Made by a program: the position numbers and the translations under genes
Source: Dehalococcoidia bacterium
GTDB lineage: Bacteria > Chloroflexota > Dehalococcoidia > UBA2979
DNA length: 64,000 bases
Direction: 5' to 3'
NCBI GenBank assembly: GCA_029246995.1
Contig: JAQWMB010000012.1
Span: 1 to 64,000 of the forward strand
Shown here: piece by piece, positions 1-64,000 of the stretch
Position numbering within the stretch: position 1 is the first letter of the stretch
Layout of the letters: the number at the start of each line of letters is the position of its first letter
Notes under the pieces: generated by a model
Databases searched by the model: none
Told to the model about the DNA's origin: nothing
What the model saw: only the letters and a program-made list of their open reading frames with translations

Positions 1-564
1 ATTACCCATGCAAAAGATGGGGATATGGATGCGTTTGGTGATTTGTACGATATTTATTTGCCAAGAATCTATAGATATTGTTTTGCAAGAGTACGCAATA
101 CAGCTGAGGCAGAGGATCTCGCCGAGGAGATCTTTTTAAAAGCACTATCGAATATGCACAAATTTAATTGGAGTCGTGCAATTGGCGGAGCGAATCCATT
201 TACAGCGTGGTTATTTCGGATTGCTCATAATCATGTAATATCTTTTACGAGAAGATTATCGAACAAAAACCCAACTTCAGAACTAGGTGATTGGATTCCT
301 GATAAAGAACGAACGCCAGAACAAGAAATTGAGTTACAGTTGTCCATTGATGAAGTATTTCAAGCTGTGCAATCTTTGCCAAGTGCGCAAAGAGATGTCA
401 TTATGATGCGTTTCAGTGCTGGTTTATCTATTGCTGAAACAGCTCAAGCTCTTGATAAAAAAGAATCAAATGTCAAGGTTCTTCAACATAAAGCTGTTAA
501 TAGTTTGAAAAAAAGCATGGTGACCAATACTGATATAGATGATACGGAGATGTCTGTTTCATGA
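1..564 (+). CDS. ECF-type RNA polymerase sigma factor (5' truncated by window edge)
   Basis: Frame open to base 1 (ITHAKDGDMDAFGDLYDIYLPRIYRYCFARVRNTAEAEDLAEEIFLKAL = sigma70 r2; SAQRDVIMMRFSAGLSIAETAQAL = sigma70 r4). Confidence 0.9.
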   Translation: MTHAKDGDMDAFGDLYDIYLPRIYRYCFARVRNTAEAEDLAEEIFLKALSNMHKFNWSRAIGGANPFTAWLFRIAHNHVISFTRRLSNKNPTSELGDWIPDKERTPEQEIELQLSIDEVFQAVQSLPSAQRDVIMMRFSAGLSIAETAQALDKKESNVKVLQHKAVNSLKKSMVTNTDIDDTEMSVS

Positions 565-693
565 TAATACCTTGTGACTATAATAAATTTATTCAATTGA
601 ACGTTAACTTTTTGTTTAGTAAATCGTTTACTTTCTTGAAGGCAAATAATAACAAGATTATTTTTGTCGAAGTTTTTGGTGTAGGGGGAACCG

Positions 694-1659
694 TTGTCAA
701 AAGAATTTAATCATTCTCATAAAATTTCTGAATTATCAGATGTTGAAGCATTAGATAATGCAATTGATGCATTAAATGATGCAGATAATCATGTTTCTTT
801 TTCAAACAAAAACTTTGTTAATGCACTACACAAATCAATTAATCATACTTCTTTGAAACCTAGTCCGAGCTATACTGCTCGTTCCAAGGCCTATTTAATG
901 CATAAGTATGGTGAAGAACAATCTAAGCGTAATGCATTAATTTCTTTTGTGAATGTTAAAGAGCATTTTATTGATCTTTCAAAAATACTTGTTCGCTCTA
1001 CTGTTCTCGCACCTGTTGCAGCTGCCGTTGTCTTTGCATTTATAGGCGGGTATTTGTTTGGTAACACAACTTTAATGAATGAAGATGTACAAACTACCCA
1101 GGTTATTAATGTAAAAAGTAATTTAAATACCATTGTCTCCTCTCCAGAGATCCAAAATACAGATTCAAATCTTCCTGGTATTGTAATGACTACAGATATT
1201 GTGGAGCCTTCAACAAGTCCCGTTGATAATCAAGTAAATAATATTCAATCTAGTGCATCGGACAATGCAAAAACTCCACAAAGTAATATTGCTACAAATG
1301 TCGTGAATAGTGAAATACAAGCACAATTAGATGCCCTGCAATCTTCTCTATCTACTATTGCGGAGCTTGCTGATAATAATGAAGTATTGGATTCATCACT
1401 ACTTCATTCTATGGCAGGTAACCTTCATGCAATTACTTCTTACATTCAAAATACGGAAAAAATTGCGCCAACGTTTGTTATGCAATTTTTGGAAACTTCA
1501 ACTGGAGTTCGTTCGTCGCTGGCCACAGCAGGTAATGATGCTAATGATATAGCTTATATTGCAACAGAGATTGCAACCCAGGAAGGTATTATTGGTGTCG
1601 CCAAATATTTTGACTCACATCCTAATGCTTTAGCAATATATGCAGCAAATAACTGGTAA
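694..1659 (+). CDS. Membrane protein with DUF5667-like region, putative anti-sigma/partner of the ECF factor
   Basis: TTG start after GGGGG RBS; LKPSPSYTARSKAYLMHKYGEE segment and single TM (VLAPVAAAVVFAFIGGYLFG); adjacent to ECF sigma. Confidence 0.6.
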   Translation: MSKEFNHSHKISELSDVEALDNAIDALNDADNHVSFSNKNFVNALHKSINHTSLKPSPSYTARSKAYLMHKYGEEQSKRNALISFVNVKEHFIDLSKILVRSTVLAPVAAAVVFAFIGGYLFGNTTLMNEDVQTTQVINVKSNLNTIVSSPEIQNTDSNLPGIVMTTDIVEPSTSPVDNQVNNIQSSASDNAKTPQSNIATNVVNSEIQAQLDALQSSLSTIAELADNNEVLDSSLLHSMAGNLHAITSYIQNTEKIAPTFVMQFLETSTGVRSSLATAGNDANDIAYIATEIATQEGIIGVAKYFDSHPNALAIYAANNW

Positions 1660-1699
1660 CAATACTTAAGCCTCTATCTTAGCTTTTAGGAGATTATAC

Positions 1700-1966
1700 A
1701 TGAGTGATGTCAATACTGATGATGATCTATCGACACAACTAACTAATAACTCAAATTGCGATAACGATTGTCAAGACTTACAACCCAGGTGGAGTGGTTC
1801 TGATGGCGTTGATAATATAGATAAAGCAATTGGTTTCGTTTGTCATCGTTGTCATAAAGAATATAGCCCATTAGCTGCAAAAAAGTATCTACAAGGAAAT
1901 CGAGTTGAACCAGATCCAGAACCAGATCCAGCTCCAGAACCAGAACTAGACACAATTGAAAAATAA
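1700..1966 (+). CDS. Small protein with CxxC motif and Glu-Pro-Asp-Pro repeat tail
   Basis: VCHRCHKEY followed by EPDPEPDPAPEPE; own RBS. Confidence 0.55.
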   Translation: MSDVNTDDDLSTQLTNNSNCDNDCQDLQPRWSGSDGVDNIDKAIGFVCHRCHKEYSPLAAKKYLQGNRVEPDPEPDPAPEPELDTIEK

Positions 1967-2098
1967 TACGAAAAATGTTGCTTATTTCCCTTATAAATAG
2001 ATTGCGTCTCTTTAATAGTATTTTTTCCTTTTTCTCTTTGCCTTTGCTCCACTTTCTAGTAGAGTTAATAACTGTATTCTTAAGAGTACGTTATCAAG

Positions 2099-2125
2099 AA
2101 AAAAACAATTATTTATTGTTTTTTT
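2099..2125. terminator. A/T-flanked hairpin, likely bidirectional intrinsic terminator
   Basis: AAAAAAACAAT-TATTT-ATTGTTTTTTT. Confidence 0.6.
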
Positions 2126-2260
2126 CATTAACCTTTTAGGTGTAGATACGTTCTCTTTCTTGTAACCGAAGGTATATTATGCCTTTTGTTGTTCGTGTTT
2201 ATGTAAAAATAAATGTAAATAACAGGTTACAACGAAGTGGATAAGGAGAAAAAATTGTTT

Positions 2261-2355
2261 CGATATTCCGGTAACGGTGCGACGTGTCAAACTGATGGCG
2301 TCTCGCTCGAGCGGCGATATCAGGCTCGTCAACCAGGTATACTGGGACGTTTTTT
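2261..2355 (+). promoter_or_regulatory. GC-rich structured leader RNA candidate ending in an intrinsic terminator
   Basis: CCG-GTAA-CGG GNRA hairpin (2268-2277); CTGAT...ATCAG pairing (2292-2296/2319-2323); CGTC-AA-CCAG-GTATA-CTGG-GACG-TTTTTT (2327-2355); locally GC-rich in AT-rich DNA. Confidence 0.5.
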
Positions 2356-2429
2356 CAAATTAGAAACTTCAATATAGTTTAGTTAGGAATTACAATTTTT
2401 TTGTAATTCTCATTCATTTAAGGAATAAA

Positions 2430-4826
2430 ATGAATACTTTTAAAAAATTAGCTATGCGTACTGCTGCTGTTACAGCTGCATTTGCACTAGCTTTTACATT
2501 TATGGTTTCAACCTCTAATGAAGTAGAAAGTGCTACAACCACAATGACGGCCGGTGCTGGAATAAATAATGCTTTGACAGCAACATCTGTTCCTGCTGCT
2601 GGTATTCTTGCTGCTGTCGGTGCAAACGGAATGACAGCTGTAACAGCTGGTCAAGTCGTTGAACTTACTCTTACAGCTGGTACAAATATCATTGAGGCAA
2701 ATGTAGCTAATTCTGATCTAGATGCAATACAGGCTGCAAATGGTGGTACAATTGGTAACAAAACTGCATGTAGTGCTGTTACTTCTAGTAACACTAACCG
2801 TACAATAAGTTGTGCGGTAGCCGCAGCATCTCTTTCTACTGTTACAAATCCCGGTACTGGAGCGATCACCATCGCTTTGACTGCTACTGCTGGAGGTAAT
2901 GAAATTATTTTGCCATTACAGGCAACAACTACTGCAACTTTGGGCGCGACTATTGCGGCCAGTGCATCTGATACTGTTACTGGATTGGCTAACTTAACAC
3001 TTATATCACCAGCGATTGCGTTGAGTGTTGCAAGTATTAAGGCTGATGGCGTTTCATCTACTAATGTTACTTTTGGCTCATCCGCTGATGTAACAACTGG
3101 TGGAGACACTGTGACAATTGTCACTGACACCGGTTTGTTTTTCAAGGGTGATGATGTCAGTGGTGATGAAGATCTACTTGTAGACTCAGCACAATGGTCA
3201 CCGAACCCTTCTGTTACAGGTGGAGTTACTCACAGTTTTACACTACGTGCTGAAACTGATGCTTCTGCTGCCGATGATGTTATTTCATTGCGATCAACAG
3301 AAACAGGTGCAGGTACTATTAAAGTGTATGTCACACCTAAGGGTGGTGGTAGTGCTGTGTTGGTTAAGCAACTAGCTGTTACGTTTACAGCTGCTACAGC
3401 ATCTGCTGCGTTAACTACAGTTACTTTAGGTACACCTTCACCAACTGCTATTGCAGGTGCTGGCGGCGTGCTTTCACGATTAACAGTTAACTTAAAAGAC
3501 CAAAATGCTGCTTTAATTGCAGCTGGTAAGACAGTTACTGTTACTACTTCTGAAGGTGTTATAGACAGTAATGGTACTACATGTGATACTGCTACTCCTA
3601 GTACAAAGACATCTGGTTCAGATGCATCTTGTACATTTACTTGGAGTGGTGCACAAGCAAACCTAACTTTATGGGGTATTGGTAACACTGGTACTGCGAC
3701 TATATCTGTGAAGGCGACACCATTTGGTACGACTACACCTATTACGTCGACAAAGTCTGTTACTCTTACAGGTGGCTCAGCTTCATCGTTGACACTAGGT
3801 CTATTCAATAGCACTAGTGCAACATCAGCTCCTGCAGCTTACGTTATTAAAAACGTAACTGACACAGCTGGTGCTGATTTCACTAGTGATGAAATTGTAG
3901 CTGTTGCTCAAGCACTAGATGCTAATGGCAACTACATTATTCCATCAGGAAATGTTACTTTTGCATTGACTAATGCAGCTGGTACAGCTGTTAATAGCAT
4001 TTGGGCTAACGCAGTTGAAAATACTACAATCCAAGCTGGTTCAGCTTGTTCTGTTTCAATTAGTCCTACCACTGGAAAGTGTGTAGATACAATTGAAGCT
4101 AACGCTAAGTTGAACAAGTCTGGTGCGATTGGTCTTTTAGACGTTGATAAAGCAACTACTGCTCCATTGGCTGCTGGTACATATACTGTAACTGCAACAC
4201 ATGGTACAGGTGCTTCAAAGAAGACAGCAACAGCAACATTTACTGTTGGTGCAGCTGTTTCAACTATTACTATAGCTGATATTGCAGCAACTACTGTTGG
4301 TGGTTCTACCACTATTACAGCTACTGCGAAGGATGCTGCTGGTAACTTAGTTGCTGATGGTACTCAAGTTGCGATTTCTTCAGCTGCTTCAAACATGCTA
4401 GTGAAGACTTCAACTGGTACTGTTGGTTCAACTGTTACTGTTGGTACATCTAATGGTGTAGTAACTGTAACTGGTCTAGCACTTGCAGCTGGCAATGCAC
4501 AAGTTTTTGCAACTTCAGGTACTAAATCTGGTAGTGCTCTTTCAAGCGTAACTGGTGGCGAAGCCTCTGGTTCACTTGATAAGAATATTCCAGCAGGTGG
4601 AAGTGGTTCAGTTTACTGGTCAGGTGGTAGTGGTATGGTTGCCGCTGCATCTGCTGGTGGTTGTGAAGCTTTGACTGTTGCTGGTGATAACGCCGCATTC
4701 AGTGGTAAGGTCGTTTATGTTGTAGGTGCAGCATTCTCTTCTGTTAACGCAGACTTCGATGCTCTTTACTCTGTTGACAATCTTACTAAGGGTGCTTATG
4801 AGTTGACCTGTAAGGCAGCTTCATAA
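2430..4826 (+). CDS. Large secreted Ala/Thr/Gly/Val-rich surface (S-layer-like) protein with probable Ig-like repeats
   Basis: Signal peptide MNTFKKLAMRTAAVTAAFALAFTFMVSTSNEVESA; repeated low-complexity beta-rich segments. Confidence 0.75.
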   Translation: MNTFKKLAMRTAAVTAAFALAFTFMVSTSNEVESATTTMTAGAGINNALTATSVPAAGILAAVGANGMTAVTAGQVVELTLTAGTNIIEANVANSDLDAIQAANGGTIGNKTACSAVTSSNTNRTISCAVAAASLSTVTNPGTGAITIALTATAGGNEIILPLQATTTATLGATIAASASDTVTGLANLTLISPAIALSVASIKADGVSSTNVTFGSSADVTTGGDTVTIVTDTGLFFKGDDVSGDEDLLVDSAQWSPNPSVTGGVTHSFTLRAETDASAADDVISLRSTETGAGTIKVYVTPKGGGSAVLVKQLAVTFTAATASAALTTVTLGTPSPTAIAGAGGVLSRLTVNLKDQNAALIAAGKTVTVTTSEGVIDSNGTTCDTATPSTKTSGSDASCTFTWSGAQANLTLWGIGNTGTATISVKATPFGTTTPITSTKSVTLTGGSASSLTLGLFNSTSATSAPAAYVIKNVTDTAGADFTSDEIVAVAQALDANGNYIIPSGNVTFALTNAAGTAVNSIWANAVENTTIQAGSACSVSISPTTGKCVDTIEANAKLNKSGAIGLLDVDKATTAPLAAGTYTVTATHGTGASKKTATATFTVGAAVSTITIADIAATTVGGSTTITATAKDAAGNLVADGTQVAISSAASNMLVKTSTGTVGSTVTVGTSNGVVTVTGLALAAGNAQVFATSGTKSGSALSSVTGGEASGSLDKNIPAGGSGSVYWSGGSGMVAAASAGGCEALTVAGDNAAFSGKVVYVVGAAFSSVNADFDALYSVDNLTKGAYELTCKAAS

Positions 4827-4845
4827 GAAATAATTAAGTGAATTT

Positions 4846-4873
4846 TGTGTGGTGCTCATTTGAGCACTACACA
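4846..4873 (+). terminator. 12-bp hairpin between surface protein genes
   Basis: TGTGTGGTGCTC-ATTT-GAGCACTACACA; weak U tract. Confidence 0.5.
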
Positions 4874-4926
4874 ACATTCTTTCTTAGTGCACCCTGTATA
4901 ATATATGGGGCGCGAAGGGAATAAAA

Positions 4927-5448
4927 ATGAACTTCAAGAAATTGATGACTCGCATTGGTGTTGGTACAGCTATGGCTGCACTTGCACTTAGCGCAGGTCT
5001 CGTTTTCAGTTCAACTGCCAACGCGCAAGCTCCTATGACTGTATTTGGTGAAGCAGCCGCTTCTGATACTGTCGGAATTTTAGTTGACGGCAAAGCATGC
5101 AAGGATGCATCCATTAAAGCAGATTCCGGTTCTTCAACTGGTTCTATCTTTCTTGGATATGTAGATCTTGGTGAATGCGGTGCTGCAGCTGGATCATCGA
5201 TAGGTTTTTCATTAAACGGCTCATCAACCGATGCAACTCTAACATGGAGAGCTGGTGGTGCACCATCTGCTGCTAAGGGTATAACTCTTACATCAACAGG
5301 TGTTGCTGCTCCAACAGTACCATCAACTGGTAATGCCGGACTTCTTGTTTCACAAGAATCTGGTAGCTCCTGGTTGGTATTTGCCCTCGGTCTTTTGGCT
5401 GTAGGTATGATTGGTTCATCTAGAATGGTTTCTAATCGTTCTAAATAA
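4927..5448 (+). CDS. Secreted protein with LPxTG-like sorting signal
   Basis: Signal peptide; C-terminal VPSTG-NAGLLVSQESGSS-WLVFALGLLAVGMIG-SSRMVSNRSK (motif, TM, basic tail). Confidence 0.75.
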   Translation: MNFKKLMTRIGVGTAMAALALSAGLVFSSTANAQAPMTVFGEAAASDTVGILVDGKACKDASIKADSGSSTGSIFLGYVDLGECGAAAGSSIGFSLNGSSTDATLTWRAGGAPSAAKGITLTSTGVAAPTVPSTGNAGLLVSQESGSSWLVFALGLLAVGMIGSSRMVSNRSK

Positions 5449-5471
5449 GTTGAACATGATTGAATAAAATT

Positions 5472-5513
5472 GTGGGCTACTTACTTTTATTAGTAAGTAG
5501 CTCACTTTTTTTT
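5472..5513 (+). terminator. Intrinsic terminator
   Basis: GTGGGCTACTTACT...AGTAAGTAGCTCAC followed by TTTTTTTT. Confidence 0.85.
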
Positions 5514-5594
5514 ACCCTTGCTTTACCACAATCTTCTTCATGCGTAGTATGTTATTATTAATCAATTAATTATTTATTATGTGGAGTTGCTCTA

Positions 5595-6425
5595 ATGATT
5601 TTAATTCAAAGAAGTCATTATGCAAGAGTCTTTTTTTATGGTTTAATGACGTCATTATTTTTATTTGCATGTAGCGATGGTGATAATAGTGCGGATGTTG
5701 TTATTACTCCTATTATTGAAAAACCTGTTGTTGTTACAATAGATGATCAAGCTAAAAAATCTAATTTACCTAGTACAAATATTGCTGAGACTGTTCCTGA
5801 TATTGACCCTCCTGATGAATCAACAAGTAATTCTACCACTGATACAGATACAGAAAAAGATGTAAATGATAAGGAAGAAAAAGAAGACATTGTGCATTCT
5901 ATAGTTGATCTTCATAAGAGATTTGGTGAGCCACCTTCAGCAAATTATGGCAGGCTTTCTATCCCTGCACTTGATATAGATGCTCCAATTGGCTTAAGTA
6001 CGATTACTGATGGAGTGATGACTAACCCTATAGGGCCAAGTGATGTGGTCTATTATGATTTTCAAGGTGATTGGTTAAATTTTGGTGGTGACATTGGTGT
6101 CAGAACAAATGCAATTTTTTCTGGTCATGTTGATTATGTTGCAAATGTTGCTTGGGCTGATATACCTTATGAAGGCGTAGGTGTCTTTTTTAATATAAGC
6201 TTATTATCACCTGGAGACGTTATCAACATACGAATCGGTGAACGTACTTATGTATATGGCGTGGTATGGAGAAGAATGATTCCAGCTGATTCTGATGAGT
6301 GGGAACCAATTTTACGTAAGGAAACTGGCTTAGACATGATTACTTTGATTACCTGTACTGGGGAATTTGATCCAAAAACATTAGAATATGCAGAACGTAC
6401 TGTCGTACGTGCTCATCGTATGTAG
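5595..6425 (+). CDS. Sortase family transpeptidase, apparently lipoprotein-anchored
   Basis: RLSIPALDIDAPIG, IFSGHVDY (His), MITLITCTGEFD (TLxTC), ERTVVRAHRM (Arg); N-terminal LFLFACSDGD lipobox-like. Confidence 0.85.
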   Translation: MILIQRSHYARVFFYGLMTSLFLFACSDGDNSADVVITPIIEKPVVVTIDDQAKKSNLPSTNIAETVPDIDPPDESTSNSTTDTDTEKDVNDKEEKEDIVHSIVDLHKRFGEPPSANYGRLSIPALDIDAPIGLSTITDGVMTNPIGPSDVVYYDFQGDWLNFGGDIGVRTNAIFSGHVDYVANVAWADIPYEGVGVFFNISLLSPGDVINIRIGERTYVYGVVWRRMIPADSDEWEPILRKETGLDMITLITCTGEFDPKTLEYAERTVVRAHRM

Positions 6426-6437
6426 AAGGAGTATTTT

Positions 6438-6731
6438 ATGAAATATTATGTTTTGCTCACAACTATATTATTTGGCTTGGCTCTTACTGGATGTTACAGA
6501 GATAATTATGTTGTCTTAACGAACAATAGCAATGAGGATGAATTTGTACGAATAACTTGGAACTATAGAGGAGATTCTTTTACGACTAGTGCATCTGAGG
6601 AATTCTTTAAAGATATGGAAAAAAAATTTGATATAATCATTGATCAATCATGCTTTGATAAACTTCAAGTAGGCGAAAAAATACCAGATTGCTTACTTCC
6701 CGCCATAAAATGGGGCGCACGTATACGTTGA
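6438..6731 (+). CDS. Small putative lipoprotein
   Basis: MKYYVLLTTILFGLALTGCYRD lipobox. Confidence 0.6.
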   Translation: MKYYVLLTTILFGLALTGCYRDNYVVLTNNSNEDEFVRITWNYRGDSFTTSASEEFFKDMEKKFDIIIDQSCFDKLQVGEKIPDCLLPAIKWGARIR

Positions 6732-6749
6732 TTGGTTTATTGAATATGG

Positions 6750-6838
6750 CGGAGAGGGTGGGATTCGAACCCACGAGGAGGTGTAATCCCCCTACACGCT
6801 TTCCAGGCGAGCCTATTCAACCACTCTAGCACCTCTCC
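6750..6838 (-). tRNA. tRNA-Ser(GGA)
   Basis: Acceptor GGAGAGG/CCTCTCC, GGTTCGAATCC T-loop, anticodon loop CTGGAAA, long variable arm. Confidence 0.95.
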
Positions 6839-6892
6839 AGGTTTACTATTAGTATATTGTAACAGTTGATAACTTGTATGCTAGCTGTATGG

Positions 6893-6977
6893 CGGAGAGG
6901 GTGGGATTCGAACCCACGAGGCTTTTCAACCCACTGCTTTTCGAGAGCAGCACCTTCAACCACTCAGACACCTCTCC
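6893..6977 (-). tRNA. tRNA-Ser(CGA)
   Basis: Acceptor GGAGAGG/CCTCTCC, anticodon loop CTCGAAA in CTGCT/AGCAG stem, long variable arm. Confidence 0.95.
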
Positions 6978-7031
6978 TAGATATAATTAATATGTGATAG
7001 ATAAAAAAGCACAGTTCATGTTTATAATAAT

Positions 7032-7310
7032 TTAATTATCATTTTCTGCTTTATCATCAATTTCGATATCATTTTCAAATTCTTGCGTGAGTTCTTCCTC
7101 GGTTAGTTTGAAGGTTTTTTTCCCTTCTTCAATTGCGTCAGTAATAACTTGATCGACACGGTTTGCTTCTATTTGTATTTTTGTGAGAATTTTTTTAATA
7201 TTTTCTGGTAGCTCATAATCAATTTCTGCAGATAACAAATACTTTTTTGCGACCCTTGATAGTCCTAAAATCGTTGCAATCAATATGATGATTCTTGTAA
7301 TAAAATTCAT
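7032..7310 (-). CDS. Small protein with N-terminal hydrophobic segment, unknown function
   Basis: ORF; overlaps next ORF start by 4 bp; acidic C terminus. Confidence 0.5.
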   Translation of the reverse strand: MNFITRIIILIATILGLSRVAKKYLLSAEIDYELPENIKKILTKIQIEANRVDQVITDAIEEGKKTFKLTEEELTQEFENDIEIDDKAENDN

Positions 7311-7618
7311 TTTTTTCTACCAATGCTACCAATAAACCCTATAGCTTTATTAATTCCTTTTATAATGGATAGAAATTGAATGACGGGGCTGATAGTTTTT
7401 TTTGACATAAAATGACTAGTTCCTTTAACATTTTGGGCAGTTTCTTGTAACTCGTGTAACACAGGATTAACAGTTTCATCCATAGTTACTTTGAATGCCT
7501 GTTTTGTTTTACGGATTAATATCCAAATAGACAGTATGGTAATAGTCATGATTGTAAGTGCGATGATTAATAAGCTTCCAACAATGATAAAAATTAATTC
7601 ACGAATTGCTTCTAGCAT
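7307..7618 (-). CDS. Small membrane protein, DUF948-like
   Basis: Single N-terminal TM then VNPVLHELQETAQNVKGTS amphipathic region. Confidence 0.5.
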   Translation of the reverse strand: MLEAIRELIFIIVGSLLIIALTIMTITILSIWILIRKTKQAFKVTMDETVNPVLHELQETAQNVKGTSHFMSKKTISPVIQFLSIIKGINKAIGFIGSIGRKK

Positions 7619-7633
7619 TTTACTCTCCTATAA

Positions 7634-8764
7634 CTAGTCATAACTCGGATGAGTGCTTTGTTTCTGTAAGATGCAATTTGTGATTATGCCTCCTCCAATT
7701 ACCTCACCTTGGTGTTGCGGGTTACCTCTATATACTACACACGATTGCCCATTTGATGGTTTTGTAATCGGGTTATTTAATATGATTTTTGTTTTATTAT
7801 CTTCATATACGACGCTGCATTGTTCGTGTTTCCCATTATATCGGACCCTACAAACTAGTTGTTCATTTGAATGTGGCTTTTCATTGATCCAACTAATATC
7901 TTCAAGAGAGATGGAGTCAATCAAAAGATCTTCTTTATCGCCAACTGTAATTTGATTTTTTGTTAAATCAAAACTATTGATATATTGTGGTTGCTGTTGA
8001 TTATGTAGATTGTAGTCTATGCCGCGTCTTTGGCCAATTGTATATGATGGAATACCAGCATGGGTGCCAATTGCTTGACCTTCTTTATTAATAACGCTTC
8101 CAGGTTTAAGCTCTATGCCTTTTTTTTGTAAAAAGTCTGCATAGTTATTTTCAGTGACAAAGCATATATCAACAGAATCTGGTTTATCGGCAACACTAAA
8201 ACCTAATTTAGTCGCGATATTTCTGGTTTCATGTTTATGCATTTCTCCTAATGGAAATAATATATGTTGTAGTTGTTCTTGTGATAATGAATATAAAACA
8301 TATGATTGATCTTTTGTAGTATCATTCGCCGCATATAATTTAAAATGATCTCGAGTATTTTTAATGGTAGCATAATGACCCGTTGCCAGATATTGAATAC
8401 CCATTGCCTTGGCTTGGTTCAATAAGGTATCAAATTTAATATGTTTATTACAATTAAGGCATGGGTTAGGTGTACGGCCATTAACATATTCGTTAGCAAA
8501 AAAATTAATTACTTTTTCTTCAAATTCTTTTTCCATGTTAATAACGTAATGAGGTATATCAAGTTTTGCTGTCACTTTTTTTGCATCCGACACTTCTTCG
8601 ATGCCACAACAATTACGTTTAGAAGATAGGCCATCAGTGATTTCTGGGGTATACAGTCTTAATGTAACGCCGATTACATCATATCCTTGTTGATGTAATA
8701 ATGCTGCAGAGACAGCTGAATCAACGCCACCAGACATCGCTACTAACACTTTTTCTTTTTTCAT
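7634..8764 (-). CDS. mnmA: tRNA-specific 2-thiouridylase MnmA
   Basis: VLVAMSGGVDSAVSAALL, TPNPCLNCNKHIKF, GTHAGIPSYTIGQRRGI. Confidence 0.95.
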   Translation of the reverse strand: MKKEKVLVAMSGGVDSAVSAALLHQQGYDVIGVTLRLYTPEITDGLSSKRNCCGIEEVSDAKKVTAKLDIPHYVINMEKEFEEKVINFFANEYVNGRTPNPCLNCNKHIKFDTLLNQAKAMGIQYLATGHYATIKNTRDHFKLYAANDTTKDQSYVLYSLSQEQLQHILFPLGEMHKHETRNIATKLGFSVADKPDSVDICFVTENNYADFLQKKGIELKPGSVINKEGQAIGTHAGIPSYTIGQRRGIDYNLHNQQQPQYINSFDLTKNQITVGDKEDLLIDSISLEDISWINEKPHSNEQLVCRVRYNGKHEQCSVVYEDNKTKIILNNPITKPSNGQSCVVYRGNPQHQGEVIGGGIITNCILQKQSTHPSYD

Positions 8765-8849
8765 AATTACGCAAACCTAATCTTTGTGTCATAATCAAAT
8801 TATATAAAGATAAAAAATTAATTATATTACTAACTAGGCTAATGCAAAT

Positions 8850-9227
8850 ATGGGAATGAATCAAGAAAAAATTAGTAAGACAGATCAAGAATTTGTTAGA
8901 GCTAATATTCTTACTGATGTCCTTGTTGATAAACAAATAGCTGATGTTGTGCTTTTAGACTTAAGAAATTTTCAAACATTTGCTGATTTTTTTATCATTG
9001 GAACCGTAGATAATGTACGCCAAGCGAAAACAGTTATTGATTTAATATATAAACAAAAAAAAGAGTTTTCTAATATTCAAATTAAACAAGATGGTGGCCC
9101 AGAAAGTAATTGGATTTTATTAGATGTCGCTGGAGTTGTAATTCATTTATTTACCCAGGAAGCACGCAGTTTTTATGATCTAGAGACTCTGTGGAGTGAT
9201 GCAAAAACAATACTGAGAATCCATTAA
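8850..9227 (+). CDS. rsfS: Ribosome silencing factor RsfS
   Basis: ADVVLLDLRNFQTFADFFIIGTVDNVRQAKTV...WILLDVAGVVIHLFTQEARSFYDLETLW. Confidence 0.9.
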   Translation: MGMNQEKISKTDQEFVRANILTDVLVDKQIADVVLLDLRNFQTFADFFIIGTVDNVRQAKTVIDLIYKQKKEFSNIQIKQDGGPESNWILLDVAGVVIHLFTQEARSFYDLETLWSDAKTILRIH

Positions 9228-9232
9228 TATCT

Positions 9233-9682
9233 TTATTCAACTATCCATTTTTCATTTGCCATTGTCCATTCGTTGATCTGCTCACTAGAAAAAAAGATAT
9301 TAATTTCCCTTTGTGAGCTTTCTGTACTATCTGATCCATGGACAAGGTTTCTACCAAGATCAATACCATAATCACCTCGTATAGTTCCTGGGCTAGCCTC
9401 TTTAGGATCGGTTGCACCAATAGTTTGCCTAGCAACTTTGACAGCATTATTGCCGGCTAAAACCATTGCAATAATTGGCGAGCTTGTAATGTATTCAACT
9501 AAACCCGCAAAGAATGGTTTTCCTACGTGTTCTGCATAATGTTCTTCTGCTAATTTTTGATCTACAAGAAGCTGCTTTGCAGCAACCATTTGTAATCCGC
9601 GATTTTCAAAACGCGCAATAATTTTTCCAGTAAGTGAACGTTGCACTGCATCAGGTTTAATCAAAATTAGGGTTTGTTCCAT
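9233..9682 (-). CDS. ndk: Nucleoside diphosphate kinase
   Basis: EQTLILIKPDAVQRSLTGKI...RGDYGIDLGRNLVHGSDS. Confidence 0.97.
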   Translation of the reverse strand: MEQTLILIKPDAVQRSLTGKIIARFENRGLQMVAAKQLLVDQKLAEEHYAEHVGKPFFAGLVEYITSSPIIAMVLAGNNAVKVARQTIGATDPKEASPGTIRGDYGIDLGRNLVHGSDSTESSQREINIFFSSEQINEWTMANEKWIVE

Positions 9683-9734
9683 ATTTAACTCCAGTTTTAT
9701 TTTAAGAGAAAATTTATATATATATTAGTTCAAT

Positions 9735-10415
9735 TTATTTTTTTTTGTGAATTAATGGCGGGAGTGGGTAGAGAACATTAAGATTGTCTGGTGAATCAAA
9801 TAGATTTCTTTTAAGACCTAGCTGACCAATAATAGTAGCATTCTTTTTATATTTATCATCATCAATGTATTTAGTATTAATTATTTTGTTGTCAATTTTT
9901 TCTTTTATTAAACTTGGTATATCTCCGCAAAGTATTGTTTTTGATGAAAATCTATTAAATATTTTTTCATCATAATTATTAAATTGGCTAGATTTCGTAT
10001 TATGCAAAATATCTGATTGATTATATTCTTGCCAAATAAAAAACTCATCTCTAATCTTATGAAAACTTATGATGTGACTATCTTCATATTTTTTTTCATT
10101 TAGGATAGCATATGCATTAGCAGCTAGCTTTGAAATACCTTGTACAGCAGTATCTGTCGCCCAAACAATGCCTTTTATTGATGAAATTGCTACCCGTAAT
10201 GCTGTGTATCCTCCTGGTCCATTACATACTACAAACTGATCTATATTTTGAATAGATAGTTTTTGTGAATCGAGAAATTGATTTAGCTCATTTAAGAATT
10301 CTGCAGAAAGCGATTGACGATTCCATTCAAAATAGCTAGTTAAATTATTATCTTTAAATATAGCAAAGGAACAGATTGGGTCTGTGCAATCAATTGCTAA
10401 AGTGGACACTGGCAT
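9735..10415 (-). CDS. tsaB: tRNA threonylcarbamoyladenosine biosynthesis protein TsaB
   Basis: STLAIDCTDPICSFAIF..., VCNGPGGYTALRVAISSIKGI. Confidence 0.88.
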   Translation of the reverse strand: MPVSTLAIDCTDPICSFAIFKDNNLTSYFEWNRQSLSAEFLNELNQFLDSQKLSIQNIDQFVVCNGPGGYTALRVAISSIKGIVWATDTAVQGISKLAANAYAILNEKKYEDSHIISFHKIRDEFFIWQEYNQSDILHNTKSSQFNNYDEKIFNRFSSKTILCGDIPSLIKEKIDNKIINTKYIDDDKYKKNATIIGQLGLKRNLFDSPDNLNVLYPLPPLIHKKK

Positions 10416-10423
10416 CTTTACTC

Positions 10424-10915
10424 CTATTTTTGTATGTTATTAATTTCTTTTATTAGTTTTTCATATTTAGCATATTTATCAGTAATTTTTATTATGCGCT
10501 CATCCTCATTTTGTGCATAATAAAATTCAATTTCTAGTCTCTCTACTGGTAAGATTTCTTCAGCAATTTCTGGCCATTCAATCACTAATACTCCATCATG
10601 TGCTTCTTCTGTTAAATCAAGTTCTATTGAACCTTTGTAATCTGACAATCTGAATAGATCTGCATGATATAAAGGAATTCTTGCTTGCTCATGCTTTGCT
10701 AACAAAATAAATGTGGGGGAATTTACGACTGACTTAACTTCTAAGGCATCACCAATGCCTTGAGTTAATGTTGTTTTACCTGTGCCCATTTCCCCTTTTA
10801 AAATAATGATATCGCCAGCTTTAATTGCTTTTCCTATTATTTTTCCTATCTTTTTTGTTTCGTTAGTATTTTTAGAATTAATTTTGATTGAGTTCATTAA
10901 TGTTTCATCATTCAT
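10424..10915 (-). CDS. tsaE: tRNA threonylcarbamoyladenosine biosynthesis ATPase TsaE
   Basis: LKGEMGTGKTTLTQGIGDAL, NSPTFILLAKH...LYHADLFRL. Confidence 0.93.
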   Translation of the reverse strand: MNDETLMNSIKINSKNTNETKKIGKIIGKAIKAGDIIILKGEMGTGKTTLTQGIGDALEVKSVVNSPTFILLAKHEQARIPLYHADLFRLSDYKGSIELDLTEEAHDGVLVIEWPEIAEEILPVERLEIEFYYAQNEDERIIKITDKYAKYEKLIKEINNIQK

Positions 10916-11926
10916 TTAAAAATGCTCCCATCCATGATTTTTTGTTATTAACGTTATTTTATCTTTTTCTATGAGTGAAATATTACTTCTTTGCTTTTTT
11001 TTATTTATCTCTTTTATTGAGCCAATGACATGCAAAGGGATATATTTTCTTTTTAAGCGATCAATGGTTCTATTATTTGCTGTGAATAATAATTCATAAT
11101 CTTCTCCTCCATGTAGAGCCATTTTTTGCGCTTGAGTTAATCCAAAAGTTTTTATTGCTTCAGTATATAGAGGGATTTCTTGCAATTGAATCTCTGCATT
11201 GACTTTTGATGCGTGACATATATGTAATAAATCTTGTAGTAAGCCATCTGATACATCTATTGCACATTTTACACCTTCTTGAGCAATGATTTCTCCTATA
11301 TCCGTTCTTGCTTTTGGTTGGTTAAATATCTTTATCATCTTGTTATTAGTTTTATTTATTTTTTCTTTTTTTAGTAATTTTCTTCCAGCTGCTGCACCAC
11401 CAATTGGGCCAGATAACAAAATTTTATCACCAATACTTGCATTGTTTCTTTGCATTATTTTTATATTGCGATTATTTTTTTGAATTTCTCCCAGTGCACT
11501 AACGGTAATTGCATTGACGTTAGAACTTGTAAGGTTACCTCCAATTAAATTAATTTTTAATTCTTTACATGCGTCGCGAATACCATTAATAAGTTGTACG
11601 AAATCTTTATAGTACAATTTTTTTTTCAAATTGCATGCAATAGTTAAATATGTTGCATGTGCACCCATTGCGGCAATATCAGATACTGCAGCATTAATTA
11701 TTTTCCATCCTGCATGGTAATAACTTTGCTTTGATGGATTCCAATGTACATTTTCGACAAAACTGTCAATTGATGTTACAACTAAGCTATTTGCTTGAGG
11801 TTTAAAGATTGCAGCATCGTCACCTTTGTTGACAATAATATCTGTTTGAATAAAGTCAGGGATTTTTTTTATTATTTTGTCTATAAGTTGAAATTCTGAA
11901 TAATCACTTATGGTCTTTTGATTCAT
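10916..11926 (-). CDS. thiL: Thiamine-monophosphate kinase
   Basis: NKGDDAAIFKP, VTSIDSFVENVHW, IDVSDGLLQDLLHI, GGEDYELLFT. Confidence 0.92.
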   Translation of the reverse strand: MNQKTISDYSEFQLIDKIIKKIPDFIQTDIIVNKGDDAAIFKPQANSLVVTSIDSFVENVHWNPSKQSYYHAGWKIINAAVSDIAAMGAHATYLTIACNLKKKLYYKDFVQLINGIRDACKELKINLIGGNLTSSNVNAITVSALGEIQKNNRNIKIMQRNNASIGDKILLSGPIGGAAAGRKLLKKEKINKTNNKMIKIFNQPKARTDIGEIIAQEGVKCAIDVSDGLLQDLLHICHASKVNAEIQLQEIPLYTEAIKTFGLTQAQKMALHGGEDYELLFTANNRTIDRLKRKYIPLHVIGSIKEINKKKQRSNISLIEKDKITLITKNHGWEHF

Positions 11927-11933
11927 ATTTCTT

Positions 11934-14393
11934 TTACTTTTTTGTAGATTCCATTTTCTGAGAATCTTTTAATTTATAAGTTGCCATAGATGCAATATAG
12001 TCATTTTTTAATAAATCTTGTAATTTTACACCTTGAGTAGATCTACCTTGTAGGCTAATTGTTGTAGCATCAATTCTATTAACTGTTCCATTATGTGAAA
12101 TAAATATAACTTGGTTGTCACTATCTATAATATGAGCACCAACTAATGGTCCACTTTTATCAGTTACCCTAAACGCTCTTACTCCGCTCCCACCTCTACC
12201 TTGTATAGGAAACTCTTTAATGAGCGTGCGTTTGCCAATACCATTTTGTGCAATAACTAATAAATCTGCACCATCTTTTTCTAATGCAGCACCAATGACA
12301 ATATTATTGTTTTTTAGTTTCATGCCGCGAACCCCCCCAGAAGACCTAGAAGCTTTTCTTAATTTTTTTACTTCAAACTTAATTGCTTGTCCATCTGATG
12401 AAATCATACATATGACATCTTTTTCATTTGCTACTTTTGCTGAAATTAATTTGTCTTTTTTTTCTAAATCCATAGCAAAGATACCCGACTTTCTAACTGA
12501 CTGGAAGAATTGCAATGATGTTCTTTTTACTTCACCAAGTTTAGTTATTAAAACCAATGATTTATTATCAAATTCCTTAACTGGTAAAATTGTTGTAACT
12601 TGATCTTCATTTGGTAGTTCAATAATATTTTTTATTGCTCGACCAGTTGCTTGTCTAGATGATTCTGGTACTTCAAAAGCAGTAATAGTGAATACTCTTC
12701 CTTGTTCAGTAAATAAGCATAATGTATCTCTTGTATTGCAAACTATAATGTCATTCACGCTGTCTTCTTCAAGAGTATTCATGCCTGCAACACCTCGTCC
12801 ACCTCTAGCTTGAGTTCTATAGGTTGAAACTGGAACTCGTTTAATGTAACCAGTGTCTGAGATTGTAATGACAATATCTTCTGGAGGTATTAAATCAAAA
12901 TCAGATATATCTTCAAGTGGTTTTACGACAACAGTTGTTTTTCTTTCATCTCCAAATTTTTCAATTACTTCCTCAGTTTCAGACACAATGATGTCGCTGA
13001 CTTTTTTTGCATCTTTAAGTATTCCTTTTAATTTTTTAATTAGTTGGTTAAGTTCTTTAAATTCGTTATTAATTTTTTCAGTTTCTAATTGTGCAAGTCT
13101 TCTAAGTTGCATGTCTAAGACTGCTTGTGCTTGCTTATCAGATAATTTATACGGACTTTTCATTAAATTATTTTTTGCTTCATCTGAAGATTTTGATTTA
13201 CGAATTAATTTTATGATTGCATCTAATTTTTCCATTGCTATTAATAAGCCTTCTAAAATATGTGCGCGATCTGTTGCACGGTTTAAATCAAAAGTCACTC
13301 TTCTTTTAATTATTTCTCTTCTGTGTTCAATAAATAGTTCAAGGATTTCTTTAAGAGTTAATGTTTTTGGTTGACCATGCACCAAAGCTAGTGTGTTCAT
13401 GGAAAATGTACTTTGTAGCGGAGTATATTTAAATAATTGCGCCTTTACAGCATCTGGTAATGCATTTCTAGATAACTCTATAACGACACGAAGCCCATCT
13501 CTGTCTGATTCGTCACGAATATCAGAGATACCAGAGATTTTTTTACTTCTTACTAATTCTGCAATTCGTTGAATCAGATGAGCTTTATTTACTTGATAGG
13601 GTAATTCTGAAATAATCAGATGCTCTCTGCCATTTTTCATTTCTTCTGTAGCTATTAATGCTTGCATGAGTACTCGACCTTTGCCAGTTGTGTAGCCGCG
13701 TTGTATTTCTGCTTGATTGAAAATTACACCTCTTGTTGGGAAATCAGGTCCTTGCACTATTGCTAGTAATTCGTCAAAGCTACAATTAGGTTTTTTCACT
13801 AAATGAATAATTGCATTACAAATTTCATTTAAATTATGTGGTGGGATTGAAGTTGCCATTCCTACAGCAATGCCTGAAGTACCATTTATAAGTAAATTAG
13901 GAATTTTTGCTGGTAAAACACTTGGTTCTTGAATTGACTCGTCAAAATTTTTAGTATAATCAACTGTGTCTTTATCCAAATCATTTAATATCTCTGATGC
14001 AATAGAAGCTAATTTTGCTTCTGTATACCTCATTGCTGCTGCCGGATCTCCATCTACTGAACCAAAGTTTCCTTGTCCAGTTACTAAAGGATAGCGTAAA
14101 GTAAAATCTTGAGTCATTCTTACTAATGCTTCATAAATTGCAGAATCTCCATGCGGATGCAGTTTACCCATCACATCACCGACTATCCTTGCAGACTTTT
14201 TAAATGATGAATTGGAAGTAACCCCTAATTCAAGCATGCCAAATAGAATTCTTCTTTGGACAGGTTTTAATCCATCTCGAACATCAGGTAATGCCCGTGA
14301 AACGATAACAGACATTGCGTAATCAAGGTATGATTCGCGCATTTCTTCATCGATTTTTCTATCTTGAATACTATTAGAATTATCTATCGTCAT
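11934..14393 (-). CDS. gyrA: DNA gyrase subunit A
   Basis: [45 protein letters not shown] catalytic Tyr; C-terminal beta-propeller blades. Confidence 0.97.
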
Positions 14394-14412
14394 TAATTAT
14401 TTCCATTGCAAG

Positions 14413-15468
14413 CTATTTAGTATCTTCTTCTGCATCTGATTCATCATTTTTATCTGTTGTTGTATCAGTTATCTCAGGTTTTTCTTCAAGGACAAGTTCA
14501 CTGCTTGCTTCTTTTACAACTGCATCATCATCATCATCATCAGCTTCTTCTATTTCATTTGTTACGCGCTCTTCTTCATCTGCTTCATCTTCATCATCAT
14601 CTTCTTCTTCATCATTACTATTCGTATTAGTATCTATAGTTTGAAAACCTTCATTTGCTAGATTTTCTTCTTCAACTTTTTCATCATCATCAGACATATC
14701 TATTGTTGCCCAATCATCTTCAAGCCCAAGTTCTGCATTTTCATCTTCAGAATACAACATGACATCTGCAAGTATTTTTGAACGTTCTGACTCAACGATC
14801 GAATGAATAAAGGGTGTTTCTAATACAACAGATGGATCTCGATGTATTTCTAGAATTTGAATTATGCCAGTATCTTCAAAATTATCTTTGAAAATTACTT
14901 CAAATTTTGATCCTGCATCAATACATGTTTTTAAACGAATAGAACTTCTTGGTTCTATAGTACCAAGTGAAACTTTTCTTGTATTTGTAATTTCAATGCC
15001 ATTTGTCGAAACAATGATAGCAAGTTCTGTGCCGGGTACAAGATTTTTAATTGCACGACTATTTGGCTTATCAATAATAAATTCAGCACTTCTTGAAGCT
15101 GTTTGAATTAAAATTTCGTTGCGAACTAATTTTTCAAGATTGCTTGTGTTTTGTTTTTTACCTTGTAATGTTTTTGCATCTTTCATCTGTTCAAGCTCTT
15201 TTAAGTTTCTTCTAGCTATTGTGTTCAACGGATCAATTTGTAGTGCCTTTGTATATGAGTTTTTTGAATCTTTTAATTTACCTAATTCTAATTGTGCTTT
15301 GCCTATTCTGTTTAAAGCTGGGACATCTGCTTTATTAATGGATAAAATTTGTTTATTTGCAGTTATAGCTTTTTTCCATTCACCTTTTAAAGCCAGTTGA
15401 GTAGCGTCTAAAACTAAATTTTTAAAAATTGTGGTTTTTGATTCTTCCATTTTATTCTTTTCTTTCAT
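14413..15468 (-). CDS. TPR protein with highly acidic C terminus
   Basis: ALNRIGKAQLELGKLKDSKNSYTKALQIDPLNTIARRNL TPR; Asp/Glu runs at C terminus. Confidence 0.7.
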   Translation of the reverse strand: MKEKNKMEESKTTIFKNLVLDATQLALKGEWKKAITANKQILSINKADVPALNRIGKAQLELGKLKDSKNSYTKALQIDPLNTIARRNLKELEQMKDAKTLQGKKQNTSNLEKLVRNEILIQTASRSAEFIIDKPNSRAIKNLVPGTELAIIVSTNGIEITNTRKVSLGTIEPRSSIRLKTCIDAGSKFEVIFKDNFEDTGIIQILEIHRDPSVVLETPFIHSIVESERSKILADVMLYSEDENAELGLEDDWATIDMSDDDEKVEEENLANEGFQTIDTNTNSNDEEEDDDEDEADEEERVTNEIEEADDDDDDAVVKEASSELVLEEKPEITDTTTDKNDESDAEEDTK

Positions 15469-15583
15469 AATGATTAAAGTTACAGTGTTATGTATATTAC
15501 AATTTATTATATTTAATGGCCATATAGAGCTACTTTAGTTATGGTATTGTTGTAACCATATAATTATTATAACAATTAATTTA

Positions 15584-17101
15584 ATGAAATCTTTTGATAA
15601 AAATCAGTTATTTTTAAAAATACGTCGGTCTGTAGCTGTCGTTACTTTTATTGTAATTGCCTTGAACTCTTCTGTTATTTATGCTGAAAAAATTTCACTT
15701 GGTGAAGAAAATTCTTGGTTTAGAATCCATAATGTAGGCAGTAAGTTAGCTGAAGTCGAAATTGCATATTTTGATCAAAAAGGTAATCAAATTCTCATTG
15801 ATGGGTGTAATAAAAATTTACCATGTAAAAATATTCAACCTGAAAAATCATGGACTTTCTTTCAACAATCTCAAGCTGCTATGAAAGTAGGCTTTCGTGG
15901 TTCTGCCTTTATTACTTCGAGCCAGCCTTTTGTTACATTAATGGGTAGAGATGCTTTTAAAAATAATCAATTTCAAATTTCTGGGGATACTTTAAGATTA
16001 CTGCCAAATACAAAACGTCAAATATTACCAATAGTACAAAATAATAATGAGTTTATTTCAAGAATATCAGTTCAAAACTTGGATAAAAAACATGTGGGCT
16101 GTGCTCAGATACAATTTGTTTCTAAAGAAGATATTTTCAATTTAGAAGAATATTATAATTTTGATAAAAGCTTTTGCACTAATGGAGGGATTTCTATACC
16201 TCCAAAAGCATCAATAACTATTGATGAGGAAATATTATCATTAATAGGTCCTTTTGATGGGTTTGCCATTGTTGATGCCTTAGATAATTCGGAAGGCTTT
16301 TTAGCCTACGATCAGTCATATTTCGTAAGTGTTGAAACGAGAGAGAAAAATGGCCCTGGCCTCACTCAATATCGTGGGATAGATGCTGATGAAGTATCTT
16401 CTGATGTCGTCTTACCTATTGTCGATAAAAATCATATTGCTAATAATATGAATTGGGATGTTGTTTATAGAGTTGTAAATAATAATATTTTTGATGAAAA
16501 TAAAGTGAATTTTTTATATCAAGGGTTTGATGATCGTGCAAATTACTATGAGTTTGAACACACTGTATCTTTTTCAAAGATGTTGCATTGTGATTTAAGA
16601 TTAGAGTTATCAAGTCAGTGTATACCTGATCAACTATTAGATATTAACAATTTCAGTGGGACAGTGAGGATGAAAGCTGATCAAGATATTGCAGTAGTTG
16701 CTCAATTATATTCATCAGGTAGATTATTAGGTGATTATAGAGGATTAACTGCTGAGGAAGCATCAAGACAATTATTTATGCCAGTCTTGAATAAGAATTA
16801 CGGTCCTTTTGGTGATGCAGTAGGTTGGAATTCTTGGTATAGAATTTTTACTTTTGATGGGCAAGATGCAAAAATCAAACAATATTACTTTTCAAATAAA
16901 GATGATAATATTACATCACCTACTATGACGCTTAATCGGGAAAAAACATTTTTTCAAAATGACAATATTTTATTAGATAATAAATGGGTAGGCAGTGGTT
17001 ATATTATTTCAGATAAACCTATTGTAGGTGTTGTATTTTTATTTAATGAAAATTTCCAAGGAGATAATTTGTTGATGTATAATGCAGTTAGTTTGGAGTA
17101 A
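15584..17101 (+). CDS. Exported protein of unknown function with internal repeats
   Basis: Signal-like N terminus; repeated LPxxxxN...W.R and G.a.i.sd.pivgvv segments. Confidence 0.65.
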   Translation: MKSFDKNQLFLKIRRSVAVVTFIVIALNSSVIYAEKISLGEENSWFRIHNVGSKLAEVEIAYFDQKGNQILIDGCNKNLPCKNIQPEKSWTFFQQSQAAMKVGFRGSAFITSSQPFVTLMGRDAFKNNQFQISGDTLRLLPNTKRQILPIVQNNNEFISRISVQNLDKKHVGCAQIQFVSKEDIFNLEEYYNFDKSFCTNGGISIPPKASITIDEEILSLIGPFDGFAIVDALDNSEGFLAYDQSYFVSVETREKNGPGLTQYRGIDADEVSSDVVLPIVDKNHIANNMNWDVVYRVVNNNIFDENKVNFLYQGFDDRANYYEFEHTVSFSKMLHCDLRLELSSQCIPDQLLDINNFSGTVRMKADQDIAVVAQLYSSGRLLGDYRGLTAEEASRQLFMPVLNKNYGPFGDAVGWNSWYRIFTFDGQDAKIKQYYFSNKDDNITSPTMTLNREKTFFQNDNILLDNKWVGSGYIISDKPIVGVVFLFNENFQGDNLLMYNAVSLE

Positions 17102-17103
17102 TA

Positions 17104-17598
17104 ATGAAAACATCCCGTTCTTTATTTTCAGTTAATGAAGTTTTAAAACTTTACTCATCTGGCCCTGTTACCGGTATTTTTACAGATGGTTCATGTGTAG
17201 GGAATCCTGGTCCAGGTGGATGGGGTACTGTTTTTGTTCAAGATGATAAAATTATAGATCAAAAATTTGGACATGCTGATGATACTACAAATAATCAAAT
17301 GGAACTTACTGCATTATTAGCAGCTTTAGAGTTAACTGAAGAGGACAGTAAAATTTCAATTTATACTGATAGCCAATTACTCGTTAATATATTTAATAAA
17401 TGGGCATCGAATTGGGAAGCAATGGGCTGGAAACGAAAGTCTGGGCCAATAAAAAATCTTGAATTAATAAAAAAAATATATATATTATTGCAAGTAAGAA
17501 ATGGCATTACAATATTATGGATTCCTGCTCATTCTGGTTATAAATGGAATGAGTATGCTGATTCTCTTTCAACTGCATATTTGCGTGATGTATTATAA
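17104..17598 (+). CDS. rnhA: Ribonuclease HI
   Basis: GIFTDGSCVGNPGPGGWGTVF, NNQMELTALLAALE, IYTDSQLLVNIF, HSGYKWNEYAD. Confidence 0.95.
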   Translation: MKTSRSLFSVNEVLKLYSSGPVTGIFTDGSCVGNPGPGGWGTVFVQDDKIIDQKFGHADDTTNNQMELTALLAALELTEEDSKISIYTDSQLLVNIFNKWASNWEAMGWKRKSGPIKNLELIKKIYILLQVRNGITILWIPAHSGYKWNEYADSLSTAYLRDVL

Positions 17599-17618
17599 TT
17601 AAAGTAGATTTAAGGTAA

Positions 17619-18911
17619 ATGATTATGCTCAATGAATTAGCTATATATGAACTTCAGGATCTCATTAGAAAAAGAGAGATTAATGCGTTAGATATCACAA
17701 AAGCATGCGTTAATAGAATTAATTCAAGAGATGATGTGGTGCATGCATGGATTGATTTTGATGAAAATGATATTTTTCAAAAAGCAAAAAAAATTGATGC
17801 AGATAAATCATCTTTGGGTTTACTGCATGGCATTCCGGTAGGAATGAAGGATATTATTGATGTGTCAGGCATGCATTCCAGGCGAGGTTCTAAAATTTAT
17901 AATGATAGAATTGCTACTACTGATGCCCATGTTGTATCGCTTGTTAAAGCAGCTGGCTCATTTATTTTTGGTAAAACAGTAACAACAGAATTTGCTTCAG
18001 GTAATCCAAATATTACTAGAAATCCTCACAATCTTGATTATACTCCAGGTGGCTCTTCAAGTGGATCAGCAGCAGCAGTCGCAGACTTTATGGTACCTTA
18101 TTCATTTGGAACACAAACAGCTGGTTCGATGATTAGGCCTGCTGCATTTTGTGGGGTACCTGCAATTAAGCCTTCCTTTGGTACACTTTCACGAGCTGGA
18201 TTGAGTTATGTTGCTGATTCACTAGATACATTAGGTTGGTTCGCACGTGATGTAAAAGATCTTGGCATTATCTTTCATGCTTTAACTGGTAAAGATATAA
18301 AATGGGAACTTGAACATGATATGCATCAATTAAAAATTGGTATTTGTAAAACTCCTGATTGGAATGCAGCAGAACCTGTAATACAGAATTTAGTTAGTGA
18401 CCTTGAAGAAAGCTTTGCAGCAAGTAATATTGTATTCAATGAGGTTATGCTTCCAAAAGAATTTGAATTACTTGGTGAAATACAAAATAGGTTAATGTGC
18501 AAAGAAATGACTTTTTGGCTTGAAGAAGAATGGAAAAATCATAGTGAGTTATTATCAGATTATATAATTGAAAGATTAGAGTTTGGAAGCCAAATATCAA
18601 GTGATCAATTATTACTTGATAACGTCGTGATAGAACATTGTAGAGCTTATATTAATAGTTTATTCAGTGATTTTGATTATATTATTACTCCTAGTGCTCC
18701 CGGCCCAGCACCTCAAGGCATAACAACCACTGGTAATTCCATCTTTAATCGTATGTGGACCCTTTTACACTTGCCATGTATTGCGTTACCAATGCGAAAT
18801 AATAATGATAACTTACCAATGGGTTTACAGATCATAGGGCAATTTCAAAATGATGTTGCATTACTTGAAAATGGATATCTACTACAAGAGTGGTTAAAGT
18901 CCCATTTCTAA
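17619..18911 (+). CDS. Amidase (GatA-like amidase signature family)
   Basis: LHGIPVGMKDIIDVSGM, TPGGSSSGSAAAVADFMVPYSFGTQTAGSMIRPA. Confidence 0.93.
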   Translation: MIMLNELAIYELQDLIRKREINALDITKACVNRINSRDDVVHAWIDFDENDIFQKAKKIDADKSSLGLLHGIPVGMKDIIDVSGMHSRRGSKIYNDRIATTDAHVVSLVKAAGSFIFGKTVTTEFASGNPNITRNPHNLDYTPGGSSSGSAAAVADFMVPYSFGTQTAGSMIRPAAFCGVPAIKPSFGTLSRAGLSYVADSLDTLGWFARDVKDLGIIFHALTGKDIKWELEHDMHQLKIGICKTPDWNAAEPVIQNLVSDLEESFAASNIVFNEVMLPKEFELLGEIQNRLMCKEMTFWLEEEWKNHSELLSDYIIERLEFGSQISSDQLLLDNVVIEHCRAYINSLFSDFDYIITPSAPGPAPQGITTTGNSIFNRMWTLLHLPCIALPMRNNNDNLPMGLQIIGQFQNDVALLENGYLLQEWLKSHF

Positions 18912-20212
18912 TTGTTGTCAATATGAGTAACTGGCTTTTCATTCATCCACAATCTTAGTGTATTTTTAAGCTTTGTTTGCTGAATAAAAAGGTCATTTTC
19001 AGGTGTTAAATTATCTATAGTTTGAGGACTTTTAAAATAAAAACTTAACCATTCTTGTACGCCTTTTTGACCATTTCGATTTGCTAAGTCCATAAACAGT
19101 GCTAGATCTAAAACAATTGGAGCAGCAAGGATGCTATCTCTACAGAGAAAATCTATCTTAATTTGCATTGGATATTGCATCCATCCAAAAATATCTATAT
19201 TATCCCATCCTTCTTTGTTATCGCGTCTTGGAGGGTAATAGTTAATGCGGACTTTATGATAAAGATCTTTATAAAGATCAGGGTATTTATCTGGTTGGAG
19301 GATAGTTTCTAAAACACCTAATTTACTTACTTCCTTTGATTTAAAACTATCTGGATCATCCAAGACTTCACCATCACGATTACCAAGAATATTTGTGCTA
19401 AACCAACCATTTAATCCTAATAATCGAGATTTGAAACCTGGAGCAAGAATAGTTTTTAGTAGTGTCTGACCAGTTTTAAAATCTTTTCCAGCAATTGGAA
19501 CATTATTCTTTTCAGCCAATTGGATGATTGCAGGAATGTCAACGCTAAGATTAGGTGCTCCATTAGCAAATGGTATACCTTTTGTGATTGCAGCGTAGGC
19601 ATAAATTTGACTTGGCGAAATTGCTGGGTCATCATTTTTTAATCCTGCTTCAAAAGTCTCAATTGACTGATGAACCTCTTGGATTTCTTGATGAGCTTCT
19701 GTACTGCCGCACCAAACAATAACAAGACGAGAACAGTTATTTTCAGTTTTAAATTGTTCAATATCATGCATTATTTGCTCTGCAAGGTCTAATTTGTTGA
19801 CACCTTTTTTAACATTTGGGCCATCAAGATTTTTTACCCACCTTTGATCAAAAACAGCAGACATAGGCTTAATAGCTTCCATTTCTTCTCTAATTGGCTG
19901 TAAATGATGAGGTTCTAGAACTCCTGCTCGCATTGCTGCTTCATATGCGTTATCATCAATTGGGTCCCAGCCTCCAAATACAATATCATCTAAATTAGCT
20001 AGAGGAACAAAATCTTTTATTAACGGTTGTCGATCTTCGCTTCTATCACCTATCCTGATATGACCCATTTGAGTTAATGAACCTATAGGTGGGGAAATAC
20101 CTTTTTTTATAGATATGATACCTGCATAGGTTGTTGTAGCAACAGCACCCATGCCTGGTGTTAAGATGCCTAATTTACCATTAGCTTCTTCAATAGTATT
20201 TTCGTTTGACAA
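18908..20212 (-). CDS. Inositol-3-phosphate synthase family protein
   Basis: GILTPGMGAVATTTYAGI, VFGGWDPIDDNAYEAA, NLDGPN, PIAGKDFKTGQTLLKTILAPGFKSRLLGLNGWFSTNILGNRDG. Confidence 0.93.
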   Translation of the reverse strand: MSNENTIEEANGKLGILTPGMGAVATTTYAGIISIKKGISPPIGSLTQMGHIRIGDRSEDRQPLIKDFVPLANLDDIVFGGWDPIDDNAYEAAMRAGVLEPHHLQPIREEMEAIKPMSAVFDQRWVKNLDGPNVKKGVNKLDLAEQIMHDIEQFKTENNCSRLVIVWCGSTEAHQEIQEVHQSIETFEAGLKNDDPAISPSQIYAYAAITKGIPFANGAPNLSVDIPAIIQLAEKNNVPIAGKDFKTGQTLLKTILAPGFKSRLLGLNGWFSTNILGNRDGEVLDDPDSFKSKEVSKLGVLETILQPDKYPDLYKDLYHKVRINYYPPRRDNKEGWDNIDIFGWMQYPMQIKIDFLCRDSILAAPIVLDLALFMDLANRNGQKGVQEWLSFYFKSPQTIDNLTPENDLFIQQTKLKNTLRLWMNEKPVTHIDNN

Positions 20213-20354
20213 GATGATTCTCCAGTAATTTTAGCTAACTAACATGAAAATCAGTTTAATATATTTGTTTTGTTGCGTCACGTGATTTATTATTAAAGAC
20301 AATGAATGTACTGTTTTATTCATAGTTTAAGTATTTGTAGATAGTGGGGAAATT

Positions 20355-20912
20355 ATGCCAGAAGGAAAAAATGATGATGTAAAGTCAAGATGGGGAACTA
20401 ATGAAAATGAAGTTCCTTGGGATAAAGAGAAGGGACTTGACAGTGATTCTGCAGAACAATATCGAGATGAGATTTTAGCTTTTATTTCAGATTCTAAACA
20501 AAGTTCAGCATATTTAATGACTAGAAGAAAAGACGGTAGAGAAATTATGAGGCCAGTGTCTGTTTTCGTAGACAATTGGATTTGTGAAACTATCACTCAG
20601 GATTTACAACCAAAGACTACACATGTTCGCAGAGATCCAATTGTTGGTTATTTGTGGGTTGGTCGTGAACATAGATCTGATTGGAAAGCAAATGATGATT
20701 TTCGGCCGAAAGTTGTTTGGATGCAAGGACAAGCAGATCTTGTTGAATCTGAATCAGAAGTGAATGATTTTTATAAAAAACGTGAGGAAAGAAAAGGCGT
20801 CGGTAGAGTGCATCCTGAAGGTGAAACAATGTACTTAATTAGAACAAAACCACAATACTTACGGGCAGAAGGATGGGAAGGCTCACGAGCAATTGTCTAC
20901 AAAGAATTTTAA
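20355..20912 (+). CDS. Pyridoxamine 5'-phosphate oxidase-like split-barrel protein
   Basis: SAYLMTRRKDGREIMRPVSVFVDNWICETITQDLQPKTTHVRRDPIVGYLWV. Confidence 0.75.
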   Translation: MPEGKNDDVKSRWGTNENEVPWDKEKGLDSDSAEQYRDEILAFISDSKQSSAYLMTRRKDGREIMRPVSVFVDNWICETITQDLQPKTTHVRRDPIVGYLWVGREHRSDWKANDDFRPKVVWMQGQADLVESESEVNDFYKKREERKGVGRVHPEGETMYLIRTKPQYLRAEGWEGSRAIVYKEF

Positions 20913-20925
20913 TCTTTTAAGTCAT

Positions 20926-21861
20926 TTATTGTAGGGTGTCACCAATATTTAATAAATCAGAAGCATTAATTTTTGATTCGCCATTTTTTCTAACTTTATT
21001 AATTTTTATGGAACCATTTTTTCCTGCAATGACGACAGCAGTGTTTTCTATTTCTATAATTGTTCCAGGCTTTTCAGTTTGTACAATTCTGTCTATTATT
21101 TTTGATTGATATAATTGAACCGAGTCATTCATAAAATTGCAGTAAGCTCCTGGTTGTGGGTCAGAACCACGTATTAAGTTGTGTATTTGTTTTATATCTG
21201 CACTCCAATTAATTTTTGCATGTTTTTTTTCAAAAGGTTCTTCATAAGTCGCAAGTGATTCATCTTGTATAATTGACGGTGCAGCATTGTTTTCTACAAG
21301 CGTTATTGCTTTCATCATTGTTGCAATTCCTAAAGGATAGAGTGTATTAAAATATAATGTTCCTACTGAATCGTTTAAGCCAATTGCCGTGGATTCCTGT
21401 AATATAATTGGTCCAGTATCAATGCCCTGATCCACCCAAAAAATACTTAAGCCTGTCTCATCTTCTCCATTTACTATGGACCAATTCATTGCTGATCTTC
21501 CTCGATGTTTAGGCAACAATGAAGGGTGATATTGGATAGCACCAATTGTTGCTGCATCAATGATTTCTTTTGGGATAATGTCATTTACAAAAGCAAAGAC
21601 AATTAAATCTGGCTTCATAGTTTCTATGAATTCATTTTTAGCATTCTCTTTTTTTAATAGCTTTGTATAAATATTTGGTAATTGATTTTCTTTAGCTAAG
21701 GCACTGAGAGGGTCATTGTCATTATTATCTTTTGGTAAGGGTGTTGAAACACCAACAACATTTTTACCTTGTTGTAAAAGTTCTTTTAATACATCATGAC
21801 CAAATTGGGCTTGCCCGATAACAACTATACGCATATGATTTCTTTCTGTATTATATAACAT
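20926..21861 (-). CDS. Methionyl-tRNA formyltransferase-like protein (start probably 21834)
   Basis: QYHPSLLPKHRGRSAMNWSIVNGEDETGLSIFWVDQGIDTGPIILQ; Met10 gives MRIVVIGQAQFG. Confidence 0.85.
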   Translation of the reverse strand: MLYNTERNHMRIVVIGQAQFGHDVLKELLQQGKNVVGVSTPLPKDNNDNDPLSALAKENQLPNIYTKLLKKENAKNEFIETMKPDLIVFAFVNDIIPKEIIDAATIGAIQYHPSLLPKHRGRSAMNWSIVNGEDETGLSIFWVDQGIDTGPIILQESTAIGLNDSVGTLYFNTLYPLGIATMMKAITLVENNAAPSIIQDESLATYEEPFEKKHAKINWSADIKQIHNLIRGSDPQPGAYCNFMNDSVQLYQSKIIDRIVQTEKPGTIIEIENTAVVIAGKNGSIKINKVRKNGESKINASDLLNIGDTLQ

Positions 21862-21942
21862 GGATTGCTTAAAAATAATAATCTATATTGGTTGGTAGTA
21901 TAGATCAAGTATAAAAGTATCTGTGCTTTGTAGGTTTTTTTT

Positions 21943-22836
21943 ATGAATAATTTTTTTTTAAAATCAAAAATCATTTTTATATTAGGATTTTTTTGTATTG
22001 CTTGTGGTAATGACCAAGCCGAAAGTCCAGTTGCCCCTTCTAATAATCCTATAGAACCTATGATAGAAAAAATAATTGACCAAAAGAATATAATAGTCAC
22101 TGAAGAATCCCAAGTGGTTAGAGGAAGCACAAAAAAGGAACAAGTAGCAAAAGAAGTTGTTTCTAAAGAGGAAAAAATTATTAAGACCAAGGAATCCTTA
22201 TTTATTGATCATACCGTTGTCTCTGGTGATAATTTATGGGATTTGGGATTGGAATATGACATTGATTGGAAATATATATATTGGAATAACATCGATTCTA
22301 TGCCATCTCCATCATCAATAAAGCTGGGTGAGATTTTAAGTATCCCAAAGATGCCAGTCGTTCAACATCAAATTAAAATTGGGGAGACAATTACAGATAT
22401 AGCTCAATATTATGAGGTAGATGTTCAGGCAATTATTGATTTTGAATTTAATAGTATCAAAGATAAGAACAATATTACTGTTTCGCAAATACTGTATATA
22501 CCCAACGCAGAAATTAAGTACTATTCAGTCACTTTAAGCTTTTATTATTGTAAGACTGTTGATGATCCAAGTTATTCTAGTGGAGATGGTGGTAATTTTT
22601 GTGAAGTTATGCGTAATGGTCAAAAGGTATATCCTGGCGCAGCAGCATGCGCATATCGTTTCCTTGGTCAAAGATTTCGTATTATGAATGACCCATTGCA
22701 GAGAACATATGAATGTGCAGATACAGGTAATCTTGTTCTTGGCTGGCATAGAGATATTTGGTTTAATACTAATGAAGAAGGATGGAAATGGCTTAATAAA
22801 GTCGGTGATACAGGTGATATTATTATTTTAGATTAG
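21943..22836 (+). CDS. LysM lipoprotein with C-terminal 3D-like (RlpA/double-psi) domain
   Basis: GFFCIACGND lipobox; HTVVSGDNLWDLGLEYDIDW LysM; YPGAAACAYRFLGQRFRI...YECADTG. Confidence 0.8.
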   Translation: MNNFFLKSKIIFILGFFCIACGNDQAESPVAPSNNPIEPMIEKIIDQKNIIVTEESQVVRGSTKKEQVAKEVVSKEEKIIKTKESLFIDHTVVSGDNLWDLGLEYDIDWKYIYWNNIDSMPSPSSIKLGEILSIPKMPVVQHQIKIGETITDIAQYYEVDVQAIIDFEFNSIKDKNNITVSQILYIPNAEIKYYSVTLSFYYCKTVDDPSYSSGDGGNFCEVMRNGQKVYPGAAACAYRFLGQRFRIMNDPLQRTYECADTGNLVLGWHRDIWFNTNEEGWKWLNKVGDTGDIIILD

Positions 22837-22842
22837 CTTATA

Positions 22843-24297
22843 TTATATTGCTAAAAATAAAATAAATTTTGCACCACCGAGCTCACTAATTTCTATATCA
22901 AGTTTGCCGTTATGTAATTTTGCTTGCTGATCAACAAGCGCTAAACCGAGACCAGAGCCTGCTGAAGTGGATGATCCAGTTTTAAATCTTTCTTTTATTA
23001 GTTCTCGTTCTTTGATTGCAATCCCTGGTCCATTATCCTCAATAATTAGGATGATATTTTTTTTAATTTCTTGCTTCAGTGTAACTTTAATTTGATGGTC
23101 ATTAGACTTCGGTTGCCCATGTATGATCGCATTATTCATTAAATTACTTATCATGACTTTAATGCCTTCTGACCATCCTTTCATTTCATAATCACTAGGC
23201 TCAATTGATAATTCTATTTTGATAGTAGATGCATTTTTTTGTGCATTACTGACAATTTCATCTGTTATTTCTGAAATATCAATGCTTTCAAAGATTTCTT
23301 CAATTGCTAATTCGCCTTTAGCTAAAATTCGTAATCCATCTAAAACATTTATTAATCGTTTTTGTTGTTCTGATAATTCATCAATAATTTCATAACGTTC
23401 TTTTTCTGCTAGATTTGGATTACTTGATAAAATATCTAAGTTTGTAATCATGCTTGTGAGTGGAGTACGTAGTTCATGAGCTGCATTACCTGCAAAGTCT
23501 TGGGCAGACAGTAAGGCACGTTCTCTTATAGCAGTCTCTTGTTCAACAGTATCTAATAATTGGTTCATTTGATTTGCTAATTCATTAATTTCGTATGGAC
23601 CAGATTCTGCATTGACACGGAAACTTAAATCTGATGTTTCACGAATTTTTGCAGTTTGATTTCTTAATAAATAGAGTGGACTAAGTGCTTTCCCCCCAAG
23701 CCACCAGCCAATTAATCCTGCAAGAAGAGAACATATAATTCCTACTGATATAAAACGATTAGTAATATTAGCAATCGTTTTTTCTAAATTTTCTGTTGAT
23801 GAACCAACAATCATCACAATGTTTGTATCATTAATACGAAGAGTCTTTTGCCCAGTTTTTAGATTGATGTCGTAGACTTTTTCTTTTATTTTTTGTCTAA
23901 GAAAACGCCAATTATTTTCTTCTCCATTATAATTGCTATACCCAAATTGCATCGACTCATCATCGATGTCAGGAAATCCTTCACTTTGTAAAAAAACACC
24001 AGTAGATGAAATTACTCTTAGTGCAATCCCTACATCTATGGTTCGAATTGTGGGAATTGCATTTGGTGTTAGTTGATTTGTTTGTATTGGATTGATGCGT
24101 CTTGGTATAGAGAAGAATTTTCTTGTATTATCAACAGCTAAGGCCTTTTCAACAATGATAGTTTGTTCTTCTAATCGGTTATCTAAAGCATTATTTGCAT
24201 CTTTTGATATCAATGCAATTAATGTGATGCCAGCAATAATAATCACGAGTCCAGTTGAAAAGATAGCTGCTAATGCAACTCGTAGTCGTAAATTCAT
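22843..24297 (-). CDS. Sensor histidine kinase
   Basis: HAMP; FAGNAAHELRTPLTSMITNL; NLMNNAI; IEDNGPGIA; GSGLGLALVDQQAKLHNGKL. Confidence 0.95.
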   Translation of the reverse strand: MNLRLRVALAAIFSTGLVIIIAGITLIALISKDANNALDNRLEEQTIIVEKALAVDNTRKFFSIPRRINPIQTNQLTPNAIPTIRTIDVGIALRVISSTGVFLQSEGFPDIDDESMQFGYSNYNGEENNWRFLRQKIKEKVYDINLKTGQKTLRINDTNIVMIVGSSTENLEKTIANITNRFISVGIICSLLAGLIGWWLGGKALSPLYLLRNQTAKIRETSDLSFRVNAESGPYEINELANQMNQLLDTVEQETAIRERALLSAQDFAGNAAHELRTPLTSMITNLDILSSNPNLAEKERYEIIDELSEQQKRLINVLDGLRILAKGELAIEEIFESIDISEITDEIVSNAQKNASTIKIELSIEPSDYEMKGWSEGIKVMISNLMNNAIIHGQPKSNDHQIKVTLKQEIKKNIILIIEDNGPGIAIKERELIKERFKTGSSTSAGSGLGLALVDQQAKLHNGKLDIEISELGGAKFILFLAI

Positions 24298-24974
24298 GTT
24301 TTTAACACGAAGCCTACGCTGTGTACTGTATGAATGATTCTTGCTGTGTTATTTGTTTCTAACTTCTTTCTTAAATATCCAATAAACACATCTACTACAT
24401 TGGTTTCAACTGCAAAATCATAACCCCATACTTTATGCAATAATTGCTTTCGATTAAAAACGATATTGGGATTTTGAGCAAGGATGTACAGTAATTCAAA
24501 TTCTTTTCTAGTTAATTTTAATTCTTCTCCATTCTGTAAGCACAAATGTTTTTGAGGATCAATCGCTAAGCCTTGTATGGTAATTGTCTGATCATTGTCT
24601 TGTATTACTTGTGCTCTTCTAATAAGCGCACGCAGTCTTGCAATTAATTCTTGTAATGCAAAGGGTTTAACTAAATAGTCATCTGCTCCAGATTCTAGAC
24701 CTATGACCCTATCTGTTGTTTCATCTCTAGCAGAAAGTATACAAATTGGAATTTGAATATTTTTTTTTCGCAATCGCTGTGTGACGGTTATGCCATCAAT
24801 GTCAGGCATATTGATATCTAAAACAATTATATCTGGCGGATCAGACTCAATAATATCTAGTGCATTTCTCCCACCATTAGCAGTATATACATTAAATTTT
24901 TCAAGTTCTAAGCCACGCTTTAATGATTTTAAGATTGCATCATCATCATCTACAATTAATACTTTAGGGTCCAT
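24294..24974 (-). CDS. OmpR/PhoB-family response regulator
   Basis: VLIVDDDDAILKSL, IIVLDINMPDIDGI, winged-helix C terminus VWGYDFAVETNVVDVFIGYLRKKLE. Confidence 0.96.
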   Translation of the reverse strand: MDPKVLIVDDDDAILKSLKRGLELEKFNVYTANGGRNALDIIESDPPDIIVLDINMPDIDGITVTQRLRKKNIQIPICILSARDETTDRVIGLESGADDYLVKPFALQELIARLRALIRRAQVIQDNDQTITIQGLAIDPQKHLCLQNGEELKLTRKEFELLYILAQNPNIVFNRKQLLHKVWGYDFAVETNVVDVFIGYLRKKLETNNTARIIHTVHSVGFVLKT

Positions 24975-24994
24975 TCTTTTAGCCTTTATAGTTT

Positions 24995-25600
24995 TTAACT
25001 TACAATATTACCTTTTAGATTCAGTACAGCACGCTCAATAGAAAGTGCAATTGTTGTTCCATCTTGTCTTTCAATTTCTAAAGTAACAAGCGTGCCAGCC
25101 TTCCCGTTAATAATCTTAGTAATCTCTCGTGATGTAAGATTGTTAGTATTTTTACTATCTATTGATATGATTTTATCACCAATTTGTAATCCTGCATTAT
25201 TTGCAGGACCATTAGGAATAATTTTTTGAATATATACAAAATCTCCCAGTTTTATAATCATTGCTCCAATCCCGGAGAAATTTTTATCCATTACTATTTG
25301 TTTTTTATTATAAAATTCTTTTTGCTTACCCATACTTGGCTTACCCATACTTGGCTTACCCATATCTGGCTTACCATGGGTACTTTGTTGCCGCATGTCA
25401 ACGTTTTTCTTTATATGTCCAGTTTTTTTCATTTCTTCAATCTTCGGTCTTAATTGAGAACGAATTTGCGGTGTATTATCATTGCTATTTTTTAATTCAA
25501 CATCATAATAAATGAATCCAATTGTTGCGCAGGCTAAAAATCCCAATATAATTTTTTTTATAGTATTTTGATTTTGCATTTTTAATTCCTTTTCAATCAT
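24995..25600 (-). CDS. Membrane-anchored PDZ-domain protein
   Basis: IPNGPANNAGLQIGDKIISIDSKNTNNLTSREITKIINGKAGTLVTLEIER. Confidence 0.85.
   Translation of the reverse strand: MIEKELKMQNQNTIKKIILGFLACATIGFIYYDVELKNSNDNTPQIRSQLRPKIEEMKKTGHIKKNVDMRQQSTHGKPDMGKPSMGKPSMGKQKEFYNKKQIVMDKNFSGIGAMIIKLGDFVYIQKIIPNGPANNAGLQIGDKIISIDSKNTNNLTSREITKIINGKAGTLVTLEIERQDGTTIALSIERAVLNLKGNIVS
25324..25380. repeat. 15-bp in-frame tandem repeat inside PDZ gene
   Basis: gcttacccatacttg x2, gcttacccatatctg, partial gcttacc; encodes (GKPxM)n. Confidence 0.9.
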
Positions 25601-25692
25601 TAACTTTTCTTGACCGTATAGTATATTTTTAAGAAAACTTTGATGATTGATTAAAAAAACTATAAATTAACTATGAATTTTTTCTAAGAAAT

Positions 25693-25866
25693 TTATAGCC
25701 ACTTATTTTTTTTTGCTTCGTCGATATATTTTTTTGGCTCAACTATGAATTTATTTCTTTGGGCCATATCAAAAATATAATACCAATTACCTTCAAAGCT
25801 ATATTTAAAGCCTTCTTTCGAATCTTCAAACTCTCTACCTGTCATTATGCAAGTTCTTTTAGTCAT
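25693..25866 (-). CDS. 57-aa YHS-like small protein (absent from ORF track)
   Basis: Reverse-strand ATG..TAA: MTKRTCIMTGREFEDSKEGFKYSFEGNWYYIFDMAQRNKFIVEPKKYIDEAKKNKWL. Confidence 0.7.
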   Translation of the reverse strand: MTKRTCIMTGREFEDSKEGFKYSFEGNWYYIFDMAQRNKFIVEPKKYIDEAKKNKWL

Positions 25867-25884
25867 GTTATTCCTTTCTACTGG

Positions 25885-25957
25885 TACGCCGGAGAGGATT
25901 CGAACCTCTGACCCTCAGTTCCGAAGACTGATGCTCTATCCGCTGAGCTACCGGCGC
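25885..25957 (-). tRNA. tRNA-Arg(TCG)
   Basis: GCGCCGG/CCGGCGT acceptor, TCAGT-CTTCGGA-ACTGA anticodon arm, GGTTCGAATCC. Confidence 0.92.
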
Positions 25958-26042
25958 ATAATTACCTACCTTTATTATTCTAGTATATGGCTTAGATCAA
26001 AAACATCAATTTTCAATTTGTTAAATTTTTTAATTCAAAATA

Positions 26043-26444
26043 CTATTTTTTAAACTGCTCTGTATTCATAGGTATAAAAATTGTTTTTCGTTCTCCCGCC
26101 TCTTTATTGGCTACGGTAGTATGCCCTTTACTGTATTCCTCAGTATCTTCAACAATGAGTAATGAGCCTGGATTAAATACTCTTGCTTCTCCATCACTAA
26201 CAGTAATGGTAGCACTGCCTGATATTGAAACAATAATTTGTTTCTCAGGGGCAAGGTGCCAAGTTCTTTTTTGATTGCTTGCTGCTTTTCTAAAAATTAT
26301 TCCCTGTGTATCAAATAATCTTGATTCATGTGGCTTGGAATGAGTTTGTTCCATATCAATTAATAAATCTTCAAAATGTGTTTCACCCTGATTATCAGTA
26401 TAAATTCTTGTGATTTCAAAATATTCTTTATGCATTTTACTCAT
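26043..26444 (-). CDS. Cupin-domain protein
   Basis: WHLAPEKQIIVSISGSATITVSDGEARVFNPGSLLIVEDTEEYSKGHTTV. Confidence 0.75.
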   Translation of the reverse strand: MSKMHKEYFEITRIYTDNQGETHFEDLLIDMEQTHSKPHESRLFDTQGIIFRKAASNQKRTWHLAPEKQIIVSISGSATITVSDGEARVFNPGSLLIVEDTEEYSKGHTTVANKEAGERKTIFIPMNTEQFKK

Positions 26445-26522
26445 CGTTAATTTTGACTATGTGTTTTTTAAGCTATAATAATTAAGTATATATATATTAA
26501 TTTAATTTATTGGCACACAATA

Positions 26523-27872
26523 ATGTTAGAAATTGAAAAAAGATTTATAGACTTACATCCAAAATCAAAATCACTATTTGATATAGGGCAAACTTTATTT
26601 CCATCTGGAGTGACTCATGATATTCGTGCATTACAACCTTTTCCGATCTATGTTGATAGAGCTGATAAAGGAAAAAAATGGGATGTTGATGGTAATGAGT
26701 TGATTGATTATATTGGTGGCCATGGTTCACTATTACTAGGACACAATCGGCAAGAAATTACTCAAGCTGTTCAAGATGCATTAAATTTTGGTACGCATTT
26801 TGGTTCATCGCATAATCATGAATTAGATTGGGCACAATCTGTAATAGATATGGTTCCATGTGCAGAGAATGTAAGATTTACTAGCTCTGGTACAGAAGCA
26901 ACTATGATGGCATTACGTTTAGCCAGAGCATTTACTGATCGTGACGTTATTATCAAATTAGAAGATCATTTTCATGGTTGGCATGATATTGTAGTTGGTA
27001 AAAATTATAGTGATAGTATTCATGCACCTGGTGTGCCTATTGATTTTTATAAATCATTATCTATTTTACAGCCGAACGATATTGATTCTTTAGTAAATAG
27101 ATTAAAGCATAAGGATGTCGCTGCTGTGATTTTAGAACCAACTGGTTCACATTGGGGTGCACATCCTTTAGATATTGAATATCTCAAAAAAGTAGATGAA
27201 GTGTCGAAAGCAACTGGTACCTTATTCATTATGGATGAAGTCATTACTGGCTTTAGAATGAGTCCAGGTGGTGCGCAAGAACTTTATGATTTAAAACCAG
27301 ATCTTTCAACCCACGCAAAAATTTTAGCTGGCGGATTACCTGGTGGATGTGTGGCTGGTCGCAAAGATATCCTAGATAGAATTGAATTTCGTGATGATCA
27401 AGATTGGAATGTAGGAGAAAAAATTGCTCACCAAGGAACTTATAATGCAAATCCAATTTCTGCAACTGCAGGGAAAGTTGCATTAGAACTTATTAAGGAT
27501 GGAGAAGAAATTCGAAAAGCAGACGAACTATCTGTATATTTAATTCGTTCCTTAAATGAAATGTTTAATAAGCATAGTATCAATGGTCGTGCTTGGACTG
27601 TATCTTCAATGTGGCACCTAAATCTTGGTTATAAAAATCTAAAGCAATTGAGCAATATTGAGGAGACTGATTGGATATATGATGAGTTGCCCAATGGTGT
27701 TAGAGATGACTTAGTGCTTCCATTGAAATGGTCATTATTAAATCATGGCGTTGATTTATTTGGCACTGGTGGCGTTATGTCATCAGCTCATACAATTGAA
27801 GACATTAATTTAACCATTAAAGCATTTGAAGTCGCAATGGAGGAAATAAAATCAGCAGGCTTAGAAATCTAA
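26523..27872 (+). CDS. Class III aminotransferase, glutamate-1-semialdehyde aminomutase-like
   Basis: FPSGVTHDIRAL, RFTSSGTEATMMALRLARAFT, DEVITGFRMSPGGAQ, AKILAGGLPGG. Confidence 0.88.
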   Translation: MLEIEKRFIDLHPKSKSLFDIGQTLFPSGVTHDIRALQPFPIYVDRADKGKKWDVDGNELIDYIGGHGSLLLGHNRQEITQAVQDALNFGTHFGSSHNHELDWAQSVIDMVPCAENVRFTSSGTEATMMALRLARAFTDRDVIIKLEDHFHGWHDIVVGKNYSDSIHAPGVPIDFYKSLSILQPNDIDSLVNRLKHKDVAAVILEPTGSHWGAHPLDIEYLKKVDEVSKATGTLFIMDEVITGFRMSPGGAQELYDLKPDLSTHAKILAGGLPGGCVAGRKDILDRIEFRDDQDWNVGEKIAHQGTYNANPISATAGKVALELIKDGEEIRKADELSVYLIRSLNEMFNKHSINGRAWTVSSMWHLNLGYKNLKQLSNIEETDWIYDELPNGVRDDLVLPLKWSLLNHGVDLFGTGGVMSSAHTIEDINLTIKAFEVAMEEIKSAGLEI

Positions 27873-29047
27873 TTTTGCTTTATGTTGCCATCGTTAATAT
27901 TAAATTGAATAGATCGGTCAATTAATTTTTTTGGTACATTGGATAAATCTGGTGAAGTGAGAAATACTTGCTCAACATTTGCCGCATGTTCAACAATGTA
28001 GTTTCTATGCTCTTCATCAAATTCTGAGAGTATGTCATCAAGTAGTAAGATTGGTTGGTCATTAGTAACTTGGTTTGATAAATGTGCTTCAGCTAAACGC
28101 ATGCATATAGTAATTAATTTCTGTTGGCCTCTTGAGCCATATGCATTTGCAGCAAGTTCGCTTAGGTCAATATTGATATCATCTCTATGAGGTCCAAAAA
28201 CTGTACTGGATTGTCTTAGATCTACTGGCCGATTTTTTTGCAATATATCAATAAAATAATCTTTGTCAATTTGAATCATTTTAGTTGTATCGAATGTTTG
28301 AGGCAGCGCAGGCCTGTAGCTTATTTTAAGATCTTTATTTTTATTATCTAATATTTCATAATGAAATTTTGCTCGAGCAGATAATTGATTGATATTTTCA
28401 CTTCTTAGATTAATAATTTCAGATGCAGCAATGGCTAACTCGCTGTCCCAATAATCTAATTCATCGTATCTTTTTTTTATATGTTTAATTTGCTTTAGTA
28501 AGCTATTTCTTTGTCTGATTATCCTATTATATTTTTGTAAATTCTTTAAATATTTTTTACTATATTGTGAAATTAGAATATCCAAATATTTTCTTCTTTC
28601 AGCAGGAGTTCCTAAGATAATTTGCATATCATTGGGTGATGCATAAATGGCTCTTAAAGTGCCAATTATTTCAGATGCTTTTTTTGTGATACCATTAAGC
28701 CTAAAGTTTTTTGTTATCTTTCCTGAAGGTTCATTGTCATTTGCAATTGTCTCTTTAATAGGTTTGCTGAACATCATATCAATTTCATGTATTTCATCTA
28801 AGGTATTAATATGAGCGGATATTTTTCCAATTGGCAAGGCGCTTTCTTGCATTATTTTCCATGAGATAAAATTTTTATCATTGCGATTTTGAATAGACTT
28901 CGTAGTTGCTAAATAATGCATTGATTCTAAAAGATTAGTTTTGCCGCTTGCATTATTACCTGTTATAAGATGTATACCATTTGTAAGATTCAATTCAATG
29001 TCTTCAAAAGTACGAATTTTTTTAAGTTGTATTTTTTTAATATGCAT
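27869..29047 (-). CDS. recF: DNA replication and repair protein RecF
   Basis: LITGNNASGKTNLLESMHYLATTKS, FGPHRDDINI, SRGQQKLITICMRLAEA, PILLLDDILSEFDEEHR. Confidence 0.93.
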   Translation of the reverse strand: MHIKKIQLKKIRTFEDIELNLTNGIHLITGNNASGKTNLLESMHYLATTKSIQNRNDKNFISWKIMQESALPIGKISAHINTLDEIHEIDMMFSKPIKETIANDNEPSGKITKNFRLNGITKKASEIIGTLRAIYASPNDMQIILGTPAERRKYLDILISQYSKKYLKNLQKYNRIIRQRNSLLKQIKHIKKRYDELDYWDSELAIAASEIINLRSENINQLSARAKFHYEILDNKNKDLKISYRPALPQTFDTTKMIQIDKDYFIDILQKNRPVDLRQSSTVFGPHRDDINIDLSELAANAYGSRGQQKLITICMRLAEAHLSNQVTNDQPILLLDDILSEFDEEHRNYIVEHAANVEQVFLTSPDLSNVPKKLIDRSIQFNINDGNIKQN

Positions 29048-31732
29048 TTATAAAATTTCTATCTTGTTAGTAGTTCCTGCTTTTACTTTTATGATACTTG
29101 GTATTCGTTTTTCGAGATCCTTAACATGTGATATAATTGCAACCATTCTATCTTCTGCAACTTCTTCTAGGGCTTCAATCACAATATCTAAATTCTCTTC
29201 ATCAAGACTACCAAAACCCTCATCAATAATGAGTGATTCCATACTCATGTGTTGTTCATAATCTTGCAAATTGGATATGTATTCAGAAATACCTAAAATC
29301 ATTGCAAGGCTACAAATAAATTTTTCTCCTCCTGAAAGTGTAACAACTTTCCTCTCTTCTCCTTTGTCAGAGATCATTAATTGACCTGTTTCCCCTTGTG
29401 ACATTGATTCTATTGATGGTGAAAGTATTTGTAGTTTTGCTGAACTTAGTAATAGAATATTTTCGATCACTTGATTTAGCACGTATTCTGGAAATGCAGA
29501 TGGATTTAGAGATTCCTTAACTTCTTGAAATAACGTATAGTCTGATTCTAATTCAGCGCTTTCTTGCTTGATTTTTATAGCTGTTTCCGATGCGTCTAGT
29601 TTTGTTTCATTTTCCTTTTCGATCTCTTTGCGAGCTTCTAAAAGTTGATTAACTTCATCAATTTTGTCATTCAGTATACCTGAGGTTACAGCTGCTGGAT
29701 TTTTGATAGTTTTTAGCATTTTATCTACTTCATCATTTTTATTTGTAAAATCACTATTAATTCTATTTAAAATAATTTCTATTTTTTCTTTATCTTTTTG
29801 TATTTGTTTTTCTTCGTCACTAAATTGTTTTTTTATTGCCTTTAGTTCGCCGCTTTTACTTTGAAATGTAAGCTGGTTTTCTTTCATAGTTTTTTCTAAG
29901 TCGGTGATTTTGTTCTGAATATTTTTATAAGTTTCTTCATTTTTATCTAAGTTGTTAATGATCTCTGCAATAGTAGATTTTTTTGGTTTTATTTTTTTGA
30001 TTATCTCTTCGTATCGTCCTAATTCGATATCTTGTTTACTAATTTGCGATTGCAGATCATGATATTGATTGCTTAGTTTTATAAATTCTTGTAGTGCACT
30101 GTATCTGCTTGCTGCTTCATGAGCCATGATAGACATTTCATCTAGTTGCAAGCTCACATCTTCTTCTAATTGAACATTTAAAATGGAGATTTTGTTTGTT
30201 TCGCAGAAGTCTTTATACTGTTTCCCAATTGGAATTAATGATTCATATTGATTTTTACTTTCTTGTATTTTTTTCACTAATCCTTCGTTACTTGCTTTGT
30301 GAATATTATCTATATGTTGCTTTAATTGTTCTTCTATACTGTATAATTTTTTGTTCAGCTCTTCTAATCGTTTTTTTTGTTCTGCATAGACATCTCTAGA
30401 TATTTCTTGTTCTTTGGTATGAGCTTTTAGCGTTGTGATTTTATTTCCACAAACTGGGCATAAATCTCCAACACTGAGCTTGGCTAATATTGATGCTATT
30501 TCATTATTAACGTTAGCTTTTTCTAATTCCTTGAGTTTTGATGACAGTGTATGAATTTCTTGTTTGATGGATAGATAATTTTGTAGTTGTTCCTCAATGT
30601 AAGTGTGTGTATTGACTTGAACTGCTATATAATTCACGATTTGAGATAAAGTTACAATCTTGTTTTCAATTTCTGTGTCTGCTTGTAAGATATATTTATT
30701 TAATTCACTAATTAATTTTATTTCATTAGTTACAATAAGTTGTTTTTCAATTACTGCCTTATTTTGCTCGAGGTCGTGTTTATTTTGCCAATGGTTGAGC
30801 GCCTCTTTACTATTTGGAACATATTGTATTTTTTCTAATTCTTTTTTGTGAAGTTGGTACTTTTTTGTATCTTGCGTTTCTTTTCCAGTGAGCGTTTTAA
30901 TATCTGATTCCAAGGATCCAATATTTGTTTTTAACTGTTTGATATTTGTTTCTCGTTGCTGCTTCTGCATGAGTCCAGTATTGAGCTCTATCATCCCATT
31001 TTTTGTATCTTCTAATAATTGAATTTCTTCTTGTAGGATTTTTTTATCTTTTTCGTTTTGTTTTTTTATTTTTTGTAATTCTTTGATAGGTATATCTATT
31101 TGGGATGTTATTTCTAAATTTTCACCTTTTAATATTTGAGCGATGTATACGTTAAGCGCACCTTGCATTGTATTTAATTGATCTTCTAATTCTTTTTCTT
31201 TGCTATATGCTATATCTCGCATTTTTTCAAAAATATTTCCGCTAATCAGCCCTGAGAAAGTTGCACGTCTACTTTTTGCATCTTGAGCAATTAAACCATC
31301 AAATTTATTTTGTGGAATTAATATCGTTTTATTGAAAAGGTTGAGATTTAATCCAATAGTTGATTCAACTGCTTTAGTTACCTCATCTTCTAATCTTTCA
31401 GCCAAGATCTCCCATTCGTTATCAACATTGAGTTTTCTGAAATAGCTTTGATTAGGTTTTGCTGATCTAAAAATTTCGTAACTGTTTCCTCGATGTTCAA
31501 ATTTTAATCGTATTGATGCATCTGGTAATGATTTTAAATCGTTTAATCCAGTATCTTTTCCTGATTTAGCTCGGCCGCCAAATAATGCATGCGTCATTGC
31601 ATCAAAGATTGATGATTTACCACTACCATTTGTGCCAACAACTGCAAATAAGTTACCAAGTTGTGCAAAGTCAATGACCTCTTTTTCTTGAAAACTTGTA
31701 ATGCCTTTAATTTCTATGCTAGTTGGTTTCAT
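29048..31732 (-). CDS. sbcC: SbcC/Rad50-type SMC nuclease subunit
   Basis: VVGTNGSGKSSIFDAM, zinc hook LCPVCGNK, LSGGEKFICSLAM, LIIDEGFGSLDEENL. Confidence 0.93.
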   Translation of the reverse strand: MKPTSIEIKGITSFQEKEVIDFAQLGNLFAVVGTNGSGKSSIFDAMTHALFGGRAKSGKDTGLNDLKSLPDASIRLKFEHRGNSYEIFRSAKPNQSYFRKLNVDNEWEILAERLEDEVTKAVESTIGLNLNLFNKTILIPQNKFDGLIAQDAKSRRATFSGLISGNIFEKMRDIAYSKEKELEDQLNTMQGALNVYIAQILKGENLEITSQIDIPIKELQKIKKQNEKDKKILQEEIQLLEDTKNGMIELNTGLMQKQQRETNIKQLKTNIGSLESDIKTLTGKETQDTKKYQLHKKELEKIQYVPNSKEALNHWQNKHDLEQNKAVIEKQLIVTNEIKLISELNKYILQADTEIENKIVTLSQIVNYIAVQVNTHTYIEEQLQNYLSIKQEIHTLSSKLKELEKANVNNEIASILAKLSVGDLCPVCGNKITTLKAHTKEQEISRDVYAEQKKRLEELNKKLYSIEEQLKQHIDNIHKASNEGLVKKIQESKNQYESLIPIGKQYKDFCETNKISILNVQLEEDVSLQLDEMSIMAHEAASRYSALQEFIKLSNQYHDLQSQISKQDIELGRYEEIIKKIKPKKSTIAEIINNLDKNEETYKNIQNKITDLEKTMKENQLTFQSKSGELKAIKKQFSDEEKQIQKDKEKIEIILNRINSDFTNKNDEVDKMLKTIKNPAAVTSGILNDKIDEVNQLLEARKEIEKENETKLDASETAIKIKQESAELESDYTLFQEVKESLNPSAFPEYVLNQVIENILLLSSAKLQILSPSIESMSQGETGQLMISDKGEERKVVTLSGGEKFICSLAMILGISEYISNLQDYEQHMSMESLIIDEGFGSLDEENLDIVIEALEEVAEDRMVAIISHVKDLEKRIPSIIKVKAGTTNKIEIL

Positions 31733-32915
31733 TAGACTTCACTTCTTCAAATAATTGCTTGAATATTGCTAATTTTTTCTTTTCTAATTTTGTATCTGAT
31801 CTTGTATCATGCAACCAGTTTTTATACAGTTCTAATTCTGAAAGTTGTTTACGCACATCTTGTTCAATAACACGTTGTATGTTTTGATTACGAATTCTGA
31901 TGTCAATGACGTTAGGAATTTGAGCTTCAAGCATAGTTCGGTAATTTTTTGGAGGCATTTCATCCGTAAGTGTAATTTTTAAATATTCAGATTTGTAATT
32001 GGATGCTTGTTCAAGGACATCATCATAAGTTCCAATGAGTTCTTTTAACATTTTGCCTTTGGTTAAGTTAACTGTTTTGACAGTGGTTTTTTCTCCTGCA
32101 TGACAATCTGCAATATAAACAACTTTTTGTTGCTCAGCTTCTGCAAAGCTAAATTGTAAAATTGAACCAGCATAATGGACTGGTGTATCATGCATGATTT
32201 CTTGTGGTTTATGGATGTGTCCTAGCGCAGTGTAATTAATTTGTTTTGGTAGTTGTGAACTTTTTACTCCATATGTCACCTTATCAAGGCTTAATCTTCG
32301 CTCAGATATATCATTTTCTTGGTCGGCATCTCGAACTATTGCTTCGTTAATTAAAACATGGCTGGTAAGAATTCGAATTGCATTAGAGTCGAGTTTGTTG
32401 ACTAGTTCAGTGAATAATTCTTCTAATAATGCACCATACATTTGTCCTGTTTCTTGGCGAGATTGTTCTATAGCCTTGCTCGGATTTATTTTTGCAAGTG
32501 TGTTTTCGTTTAACCACGGCACTACTGCTATTTGTAGTGTTTCATTATTCTTTTCAATTGTTATGATGTTGTTTTCTAACTCATCAAAATTTGTTTCATG
32601 TACAACATGTATGCCAAACTCATTTAATGGGATTGACATTGCTTCAATTTTTTTTGGAGAGTCGTGATTGCCTGGGAAAAGAACAATGTCAATATTGTGA
32701 CGATTGATTTCTGTCATAGTTTTATAAAATAATTTTTCTGCTTCAGTGCTCGGTGAGTAACTATCAAAAATATCACCTGCGATAATTATGCAGTCTACCT
32801 TTTCGTTAATTGCAATTTCGGTAATTTCATTAAGAACTTCCTGAAACTCTGATATACGATCGATGCCCTTTAATTTTTTGCCGATATGCCAGTCACTAGT
32901 ATGCAATATCTTCAT
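31719..32915 (-). CDS. sbcD: SbcD/Mre11-type exonuclease subunit
   Basis: ILHTSDWHIGKKL, IIAGDIFDSYSPS, LFPGNHDSPKK, ALGHIHKPQ. Confidence 0.95.
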   Translation of the reverse strand: MKILHTSDWHIGKKLKGIDRISEFQEVLNEITEIAINEKVDCIIIAGDIFDSYSPSTEAEKLFYKTMTEINRHNIDIVLFPGNHDSPKKIEAMSIPLNEFGIHVVHETNFDELENNIITIEKNNETLQIAVVPWLNENTLAKINPSKAIEQSRQETGQMYGALLEELFTELVNKLDSNAIRILTSHVLINEAIVRDADQENDISERRLSLDKVTYGVKSSQLPKQINYTALGHIHKPQEIMHDTPVHYAGSILQFSFAEAEQQKVVYIADCHAGEKTTVKTVNLTKGKMLKELIGTYDDVLEQASNYKSEYLKITLTDEMPPKNYRTMLEAQIPNVIDIRIRNQNIQRVIEQDVRKQLSELELYKNWLHDTRSDTKLEKKKLAIFKQLFEEVKSNETN

Positions 32916-32926
32916 TGATCATTTCC

Positions 32927-34654
32927 TTAATCATCTGATGCATATTCATCTAGCATTTTTTTCGTCCCTTTATTTTTAATGTCACTTTTTTTTGTCGCCC
33001 ATGCCGGGAAAGGAAATTGTAAAAGAATAGGAATCGGAACCTGTGGCTGTGTAACAACCATCGTGCCAGGTTGCAATAATTTTGTTCTTGTTTTAGCTGC
33101 TTGCGTGAGATAGCTATATTCGCTTTTTTCGGATTCCGCTGCATCTAAACGACCAGTGACTCGAAATGCACTATTGGATACAATACGTGGTTCAATTTCA
33201 GATGCAGTTTGTTGTGCACCGATGAGAATGATATTCATTGAACGCCCTCGTTCTGCTATGTCAACAAGATATTCTTTAATTGAACTTGAGTTATCTTTAG
33301 GTGCATATTTATTTAATTCATCAAGAACAATAAAGACAGGACTATTTTCACCTCCAGCATCTGTTTTTTCTCTGTCGGCAATCAGTTCCTTTAAAATGAC
33401 TCCAACAACAAATTTCTGTGCTCTCCCATGTAATTGATGGATATCTACAACAGTAATATTGGTTTGTTTATAATGAACGCCTGAACCTATTTCACTATCG
33501 TCACTAATCAGGTCATTAATGTATCTTGCAGAATTTCGTAATCGTCGCATAAATGCAGACCATGTTGCCTCATTCATATTTGTCCCTTTGGACCATGGAC
33601 CAGTTTTAACACCTTCTTCATTGTTTTTGAAATCTGAATCTATCGCTGGTTGCGTTAACTTTTCAATTTCATCTATTAATTCATAAATTGTTGAGCAAGT
33701 ATCAATGCTGTTACCAACTTCTAAAAAATCATTATCTAGTTTATAAGCGACTAAGTTGACTAAGGATTCTATTTGCGTTGTGCGAAAATCATCTTCAGTG
33801 AATAGTAATCGAATGTATTGTTTTTTACAAAAATCTTCAATTGTCCAATGTAATAATTTTACTTCTTCTCCATCTCGACTTGCTGGTAATTTTGAGTTTT
33901 GTCCATTTGGCTTACTATAGAATTGAATATTAGAAAATGGCTCTGGCTCAATGCCCATTTTTTTATACATCTTTTGTGAAGTTTCATCCTCATTCATTTT
34001 TGAATTTGCTTTGTCTAACCACATCAAATCTTCGCCTTTAACATTAAAAATAATTGCGTGCGTATTTGCTCGCTTGTTCTTTTCATGCTGTTTCAAAGAA
34101 GAAAATATGCTATGCAATAAAAAAGTTGCGTAACTTGTTTTTGTTGCTACGCCTGAAATTCCTGAGATATTAACATGTGCTCCACTTTCACCATCTAAGA
34201 AATCTAAATTGCCATGTATCACTTCTTCTTGCGCTAAACCAGTTCGTGTGTGCCCTAGCACAAAAGTGCGATCCATTACGTCTTCATACAATGCTTTTTT
34301 GAATTCATTATTTGTAGCTTTATATATAGCATGTCCAGGTGTTGGTGGATTGAAGATTTGGGGTTCTACTCTTAAGACAGAAACGTGTGCAATTTCTGCA
34401 AGCCTTGAAGGTAATTTATTGGGATATAGCTCTGCATCTGATGCAAAATCTGTTCCTTCCAAACTTTTTTTCATTTCATCAACAATTCCATAAATAAATC
34501 TTGGTTCATCTTGGTTTTCTTCAGTAATTTCTAAATAAACTATGTCATCTAGTTGAACATTGTTGTTATCTTGCACATACAGCCAAAAATCAAGCGGATT
34601 TGAAGCAAGTCGCTCAACTCCAATCACAATGCCAATTTCATTTGATTCACTCAT
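32927..34654 (-). CDS. HerA-like DNA-translocase ATPase
   Basis: VNISGISGVATKTSYATFLLHSIF; FIVLDELNKYAP Walker B; LIGAQQTASEIEPRIVSNSAFRVTGRLD. Confidence 0.85.
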   Translation of the reverse strand: MSESNEIGIVIGVERLASNPLDFWLYVQDNNNVQLDDIVYLEITEENQDEPRFIYGIVDEMKKSLEGTDFASDAELYPNKLPSRLAEIAHVSVLRVEPQIFNPPTPGHAIYKATNNEFKKALYEDVMDRTFVLGHTRTGLAQEEVIHGNLDFLDGESGAHVNISGISGVATKTSYATFLLHSIFSSLKQHEKNKRANTHAIIFNVKGEDLMWLDKANSKMNEDETSQKMYKKMGIEPEPFSNIQFYSKPNGQNSKLPASRDGEEVKLLHWTIEDFCKKQYIRLLFTEDDFRTTQIESLVNLVAYKLDNDFLEVGNSIDTCSTIYELIDEIEKLTQPAIDSDFKNNEEGVKTGPWSKGTNMNEATWSAFMRRLRNSARYINDLISDDSEIGSGVHYKQTNITVVDIHQLHGRAQKFVVGVILKELIADREKTDAGGENSPVFIVLDELNKYAPKDNSSSIKEYLVDIAERGRSMNIILIGAQQTASEIEPRIVSNSAFRVTGRLDAAESEKSEYSYLTQAAKTRTKLLQPGTMVVTQPQVPIPILLQFPFPAWATKKSDIKNKGTKKMLDEYASDD

Positions 34655-34656
34655 TA

Positions 34657-35673
34657 TTAGTTATCCTTATTTTCATAAATATACTTTTGAATCCCTCGTT
34701 GAATGATATGCTTGTCACCTATTAAATGTTTCATCCTCTTCTCTAGTTCACCAACAGGGATCGGATTTTGTGGAGCGCGAGAATCTTTAAAAGACTCTGG
34801 TGCAATACTTGGAAAAATTGCACATGTTGCATCAGCAAAATTGCTTGCTTGCTTAATGGATGCTTGTGCTTCACTCATTTCAAATCTCATTAATCCTGCC
34901 ATATAATCGTATACATCATTATCAAATTGCTTAATGCATGTAAACCATGACAATTTATTGCCATATGTTTCATTGGGTATGCGGAAGATTGGTGTACGTT
35001 GTCCTTCATTAAGTTCTTCTAAAATGATTAATTTATTAGAGGGTAAATATAACTGTCGCATTCCTTTAATATAGCCAATGATATTACTTTCTGTATTTCT
35101 TGGTTGTGAAATAGGTCCGTCTAAAAAAATCATTTTATTAGAATTAGCTAATGAATTAGCCAGTTTCAACTCCTCTTTGCTCATTAGACTTGTTAGATTA
35201 TCCATGAGATTTCTTACGCTATTGAGATTGCCTGATTTTTTTGATTGACTCTGTTTAATTCCTTGAAATATTAACATACTATTACCAATATCCATATGGA
35301 GATCTTCTACTGGATCTTTTGCATTCTCTGGCGTGAATTGTATTTTATATCTACGAACAATTGGCATAGTATCATTTTCAAGAATACTTGCTTGTTGTGG
35401 GGTTACTTCTACTGCACCTACAACAATAGAGCCAAGAATAACTTGACATTTCACATTTTGAATATAAGTGGATAAATTTATGTGTGTTTTTTCAGTACCA
35501 TCTACAATAGTATAAGAAAATTCTGTATCTGTGTACGGACTTATTGGCTTCCACGATCCTGTTTCTATTTCACAATCTCCGTCGGCAATAGTGTGGATCT
35601 CAAAATTTTCATCATCGATTGATTGCGTATGATTTATATCCCAGGTACCAGACAATTTGTATTTTTGTTGCAT
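34657..35673 (-). CDS. NurA-domain nuclease candidate
   Basis: IFLDGPISQPRN, LMRFEMS, C-terminal PIPVGELEKRMKHLIGD; directly upstream of HerA-like gene. Confidence 0.65.
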   Translation of the reverse strand: MQQKYKLSGTWDINHTQSIDDENFEIHTIADGDCEIETGSWKPISPYTDTEFSYTIVDGTEKTHINLSTYIQNVKCQVILGSIVVGAVEVTPQQASILENDTMPIVRRYKIQFTPENAKDPVEDLHMDIGNSMLIFQGIKQSQSKKSGNLNSVRNLMDNLTSLMSKEELKLANSLANSNKMIFLDGPISQPRNTESNIIGYIKGMRQLYLPSNKLIILEELNEGQRTPIFRIPNETYGNKLSWFTCIKQFDNDVYDYMAGLMRFEMSEAQASIKQASNFADATCAIFPSIAPESFKDSRAPQNPIPVGELEKRMKHLIGDKHIIQRGIQKYIYENKDN

Positions 35674-35725
35674 TTTTTTTATTTGTTTAACGTAGGCGTA
35701 TTATACACTATTGCAATAGAAGAAT

Positions 35726-36481
35726 GTGTATTATCAATGGCATGCTATGTCCCAAAAAAATGAATTTGAAAATTTAGAAGATAAAAAAATAAAACACTCA
35801 TATATACAAAATATGTTTAGTGATATTTCTCATACATATGACCTCATGAATAATATTTTCACCTTCGGGCAACATAAAAAATGGCGCAAAAAGATTGTTA
35901 AACAAGAAATTACTCAAAACGATAGTGTCTTAGATATTGGATGTGGAACCGGTGATTTTGTGTTTGATTGTTTGCCGTATTCTAAAAATTCTATTGTGGG
36001 TATAGATTTTGCAAAATCAATGGTAGAAATTGCTTATAACAAATCTGATCAATTCTCTCAGATGACGAATTTTTTAATTGGAGATGCATTGATACTTCCA
36101 ATTCAATCGAATAGATTTGATATCTGTTCTATGTCATTTGTTTTGCGAAACATTTCAGATGTTGATGTATTATTACGTGAGGTTCATAGAATTTTAAAAC
36201 CAGGTGGAAAAATTATTATTATTGATGCATTTAAAAAAACAAATCGTTTCAGGATAATAAATTTCTTTTCTAAATTGTATAGTGCATTTCTCGTTCCTGT
36301 CATTGGAAGGCTGATATCAGGCCATCGCAATGCATATAAATATCTTAATTTTTCTATTGAGAATTTCTATACGATGGATGAGCTGGGAGAATTTATGGAA
36401 AATAATCAATTTGTTGTTAGAAATAAACAAACTTTTCTGTTTGGTTCAGTTGGTGCATTGGTTGTGCAGAAACTTGATTAG
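35726..36481 (+). CDS. UbiE/MenG-family methyltransferase (start probably 35747)
   Basis: YDLMNNIFTFGQHKKWRKK, VLDIGCGTGDF, FDICSMSFVLRNISDVDVLLREVHRILKPGG. Confidence 0.92.
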   Translation: MYYQWHAMSQKNEFENLEDKKIKHSYIQNMFSDISHTYDLMNNIFTFGQHKKWRKKIVKQEITQNDSVLDIGCGTGDFVFDCLPYSKNSIVGIDFAKSMVEIAYNKSDQFSQMTNFLIGDALILPIQSNRFDICSMSFVLRNISDVDVLLREVHRILKPGGKIIIIDAFKKTNRFRIINFFSKLYSAFLVPVIGRLISGHRNAYKYLNFSIENFYTMDELGEFMENNQFVVRNKQTFLFGSVGALVVQKLD

Positions 36482-36520
36482 TGTTAAACGTGCACCATGT
36501 GATATATTAGAAAAATAATA

Positions 36521-37393
36521 ATGAGCAGGCAACTATCAACTGCAAAATTACTTATTACATGCCAAGATAAACCTGGCATCATTGCTGCTGTGACTAATTT
36601 TTTGGCTTTGAATAAAACCAATATTGTGCATGCAGATCAGCATAGTATGCAGGAAGAAAATGAAAGCTTGTTTTTTATGCGATTAGTTTTTGAATATGAT
36701 CCTAAAAAAGTTGCAGTTGATCAAATTCAACAATCTTTTGAAAAAGAGGTTGCTTCGGATTATGGTATGCAGTGGCATATCTTTGAAGATGGAGATGTTA
36801 AGAAAATTGCTATTCTGGCTTCGAAAACTGATCATTGTTTACTAGAAATTTTATGGCGATGGAGAAGCGGTGAAATTAATGCAGATATACCTATTATTAT
36901 TTCAAATCATTCTTCATTAGAAAGCGAAGTGAAGTCATTTAATATCCCTTTTCATCATCTTCCAATTGTTAACAATCAAAAAGAAAAGCAAGAAGAACAA
37001 GTGATTGCATTATTGAAAAATAATGATATCGACTTAGTTATTCTTGCTCGTTATATGCAGATACTTTCCAAAAGTTTTATAGATGAATATCAAAATAATA
37101 TTATCAATATTCATCATTCTTTTTTACCCGCATTTGTTGGTGCTGATCCATATGGACAAGCGATAGATAGAGGTGTTAAAGTTGTTGGAGCTACTGCGCA
37201 TTACGCGACTGAAAATCTAGATCAAGGCCCAATTATCGAACAGGATGTTATTAGGCTAACGCATAGAGACGATAGAAGAAAAATTATTGAACTAGGCAAA
37301 GAAGTCGAAAGGTCTGTTTTAGCAAGAGCGGTAAAGTGGCATTTAGAAGATAAAGTTTTTATTGTTGGTAATAAGACTATAGTGTTTAATTAG
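36521..37393 (+). CDS. purU: Formyltetrahydrofolate deformylase
   Basis: N-terminal ACT; NIHHSFLPAFVGADPYGQAIDRGVKVVGATAHYATENLDQGPIIEQDV. Confidence 0.95.
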   Translation: MSRQLSTAKLLITCQDKPGIIAAVTNFLALNKTNIVHADQHSMQEENESLFFMRLVFEYDPKKVAVDQIQQSFEKEVASDYGMQWHIFEDGDVKKIAILASKTDHCLLEILWRWRSGEINADIPIIISNHSSLESEVKSFNIPFHHLPIVNNQKEKQEEQVIALLKNNDIDLVILARYMQILSKSFIDEYQNNIINIHHSFLPAFVGADPYGQAIDRGVKVVGATAHYATENLDQGPIIEQDVIRLTHRDDRRKIIELGKEVERSVLARAVKWHLEDKVFIVGNKTIVFN

Positions 37394-37401
37394 GAAGAAA
37401 T

Positions 37402-37839
37402 ATGTTTAACAAATTTAAAAAAACTGTGGCAAAAGTTTTATCTAAAGAAAAGAAAAATGTTAGTCCTCCTAATAGAAATCGTAGGCGCTATTCGAAGAGC
37501 TCATCTAGTAATCAACAGCATAGAAATCGAAGAAAAAATTATAATTCTGAAAATCAAACACGAGTTCAAAGAACAATGAAGTCATCAACTAAAACACGTA
37601 GCAGTGTTAAAGAATCTGGTGAAGTGAATAAATCAATGCAATTTAGATCTTTAGCTAGCTATCGAAAGAGACGTGGCAAACTTGATCCTGCATTGCCAGA
37701 AGATGTTGCTTTTCGTTCTCCAGAAGATGGGGGTGATATTTCATTGAAAATTCATCATTCACATTCTTCATACTCTCAAAAAGATAAAGCAAGAATTATT
37801 TTTCATGATAAAAGTATTTTTGTGAAAGATTCTGAATAA
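37402..37839 (+). CDS. Highly basic Arg/Lys/Ser/Asn-rich protein, unknown function
   Basis: ORF directly after purU; basic low-complexity N-terminal half. Confidence 0.55.
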   Translation: MFNKFKKTVAKVLSKEKKNVSPPNRNRRRYSKSSSSNQQHRNRRKNYNSENQTRVQRTMKSSTKTRSSVKESGEVNKSMQFRSLASYRKRRGKLDPALPEDVAFRSPEDGGDISLKIHHSHSSYSQKDKARIIFHDKSIFVKDSE

Positions 37840-37841
37840 AA

Positions 37842-39584
37842 TTAGATTTTAATTTTTCTAGTAATTCCTAAAAATAATCTTTGAATTTTTCCTGAAAACC
37901 TATTATTTTTACCAAGATTTTCCCATTTATTATCTCGTGCGCGTATTCTTTTTTCCATATTTATTTTTTGTAAATTAATCAATGAATTTGTTAAAGCATT
38001 AAAGAGCAATCTGGCAGCTTCTTTATGATTATTACTTGCTTCATTCTTTGGTTCTGCAATAATCTCATCTACAAAACCAAGATTTTTATGATCAGTAGCT
38101 GTAATGCCTAATGCATCTGCAATATCTTCTGTATATTTTTTATCTCTATACAATATTGATGCTGCGCCTTCTGGAGAAGTGATAGCTAAGAATGCATTTT
38201 CTTGCATCAGTACTTTGTCAGTACAACATAATGCAATTGCACCGCCAGAACCACCTTCACCAATGATGACTGATACTGTTTCAACAGTTACTTGAGATAA
38301 ACTAGCTATTGTGTCTGAAATAGATTTTGCAAGACCAATTTTTTCGTTTTCGATACTATCATTTGCTCCTGGTGTATCAACAAAACAAATGATCGGTAGC
38401 CTCAATCTATTTGCAAGATTAATTAGTCTTGTTGCTTTACGATAGCCAGTAGCGCTTACGCGACCTCTGGTTATTTCTGATAATCCAGCATTTCTGTCTT
38501 GTGCTATAACCATTACATTTTTTAATGCTAATTTTGCAAATCCACCAATTAGAACGGTATCTTCTGCACCACTTCGATCGCCTTTTAATTCTATAAAATC
38601 TGAAAAGATATTATCTATATATTCTCTGGAACTTGGCCTATTAAGATCTCTACTTTTTTGAACAGAGTCCCATCCCGTTTGTTTTTTTTCAAATTCAGCT
38701 GCTTGAGGAATCAATTGAGCTGCAGATATTTCAATTTGATTTGGAGAAATTAAGTTTAAAACTCTTTCTAAATAATCTTTCATATCTTGTCTGGGGAGTA
38801 TTTTATCTACCAGACCATTTTCATAGATTTCTTCTGCAAGCAGTCTATCTTTTTCATCTGTGTTGACAGCACGAACTCGAGGGCCTGCAAAGCCTATTAA
38901 GGCTTCTTTTTCAGCTATTAATATGTCAGCTTGATTTGCAAAAGAAGCATAGACCCCTCCAGTTGTAGGGTTAGCTAAAATACATATCATGGGAAGATTT
39001 ACAGCATGTAATTTATTAATGGCATTAGTAGTTTTAATCATTTGTGCTAATGCAAGTGTTCCTTCTTGCATTCTGGCTCCACCTGAGCAAGTGACTACAA
39101 CGAAAGGTAGTTTAGAGTTAATCGCTTTATCAATTGCAGAAGTAATTTTTTCTCCTACAGCATAACCCATGGATCCACCCATAAATTTAAAATCAAAAAT
39201 CGCTGCAATAACTTTTATCCCTTTAATTTCTGTAAGGCCAGTCGATACAGCTGCTTGCTCGCCTGTAGATTCTTTTGCTATCTTGATTCTATCTTTGTAA
39301 GGTTTTTGGTCATTAAAATGCAGTGGATCTGGTGATTCGATATTTAAAAATTTCTCATCAAAGCTTTCTTGATCAAAAAGAATATTTACCCATTGTTTTG
39401 CAGATAAAGCATCTTTATGTCCACATGCGCTACAAATACCAAATGCAAGATATCCGCTATCATCTATTAAATCTATTTTACAGTCTTTGCAGTTTAGACT
39501 TATCTTTTTTTTGGTTGAAGATTGCAAAGATATAAAGAAATTTTTTGATCGTATAGCTGTAATGAGCTTTTTAATTTTATCCAT
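37842..39584 (-). CDS. Fused acetyl-CoA carboxylase carboxyltransferase beta-alpha (AccDA)
   Basis: CxxC..CxxC zinc finger; VVVTCSGGARMQEGTLALAQM (AccD); IICFVDTPGANDSIENEKIGLAKSI and VIIGEGGSGGAIAL (AccA). Confidence 0.92.
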   Translation of the reverse strand: MDKIKKLITAIRSKNFFISLQSSTKKKISLNCKDCKIDLIDDSGYLAFGICSACGHKDALSAKQWVNILFDQESFDEKFLNIESPDPLHFNDQKPYKDRIKIAKESTGEQAAVSTGLTEIKGIKVIAAIFDFKFMGGSMGYAVGEKITSAIDKAINSKLPFVVVTCSGGARMQEGTLALAQMIKTTNAINKLHAVNLPMICILANPTTGGVYASFANQADILIAEKEALIGFAGPRVRAVNTDEKDRLLAEEIYENGLVDKILPRQDMKDYLERVLNLISPNQIEISAAQLIPQAAEFEKKQTGWDSVQKSRDLNRPSSREYIDNIFSDFIELKGDRSGAEDTVLIGGFAKLALKNVMVIAQDRNAGLSEITRGRVSATGYRKATRLINLANRLRLPIICFVDTPGANDSIENEKIGLAKSISDTIASLSQVTVETVSVIIGEGGSGGAIALCCTDKVLMQENAFLAITSPEGAASILYRDKKYTEDIADALGITATDHKNLGFVDEIIAEPKNEASNNHKEAARLLFNALTNSLINLQKINMEKRIRARDNKWENLGKNNRFSGKIQRLFLGITRKIKI

Positions 39585-39656
39585 ATTTGAAACCCTTATG
39601 AAGTTAGTCTATCATTAGAAATAGGTTGTTAAGTAGCTATCGAGAGGTAATTTGGT

Positions 39657-41267
39657 ATGTTCCCTGATTATATAACGAGCCTGCTTGCAAAAGATATGTA
39701 TTCTCATGATGTCGATCAAGTTATATTGGAACAAACTCATCTTTCTTATGTTTTACTTGCTGGTAATTTTGTTTATAAGATAAAAAAATCAGTAGATTTC
39801 CCCTTCGTTCATCAATCTGAACTCAGCCAAAGATATAATTTTTGCGTACAAGAAGTTGAACAAAATAAAAGATTGGCAAAAGAAGTTTATATTAAAGTAG
39901 TAAAAATTATACGTAATGAGTCTGGTAAATATGAAATAGTTGAGGGTGAAGTTGATCCATGTAGTGAAATTATTGAATATGCAGTAAAAATGCGAAGATT
40001 AAAAGTTGATGATAATTTGGAGAATATAATCATGGATAATGCTCTTCCAGTAGATATTGCTGAACGAATAGTTAATTGTCTAATTCCTTTTCATCAAAAT
40101 GCAGAAATATTTTCTGAAGGATTAGATGCAGGAGGCTTTCAGGCTGAACGCAAATGGTGTAATGAAGAATTAAGTCAGCAAGCTCAACATATTAACAAAA
40201 CTTTAAAACCAAAATCTGCTCAAATTATTAATCAATACATGCAAGAATCTTTATTGAAATTTGAAAAAATTTTTGATCTTAGATATTTGCAAAATAAGAT
40301 TATCTTCGGCCATGGTGATTTACAAATCAAGCATTTTTACCTAGATGCTTTTTATGAGGAAACATTATTAATAATAGATTGCATTGAATTTTCTACAGAT
40401 TTTCATTTTAAGTACGTTGATCAAGGTTATGATTTAGCATTCTTAACTATGGGATTAGATTTTCATAATCAAAGTATTCTTGCTGATGTAATATCCGGAT
40501 TGTATATTGCATCAGCTGGTGATAAATATCTAAGCTTATTGCATAATTATCACAAGTTTTTACGAGCTTTAATTAGAGGCAAGGTTGAAGGTCTTGCTGT
40601 TGGTTCAGAATCAATAAATGAACATACTAAGAAAAAAAATAAATTAAACTCTGAAATTTTTTTTAATCTCGCTGAAAAATATGCTTTAAAAAGTACTACT
40701 CCATTTATCTGTAGTATCGGCGGTCTGTCTGGTTCTGGAAAGTCTGTAATTGGAGGTGCAATTGCAAGTAGAATTGGTGCAGTATATTTATCTTCAGATG
40801 TAATTAGAAAAGAATTATTTAAAATTCCCTTACATGAACATTTAAAAGATAATAGTGATATTACAATATATGATTATGAAGCAAATATTTCTGTTTATAC
40901 TGAATTACGTAAGCAAGCAACTGAATATGTTAAACAAGGATTTTCAGTAGTCATTGATGCTGCTCATCTCTTACGTGATGAGCGAGAAGAAACTATGATA
41001 ATGATGGAATCTTTATCAATAAACTGTTGTTTCTTATGGATTGAATCAACTGCAGAACTCATAAAACAAAGAATTAATAAAAGAATGAATAGTGCATATT
41101 ATATTTCTGATGCAGATTTTAATATTTATAAAAATCAGTTAGATTATGTTGAGGATATTCAGGACAATGAAAATATTATTAGTATTAGTAATACTGGTAG
41201 TATACAGAAAGTCATTGCTAATCTACCTAAAATTGCCAAAGTATTAAGAGACAGATTTGAGTATTGA
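39657..41267 (+). CDS. Aminoglycoside phosphotransferase-like/AAA kinase two-domain protein
   Basis: GHGDLQIKHFYL; SIGGLSGSGKSVIGGAIASRIGAVYLSSDVIRKELF. Confidence 0.85.
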   Translation: MFPDYITSLLAKDMYSHDVDQVILEQTHLSYVLLAGNFVYKIKKSVDFPFVHQSELSQRYNFCVQEVEQNKRLAKEVYIKVVKIIRNESGKYEIVEGEVDPCSEIIEYAVKMRRLKVDDNLENIIMDNALPVDIAERIVNCLIPFHQNAEIFSEGLDAGGFQAERKWCNEELSQQAQHINKTLKPKSAQIINQYMQESLLKFEKIFDLRYLQNKIIFGHGDLQIKHFYLDAFYEETLLIIDCIEFSTDFHFKYVDQGYDLAFLTMGLDFHNQSILADVISGLYIASAGDKYLSLLHNYHKFLRALIRGKVEGLAVGSESINEHTKKKNKLNSEIFFNLAEKYALKSTTPFICSIGGLSGSGKSVIGGAIASRIGAVYLSSDVIRKELFKIPLHEHLKDNSDITIYDYEANISVYTELRKQATEYVKQGFSVVIDAAHLLRDEREETMIMMESLSINCCFLWIESTAELIKQRINKRMNSAYYISDADFNIYKNQLDYVEDIQDNENIISISNTGSIQKVIANLPKIAKVLRDRFEY

Positions 41268-41283
41268 TGCTATAATTTTTTTG

Positions 41284-41364
41284 TTCCGCAAGGGGAGCAT
41301 CTGCTGAGAGGAATTATTCCAACCCTTCGAACCTGAACATGCTAAATCATGCGTAGGAATGCGG
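41284..41364 (+). promoter_or_regulatory. TPP (THI element) riboswitch
   Basis: GGGGAGCATCTGCTGAGAGGAATTATTCCAACCCTTCGAACCTGAACATGCTAAATCATGCGTAGGAATGCGG. Confidence 0.95.
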
Positions 41365-41408
41365 TTTTTTATTTATCACCTCTTTCACTATGCTTAACTG
41401 TTATTTAT

Positions 41409-42443
41409 TTGAAAGGTGATGTAATTACACGTTTTATATCTGTACTATTTTGTTCTTTAGTAATTGTTTTGCTCAGTTGTGGCAACAGCGATAATGTGGC
41501 TGGAACATTGAAAATTATTACGCATGATTCCTTTGATGTGAAACAGCAATTGATAGATGATTTTTCTAAGATAAATGATATTCATGTTGAAGTCATAAAA
41601 GCAGGTGATGCTAATCAAATTCTAACCAGGAGCATTTTGAATGCTGGTAATCCTGAAGGAGATTTAATATTTGGAATTGATAATATTGCTTATAAAAGAA
41701 TTAATAATTTTTCTGAATTATTAATTCCATACGTGTCACCAAATAGAAAGCAAATTCCAAAAGAAATTTTAAATGCTTTTGATGATATTCCATATTTTAC
41801 TCCAATTGATTATGGTTATGTGAGTATTAACTACGACCAAAAATTCAATCAACAAGACCCTCCTAAGAAGTTAGAAGAGCTATTATTACCTATTTGGAAT
41901 AATCAATTTATTGTTCTAGATCCAGCTATTTCTTCTCCGGGTCTTCAGTTTCTTATTTCAACTATTGCTTATTTTGGTCCAGATTCTTGGTTAGATTTTT
42001 GGAAGGGATTAAAACAAAATAATGTCCTAGTAACTGATTCTTGGACGAGCGGCTATTATACGCATTTTTCTCAAAATGGAGGAGAAAGGCCATTAGTTGT
42101 TTCTTATACATCAAGTCCTGCCGCCGAGGCATTTTTTGGTGGACTAGATCGGCCACCAACACAAAATATTATTTTTGATAATTTATTTAGGCAAGTTGAG
42201 TCAGTCAGTATTTTGAAAGGTTCAGAAAATATTGTCAATGCAAAAAAATTCATTGATTTTATGCTAACAGATCCTTTTCAACAACAAATTCCTGAAACCA
42301 TGTTTGTTTATCCAGTAAAACAAGATTTAAAGCTTCCAGAATGGTGGAGCATGAATCCCGAAATTACTGAAATACAAAATTTTAGGTTTAGCAATAAAGA
42401 ACTACAAGTTTGGATTACAGAGTGGTCAAAAGCTATGCGTTAA
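41409..42443 (+). CDS. thiB: Thiamine ABC transporter substrate-binding lipoprotein
   Basis: TTG start proposed (track start 41349 lies inside riboswitch); LLSCGNSD lipobox; LKIITHDSFDVKQQLIDDFSK; NAGNPEGDLIFGIDN. Confidence 0.88.
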   Translation: MKGDVITRFISVLFCSLVIVLLSCGNSDNVAGTLKIITHDSFDVKQQLIDDFSKINDIHVEVIKAGDANQILTRSILNAGNPEGDLIFGIDNIAYKRINNFSELLIPYVSPNRKQIPKEILNAFDDIPYFTPIDYGYVSINYDQKFNQQDPPKKLEELLLPIWNNQFIVLDPAISSPGLQFLISTIAYFGPDSWLDFWKGLKQNNVLVTDSWTSGYYTHFSQNGGERPLVVSYTSSPAAEAFFGGLDRPPTQNIIFDNLFRQVESVSILKGSENIVNAKKFIDFMLTDPFQQQIPETMFVYPVKQDLKLPEWWSMNPEITEIQNFRFSNKELQVWITEWSKAMR

Positions 42444-42454
42444 TTTCATATATT

Positions 42455-44113
42455 ATGCAGAGATTCACAACTTTGCATTTTAATATTTTTTTTTCATTAC
42501 TTGGTATAAGCTTGGTTATTTTCTTTATTCTATTACCAATTTTAAATCTTACTAATTTAGTATTTGATTCAAATAATTTTGATAGTTTTTTTGATTCTTT
42601 ATTGAGTGTATTTAATAGTTATTATCTAAAAATTGTTATAGTAACTTGTTATCAGGCTCTTTTATCTACGGTTGTAGCTTTATTCATCGGTTTACCAGCA
42701 GCTTTTATTTTATATCAGATTAATTTTCCTGGTCGAAAGATATTATTAACATTGTGTACAATTCCTTTTATTTTACCAGTTGTAGTAGTTGCTTTATCCT
42801 TTAGAGATCTATTTAGTAATACAGGTTTTGTAAGTCAAATATTATCAATTTCTGGCATGCAATTCAGTCAAAGTATTTGGATCATCATCATTGCTCATGC
42901 TTATTATAACATGTCAATTATCATACGGATTGTTGGACCTTACTGGGAAAAGATTAGCATGCAATTTGAAGAAGCAAGCAATCTACTAGGTGCTAGAGAT
43001 TTACAAAAAATGTTTTATGTATATTTACCATTATTAATGCCAGTTATTTTTGCAGCATCGATGCTTGTTTTTTTATTTTGTTTTACTTCTTTTGGCTTAA
43101 TTTTAATTTTAGGTACATCTGGATTTGATACCTTAGAATTGGTAATTTATCGCTTAACAAATGGTCTTTATGGATTACAGGAAGCAGTAATTCTTTCATT
43201 TTTACAAATTATTTTCTGCGCAATTATTTTTATAGTTTATTTAAAAGCTATTCAGTATTCTAGCCTTAATTTTGTATCTCAAATATCGATCAATAAAAAT
43301 TTTAGGGAATTAAGAATAATTGAAAAAATTGCATCATTAATATTTTTGTGTTTTATTGCCTTTTTTTCTATTGTACCAATTGCGGTACTATTTATTCGTG
43401 CTTTTACTTTTCCTGACATACAAAGCTTTACGTTGCAGAATTTTAATCAAATATTTATAAACACTGGTAACCTGTCATATATTAATCCATTAGATGCAAT
43501 TATTAATAGTCTTACATTGGCCTCGGGAACTTCTTTTTTAGTGATGTTAATTGGTTTTTTTACTGCTTGCTTCATTGAAAGTCAAAAATTTTTTTTAAAA
43601 CGAATAGTTGACATTTTATTTTTAATGCCAATTATAGTGCCTGTTATAACTTTATCTTTTGGCATAATAATCACATTTAACCGATCTTTCCTTGATTTAA
43701 GGCATTCTTTTATACTTATTTTTATTGTGCATATTTTGCTTGGTCTACCCTTTGCATATTATTTATCTTCTTTAGCAATAGCTTCAGTTTCAAAGCAAAT
43801 TAAGGAGGCAAGCTTGCTGTTAGGATGCGCAAAAAAACTATTATGGCAAAAAATTTATTTGCCTTTAGTGAGAAACTATTTATTGACTGGAATAATTTTT
43901 TCTTTTGCGATATCTTTAGGAGAGTTTGGTTCAGTATCAATGCTTCGTGGTAGTGATTTTTATACTATTCCTTTAGTCATTTACCAGTATTTAAATCGAC
44001 CAAGTGGTTATTTTTTAGGGCATGGGTATGCATTATCAGTTATTTTAGTGATTATCTCTTTTATTACTTTTTATTTAATAGAGAGATTGAATATTAATAT
44101 ATTGAAAAAATAG
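42455..44113 (+). CDS. thiP: Thiamine ABC transporter permease (start Met16 of track ORF)
   Basis: Two permease halves, many TMs; EEASNLLGARDLQKMFYVYLPLL and KEASLLLGCAKKLLWQKIYLPLV EAA loops. Confidence 0.9.
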   Translation: MQRFTTLHFNIFFSLLGISLVIFFILLPILNLTNLVFDSNNFDSFFDSLLSVFNSYYLKIVIVTCYQALLSTVVALFIGLPAAFILYQINFPGRKILLTLCTIPFILPVVVVALSFRDLFSNTGFVSQILSISGMQFSQSIWIIIIAHAYYNMSIIIRIVGPYWEKISMQFEEASNLLGARDLQKMFYVYLPLLMPVIFAASMLVFLFCFTSFGLILILGTSGFDTLELVIYRLTNGLYGLQEAVILSFLQIIFCAIIFIVYLKAIQYSSLNFVSQISINKNFRELRIIEKIASLIFLCFIAFFSIVPIAVLFIRAFTFPDIQSFTLQNFNQIFINTGNLSYINPLDAIINSLTLASGTSFLVMLIGFFTACFIESQKFFLKRIVDILFLMPIIVPVITLSFGIIITFNRSFLDLRHSFILIFIVHILLGLPFAYYLSSLAIASVSKQIKEASLLLGCAKKLLWQKIYLPLVRNYLLTGIIFSFAISLGEFGSVSMLRGSDFYTIPLVIYQYLNRPSGYFLGHGYALSVILVIISFITFYLIERLNINILKK

Positions 44114-44128
44114 AAAGCTTTTAGGTTT

Positions 44129-45172
44129 ATGGAATTATTAAATATTAGCAATCTTTGTTATAACTATGGTGAAGATTTTTATCTTAAAGATATTGCATTT
44201 TCATTAGAGCATAATAAATCAGTAGGTCTATTTGGCCCCTCTGGGTCTGGTAAGTCAACTATTCTTAGATTGATTTCCGGACTTTCGAAACCACAATCTG
44301 GTGAAATTTTGTTAGATGGCCAATCAATAATTAATCAAGAATCTCATACGCGTTCAATTGGGATGATTTTTCAACATCACGCTCTTTTTCCACATTTAAA
44401 TGTTTATGATAATATTGCTTTTGGTTTAAAGATGCAGCAACTTGATAGAGATAACATTGATATCCAAGTGAACAGCTTATTAAATGTTTTTAAAATTAGT
44501 AAGCTAAAAAATCGTAAAATCAGTGAATTATCTGTTGGTGAGTCACAACGTGTGGCAATTGCAAGATCTCTAGCACCAAAACCAAAATTACTCTTAATGG
44601 ACGAACCATTTAGTTCATTAGATTATGCTTTAAAAGTCCAGTTAAGATTAGAAATTTCTGAAATTTTACATGATATGAATATTGCATCAATTGTGGTTTC
44701 GCATGATATCCAAGATATTGTTCCATTTTCTGATCATATTTTATTATTGAAAGATGGAAAGATGCTTTTTGATAGCCATCTCCCAGAATTATATTCTGAC
44801 CCTAAATTAAAAGATGTTGGATCGATGCTTGGTTTTTTTAGTCTTAAAGATTTTCTTGCTGGTATAAAAGATTTAAATACAATTGTCCCTGATAAACTGA
44901 AGGATGTTGACTATGATCATCTAGATTTTATTATTCACCCCGATAATCTTTTTGTTTACCAAAAACCTAATCCTGATATGTTTGCTGTTGAATGTAGAAT
45001 AGAGAAAATTTTTTATTCAGGTCCAAATCCTCAAGTCATTTTACAAAGAGTAGCTAATGGGGATAGTGCTTTTATATCGGCTATTTGGAGAGAAAATATA
45101 AAACCAGATGAAGTCAATACTGTCTATCTCTGTTTTCAAAATGAAGATTTGAAATGCCTTAGACAAAATTAG
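44129..45172 (+). CDS. thiQ: Thiamine ABC transporter ATP-binding protein
   Basis: GLFGPSGSGKSTILRLISG, LSVGESQRVAIARSLAPKPKLLLMDEPFSSLD. Confidence 0.9.
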   Translation: MELLNISNLCYNYGEDFYLKDIAFSLEHNKSVGLFGPSGSGKSTILRLISGLSKPQSGEILLDGQSIINQESHTRSIGMIFQHHALFPHLNVYDNIAFGLKMQQLDRDNIDIQVNSLLNVFKISKLKNRKISELSVGESQRVAIARSLAPKPKLLLMDEPFSSLDYALKVQLRLEISEILHDMNIASIVVSHDIQDIVPFSDHILLLKDGKMLFDSHLPELYSDPKLKDVGSMLGFFSLKDFLAGIKDLNTIVPDKLKDVDYDHLDFIIHPDNLFVYQKPNPDMFAVECRIEKIFYSGPNPQVILQRVANGDSAFISAIWRENIKPDEVNTVYLCFQNEDLKCLRQN

Positions 45173-45645
45173 GGCAGTAAAACTGAATCACCTATTTTAA
45201 TGTTATGATTGCTAAACCATTTTTCTGGTGCTTCTATAGCATAATTAAAGCTAAATTTTGAGGTATAAATAGTTTGATTGTGAGCTTTCATTTCTTGAAT
45301 ATCAACGATGATTTTTTTAGAATCAATAAATGCTATAGATAAATTAATTTTTGTACTTTTCATTGAAAATCCTCTATATTTATTTTGACTCTCAAATTTG
45401 AAAAGCATACCATGATTTTTGAGTTCATCTTTATTTGATAAGCCTATGCCATATTCTTCTTGATGAGGTACTTCAACTAGTAAAGATACATATTGATTTG
45501 TATTAGGTTTAAAAAATTGTACCTCTTTTAATTCATTACTTTTTTTATCTAACTCTAGATTAAACATATTAGTGATAGGAATTATAAAAAATGAAATTAA
45601 TAATAAGAGAGATAAAAGAATTTTTTTGTTTTTGATTGAATCCAT
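45169..45645 (-). CDS. DUF192 family protein
   Basis: LLVEVPHQEEYGIGLSNKDELKNHGMLFKFESQNKYRGFSMKSTKINLSIAFID. Confidence 0.8.
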   Translation of the reverse strand: MDSIKNKKILLSLLLLISFFIIPITNMFNLELDKKSNELKEVQFFKPNTNQYVSLLVEVPHQEEYGIGLSNKDELKNHGMLFKFESQNKYRGFSMKSTKINLSIAFIDSKKIIVDIQEMKAHNQTIYTSKFSFNYAIEAPEKWFSNHNIKIGDSVLLP

Positions 45646-45710
45646 CTAGTTGCCTTCAATAGATTGTATATAATGAAAATGAACTAATAAAGACTATAAA
45701 GAAAAGAACA

Positions 45711-46454
45711 ATGCAAAATACAGAATTAATTAATTCCATTCAAAATTCTTGGATTCAAATAAGAGACAAAGGTGCTCTTGATAAGTTAGACATTTTAGAT
45801 AATTTAATGGGTAGGATTGGTCTAGAAGGTGCTCCAGGATATGACTGTGGCATTAGAGATACTTTCTCTATTTTTTCTATAGATGACGATGCTGTAATTT
45901 ATTTACCCACTGGTGAAGTCACGCATTCTGATGAAGAAGCAAGATTTATAGCAAATATTTATGCAATTAGATTATTTCTTGCAGCTGGGCTTGGTTTTGA
46001 GGCAAAAATCATTAATGCTCTTGCTGCTACGTATGCAATGTCTTGGGCTAAAAAAAGTGGTAATAATTATGGTCATTCAGCTTTAACGCTTACTACCTCA
46101 ATATGGCTGATTGCATTAGAGCCAAAACCTGAATCTGATGAGCCCTTCCCCATTAATTGGGATCTTCCATGTTTTGATAATCCAGAAATTTGGAACTTTG
46201 AATTTAATTTACATTCTAGATATGATATTCGTGAGCGAGTACTTGATTGGTGTATTTTCATTGTTAATAATGTAGAGTTGATAAACGATGTTTCAATTTT
46301 TTCAATTCTAGAGCCAATTTTGTATATGAAAAATGATTCGCGTGCAAAATTATTTCTGGATAAATTTAGCGAATTACAGGATCACCATCAAAGTTCTTCA
46401 GCAAGTGCTTTGATGGAGAAAAAACGCATTGTTGATGTAATAAATAATTCTTAG
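45711..46454 (+). CDS. Hypothetical protein
   Basis: Long ORF, no family recognised. Confidence 0.6.
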   Translation: MQNTELINSIQNSWIQIRDKGALDKLDILDNLMGRIGLEGAPGYDCGIRDTFSIFSIDDDAVIYLPTGEVTHSDEEARFIANIYAIRLFLAAGLGFEAKIINALAATYAMSWAKKSGNNYGHSALTLTTSIWLIALEPKPESDEPFPINWDLPCFDNPEIWNFEFNLHSRYDIRERVLDWCIFIVNNVELINDVSIFSILEPILYMKNDSRAKLFLDKFSELQDHHQSSSASALMEKKRIVDVINNS

Positions 46455-46474
46455 ATAAAATGTTTTATATACTC

Positions 46475-46855
46475 TTAATTATCTTTTTTGATATTTTGAA
46501 TATCTTCTAGAACCTTTATTAGTTCTTGATCATCTTCAGTAGCTATATCAGGAATATGATATCCTCCAAATACTTGCACAACTGATTCATGATCATCTAT
46601 AACATAATCAACGCTTACATTTACGCCAAGTTTTGGCAGTCTTGCACGATGGTCATAAAGTGGTTTAATAAAATAATCTTTGACGTATTTATCTAAATCA
46701 ACTTTTTCTATTTCTTTTTTCCTTATTCCTATGCCTGACCAGATATAAATTGTATGCCCGTCTTCTATAATTTTTTTAAAGACATCTTCAGCATTATTAC
46801 GAAGCTTGCCATCCCACATAATAAGAGTGTTATCAACATCGAAAAAGATATTCAT
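46475..46855 (-). CDS. Small HAD-like hydrolase
   Basis: MNIFFDVDNTLIMWDG; TIYIWSGIG; VDYVIDDHE. Confidence 0.75.
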   Translation of the reverse strand: MNIFFDVDNTLIMWDGKLRNNAEDVFKKIIEDGHTIYIWSGIGIRKKEIEKVDLDKYVKDYFIKPLYDHRARLPKLGVNVSVDYVIDDHESVVQVFGGYHIPDIATEDDQELIKVLEDIQNIKKDN

Positions 46856-47035
46856 TTTTTAGCCTAAGTTAATTTTTTTGAACTTTATCAATTATAATCA
46901 AGAAATAAATATGAACAAATACAATCGTCAATTCTTTTTAATACACATTTTTTATTGTCACTTTTAAATTTTTATTCAATATGTTTTTTTTTCTAATTAG
47001 TGCAATAATTATTTAATTAAATAAGAAAGCTTTCT

Positions 47036-48202
47036 ATGGATATAGAATTATTCACTGCAGGTATATTAAAGCAGATTGCCCCGCCTTCTAAGATGTCGAG
47101 TGCATTGTTTGACTTGAGCGTTGGAGCTCCAGATGAGGATTCATTGCCTAATGAAGCTTTGTTGAATGCTTTGCAAGAAACTTTATACCATGATCCAGTT
47201 AACTCTCTCATATATGCAGGGACTAGTGGATATATTGATTTAAGATCTTGGATTGCAACAACTCATGCAAGCACAGGTAATAATTTTAATTCTGATAATG
47301 TTTCCTTAGTTTCTGGCAGTGCACATGGCCTAGATAATATTGCAAGAACATTTTTAGAGCCAAATGATTTTGTTTTAATGAGTTCACCAACTTATCCAGG
47401 TGCTATTCGTACATTTCAATCATGTGGTGCAAAAATTGTTGATATTCCTTCTGATCAGTTCGGAATTGATTTAAATCACTTAGAAGATTTATTATCTGAC
47501 TATAATCATAAAAATAAAAAGATTAAAATCCTTTATGTTGTTTCTAGTTATAATAATCCCAGTGGGATGAGTATTAATAATAATCAAAAAAAATCTTTAG
47601 TAAAATTATGCGAGAAATATTCTGTTCTCATCGTTGATGATAGGGCATACAGCATGATTACCTTTGAGCGTAATCCTGATCCAAGCCTATCTACTATTTG
47701 CCCTAGTGAAAATATTATTGAAGTAGGAACATTCTCAAAAACGATTGCTACTGGTATTAGAGTCGCTTGGATAATGGCTAGTAAATCTATTATAAATAAT
47801 CTGAATTTAATGAGGTTTGATAATGGCGGTTCTAGCTTGATGCAAAGAATGGTATTTAGTTTTGTTAATTCGTCGCATTATCCTAAGCATTTGGCTAGCG
47901 TCAATCAAATTTATAAACGTAAAAGAAATATTGTTTCTGATGCACTTACAAAATATTGCTCTGATCATGTTGAATTTCATATTCCTCAAGGTGGGTTTTA
48001 TCATTGGGTAAAAATTAAAAATGGTTTAAAAAATTCTAAATTAGCAGAAAATGCGCTGAAGCAAGGTGTTGGTATTAATGTTGGTAATATTTATTTTGTT
48101 AATCGTGAGGATACTGAACATGTAAGAATTGTTTATTCAAAATTGAAGGAAAGTGATTTAGTAGATGCAGTTAAAATTTTATCTACTTGCTTCAAAAATT
48201 AG
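47036..48202 (+). CDS. Class I/II PLP-dependent aminotransferase
   Basis: SSYNNPSGMSINNNQKKSL, VDDRAYSMITF, VGTFSKTIATGIRVAWI. Confidence 0.9.
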   Translation: MDIELFTAGILKQIAPPSKMSSALFDLSVGAPDEDSLPNEALLNALQETLYHDPVNSLIYAGTSGYIDLRSWIATTHASTGNNFNSDNVSLVSGSAHGLDNIARTFLEPNDFVLMSSPTYPGAIRTFQSCGAKIVDIPSDQFGIDLNHLEDLLSDYNHKNKKIKILYVVSSYNNPSGMSINNNQKKSLVKLCEKYSVLIVDDRAYSMITFERNPDPSLSTICPSENIIEVGTFSKTIATGIRVAWIMASKSIINNLNLMRFDNGGSSLMQRMVFSFVNSSHYPKHLASVNQIYKRKRNIVSDALTKYCSDHVEFHIPQGGFYHWVKIKNGLKNSKLAENALKQGVGINVGNIYFVNREDTEHVRIVYSKLKESDLVDAVKILSTCFKN

Positions 48203-49002
48203 TTAAAAATAGAGATTGGACCTTTATGTATAACTCATTAAAAAATAACCAAGCATTGATTATTGGTGGGACTAAAGGTATTGGAAAAGCAATTGCTCTG
48301 CGACTTGCTTCCGAAGGAGTGAATTTATTAATAAATTATCATAGTTCTGATGATTTAGCAGAACAAACAGCTGATGAATGCAAAAAATCTGGCGTCCAAG
48401 TTGAATTAATTAAAGCTGACATTAGTGCAACAAATGGTATTGATGTTATTACTCAAAAGATTGATAGTATGAGTCGATTGGATATTCTTATTTTAAATGC
48501 TGCAAAAGGGCTAGAGAGGCCCAGGATGGCTATTGAACAAAAATCTGGTCATATTCAATCAACTTTGGATACGAATTTGATTGCTCCATGGGAAATTATT
48601 AAATCATCAAGTAAGATAATGAAAAAAAATAGCCAGGGCTCAATTGTAGGTCTTTTGACACCTGGTACAAAATTTTACATAGAAGGCTATTCTGCTGTCG
48701 CTATTTCTAAAGGAGCATTTGAAGCATTAATTAAATATACTGCTGTTGAATTAGCTGGTTACAATATTCAGGTCAATGGAGTTATGGCTGGCCTAGTTGA
48801 AGAAACAGTTGGAAGTAAGTCATTTGATAAAATTTTAAATAAAATTAAAAATGTTATTCCAGCAGGCAGAAATGTTCACACTGAGGATGTTGCCAATTTA
48901 GTTATTTGGCTATGCTCCGATCAGTCAAATATGATTATTGGTCAGAACATTAATGTTGATGGTGGTTTTTCATTAGCTTCGTGGAAAACACTTCAGGATT
49001 AA
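48187..49002 (+). CDS. Short-chain dehydrogenase/reductase
   Basis: [52 protein letters not shown]. Confidence 0.92.
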
Positions 49003-50672
49003 CTTGTGACTGCACCTTTTGCGGCACTTGAAACATTCTTTGCATATTTTGCAAAAACTCCTCTTTCATAATTTGGTTTATTTTGTTCCCATTTTTTTCT
49101 TCTGCTTATAATTTCTTGATTGTCGATTCCAATATCTAATTTTCTATTTGGGATATCGAGAATGATTTCATCTTTTTCTTCCACGAGAGCTATTGGGCCA
49201 CCAACTGCTGCCTCCGGGGCTACATGGCCAGCCATTAATCCTCTAGTAGCACCACTAAATCTTCCATCTGTTAATAATGCTACTGAATCATCAAGCCCTG
49301 CTCCAACAAGAGCAGCAGTTACACTAAGCATTTCACGCATACCAGGACCACCTTTAGGACCTTCATTTCGAATTACTAATACATCACCTTTATCAATCTG
49401 ATTTTCTAATACGGCTTGCATCGCATCTTCTTCTTTTTCAAAGATTCTTGCTGGACCTTTATGGATTAATCTTTCGTGGCCAGCAACTTTTATGACACAA
49501 CCTTCTGGTGCTAGATTGCCCTTTAGAATTACTAAGCCTCCAGTGGGCTTTATTGCGTTCTGAATATCGAGAATGACTTTTTGACCTTTAGTTTCTTGTG
49601 CATCTGCAGATTCTTCAGCTAATGTTTTACCAGTAACTGTAGGAATGTCACCATTTATTTTATTACCTGCTAGTAATTTTTGTGCCAATAATTTTGTCCC
49701 ACCTGCATTATCCCAATCTAAGGCAACATACTTGCCTCCTGGTCTTAAATCTCCAATTAAAGGTGTTGCAGAGCTAATTTTATCAAAATCATCTATATCT
49801 AATCTGATACCTGCTTCATGCGCAATAGCTAAAAGATGCAATACAACATTTGTAGACCCTCCAGTTGCAGCTGCACAGGCAATCCCATTCTTAATTGATT
49901 CTTTGGTTATGATATCTCGCGGTAATATACCATTTGCGAGCACATCCATTATTAATTTGCCAGATTCATATGCAACATCTTTTTTTCTTTTATCAGTGGC
50001 ACCAACTGTTGAAGAACCCATAGGAGAAATGCCAATAAATTCTAATACTGTTGCCATTGTATTTGCAGTATATTGTGCACCGCATGAACCAGCTCCCGGG
50101 CATGCTGCATCTTCAAGCTCAGTTAATTCTTTTTCACTCAGATTACCAGCAGAATGTTGCCCAACTGCTTCAAAGACATCTTGTATCGTTACATCATGTC
50201 CTTTAAAGTTACCAGGAGCTATTGAGCCACTATAGACAATGATTGTTGGAATGTTTAGTCTAGCTGCTACCATAGCACCTGCTGGGATAGTTTTATCACA
50301 TCCAACGATAATAACTGCAGCATCAAATGAATATCCTACTGCAGATAGTTCTATGGAATCTGCAATTAATTCACGGCTAACTAATGATGCCTTCATTCCT
50401 TCCGTGCCCATTGATATTCCATCACTAATAGAAATTGTATTGACTTCCATCGGTGTACCACCACTATTTGCTATGCCAGCCATTACATCTTGTGCTAATT
50501 CTCTATGGCTAAAATTACATGGCATTGTCCCAATCCAACTATGAGCAACCATGACTAATGGTTTTTTTAAATCTGCTGAGTTGTAGCCAACAGACTTAAA
50601 GTAAGATCTGGCTGGTGCTCTTTCAGGTCCATCTACTAATTTTTTGCTTTTGTGTCTTGGATCAAATGACAT
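48999..50672 (-). CDS. ilvD: Dihydroxy-acid dehydratase
   Basis: [57 protein letters not shown]. Confidence 0.97.
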
Positions 50673-50710
50673 TTTCTCACCTTAAAAATACTTTACTTTC
50701 ATATTTGTGT

Positions 50711-51238
50711 TTAAATTAATTTTGGTATATCTGCATCCTTTGAATGTCCATTTTTTTTTGGGCAAAAATTGCAGTTACCATTTTCATCTACTACTTCATG
50801 ACATAAGGGGCACGTTGGTCTTCCTGAAGCTGATAATTCTCTTGTTTGATTAATAAAATTATGTATTAACTTTCGTTCAATTTCTATTCTGAGTTTTGGG
50901 CTTTCTCCATTTTCAATAGATTCTTGATCATCAAATATAACAACAATTCTATTAGATGCTGTTAGGTAATCAACTCCAATCCTTATCACATTCATTTCTA
51001 AATCAGGATTATCAGGTAATTCAATAGTATTATCGGCATGTTGTCCACTTTTTTCAATTTTATTTATATGATCAGATAATAATTTAGAGCAAGCACGACC
51101 TAATGAAATCAGTTGATCTTTTTCAATCCATAAAAGATAATCATCGCTTTTTTTACTTACTACAATATAGAATCTTCTATTGCCGGGTTCGCCAATATAG
51201 TCAGCATTAATACGATCAATTATTTTTTCATCATTCAT
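50711..51238 (-). CDS. DUF3090-like protein
   Basis: RFYIVVSKKSDDYLLWIEKDQLISLGRACSKLL; GRPTCPLCHEVVDENGNCNFCPKKNGH. Confidence 0.8.
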   Translation of the reverse strand: MNDEKIIDRINADYIGEPGNRRFYIVVSKKSDDYLLWIEKDQLISLGRACSKLLSDHINKIEKSGQHADNTIELPDNPDLEMNVIRIGVDYLTASNRIVVIFDDQESIENGESPKLRIEIERKLIHNFINQTRELSASGRPTCPLCHEVVDENGNCNFCPKKNGHSKDADIPKLI

Positions 51239-51321
51239 AGTTATTTTCCATTAATTAAGAATCTTAAAGATTCAATACTTATTTGTTAACAAAGGATGTT
51301 TAGATAAACTATCATAGCATT

Positions 51322-52269
51322 ATGAGTAAGTCAGATCATCCTAATTTGTCATCACATTCACATATTATTCATGATGAATCAATGAAGAGTTATACCTATA
51401 TGAATATTGGAGGTAAAGCTAAATTACTTTGTAAAATCGGTAGCATAGATGATTTATGTAAATCTTTAGATTGGGCGCATTCACGATCTTTAGATATCAA
51501 AATTTTGGGTGGCTGTTCAAATGTACTTATTGATGATAATGGTTGGGATGGAATGATTATTTTATTAAGAGACAACATGAATAATGTCGATATTAAAAAT
51601 AATTTAGTCACTGCAGAATCTGGAGTAATGCTTCCAAAACTTTCAAAGATGGCTGCCCAGTCTCATCTAAGCGGCCTTGAGTTTGCAATAGGAATACCTG
51701 GCACACTTGGTGGCGCTTTGTACAGCAATGCTGGTATCAATGATGGTGGCAATATTGGCTCAATTACAAAAAGTGTTACTGTTTTAAGGGAAAGCAATTT
51801 ACATATTTTAGAATCCTCGCAATTACAATTTAGTTATCGGTCATCAAACTTAAAAGATAATAATGAAATAATTATTTCAGCGACGTTACTTTTGAATCAT
51901 GAAGAACCAAGTGCAATTGCAAAGACGATGAGTTCTATAATTAATTATCGCAAATTAACGCAACCTGCATCTTCAAAAAATGCCGGATCAATTTTTAAAA
52001 ATCCTCCTGATTCTACTGCTGGCGAACTTATTGAAAAAGCAGATTTGAAAGGATACAGATATGGTGGCGCATCTGTTAGTGGAATCCATGCTAATTTTAT
52101 TGTCAATGATGATAATGCGAGTGCACAAGATGTTGCTGCTTTAATGTTAGAAATTCAGTCGAAGGTTTATATAAGTTCTGGGATTTTATTAGAACCTGAG
52201 GTAGAATGGATAAGTGATAAAGATATTCCTAAAATTTTTTATCAAAAATCTTCGAATAAAATTGTATAA
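51322..52269 (+). CDS. murB: UDP-N-acetylenolpyruvoylglucosamine reductase
   Basis: YMNIGGKAKLLCKI, LGGCSNVLIDDNG, GIPGTLGGALYSNAGINDGGNIG, KNAGSIFKNP. Confidence 0.95.
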   Translation: MSKSDHPNLSSHSHIIHDESMKSYTYMNIGGKAKLLCKIGSIDDLCKSLDWAHSRSLDIKILGGCSNVLIDDNGWDGMIILLRDNMNNVDIKNNLVTAESGVMLPKLSKMAAQSHLSGLEFAIGIPGTLGGALYSNAGINDGGNIGSITKSVTVLRESNLHILESSQLQFSYRSSNLKDNNEIIISATLLLNHEEPSAIAKTMSSIINYRKLTQPASSKNAGSIFKNPPDSTAGELIEKADLKGYRYGGASVSGIHANFIVNDDNASAQDVAALMLEIQSKVYISSGILLEPEVEWISDKDIPKIFYQKSSNKIV

Positions 52270-52285
52270 GGATTGGATCTATCTG

Positions 52286-52855
52286 ATGGGCAAAACATAT
52301 GATTCTGAAAAAGAGGTTTCAAATGAAATCTCTGAACAATTAAAAAATGAAATCTTTTTATTTATTAGAAATTGGAAAAAATCTAGAGCTTGGTTAATGA
52401 CTCGTAGAAAAGATTCTCGAGAGATTATGCGACCCGTTGGTTCTTTTATCAATCAAGATTGGTCAGTTGGGACTATTACTCAAGATTTACATCTTAAAAC
52501 TAAGCATGTACAAAATGATTCGATAACTGGCTATCTTTGGATTGAAGTTGATAAACCTAGATATGGTAGATTAGATTTTCCAAGAAATGTTTGGATGCAA
52601 GGTCAAGCTGAGGTACTTGAGGATGAGGATTCAGTCAATGAATTTTTTTCTAAACGATCTGCTGCTACTGGGAGAGGCGATGCACATCCTCAAGATAATA
52701 CTTACAAGAGAATGTTAATAAATACTCAGCCGCAGTATTTACGAGCAGAAGGTTTTTTTAAGGATGAACCTATGCGGGCAGTTATTATAAGAGATTTTAC
52801 TGAACCAATTTTATTATCTGAAGAGGATATTGCAAATCGTTTAAATCAAAAATAA
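52286..52855 (+). CDS. PNPOx-like split-barrel protein (paralogue 2; start Met25 of track ORF)
   Basis: AWLMTRRKDSREIMRPVGSFINQDWSVGTITQDLHLKTKHVQNDSITGYLWI. Confidence 0.75.
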   Translation: MGKTYDSEKEVSNEISEQLKNEIFLFIRNWKKSRAWLMTRRKDSREIMRPVGSFINQDWSVGTITQDLHLKTKHVQNDSITGYLWIEVDKPRYGRLDFPRNVWMQGQAEVLEDEDSVNEFFSKRSAATGRGDAHPQDNTYKRMLINTQPQYLRAEGFFKDEPMRAVIIRDFTEPILLSEEDIANRLNQK

Positions 52856-52880
52856 TTAATATTATATAAGGAGGTATATT

Positions 52881-53390
52881 ATGGGAGAAGTTTGGGATAA
52901 AGAAAAGCAAATAGATCCTAATGATGCAGAGCAATTTCGTTCTGAGATACTTGATTTTATTTCTAAGTATCACTCTTCAACTCTTTCTTATTTATTAACA
53001 ATTAGAAAGAATGGTCAGCCAGTAATGAGGCCAGTCTCTACTTTTGTTGAAGATTGGACTATATATACAATTAGCCAGCATCATCAAATCAAAGTACAAC
53101 ATGTTAAGAATAATCCTAATGTTGGTTACTTATTCACTGATAATGGAGGACCAGCATATATGCCGCTTGGCTATACCAAAAATGTCTGGGTATCAGGATT
53201 ATGTGAAATTTCAAATAATCAAGACGAAATAAGTGATTTTTTTAAGCGACGTGAGTCTGTAACTGGTCAGGGTGACGCACATCCTCATGATGATAGTTAT
53301 ACTAGGATATTATTTAAAACTAAGCTGAATTATTTACGTGCTGAAGGTTTTGCAGAGCATGCTAGGCCTATTGTATATAAGAGCTTTTAA
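52881..53390 (+). CDS. PNPOx-like split-barrel protein (paralogue 3)
   Basis: SYLLTIRKNGQPVMRPVSTFVEDWTIYTISQHHQIKVQHVKNNPNVGYLF; GGAGG RBS. Confidence 0.78.
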   Translation: MGEVWDKEKQIDPNDAEQFRSEILDFISKYHSSTLSYLLTIRKNGQPVMRPVSTFVEDWTIYTISQHHQIKVQHVKNNPNVGYLFTDNGGPAYMPLGYTKNVWVSGLCEISNNQDEISDFFKRRESVTGQGDAHPHDDSYTRILFKTKLNYLRAEGFAEHARPIVYKSF

Positions 53391-53393
53391 GTT

Positions 53394-53753
53394 ATGGATG
53401 AAAAAAAAGAACTTGTTGGTGTAATTATTTGGACTCAAAACTTTGACATTATGTCAAAATTTTATTTAAACACACTCATGCTAGAACCAAAAACAATTAG
53501 AAATGATTTTATTAATTTTAAGTGGGGTAAAATGAAGTTATCTCTTGCAGTTCATGAAGATATTCAAGGAAAATCTAAGGATAAAAATAGAATCATGTTA
53601 AACTTTGAAGTCAAAAACATTCAAAGAATTTATGAGCAATTACTAATTAAAAAAGTAGAATTTATCAGAAAACCTGAAGATGAGGGATGGGGTAAAGTTT
53701 CGAGTTTTCTCGATCCAGATGAGAATATTTTACAGCTTCTAGAGATATATTAA
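53394..53753 (+). CDS. VOC/glyoxalase-like protein
   Basis: GVIIWTQNFDIMSKFYLNTLML...PEDEGWGKVSSFLDPDENILQLLEIY. Confidence 0.8.
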   Translation: MDEKKELVGVIIWTQNFDIMSKFYLNTLMLEPKTIRNDFINFKWGKMKLSLAVHEDIQGKSKDKNRIMLNFEVKNIQRIYEQLLIKKVEFIRKPEDEGWGKVSSFLDPDENILQLLEIY

Positions 53754-53832
53754 AATTAATTTTTTATGAAGTTAGATTTTTCTTGTCTAGACAATTAAAT
53801 TATTGAGAATAAAATTACTATAGGGGATATTA

Positions 53833-54090
53833 ATGGTACAAATATTTTTTTGGTTGTTGTCTTTTGCATTAATTTTTTTCATGGGCTTTCTAGGCTTTCG
53901 TTCATTTGTTGGAAATGCAAGTGCGGGTAAGCATACTATTTATGCTGGAAATGCAAATCTTAAAAATTTATTAACTCAATTCACTCAACGTGATGTTTTA
54001 AATAAATTAGTTGTTTATGGTGGGGCATTAACTTTGCTGTTATTAAATTTATTACTTATTTTAGGTATTATATTTTTCCCTTCACATTAA
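53833..54090 (+). CDS. Small two-TM membrane protein
   Basis: Hydrophobic N- and C-terminal segments. Confidence 0.55.
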   Translation: MVQIFFWLLSFALIFFMGFLGFRSFVGNASAGKHTIYAGNANLKNLLTQFTQRDVLNKLVVYGGALTLLLLNLLLILGIIFFPSH

Positions 54091-54104
54091 TTTGAGAGAT
54101 TATA

Positions 54105-54830
54105 TTGATTAACATTGCGCACAGAGGCCTATCTGCTAAAGCACCAGAAAACACTTTATTTTCATTTGATTGTGCTATTGAACAGGGCATGTTCCATTTA
54201 GAGTTCGATGTCCAGTTGACTTCAGATGACATTCCAGTTGTGATACATGATGAAACCGTGGACAGAACTACAGATTCTAATGGTTTAGTGAGTAGTTTTA
54301 GTTCTAACGAGATAGCAGGTTTAAATGCATTAAACAACTTTAAAAATATGGATAGTATCGATCCTGATTTATTATGCATACCTAGATTGCAAGATGTTTT
54401 ACTCAGATATCTTGGTCAAGCACACTATTATATCGAATTGAAATCATCTGAATCTCATTTAGCTAGCATAGTAGCTGAAACTCTGAAAGAGTGTGATGCA
54501 TTACAATATTCTTCTTTAGCTCCACAATCTGCGCCAGGTTTAACAATTATCTCTTTTTCTTTAGAACAGGTTATGCGCTCTCAAATGCTTTTACCTGAAG
54601 TACGTCATGGTTGGCTAAGATATGAGTTTAATGAGATCGATATTGATTTAGTCGTTAAGAATAATCTTCATGGCATTTATCCATATATGCAATTTATTCA
54701 AAAAGATCTTGTGCAGTATGCTATTAAGCAAGGTATAGGTGTGGGTGTATGGGGAATTGAAAAAGAATCTGAATACAGGTCTCTATTAGGAATGGGAGTT
54801 CATGGTGCAACAGTGAACTGGCTGCCTTGA
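54105..54830 (+). CDS. Glycerophosphodiester phosphodiesterase
   Basis: NIAHRGLSAKAPENTLFSFDCAIEQG...EFDVQLTSDDIPVVIHDETVDRTT. Confidence 0.93.
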   Translation: MINIAHRGLSAKAPENTLFSFDCAIEQGMFHLEFDVQLTSDDIPVVIHDETVDRTTDSNGLVSSFSSNEIAGLNALNNFKNMDSIDPDLLCIPRLQDVLLRYLGQAHYYIELKSSESHLASIVAETLKECDALQYSSLAPQSAPGLTIISFSLEQVMRSQMLLPEVRHGWLRYEFNEIDIDLVVKNNLHGIYPYMQFIQKDLVQYAIKQGIGVGVWGIEKESEYRSLLGMGVHGATVNWLP

Positions 54831-54831
54831 A

Positions 54832-56481
54832 CTACTTTTCAGCCATTTTTCTACCTTTTTCAATATTGACAAATTTTAGCAAAAAGATTCCAATTATCAT
54901 TAATATTAATAGTGACAGGATAGCGATTTTACTATCCCATTTGGAAGCAAATATAGCATAGCTGAGGGGTCCAATAATTGTAGCCGTTCTACCAATTAAA
55001 GCAAAGAATCCAAAAAATTCTGCACTTTCTTGTTTCGGTACCATGTAAGCAAAGATACTTCTTGCTAATGCTTGACTGCCTCCCATAAAAATTCCTAAAC
55101 AGCTACCTAAGATTAGCCATTGAATATCGATATTAATGCCAAAAGGAATCCATACGTTATTTCGAATAAAGTTTGACCACCAGCTTAGTTTGTATCTGTC
55201 TATATTCGAAGGATGCAATTCTCCGATTCTTTTTTCATTTATTGAGCCTGAAATTGCAATGCTAGCTTTATAATTGCTATTATTTATTTCGCGCAATAGG
55301 ACATTAATATCTGATTTAGATAGTTCTAAGTTTATGATCATTTTTTTATTTAGTAATGATTCTAATTTTTTTTGTTCGGCATCTGAAATGTTTTCAAATT
55401 CTTGGAGAGTAAAAGTGCCTATATTTGATTCTGTAATCTGAATATCAAATTCATTAAATTCTTGGGGAACCATTGGAGCAAACGATAATGCAAAAATAGT
55501 TAAAGCGATCCACCCCATTAAAGCAACAATAAGAGCTTTTTTTGCTGAAATTATGTCTGCTAATTTAGAAAAAAGTAATGCACCTGGAGCAGCAATAAAT
55601 TGGACAATTAAAATTGTTGCCATATTCGATAATAATGAAACACCTAATACGTCAGCACCAAATGCTCCTGCAACTGATAATACTGTAGCAATACCATCCG
55701 TAAAAAAGAAATATGCAATAAGATAAATGCCAAGCATTTTATAGCGGCTAATATTTTTAATAGTTTTTAAAACTTTTTTAAAAGATTCACTAATCATATT
55801 TTCATTGACTGTCTTATTGTTCTCACGAAATTCTGGTACTAATTTGAAGGTTAATATCGACCAACCGATCCACCAGAATCCAACAGATGCAATACAAGCA
55901 CGAGTTATAAGATCGAGTGAATCAGAATTAGTGTATGTAACAACAATAGCGAGGTGAATTAGTAAGAGTAAGCCTCCTCCTATGTATCCATATGCAAATC
56001 CACGTGCACTGACTTTATCAAGAAATTGAGGCGCAACAACATGAGGGAGCAATGCATTATAAAATGCCGTTCCTCCAATAAATCCTACATTTGCAGTCAC
56101 AAAACAACCCAGAAACCATGCCCAAGGATTAGAAAAATATGGCGCAAAGAACATAAGCATCGTCGCTATAGAACCTATGGCAGTATAAATGACAAGCATT
56201 TTCTTCTTTGTAGATGTTTTATCTGCCAATGCACCTAATATAGGACCGGTAAGCATTATAATTGCTGCAGACAATGCAATAGCAAGGCTCCACATAGAGC
56301 TTCCTGATAAATTTAACCCAAGAAAATTTACTGTGTCGCCGAATTTATCTTGAAATAGTGCAATGAAATAAATTGGGACGATTGCAACAATCGTTGTTGC
56401 AAATCCAGAATTTGCCCAATCATACATACACCAGCCATGAATAATCTTTTTTCGTTCTTTTGATAAATTTTGAAATTCCAT
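54832..56481 (-). CDS. UMF1/Atg22-like MFS transporter with large extra-membrane insertion
   Basis: IHGWCMYDWANSGFATTIVAIVPIYF; GPILGALADKTSTKKKML. Confidence 0.88.
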   Translation of the reverse strand: MEFQNLSKERKKIIHGWCMYDWANSGFATTIVAIVPIYFIALFQDKFGDTVNFLGLNLSGSSMWSLAIALSAAIIMLTGPILGALADKTSTKKKMLVIYTAIGSIATMLMFFAPYFSNPWAWFLGCFVTANVGFIGGTAFYNALLPHVVAPQFLDKVSARGFAYGYIGGGLLLLIHLAIVVTYTNSDSLDLITRACIASVGFWWIGWSILTFKLVPEFRENNKTVNENMISESFKKVLKTIKNISRYKMLGIYLIAYFFFTDGIATVLSVAGAFGADVLGVSLLSNMATILIVQFIAAPGALLFSKLADIISAKKALIVALMGWIALTIFALSFAPMVPQEFNEFDIQITESNIGTFTLQEFENISDAEQKKLESLLNKKMIINLELSKSDINVLLREINNSNYKASIAISGSINEKRIGELHPSNIDRYKLSWWSNFIRNNVWIPFGINIDIQWLILGSCLGIFMGGSQALARSIFAYMVPKQESAEFFGFFALIGRTATIIGPLSYAIFASKWDSKIAILSLLILMIIGIFLLKFVNIEKGRKMAEK

Positions 56482-56526
56482 TTTTTTTCTTTCTAGGTTG
56501 ATGCATTATTTGATACTATTTTTTTT

Positions 56527-57264
56527 ATGGAAATAGTTCTTATAGGTATCATATGTTTTTGCGGGGCATTTGTCCAAGCCTTAATTGGGTTTGGCTATGC
56601 AGTTTTTGTTACGCCATTAGTAGCAATTATTCTTGGACCTAAAATTGCAATTGCATTTTCTATTGTAACTAGCACGTTTGCATCGTATTTATTATTTTTT
56701 CAACGTGGGGCATATCATGAACTAAGAAATGTTAGTTTGCTAGCATTTACTGCAGTTATTGGGACACCAATCGGTATTTATTTCTTGTTGTACTTGAATG
56801 AAGATCTGATTAGATTTTTAATTTCAGTAGCAATCTTTATTAGTGCATTTGTTTCTTTAAGAAAAAAAAATAATGAACAACATGGTGAGAGTGTATTTTT
56901 TAAGACTATTGTCGGACTTTTATCGGGTATCATGAGGGGCACTGTCTCAATGGGTGGCCCACCTGTAGTTATTTATCAAAATTGGATTGGTGGTACTCCA
57001 GATATTATTAGAAACAGAATGTATGCATTTTTTGTATGGATAAGTCCTGTTGGGATTATATTGTTGTTGCCATCTGGATTAATTAATATTGATTTAGTTA
57101 AGTTGCTCCCTTTTTCCATACTATCTATTTTTTCGGGTATTTTTGTCGGTGCAAAATATCGTGTAAGAATTTCTACGAGCATCTTTCATTTTCTTTCCAT
57201 GTCTTTATTATTTTTTATAAGTGTTATTGGCATAATTAATAGTATATTAATTTGGGTAAATTAA
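56527..57264 (+). CDS. TauE/SafE-family membrane permease
   Basis: FCGAFVQALIGFGYAVFVTPL; LSGIMRGTVSMGGPPVVIYQNWIGG. Confidence 0.9.
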   Translation: MEIVLIGIICFCGAFVQALIGFGYAVFVTPLVAIILGPKIAIAFSIVTSTFASYLLFFQRGAYHELRNVSLLAFTAVIGTPIGIYFLLYLNEDLIRFLISVAIFISAFVSLRKKNNEQHGESVFFKTIVGLLSGIMRGTVSMGGPPVVIYQNWIGGTPDIIRNRMYAFFVWISPVGIILLLPSGLINIDLVKLLPFSILSIFSGIFVGAKYRVRISTSIFHFLSMSLLFFISVIGIINSILIWVN

Positions 57265-57282
57265 TTTTTATTGGAGGATTAA

Positions 57283-57567
57283 ATGCATGCCTTAACTATA
57301 GAACAAATTAATGAAGGATTAGAGCAGTTATCCGATTGGGTTTATGAAGATAACAATATTGTCAAAAAAATTGAAACAATTGATTTTATTCAAGCTATTG
57401 GTGTAATAGTCAGAATTGCTTTAGAAGCAGAAAAAATGAATCATCATCCAACTATAGAAAATACTTATAATAAAATTATCATAAGACTGTCTACTCATGA
57501 CGCATCCGGTATTACTGAAAAAGATTTTGCTTTAGCAAAAAAAATTGATAATTTAGTATCTGAATAA
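57283..57567 (+). CDS. 4a-hydroxytetrahydrobiopterin dehydratase (PCD)
   Basis: FIQAIGVIVRIALEAEKMNHHPTIENTYNKIIIRLSTHDASGITEKDFALAKKID. Confidence 0.92.
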   Translation: MHALTIEQINEGLEQLSDWVYEDNNIVKKIETIDFIQAIGVIVRIALEAEKMNHHPTIENTYNKIIIRLSTHDASGITEKDFALAKKIDNLVSE

Positions 57568-57591
57568 TTTATTAAAATTACTGGTAAGCTG

Positions 57592-58983
57592 ATGAGACAG
57601 TTAGATCTGAAAAAAAATTTAAATAATGTTGGTGATTGCATTATCTATATAATGAGTCGTGATCAACGTATTAATGATAATCATGCTTTACTTTATGCAC
57701 AAAAGCTTAGTCTTGAGAAAGCACTGCCTATTGTTATTTTATTTAATTTTACACCGAATGTTGGGGTGAGGGCACGTGAACATTATTCCTTTATGATAAA
57801 TGGACTTAAAGAAATTGAAAAAAAATGTGAGCGTAAAAAGATTTCTTTTGTACTTACAATTGGTGAACCCATTACGCAAATATCTTCAATGCTTAATAGA
57901 TTAAATCCTCAAGAGGTAATTTTTGATTTTAGTCCATTAAAGAATATACAAAAAACACAAAAGAAAATCGTCAACACCAATGAATGCTCATTTACGATTA
58001 TTGATACTCATAATATTATTCCAACATGGTTATTGTCTGACAAAGAAGAGTATGCTGCGCATACAATTAGAAGAAAAGTTCATAAACAACTAGCAAATTG
58101 GTTAATAGAACCAGAAAAGATTATGACTAATCCTTATCAATTAAAATGTAAAATACCAAAAAATAATTGGAGGAAAGTAGATATTTTAATCAATTCGATT
58201 AAATCAAATGGATCTAAAATCGAATATGTTGCTGGTGAACAAGCTGCTCAATTAGGATTAAAAAATTTTATATTATATCGACTTGATGCTTATGCCACCC
58301 AGCGAAACTTACCTACAAATAATGGTCAGAGCAATTTAAGTCCTTATTTACATTTTGGTCATCTTTCATCGCTTCGAATTACATTAAATATATTAAATTC
58401 AAGTCAAGAAAGCCCTTTGCTTTTTAAAGAAGGCAAATTACCTTCAATTGATGGTGAGCCTTCTAGGCAAGATAGCATCAATATATTTCTTGAAGAATTA
58501 ATTGTACGGAAAGAGTTGGCAGATAATTTTTGTTATTTCAATAATAGTTATGATTCATTAATAGGTGCTAAAAATTGGGCCCAAGAATCTTTAAGTAGAC
58601 ATAATAATGATGTGCGTGATTATAACTACGAACTTAAAGATTGGATCAATGCAAGTACTCATGATTTAGCATGGAATGCATCACAACAAGAATTGATGCG
58701 TACTGGTAAAATGCATGGTTACATGCGTATGTATTGGGCAAAAAAAATTCTCGAATGGTCTGAGACGCCAGAATTAGCTATTCAAACGGCTATTTTTTTG
58801 AATGATCATTATTCAATAGATGGCGGGGATCCAAATGGATATACAGGAATAATGTGGTCAATTGCTGGAGTACACGATCGACCGTGGTTTGAACGTAAAG
58901 TTTTTGGCAAAATTCGCTACATGAATTTAAATGGCCTTAAGCGTCGCTTTGATGTAGAAAAATATATCAATCAATGGAAATAA
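57592..58983 (+). CDS. Deoxyribodipyrimidine photolyase family protein
   Basis: SRDQRINDNHALLYA; LSPYLHFGHLSSLRI; FLEELIVRKELADNFCYFN; MHGYMRMYWAKKILEW. Confidence 0.92.
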   Translation: MRQLDLKKNLNNVGDCIIYIMSRDQRINDNHALLYAQKLSLEKALPIVILFNFTPNVGVRAREHYSFMINGLKEIEKKCERKKISFVLTIGEPITQISSMLNRLNPQEVIFDFSPLKNIQKTQKKIVNTNECSFTIIDTHNIIPTWLLSDKEEYAAHTIRRKVHKQLANWLIEPEKIMTNPYQLKCKIPKNNWRKVDILINSIKSNGSKIEYVAGEQAAQLGLKNFILYRLDAYATQRNLPTNNGQSNLSPYLHFGHLSSLRITLNILNSSQESPLLFKEGKLPSIDGEPSRQDSINIFLEELIVRKELADNFCYFNNSYDSLIGAKNWAQESLSRHNNDVRDYNYELKDWINASTHDLAWNASQQELMRTGKMHGYMRMYWAKKILEWSETPELAIQTAIFLNDHYSIDGGDPNGYTGIMWSIAGVHDRPWFERKVFGKIRYMNLNGLKRRFDVEKYINQWK

Positions 58984-58994
58984 GACTAGAATAA

Positions 58995-59069
58995 TGGTGA
59001 GCCCGGGGAGAATCGAACTCCCGACCGAATGCTTAAAAGGCATCTGCTCTACCGCTGAGCTACGGGCCC
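58995..59069 (-). tRNA. tRNA-Lys(TTT), CCA encoded
   Basis: GGGCCCG/CGGGCTC acceptor, anticodon loop CTTTTAA, GAGTTCGATTCTC, ends ACCA. Confidence 0.96.
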
Positions 59070-59178
59070 AGATCTATGTTCCTGAAAAACAACAATACTG
59101 TCAACCGATAAATTTCTAATCTGTTAGCATTGTGAACTAGGGGAGTGTTTTTTCATTATTACTCTAGGAATTAATTGT
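59033..59178. repeat. Left att-like direct repeat (tRNA-Lys anticodon loop to upstream flank)
   Basis: ttaaaaggcatctgctctaccgctgagctacgggcccagatctatgttcctgaaaaac..., near-identical to 62009-62153. Confidence 0.92.
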
Positions 59179-59202
59179 GTATACAGATAAATATTATGTA
59201 AT

Positions 59203-59224
59203 ACCCACCAATAAACCCACCAAA
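59203..59224. repeat. 22-bp direct repeat just inside island left end
   Basis: acccaccaataaacccaccaaa; identical at 61881-61902. Confidence 0.9.
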
Positions 59225-59270
59225 CTATAGAATAACGTGTTTTTCAACTTATACTGAGTTCTATGTAAAA

Positions 59271-59290
59271 CCGTACGAATTAATACGAAC
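59271..59290 (-). repeat. Inverted copy of the island boundary repeat
   Basis: ccgtacgaattaatacgaac = reverse complement of TTCGTATTAATTCGTAC family. Confidence 0.85.
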
Positions 59291-59360
59291 TAACTAAAGC
59301 AAAACACCATCACAGCCGATGCGAGTAAAAATCATTGCTGTAACAACTGCAATTAATAAT

Positions 59361-59591
59361 CTATGTTTTGCTTTCATTTTTTATAACTTTTTCATACAAG
59401 GTTTTAATTCCGAATATAAACCAAACTACTACAAAACCCCACCATAAAGCAAAAAACCAATCGTTTTTTGCAGTTCCATTCCACTCTAACCATTCAAATA
59501 CTATGCCTTCCATAAATAAATCAAAAGAAAGTAAAGCAAAGAATCCAAACACCCAAATTAAAAAAAATGAAAATGTTTTAATTCTCTTCAT
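59361..59591 (-). CDS. Small membrane protein in island
   Basis: Two TM segments, 76 aa; stop precedes 59592 ORF start region. Confidence 0.5.
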   Translation of the reverse strand: MKRIKTFSFFLIWVFGFFALLSFDLFMEGIVFEWLEWNGTAKNDWFFALWWGFVVVWFIFGIKTLYEKVIKNESKT

Positions 59592-60014
59592 TTAAGTAGC
59601 TTCTTTGAAATAGTTGTCAACTTCAAGAGATCTTCTATCGAATTCAACCTCTGCAGCTCCTGCAACCTCTTCAAGTGGAGAACAAGCCATTTCTGTGCAA
59701 CCAAGCATACCATTTGAGCAGAAACAATTATTACAGTAGTTATTGCCAGCTCCTTTTCCTCGCCAATCATCTTCAACGATCTCACCATTAGTCAGCGTGC
59801 AGCTTTTGCCTAGAGACTCTTGCTGATAAAGAAAAAAACTAACTCCGACCACGGCTGCAATAACAACAATGCCAATTAATGTTGGTACTAATTTGCTTCT
59901 TTTTTTTGTTTGTTGTTCAGTAGCTGGGGTAAGTTGTGAGTCTTGCTTAGAGCCACACTTTGAACAAAATGTGCTTTTGCTATCAATAGGCGAGGAGCAT
60001 TTTTTGCAATTCAT
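59592..60014 (-). CDS. Zinc-ribbon, TM, and extracellular pacifastin/VWC-like Cys-rich protein
   Basis: MNCKKCSSPIDSKSTFCSKCGSK; TM; CTLTNGEIVEDDWRGKGAGNNYCNNCFCSNGMLGCTEMACSP. Confidence 0.72.
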   Translation of the reverse strand: MNCKKCSSPIDSKSTFCSKCGSKQDSQLTPATEQQTKKRSKLVPTLIGIVVIAAVVGVSFFLYQQESLGKSCTLTNGEIVEDDWRGKGAGNNYCNNCFCSNGMLGCTEMACSPLEEVAGAAEVEFDRRSLEVDNYFKEAT

Positions 60015-60072
60015 AAATTATAGCCCTGAATTAATAATGTATTGTATACAATGTGATTATAGCATTAATTAA

Positions 60073-60103
60073 TTCGTATTAATTCGTACGTATTAATTCG
60101 TAC
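60073..60103 (+). repeat. Island boundary repeat (tandem)
   Basis: ttcgtattaattcgtacgtattaattcgtac. Confidence 0.9.
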
Positions 60104-61340
60104 GATGTAAGTCAAAAAAGTCTACGTAGTTAGTAAATGGCCCTGGTTGTGGCTGCCAACCAGGAGGTGGGTCATCTTCCGGATCACCTGAACGTAAGAA
60201 TGCATTAAAATTATCATAAAACGTTTGAGTGTCCATGCCTGTGTGTTTTTCAATTGCACCCCAGAACCCTAATTCAAGATTGTAAAAATCTCTTGGAATA
60301 TCAATCCAAACTGTTTGCCAAGATGTCAACGATGCCAAATAAGGAGTAGCCATCATAAACGCTGGGCATTTATCGGCATCAGGAGCACGTTCAGTTTCAT
60401 ATCGTTCTGTCCATGGACCCATAGTGAAATCGGGGGTACAATCCCTGCCCCTACCCTCTGCAGGGCCTCCCATTATAGCTTGTCGTATTTCTTTGTAAAA
60501 CCAGGGGTGAGTTACATTGGCAATAGAAATATTACCAAGACCATCTTCCCAGGTTTGTCCATCAAAAAAAGAGATATCTTGCCAGTGTTGTCGTAACCAG
60601 GCATTTTGAAATGCAATAGCAGCACCTTCTACCCACCATGGTGGTGCATATATCGTTGTTTGTGGGTTATCTTGATCCCTTTGATAATCTAACCCTCTGT
60701 CCAATGAATGTGCTCGTTGATAATGATGAAAGTACTCATGGGCATAATGTAGTGCTAGTCTTGTTAGATTCTTCCATGGCTCATTTTGTAATTCCTCTTG
60801 GCTTGAATCACCATATTGATGCCCATACCAAGTCAGGTTTTTTAGGTCTTCCAAACAGATGCTAATTGGGTTTGTTGAAGCAGTACGACGTTGACCAGTA
60901 TTGCTCCCTGTCAAGCAATTACGTTGATCGTGTACATCTGCTACTGTTTTCAATCTACCATCTTTAAAATCCAAATCTTTCAATTTTTGAAATATCGGTT
61001 CATTGTCTTCATTTGAAAGGTCTTTGTTATAGACAACGTAAAAATAATTTGGATAGCTTCCAACTACTTGATTAATGTTTGTATGAACCTCATTAAAAAA
61101 TTGACGGTGTTCTTCAGGAAATCCTTTATGCGTAACCAGCTGTTGTTTAAATTCTTTACTTGGCACATTAAAATCAATACTGATTAATTTATCTAGTGCA
61201 GGTCCTCCCCATTGATAAGAGTCACTGTCTTGTTTCTTATCGGAAGATTGCTTTTGATCAGAAGAAGATTGATTATTTATTGAATCACCACCACAGCCTA
61301 TAATTACTATACAAAGAATTATAGAAATAACTTTTTTCAT
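60093..61340 (-). CDS. Lipoprotein, putative HExxH zinc metallopeptidase
   Basis: IIGCGGDS lipobox; ALHYAHEYFHHYQRAH (HEYFH) with downstream WWVEGAAIAFQ. Confidence 0.7.
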   Translation of the reverse strand: MKKVISIILCIVIIGCGGDSINNQSSSDQKQSSDKKQDSDSYQWGGPALDKLISIDFNVPSKEFKQQLVTHKGFPEEHRQFFNEVHTNINQVVGSYPNYFYVVYNKDLSNEDNEPIFQKLKDLDFKDGRLKTVADVHDQRNCLTGSNTGQRRTASTNPISICLEDLKNLTWYGHQYGDSSQEELQNEPWKNLTRLALHYAHEYFHHYQRAHSLDRGLDYQRDQDNPQTTIYAPPWWVEGAAIAFQNAWLRQHWQDISFFDGQTWEDGLGNISIANVTHPWFYKEIRQAIMGGPAEGRGRDCTPDFTMGPWTERYETERAPDADKCPAFMMATPYLASLTSWQTVWIDIPRDFYNLELGFWGAIEKHTGMDTQTFYDNFNAFLRSGDPEDDPPPGWQPQPGPFTNYVDFFDLHRTN

Positions 61341-61434
61341 TGATGATTCCTAACAATTACAATTACAATTACATTATAACTATAAACACAACAACATATA
61401 TCAACATAAGCAAGATATAGATAAAAACAATTAA

Positions 61435-61451
61435 TTCGTATTAATTCGTAC
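61435..61451 (+). repeat. Island boundary repeat
   Basis: ttcgtattaattcgtac, followed by agatgtaagtcaaaaagtctacg shared with 60104-60127. Confidence 0.9.
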
Positions 61452-61546
61452 AGATGTAAGTCAAAAAGTCTACGAAGAATATTTAGCCAAGCACCGCAAT
61501 AAGTGACCACAGCCTTAATTTAATAAAATATTATTGGGCAAATTCA

Positions 61547-61777
61547 TTATATTTCAAATGAAAATTTAACTGCACCAGTAAAACTTATAGCAAATAGCAC
61601 AAGAAGTAATACTAAAATAATTGTGCCAGTCTTGTTGTATGTGCGTCGTAATTTAATTGAAGCGTAAATCATCAAAGAGAGCAAACTAAAAAAGATTAAT
61701 TGGTTTATTAGCATAAAAAAACGCACCTGAAATAAGTGCGATGATCTATTATAGCATGTTTTTAAAAGCATATTCAA
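61547..61777 (-). CDS. Small two-TM membrane protein in island
   Basis: MLINQLIFFSLLSLMIYASIKLRRTYNKTGTIILVLLLVLFAISFTGAVKF; true start probably internal Met. Confidence 0.45.
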   Translation of the reverse strand: MNMLLKTCYNRSSHLFQVRFFMLINQLIFFSLLSLMIYASIKLRRTYNKTGTIILVLLLVLFAISFTGAVKFSFEI

Positions 61778-61794
61778 TATACAGCACTACTTAA

Positions 61795-61811
61795 TTCGTA
61801 TTAATTCGTAC
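61795..61811 (+). repeat. Island boundary repeat
   Basis: ttcgtattaattcgtac. Confidence 0.9.
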
Positions 61812-61837
61812 GTTTCTGCATAAAAGCTGAAATAACC

Positions 61838-61857
61838 CTCCCAGCGTCTCCCAGCGT
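61838..61857. repeat. 10-bp tandem repeat near island right end
   Basis: ctcccagcgt x2. Confidence 0.85.
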
Positions 61858-61880
61858 TAGGTATTTTATCCTCATGAAAA

Positions 61881-61902
61881 ACCCACCAATAAACCCACCA
61901 AA
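61881..61902. repeat. 22-bp direct repeat just inside island right end
   Basis: acccaccaataaacccaccaaa; identical at 59203-59224. Confidence 0.9.
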
Positions 61903-62008
61903 GATCAATATCAGTACATATTAAGGCATTACATAGAATATTAATAATATATCAATTAACAGATATAGAGAGTGTTATAAATTGTCTGGTATATTAGGTG
62001 GATTTGTA

Positions 62009-62153
62009 TTAAAAGGCATCTGCTCTACCGCTGAGCTACGGGCCCAGATCTATGTTCCTGAAAAACACCAATACTGTCAACCGATATATTCCTAATCTGT
62101 TAGCATTGTGCACTAGATAAGAGTTTTTTCATTATTATCATAGGAATTAATTG
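62009..62153 (-). pseudogene. Right att-like repeat: tRNA-Lys 5'-half fragment plus upstream flank
   Basis: Matches 59033-59178; no 3' half of tRNA present. Confidence 0.92.
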
Positions 62154-62190
62154 TTTTTTATCTGTATATATCGCTTACGAATAATATTAT

Positions 62191-63579
62191 GTGTTTATGA
62201 AAAAAAATTTCTATATCAGATCAAAAATTTCTATCATGCTTGTAGTCTTGTCTGCCTCACTTGCAGCTTGTTCAAATGGAAAATCTGATCAAAATACTGC
62301 TCTAACTAATCAATTGAATTCTTCGCAAGCTGAAAGTACTCAGCAACATAAAGAAAGTAAAGAAGTATTACAAAAAGAACAATCTCTTCCAAATATAACT
62401 TATTTTGCAAAAAATAAAAGTGATAGATTTTTTATTGACTTTGAAGATATTATTGCAGGACATCCTTATGTTGGAACAAGAAGTCCTAGGCCTCATAATG
62501 ATGCTCAAGTATATTTTTCAAACACAGATCAAAGGTGGATTGATGCGAAAAAACCTTCTGATTACCCTCCTATCTATGCTGTAGCTGATGGTTATGTGGC
62601 TCTACCTCAATCATCATTCTATAATGTGGTTGACCACTCAAATGCAGATCCTCCTTGGTGGCATGTAGCGTACAATTTTACTTTAAGAATAGCCAAAGAC
62701 GGCAATAGTTATATAGAATTCTTGTATCAAATGGAGCCTTATATGATACCTGATATTACGGATAAACCAAAAGATTTCTATAAACAATTCATCTTAGTTA
62801 CAGATGGTCAATATGTAAAGAAAGGAGATGTATTAGCGTATATGTATGTCCCGTCTTTTAGCGAAATGACTGGAAGTAAAGGAGCATCTTCCCATATTGC
62901 TTTCTCTTTAATTAAACAACCAAGAACGGTGTATGCACCTGCTATTTTTTCTGAAGAAGTAGTTGCAAAATTTGGTGAAATTTATAGACATCCTAAAGAA
63001 GGATGGGAGAGTAAAAGTTTCGGGTTTGATTGGAATAGAGGAAGAGGCCTTCCAAATGGGATGGGTTGGATGATTAGTGATGAAGAAAACCCATTTGGTG
63101 ATAATCCTCTAGATGTATTATTATTTGATGGAATTAAAGATGCAGAATTAGATCCTAAAGCAATGGCATATCCGAAAGACTTAGGATTTAAATCTTCAAA
63201 TTTGTTATATAGCCAGTATGGATGGGGAGGCACAATTATAGAAAATATTAAAATTGAAGAAGATTGGCAGTTGCTATTTGCTGGTATTGGTGGCCCAATG
63301 AAGGTTGTTTTCAAATTAGAAGAAAATGGTCAATACAGAGAAAGTAAAGTGCTTGAATTACGATCAGGACAAAATTTTAATCTGACTCATAAAAATAATT
63401 TTTTAGGAAATGCATCAAAATTTTCTATATTAATTACAGATCCAAATAATTGGGGATGGAGCTTGGCTTTTGCAAATAAAGAAGCTACATTCATTGCTCC
63501 TGGAAGCACAAAAGATATATCTCCTCAATGTCCACCCGGATGCCCACCTAGTCCAAATCCTTATAAACTTAATAGGTGA
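62191..63579 (+). CDS. Secreted lipoprotein, M23/lysostaphin-like fold candidate
   Basis: SLAACSNG lipobox; YAVADGYVALPQ; GQYVKKGDVLAYMYVP; SSHIAFSLI. Confidence 0.7.
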   Translation: MFMKKNFYIRSKISIMLVVLSASLAACSNGKSDQNTALTNQLNSSQAESTQQHKESKEVLQKEQSLPNITYFAKNKSDRFFIDFEDIIAGHPYVGTRSPRPHNDAQVYFSNTDQRWIDAKKPSDYPPIYAVADGYVALPQSSFYNVVDHSNADPPWWHVAYNFTLRIAKDGNSYIEFLYQMEPYMIPDITDKPKDFYKQFILVTDGQYVKKGDVLAYMYVPSFSEMTGSKGASSHIAFSLIKQPRTVYAPAIFSEEVVAKFGEIYRHPKEGWESKSFGFDWNRGRGLPNGMGWMISDEENPFGDNPLDVLLFDGIKDAELDPKAMAYPKDLGFKSSNLLYSQYGWGGTIIENIKIEEDWQLLFAGIGGPMKVVFKLEENGQYRESKVLELRSGQNFNLTHKNNFLGNASKFSILITDPNNWGWSLAFANKEATFIAPGSTKDISPQCPPGCPPSPNPYKLNR

Positions 63580-63636
63580 TGGCCACAATAATTTAGTACA
63601 GCACAAAAAAATATATTTAGAGAGAGAAAAAAGAAA

Positions 63637-63783
63637 ATGGCAAACGTAAGAAATGAAAATGGAAGTTGTAAATGCGGCAGATCTCCAACTGGTGATTGTA
63701 TTGGCTGGCATAGTTTAACGCCTGCGGAATATGATGCGAAAACTGAAGCGGAAAAAGAAGCAACATTTGGTGACTCTAAATAA
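63637..63783 (+). CDS. 48-aa Cys-rich protein with CxCGRSPTGxCxGWH motif (absent from ORF track)
   Basis: MANVRNENGSCKCGRSPTGDCIGWHSLTPAEYDAKTEAEKEATFGDSK; upstream agagagaaaaaag. Confidence 0.72.
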   Translation: MANVRNENGSCKCGRSPTGDCIGWHSLTPAEYDAKTEAEKEATFGDSK

Positions 63784-63952
63784 TAATGCTCAATCAGTTT
63801 GTTGAAGATTTTACAGCATCACTATTAACAGCAGATAAAACCTCTGAGCCTGCGTTGGTAAAACATACAGTCCTGGAATAAGACAGTACTATAAAACAGA
63901 AGCAGTCAGGCTGTTTATTGAGAAAGAAGTTGTAATTGTGGTATAAGACTAA

Positions 63953-63991
63953 GGGGGGGCCTACTTATGTCTGAGTGGCTCTCCCCTTTTT
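63953..63991 (+). terminator. Strong GC hairpin with U tract
   Basis: GGGGGGGCCTACTTATGTCTGAGTGGCTCTCCCCTTTTT. Confidence 0.8.
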
Positions 63992-64000
63992 GTATGCGTT

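Follow-up and report, generated by a model that had tools for sequence, protein, structure and literature searches.

A conserved nurA-herA-sbcD-sbcC gene core extended by recF, a candidate operon for DNA end resection in a Dehalococcoidia genus that has lost recJ

The 64,000-nucleotide stretch of DNA analysed here (hereafter the window), from the genome of a Dehalococcoidia bacterium, carries five complete open reading frames (ORFs), each running from ATG to stop, that are arranged head to tail on the minus strand from 35673 to 27869. They encode NurA, an RNase H-fold nuclease (34657..35673, 338 aa), HerA, a hexameric ATPase/translocase (32927..34654, 575 aa), SbcD (Mre11; 31719..32915, 398 aa), SbcC (Rad50; 29048..31732, 894 aa) and RecF (27869..29047, 392 aa), the start codon of recF lying immediately 3' of the sbcC stop. 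The genes are spaced by 2 bp (nurA/herA), 11 bp (herA/sbcD) and 0 bp (sbcC/recF), and sbcD and sbcC overlap by 14 bp; the tight five-gene minus-strand operon of the initial annotation was thus recovered, with junctions of -14 to +11 bp. The GC contents of the five genes (0.30-0.35) match that of the window (0.33), so that their composition gives no sign of recent import.

The intergenic gap between nurA and a divergent ubiE/menG gene contains a -10-like box, TATAAT, on the minus strand ahead of nurA (35700..35705; TAGTGTATAATAC). The box and its flank (TAGTGTATAATACCCCTAC) are also present in the second genome of the genus (G001) at a similar distance from nurA; a consensus promoter scan did not list the TATAAT box 5' of nurA, because it lacks a -35 match. 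A perfect 12-bp palindrome in the same upstream region (CTATTGCAATAG) was discarded as a candidate operator, because it is absent from G001. Elsewhere in the window, a single 580-aa ORF (37842-39584) matches Carboxyl_trans over residues 95-524 and ACCA over residues 290-558, and looks like an acetyl-CoA carboxylase protein in which AccD and AccA are fused.

The product of 34657-35673 had been annotated as a NurA-like nuclease. The window protein alone gave no Pfam match, and PF09376 found nothing in the window's own genome; 22 of 29 homologs matched PF09376, the best at 8.1e-9. A profile built from the family matched Deinococcus radiodurans NurA (PDB 7f6d) at 4.2e-61 and Thermotoga TM1739 (1zup) at 3.6e-19, and the single window sequence matched 7f6d at 3.7e-16. 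Further Foldseek analysis of an AlphaFold (AF2) model of the protein (pLDDT 84.1, pTM 0.84) returned 7f6d (1.6e-20), 1zup (4.3e-15) and Sulfolobus solfataricus NurA (2ygk, 2.9e-8) as its top three entries, all of which are NurA or NurA-like. Residues D58 (in IVDGT), E168 and D185 (in LDGP) are invariant across the 29 aligned sequences, as are K203, R226 and E265, and the three acidic residues are the predicted conserved active-site residues of NurA. Family profile, homologs and fold therefore agree, neither profiles nor structure having failed, and these data confirm that the protein is NurA by family, sequence and fold, with D. radiodurans NurA as its best match.

The initial assignments of the other four proteins were borne out as well. 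HerA scores below the curated cut-off of Pfam DUF87 but matches the solved D. radiodurans HerA (7f6d/7wrw/7wrx) over its full length, at 2.2e-109 with the single sequence and 6.7e-192 with a profile. Its Walker A motif (GISGVATKTS, with K172 and T173) and Walker B residues D445/E446 are conserved, and the alignment with the D. radiodurans protein takes in the K/T and D/E positions given for its Walker motifs (PMC9960219). SbcD matches TIGR00619 at 5.2e-55 (187 bits against a cut-off of 77.65), PF00149 at 2.5e-14 and PF12320 at 4.3e-6, with the phosphoesterase motifs DWHIGK, GDIFDS, GNHDS and GHIHKP intact. SbcC matches TIGR00618 at 1.8e-51, which is under the full-length cut-off, together with PF13476 and PF13558; its Walker A (GTNGSGKSS), signature (LSGGEK) and Walker B (SLIIDEGFGSLD) motifs and a CPVC zinc hook at residues 425-428 (positions 30449-30460) predict a split ABC ATPase head and a zinc hook. 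RecF matches TIGR00611 at 1.9e-84 (283.8 bits against a cut-off of 172) and carries Walker A (GNNASGKTNLLE) and Walker B (ILLLDDILSEFD) motifs.

The order nurA-herA-sbcD-sbcC was found in nearly every genome of the window's family in which the contig permits, usually next to the divergent ubiE/menG gene, which gives the core a fixed chromosomal place across many genera, and NurA homologs occur in nearly all genomes of the family. This HerA is rare in the sampled Chloroflexota and, outside the family, patchily distributed: among 201 genomes, 20 had any match and 10 a match of at least 280 bits, the window's own genome included. All eight neighbourhoods of strong HerA matches in other Chloroflexota that were not cut by a contig end contained the quartet (own genome excluded). 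Single-sequence HerA patterns gave no matches in a scan of genome contigs, and a scan of GTDB genomes with a HerA alignment query recovered 80 named loci from several phyla, including a close locus in a SAR202 metagenome-assembled genome. In most of these loci sbcD-sbcC lies behind herA, and nurA either precedes herA, as in the loci of Chloroflexota, Acidobacteriota and Binatota, or follows sbcC, as in those of Gemmatimonadota and most Actinomycetota; the Aquificota loci have herA without sbcDC. The cultivable Actinomycetota Actinoplanes and Glycomyces carry the same quartet. A quick HerA tree, in which the window sequence sits on a long branch and is uncertainly placed, shows a single switch between nurA-first and nurA-last orders. 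Since the four-gene core recurs across the family and in other phyla, the arrangement does not reflect chance.

The initial annotation had regarded this arrangement as archaeal and odd for a bacterium, a view that did not hold, because the quartet is widespread in bacteria, its SbcD and SbcC are of bacterial type, its HerA and NurA are Deinococcus-like, and a bacterial example has been published (PMC5448004). Import of an archaeal operon was rejected on sequence grounds, the nearest relatives appearing bacterial: SbcD scored 187 bits with the bacterial model versus 80 with an archaeal one, SbcC 175 versus 97, and HerA and NurA were closest to Deinococcus. The quartet is thus a known kind of operon. 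Our literature search, whose coverage did not extend to two early comparative papers, returned no paper on its wide bacterial distribution, and we claim no priority.

Several variants were seen during the survey. Apparent NurA-HerA and SbcD-SbcC fusions in GC-rich relatives are over-long ORF starts and not real fusions. In genus g9, a 591-695 aa ORF in opposite orientation and without a Pfam match lies between herA and sbcD (L056:4968-6743; L049:5421-7508; L048:5046-6872). Genome G010 has two nurA-herA-sbcD loci, on contigs C12 (L034) and C11 (L059), each similar to one of the two subtypes in the family; contamination of the bin (3%) is a possible source of the second copy. At three other Chloroflexota loci (L231, L232 and L233, in G126, G202 and G128, respectively), a divergent HerA follows a weak NurA-like gene without sbcDC; this HerA probably belongs to a different subfamily and is possibly mobile or defence-linked.

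The attachment of recF has a far narrower distribution than the core. recF directly follows sbcC in both genomes of the window's genus and only there, with a gap of 0 bp in the window and 7 bp in G001, and recF belongs to the operon in only one of the 80 named GTDB loci, that of the congener. The synteny survey proposed with the initial annotation therefore bore out the four-gene core, and limited the recF adjacency to the genus. In genera g7, g16 and g17, sbcC and recF share contig and strand but are separated by about 6-8 kb, which hold NuoE-like, NuoF-like and formate dehydrogenase genes and two genes on the opposite strand. Because recF sits beyond this formate dehydrogenase block in the sister genera, the attachment is most likely a recent, genus-level event that came about when the genes separating recF from sbcC were deleted, and an adjacency of such origin is, when taken alone, weak evidence for functional coupling. 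RecF is mainly known as a loader at gaps, so that the junction may carry no functional meaning. The chances are about even that the junction is a chance by-product of genome streamlining, with a functional resection quartet and an uncoupled recF brought near by deletion; the arrangement in g7, g16 and g17, the restriction of the attachment to the genus and the small size of the window's genome (1.19 Mb) all speak for this explanation. Against it, the tight junction has been kept in both genomes of the genus, and the genus has also lost recJ, which would leave RecFOR dependent on another resection enzyme.

A search for PDDEXK_1 nucleases found no AddAB/RecBCD/AdnAB-type pair in the two genomes of the genus (G000, the window's genome, and G001; completeness 89% and 83%, respectively), the presence or absence of such a helicase-nuclease pair being a check that the initial annotation had named. 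G001 gave no PDDEXK_1 match at all. G000 encodes a stand-alone 406-aa PDDEXK_1 (RecB-family) nuclease on contig C18 (L103:5986-7206), without a helicase and without an NCBIfam match. An AddB-AddA pair is present in G005, which belongs to another genus of the same family. Neither genome of the genus has RecJ, whereas all but one of the 20 other sampled genomes of the family do, a distribution with which a DHH domain search of six genomes agrees. In g7 and g17, recJ is flanked by fabF on one side and by a 147-153 aa gene and tyrS on the other. In both genomes of the window's genus, fabF and tyrS meet without recJ and the 147-aa gene (G000, contig C18, 71365-73829; G001, contig C6, 15306-17758; loci L244-L249): in G000 the match to tyrS stops at 72585 and that to fabF starts at 72597, and the corresponding positions in G001 are 16526 and 16532. 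With no room left between the two genes, recJ has been lost from its ancestral locus, rather than being hidden in an assembly gap. Synteny was compared for recJ, and the nuclease searches covered PDDEXK_1, RecJ and DHH proteins. RecA, RecF, RecO and RecR were all found in G000; G001 gave no recR or recO match, which may reflect its 83% completeness. Since no AddAB-type pair was found and recJ has been lost while RecA, RecF, RecO and RecR are kept, NurA-HerA with SbcCD is the best candidate for the machine that would resect ends and feed RecFOR in this genus, as far as gene content can tell. The single route from end resection to RecA that the initial annotation had suggested is accordingly made likelier by the loss of recJ than by adjacency, which in itself counts for little.

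With a probability of roughly three in four, we consider nurA-herA-sbcD-sbcC-recF to be a single transcription unit for DNA double-strand break repair. In the proposed mechanism, the five genes would be co-transcribed and the four core proteins would cooperate physically: SbcCD (Mre11-Rad50) would recognise and open blocked or hairpin ends, the HerA hexamer would pump the duplex into the NurA dimer, and the NurA dimer would degrade the 5' strand, leaving a 3' single strand onto which RecF, along with the RecO and RecR of a separate locus, would load RecA. The biochemistry of this scheme is carried over by analogy from the proteins of D. radiodurans and their archaeal counterparts (PMC9960219, PMC4351679). 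DNA end resection has been reported for NurA-HerA of D. radiodurans (PMC9960219). Two reports count against the mechanism, as the polarity of trimming by NurA-HerA is disputed (PMC9960219) and loss of nurA/herA in D. radiodurans barely affected radioresistance (reported in PMC5448004). A more far-reaching version, which we hold only tentatively and think rather unlikely, is that in this streamlined marine genus NurA-HerA and SbcCD have fully replaced 5'-end resection by RecJ/AddAB and that the five genes act as a dedicated module leading from DNA end to RecA, in which the Mre11-Rad50/HerA-NurA machine hands single-stranded DNA directly to RecF(OR); if this is true, bacteria would have a third route of resection besides AddAB/RecBCD and RecQ-RecJ.

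Two further explanations assign the cluster to other processes, and both are very improbable. HerA-type ATPases occur in defence systems, HerA and SMC-like proteins gave weak PADLOC matches, and the distribution in Chloroflexota outside the family is patchy, all of which would fit an anti-phage defence island; this was rejected, as the match to D. radiodurans HerA far exceeds the defence-HerA scores from PADLOC and NCBIfam, the locus keeps its chromosomal position next to ubiE/menG in many of the family's genera, and its partners are the housekeeping SbcCD and RecF. A role of NurA-HerA in DNA transfer or uptake with SbcCD as a passenger, for which the NurA-family protein and HerA homologs of Thermus transjugation provide a precedent (PMC5448004, PMC5365140), has just as little chance of being right, given that linkage to sbcCD is conserved across many phyla and that the genus has lost other resection enzymes.

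Compared with characterized systems, the double-strand break repair operon proposed here is most similar in its proteins to D. radiodurans NurA-HerA (7f6d, 7wrw, 7wrx; PMC9960219), which belongs to the same families, gives the best sequence and fold matches, shares the Walker residues and is likewise encoded by two genes in an operon. In contrast, the two Deinococcales loci recovered (L165 and L183) have nurA-herA without sbcDC, to which the window operon adds sbcDC and recF. The nurA-hepA(herA)-sbcD-sbcC cluster of Oceanithermus profundus (PMC5448004) has the same four functions, with sbcD and sbcC downstream of hepA, but belongs to another phylum and has no reported recF. The Actinomycetota and Gemmatimonadota herA-sbcD-sbcC-nurA operons share the HerA subfamily and the four partners, whereas nurA comes last and recF is lacking. 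In archaea, an operon of essential genes (herA/mre11/rad50/nurA) also combines the four functions, and DNA end resection is carried out by HerA-NurA (PMC4351679, PMC2288612); the window operon differs in its bacterial-type SbcD/SbcC and Deinococcus-type HerA/NurA, with nurA first and recF after.

Mre11-Rad50 and HerA-NurA may resect DNA ends together in bacteria, as in archaea; for Deinococcus the link between SbcCD and HerA-NurA was said by the authors to remain to be uncovered (PMC4663267). With its recF extension, the genus carries a variant of its own of a widespread operon, and its loss of recJ is new information. A genus without the other resection systems searched for is a natural case for the link between SbcCD and HerA-NurA, and the quartets of many bacterial phyla, together with an AddAB-/RecJ-less lineage that kept and extended the operon, make this possibility directly testable.
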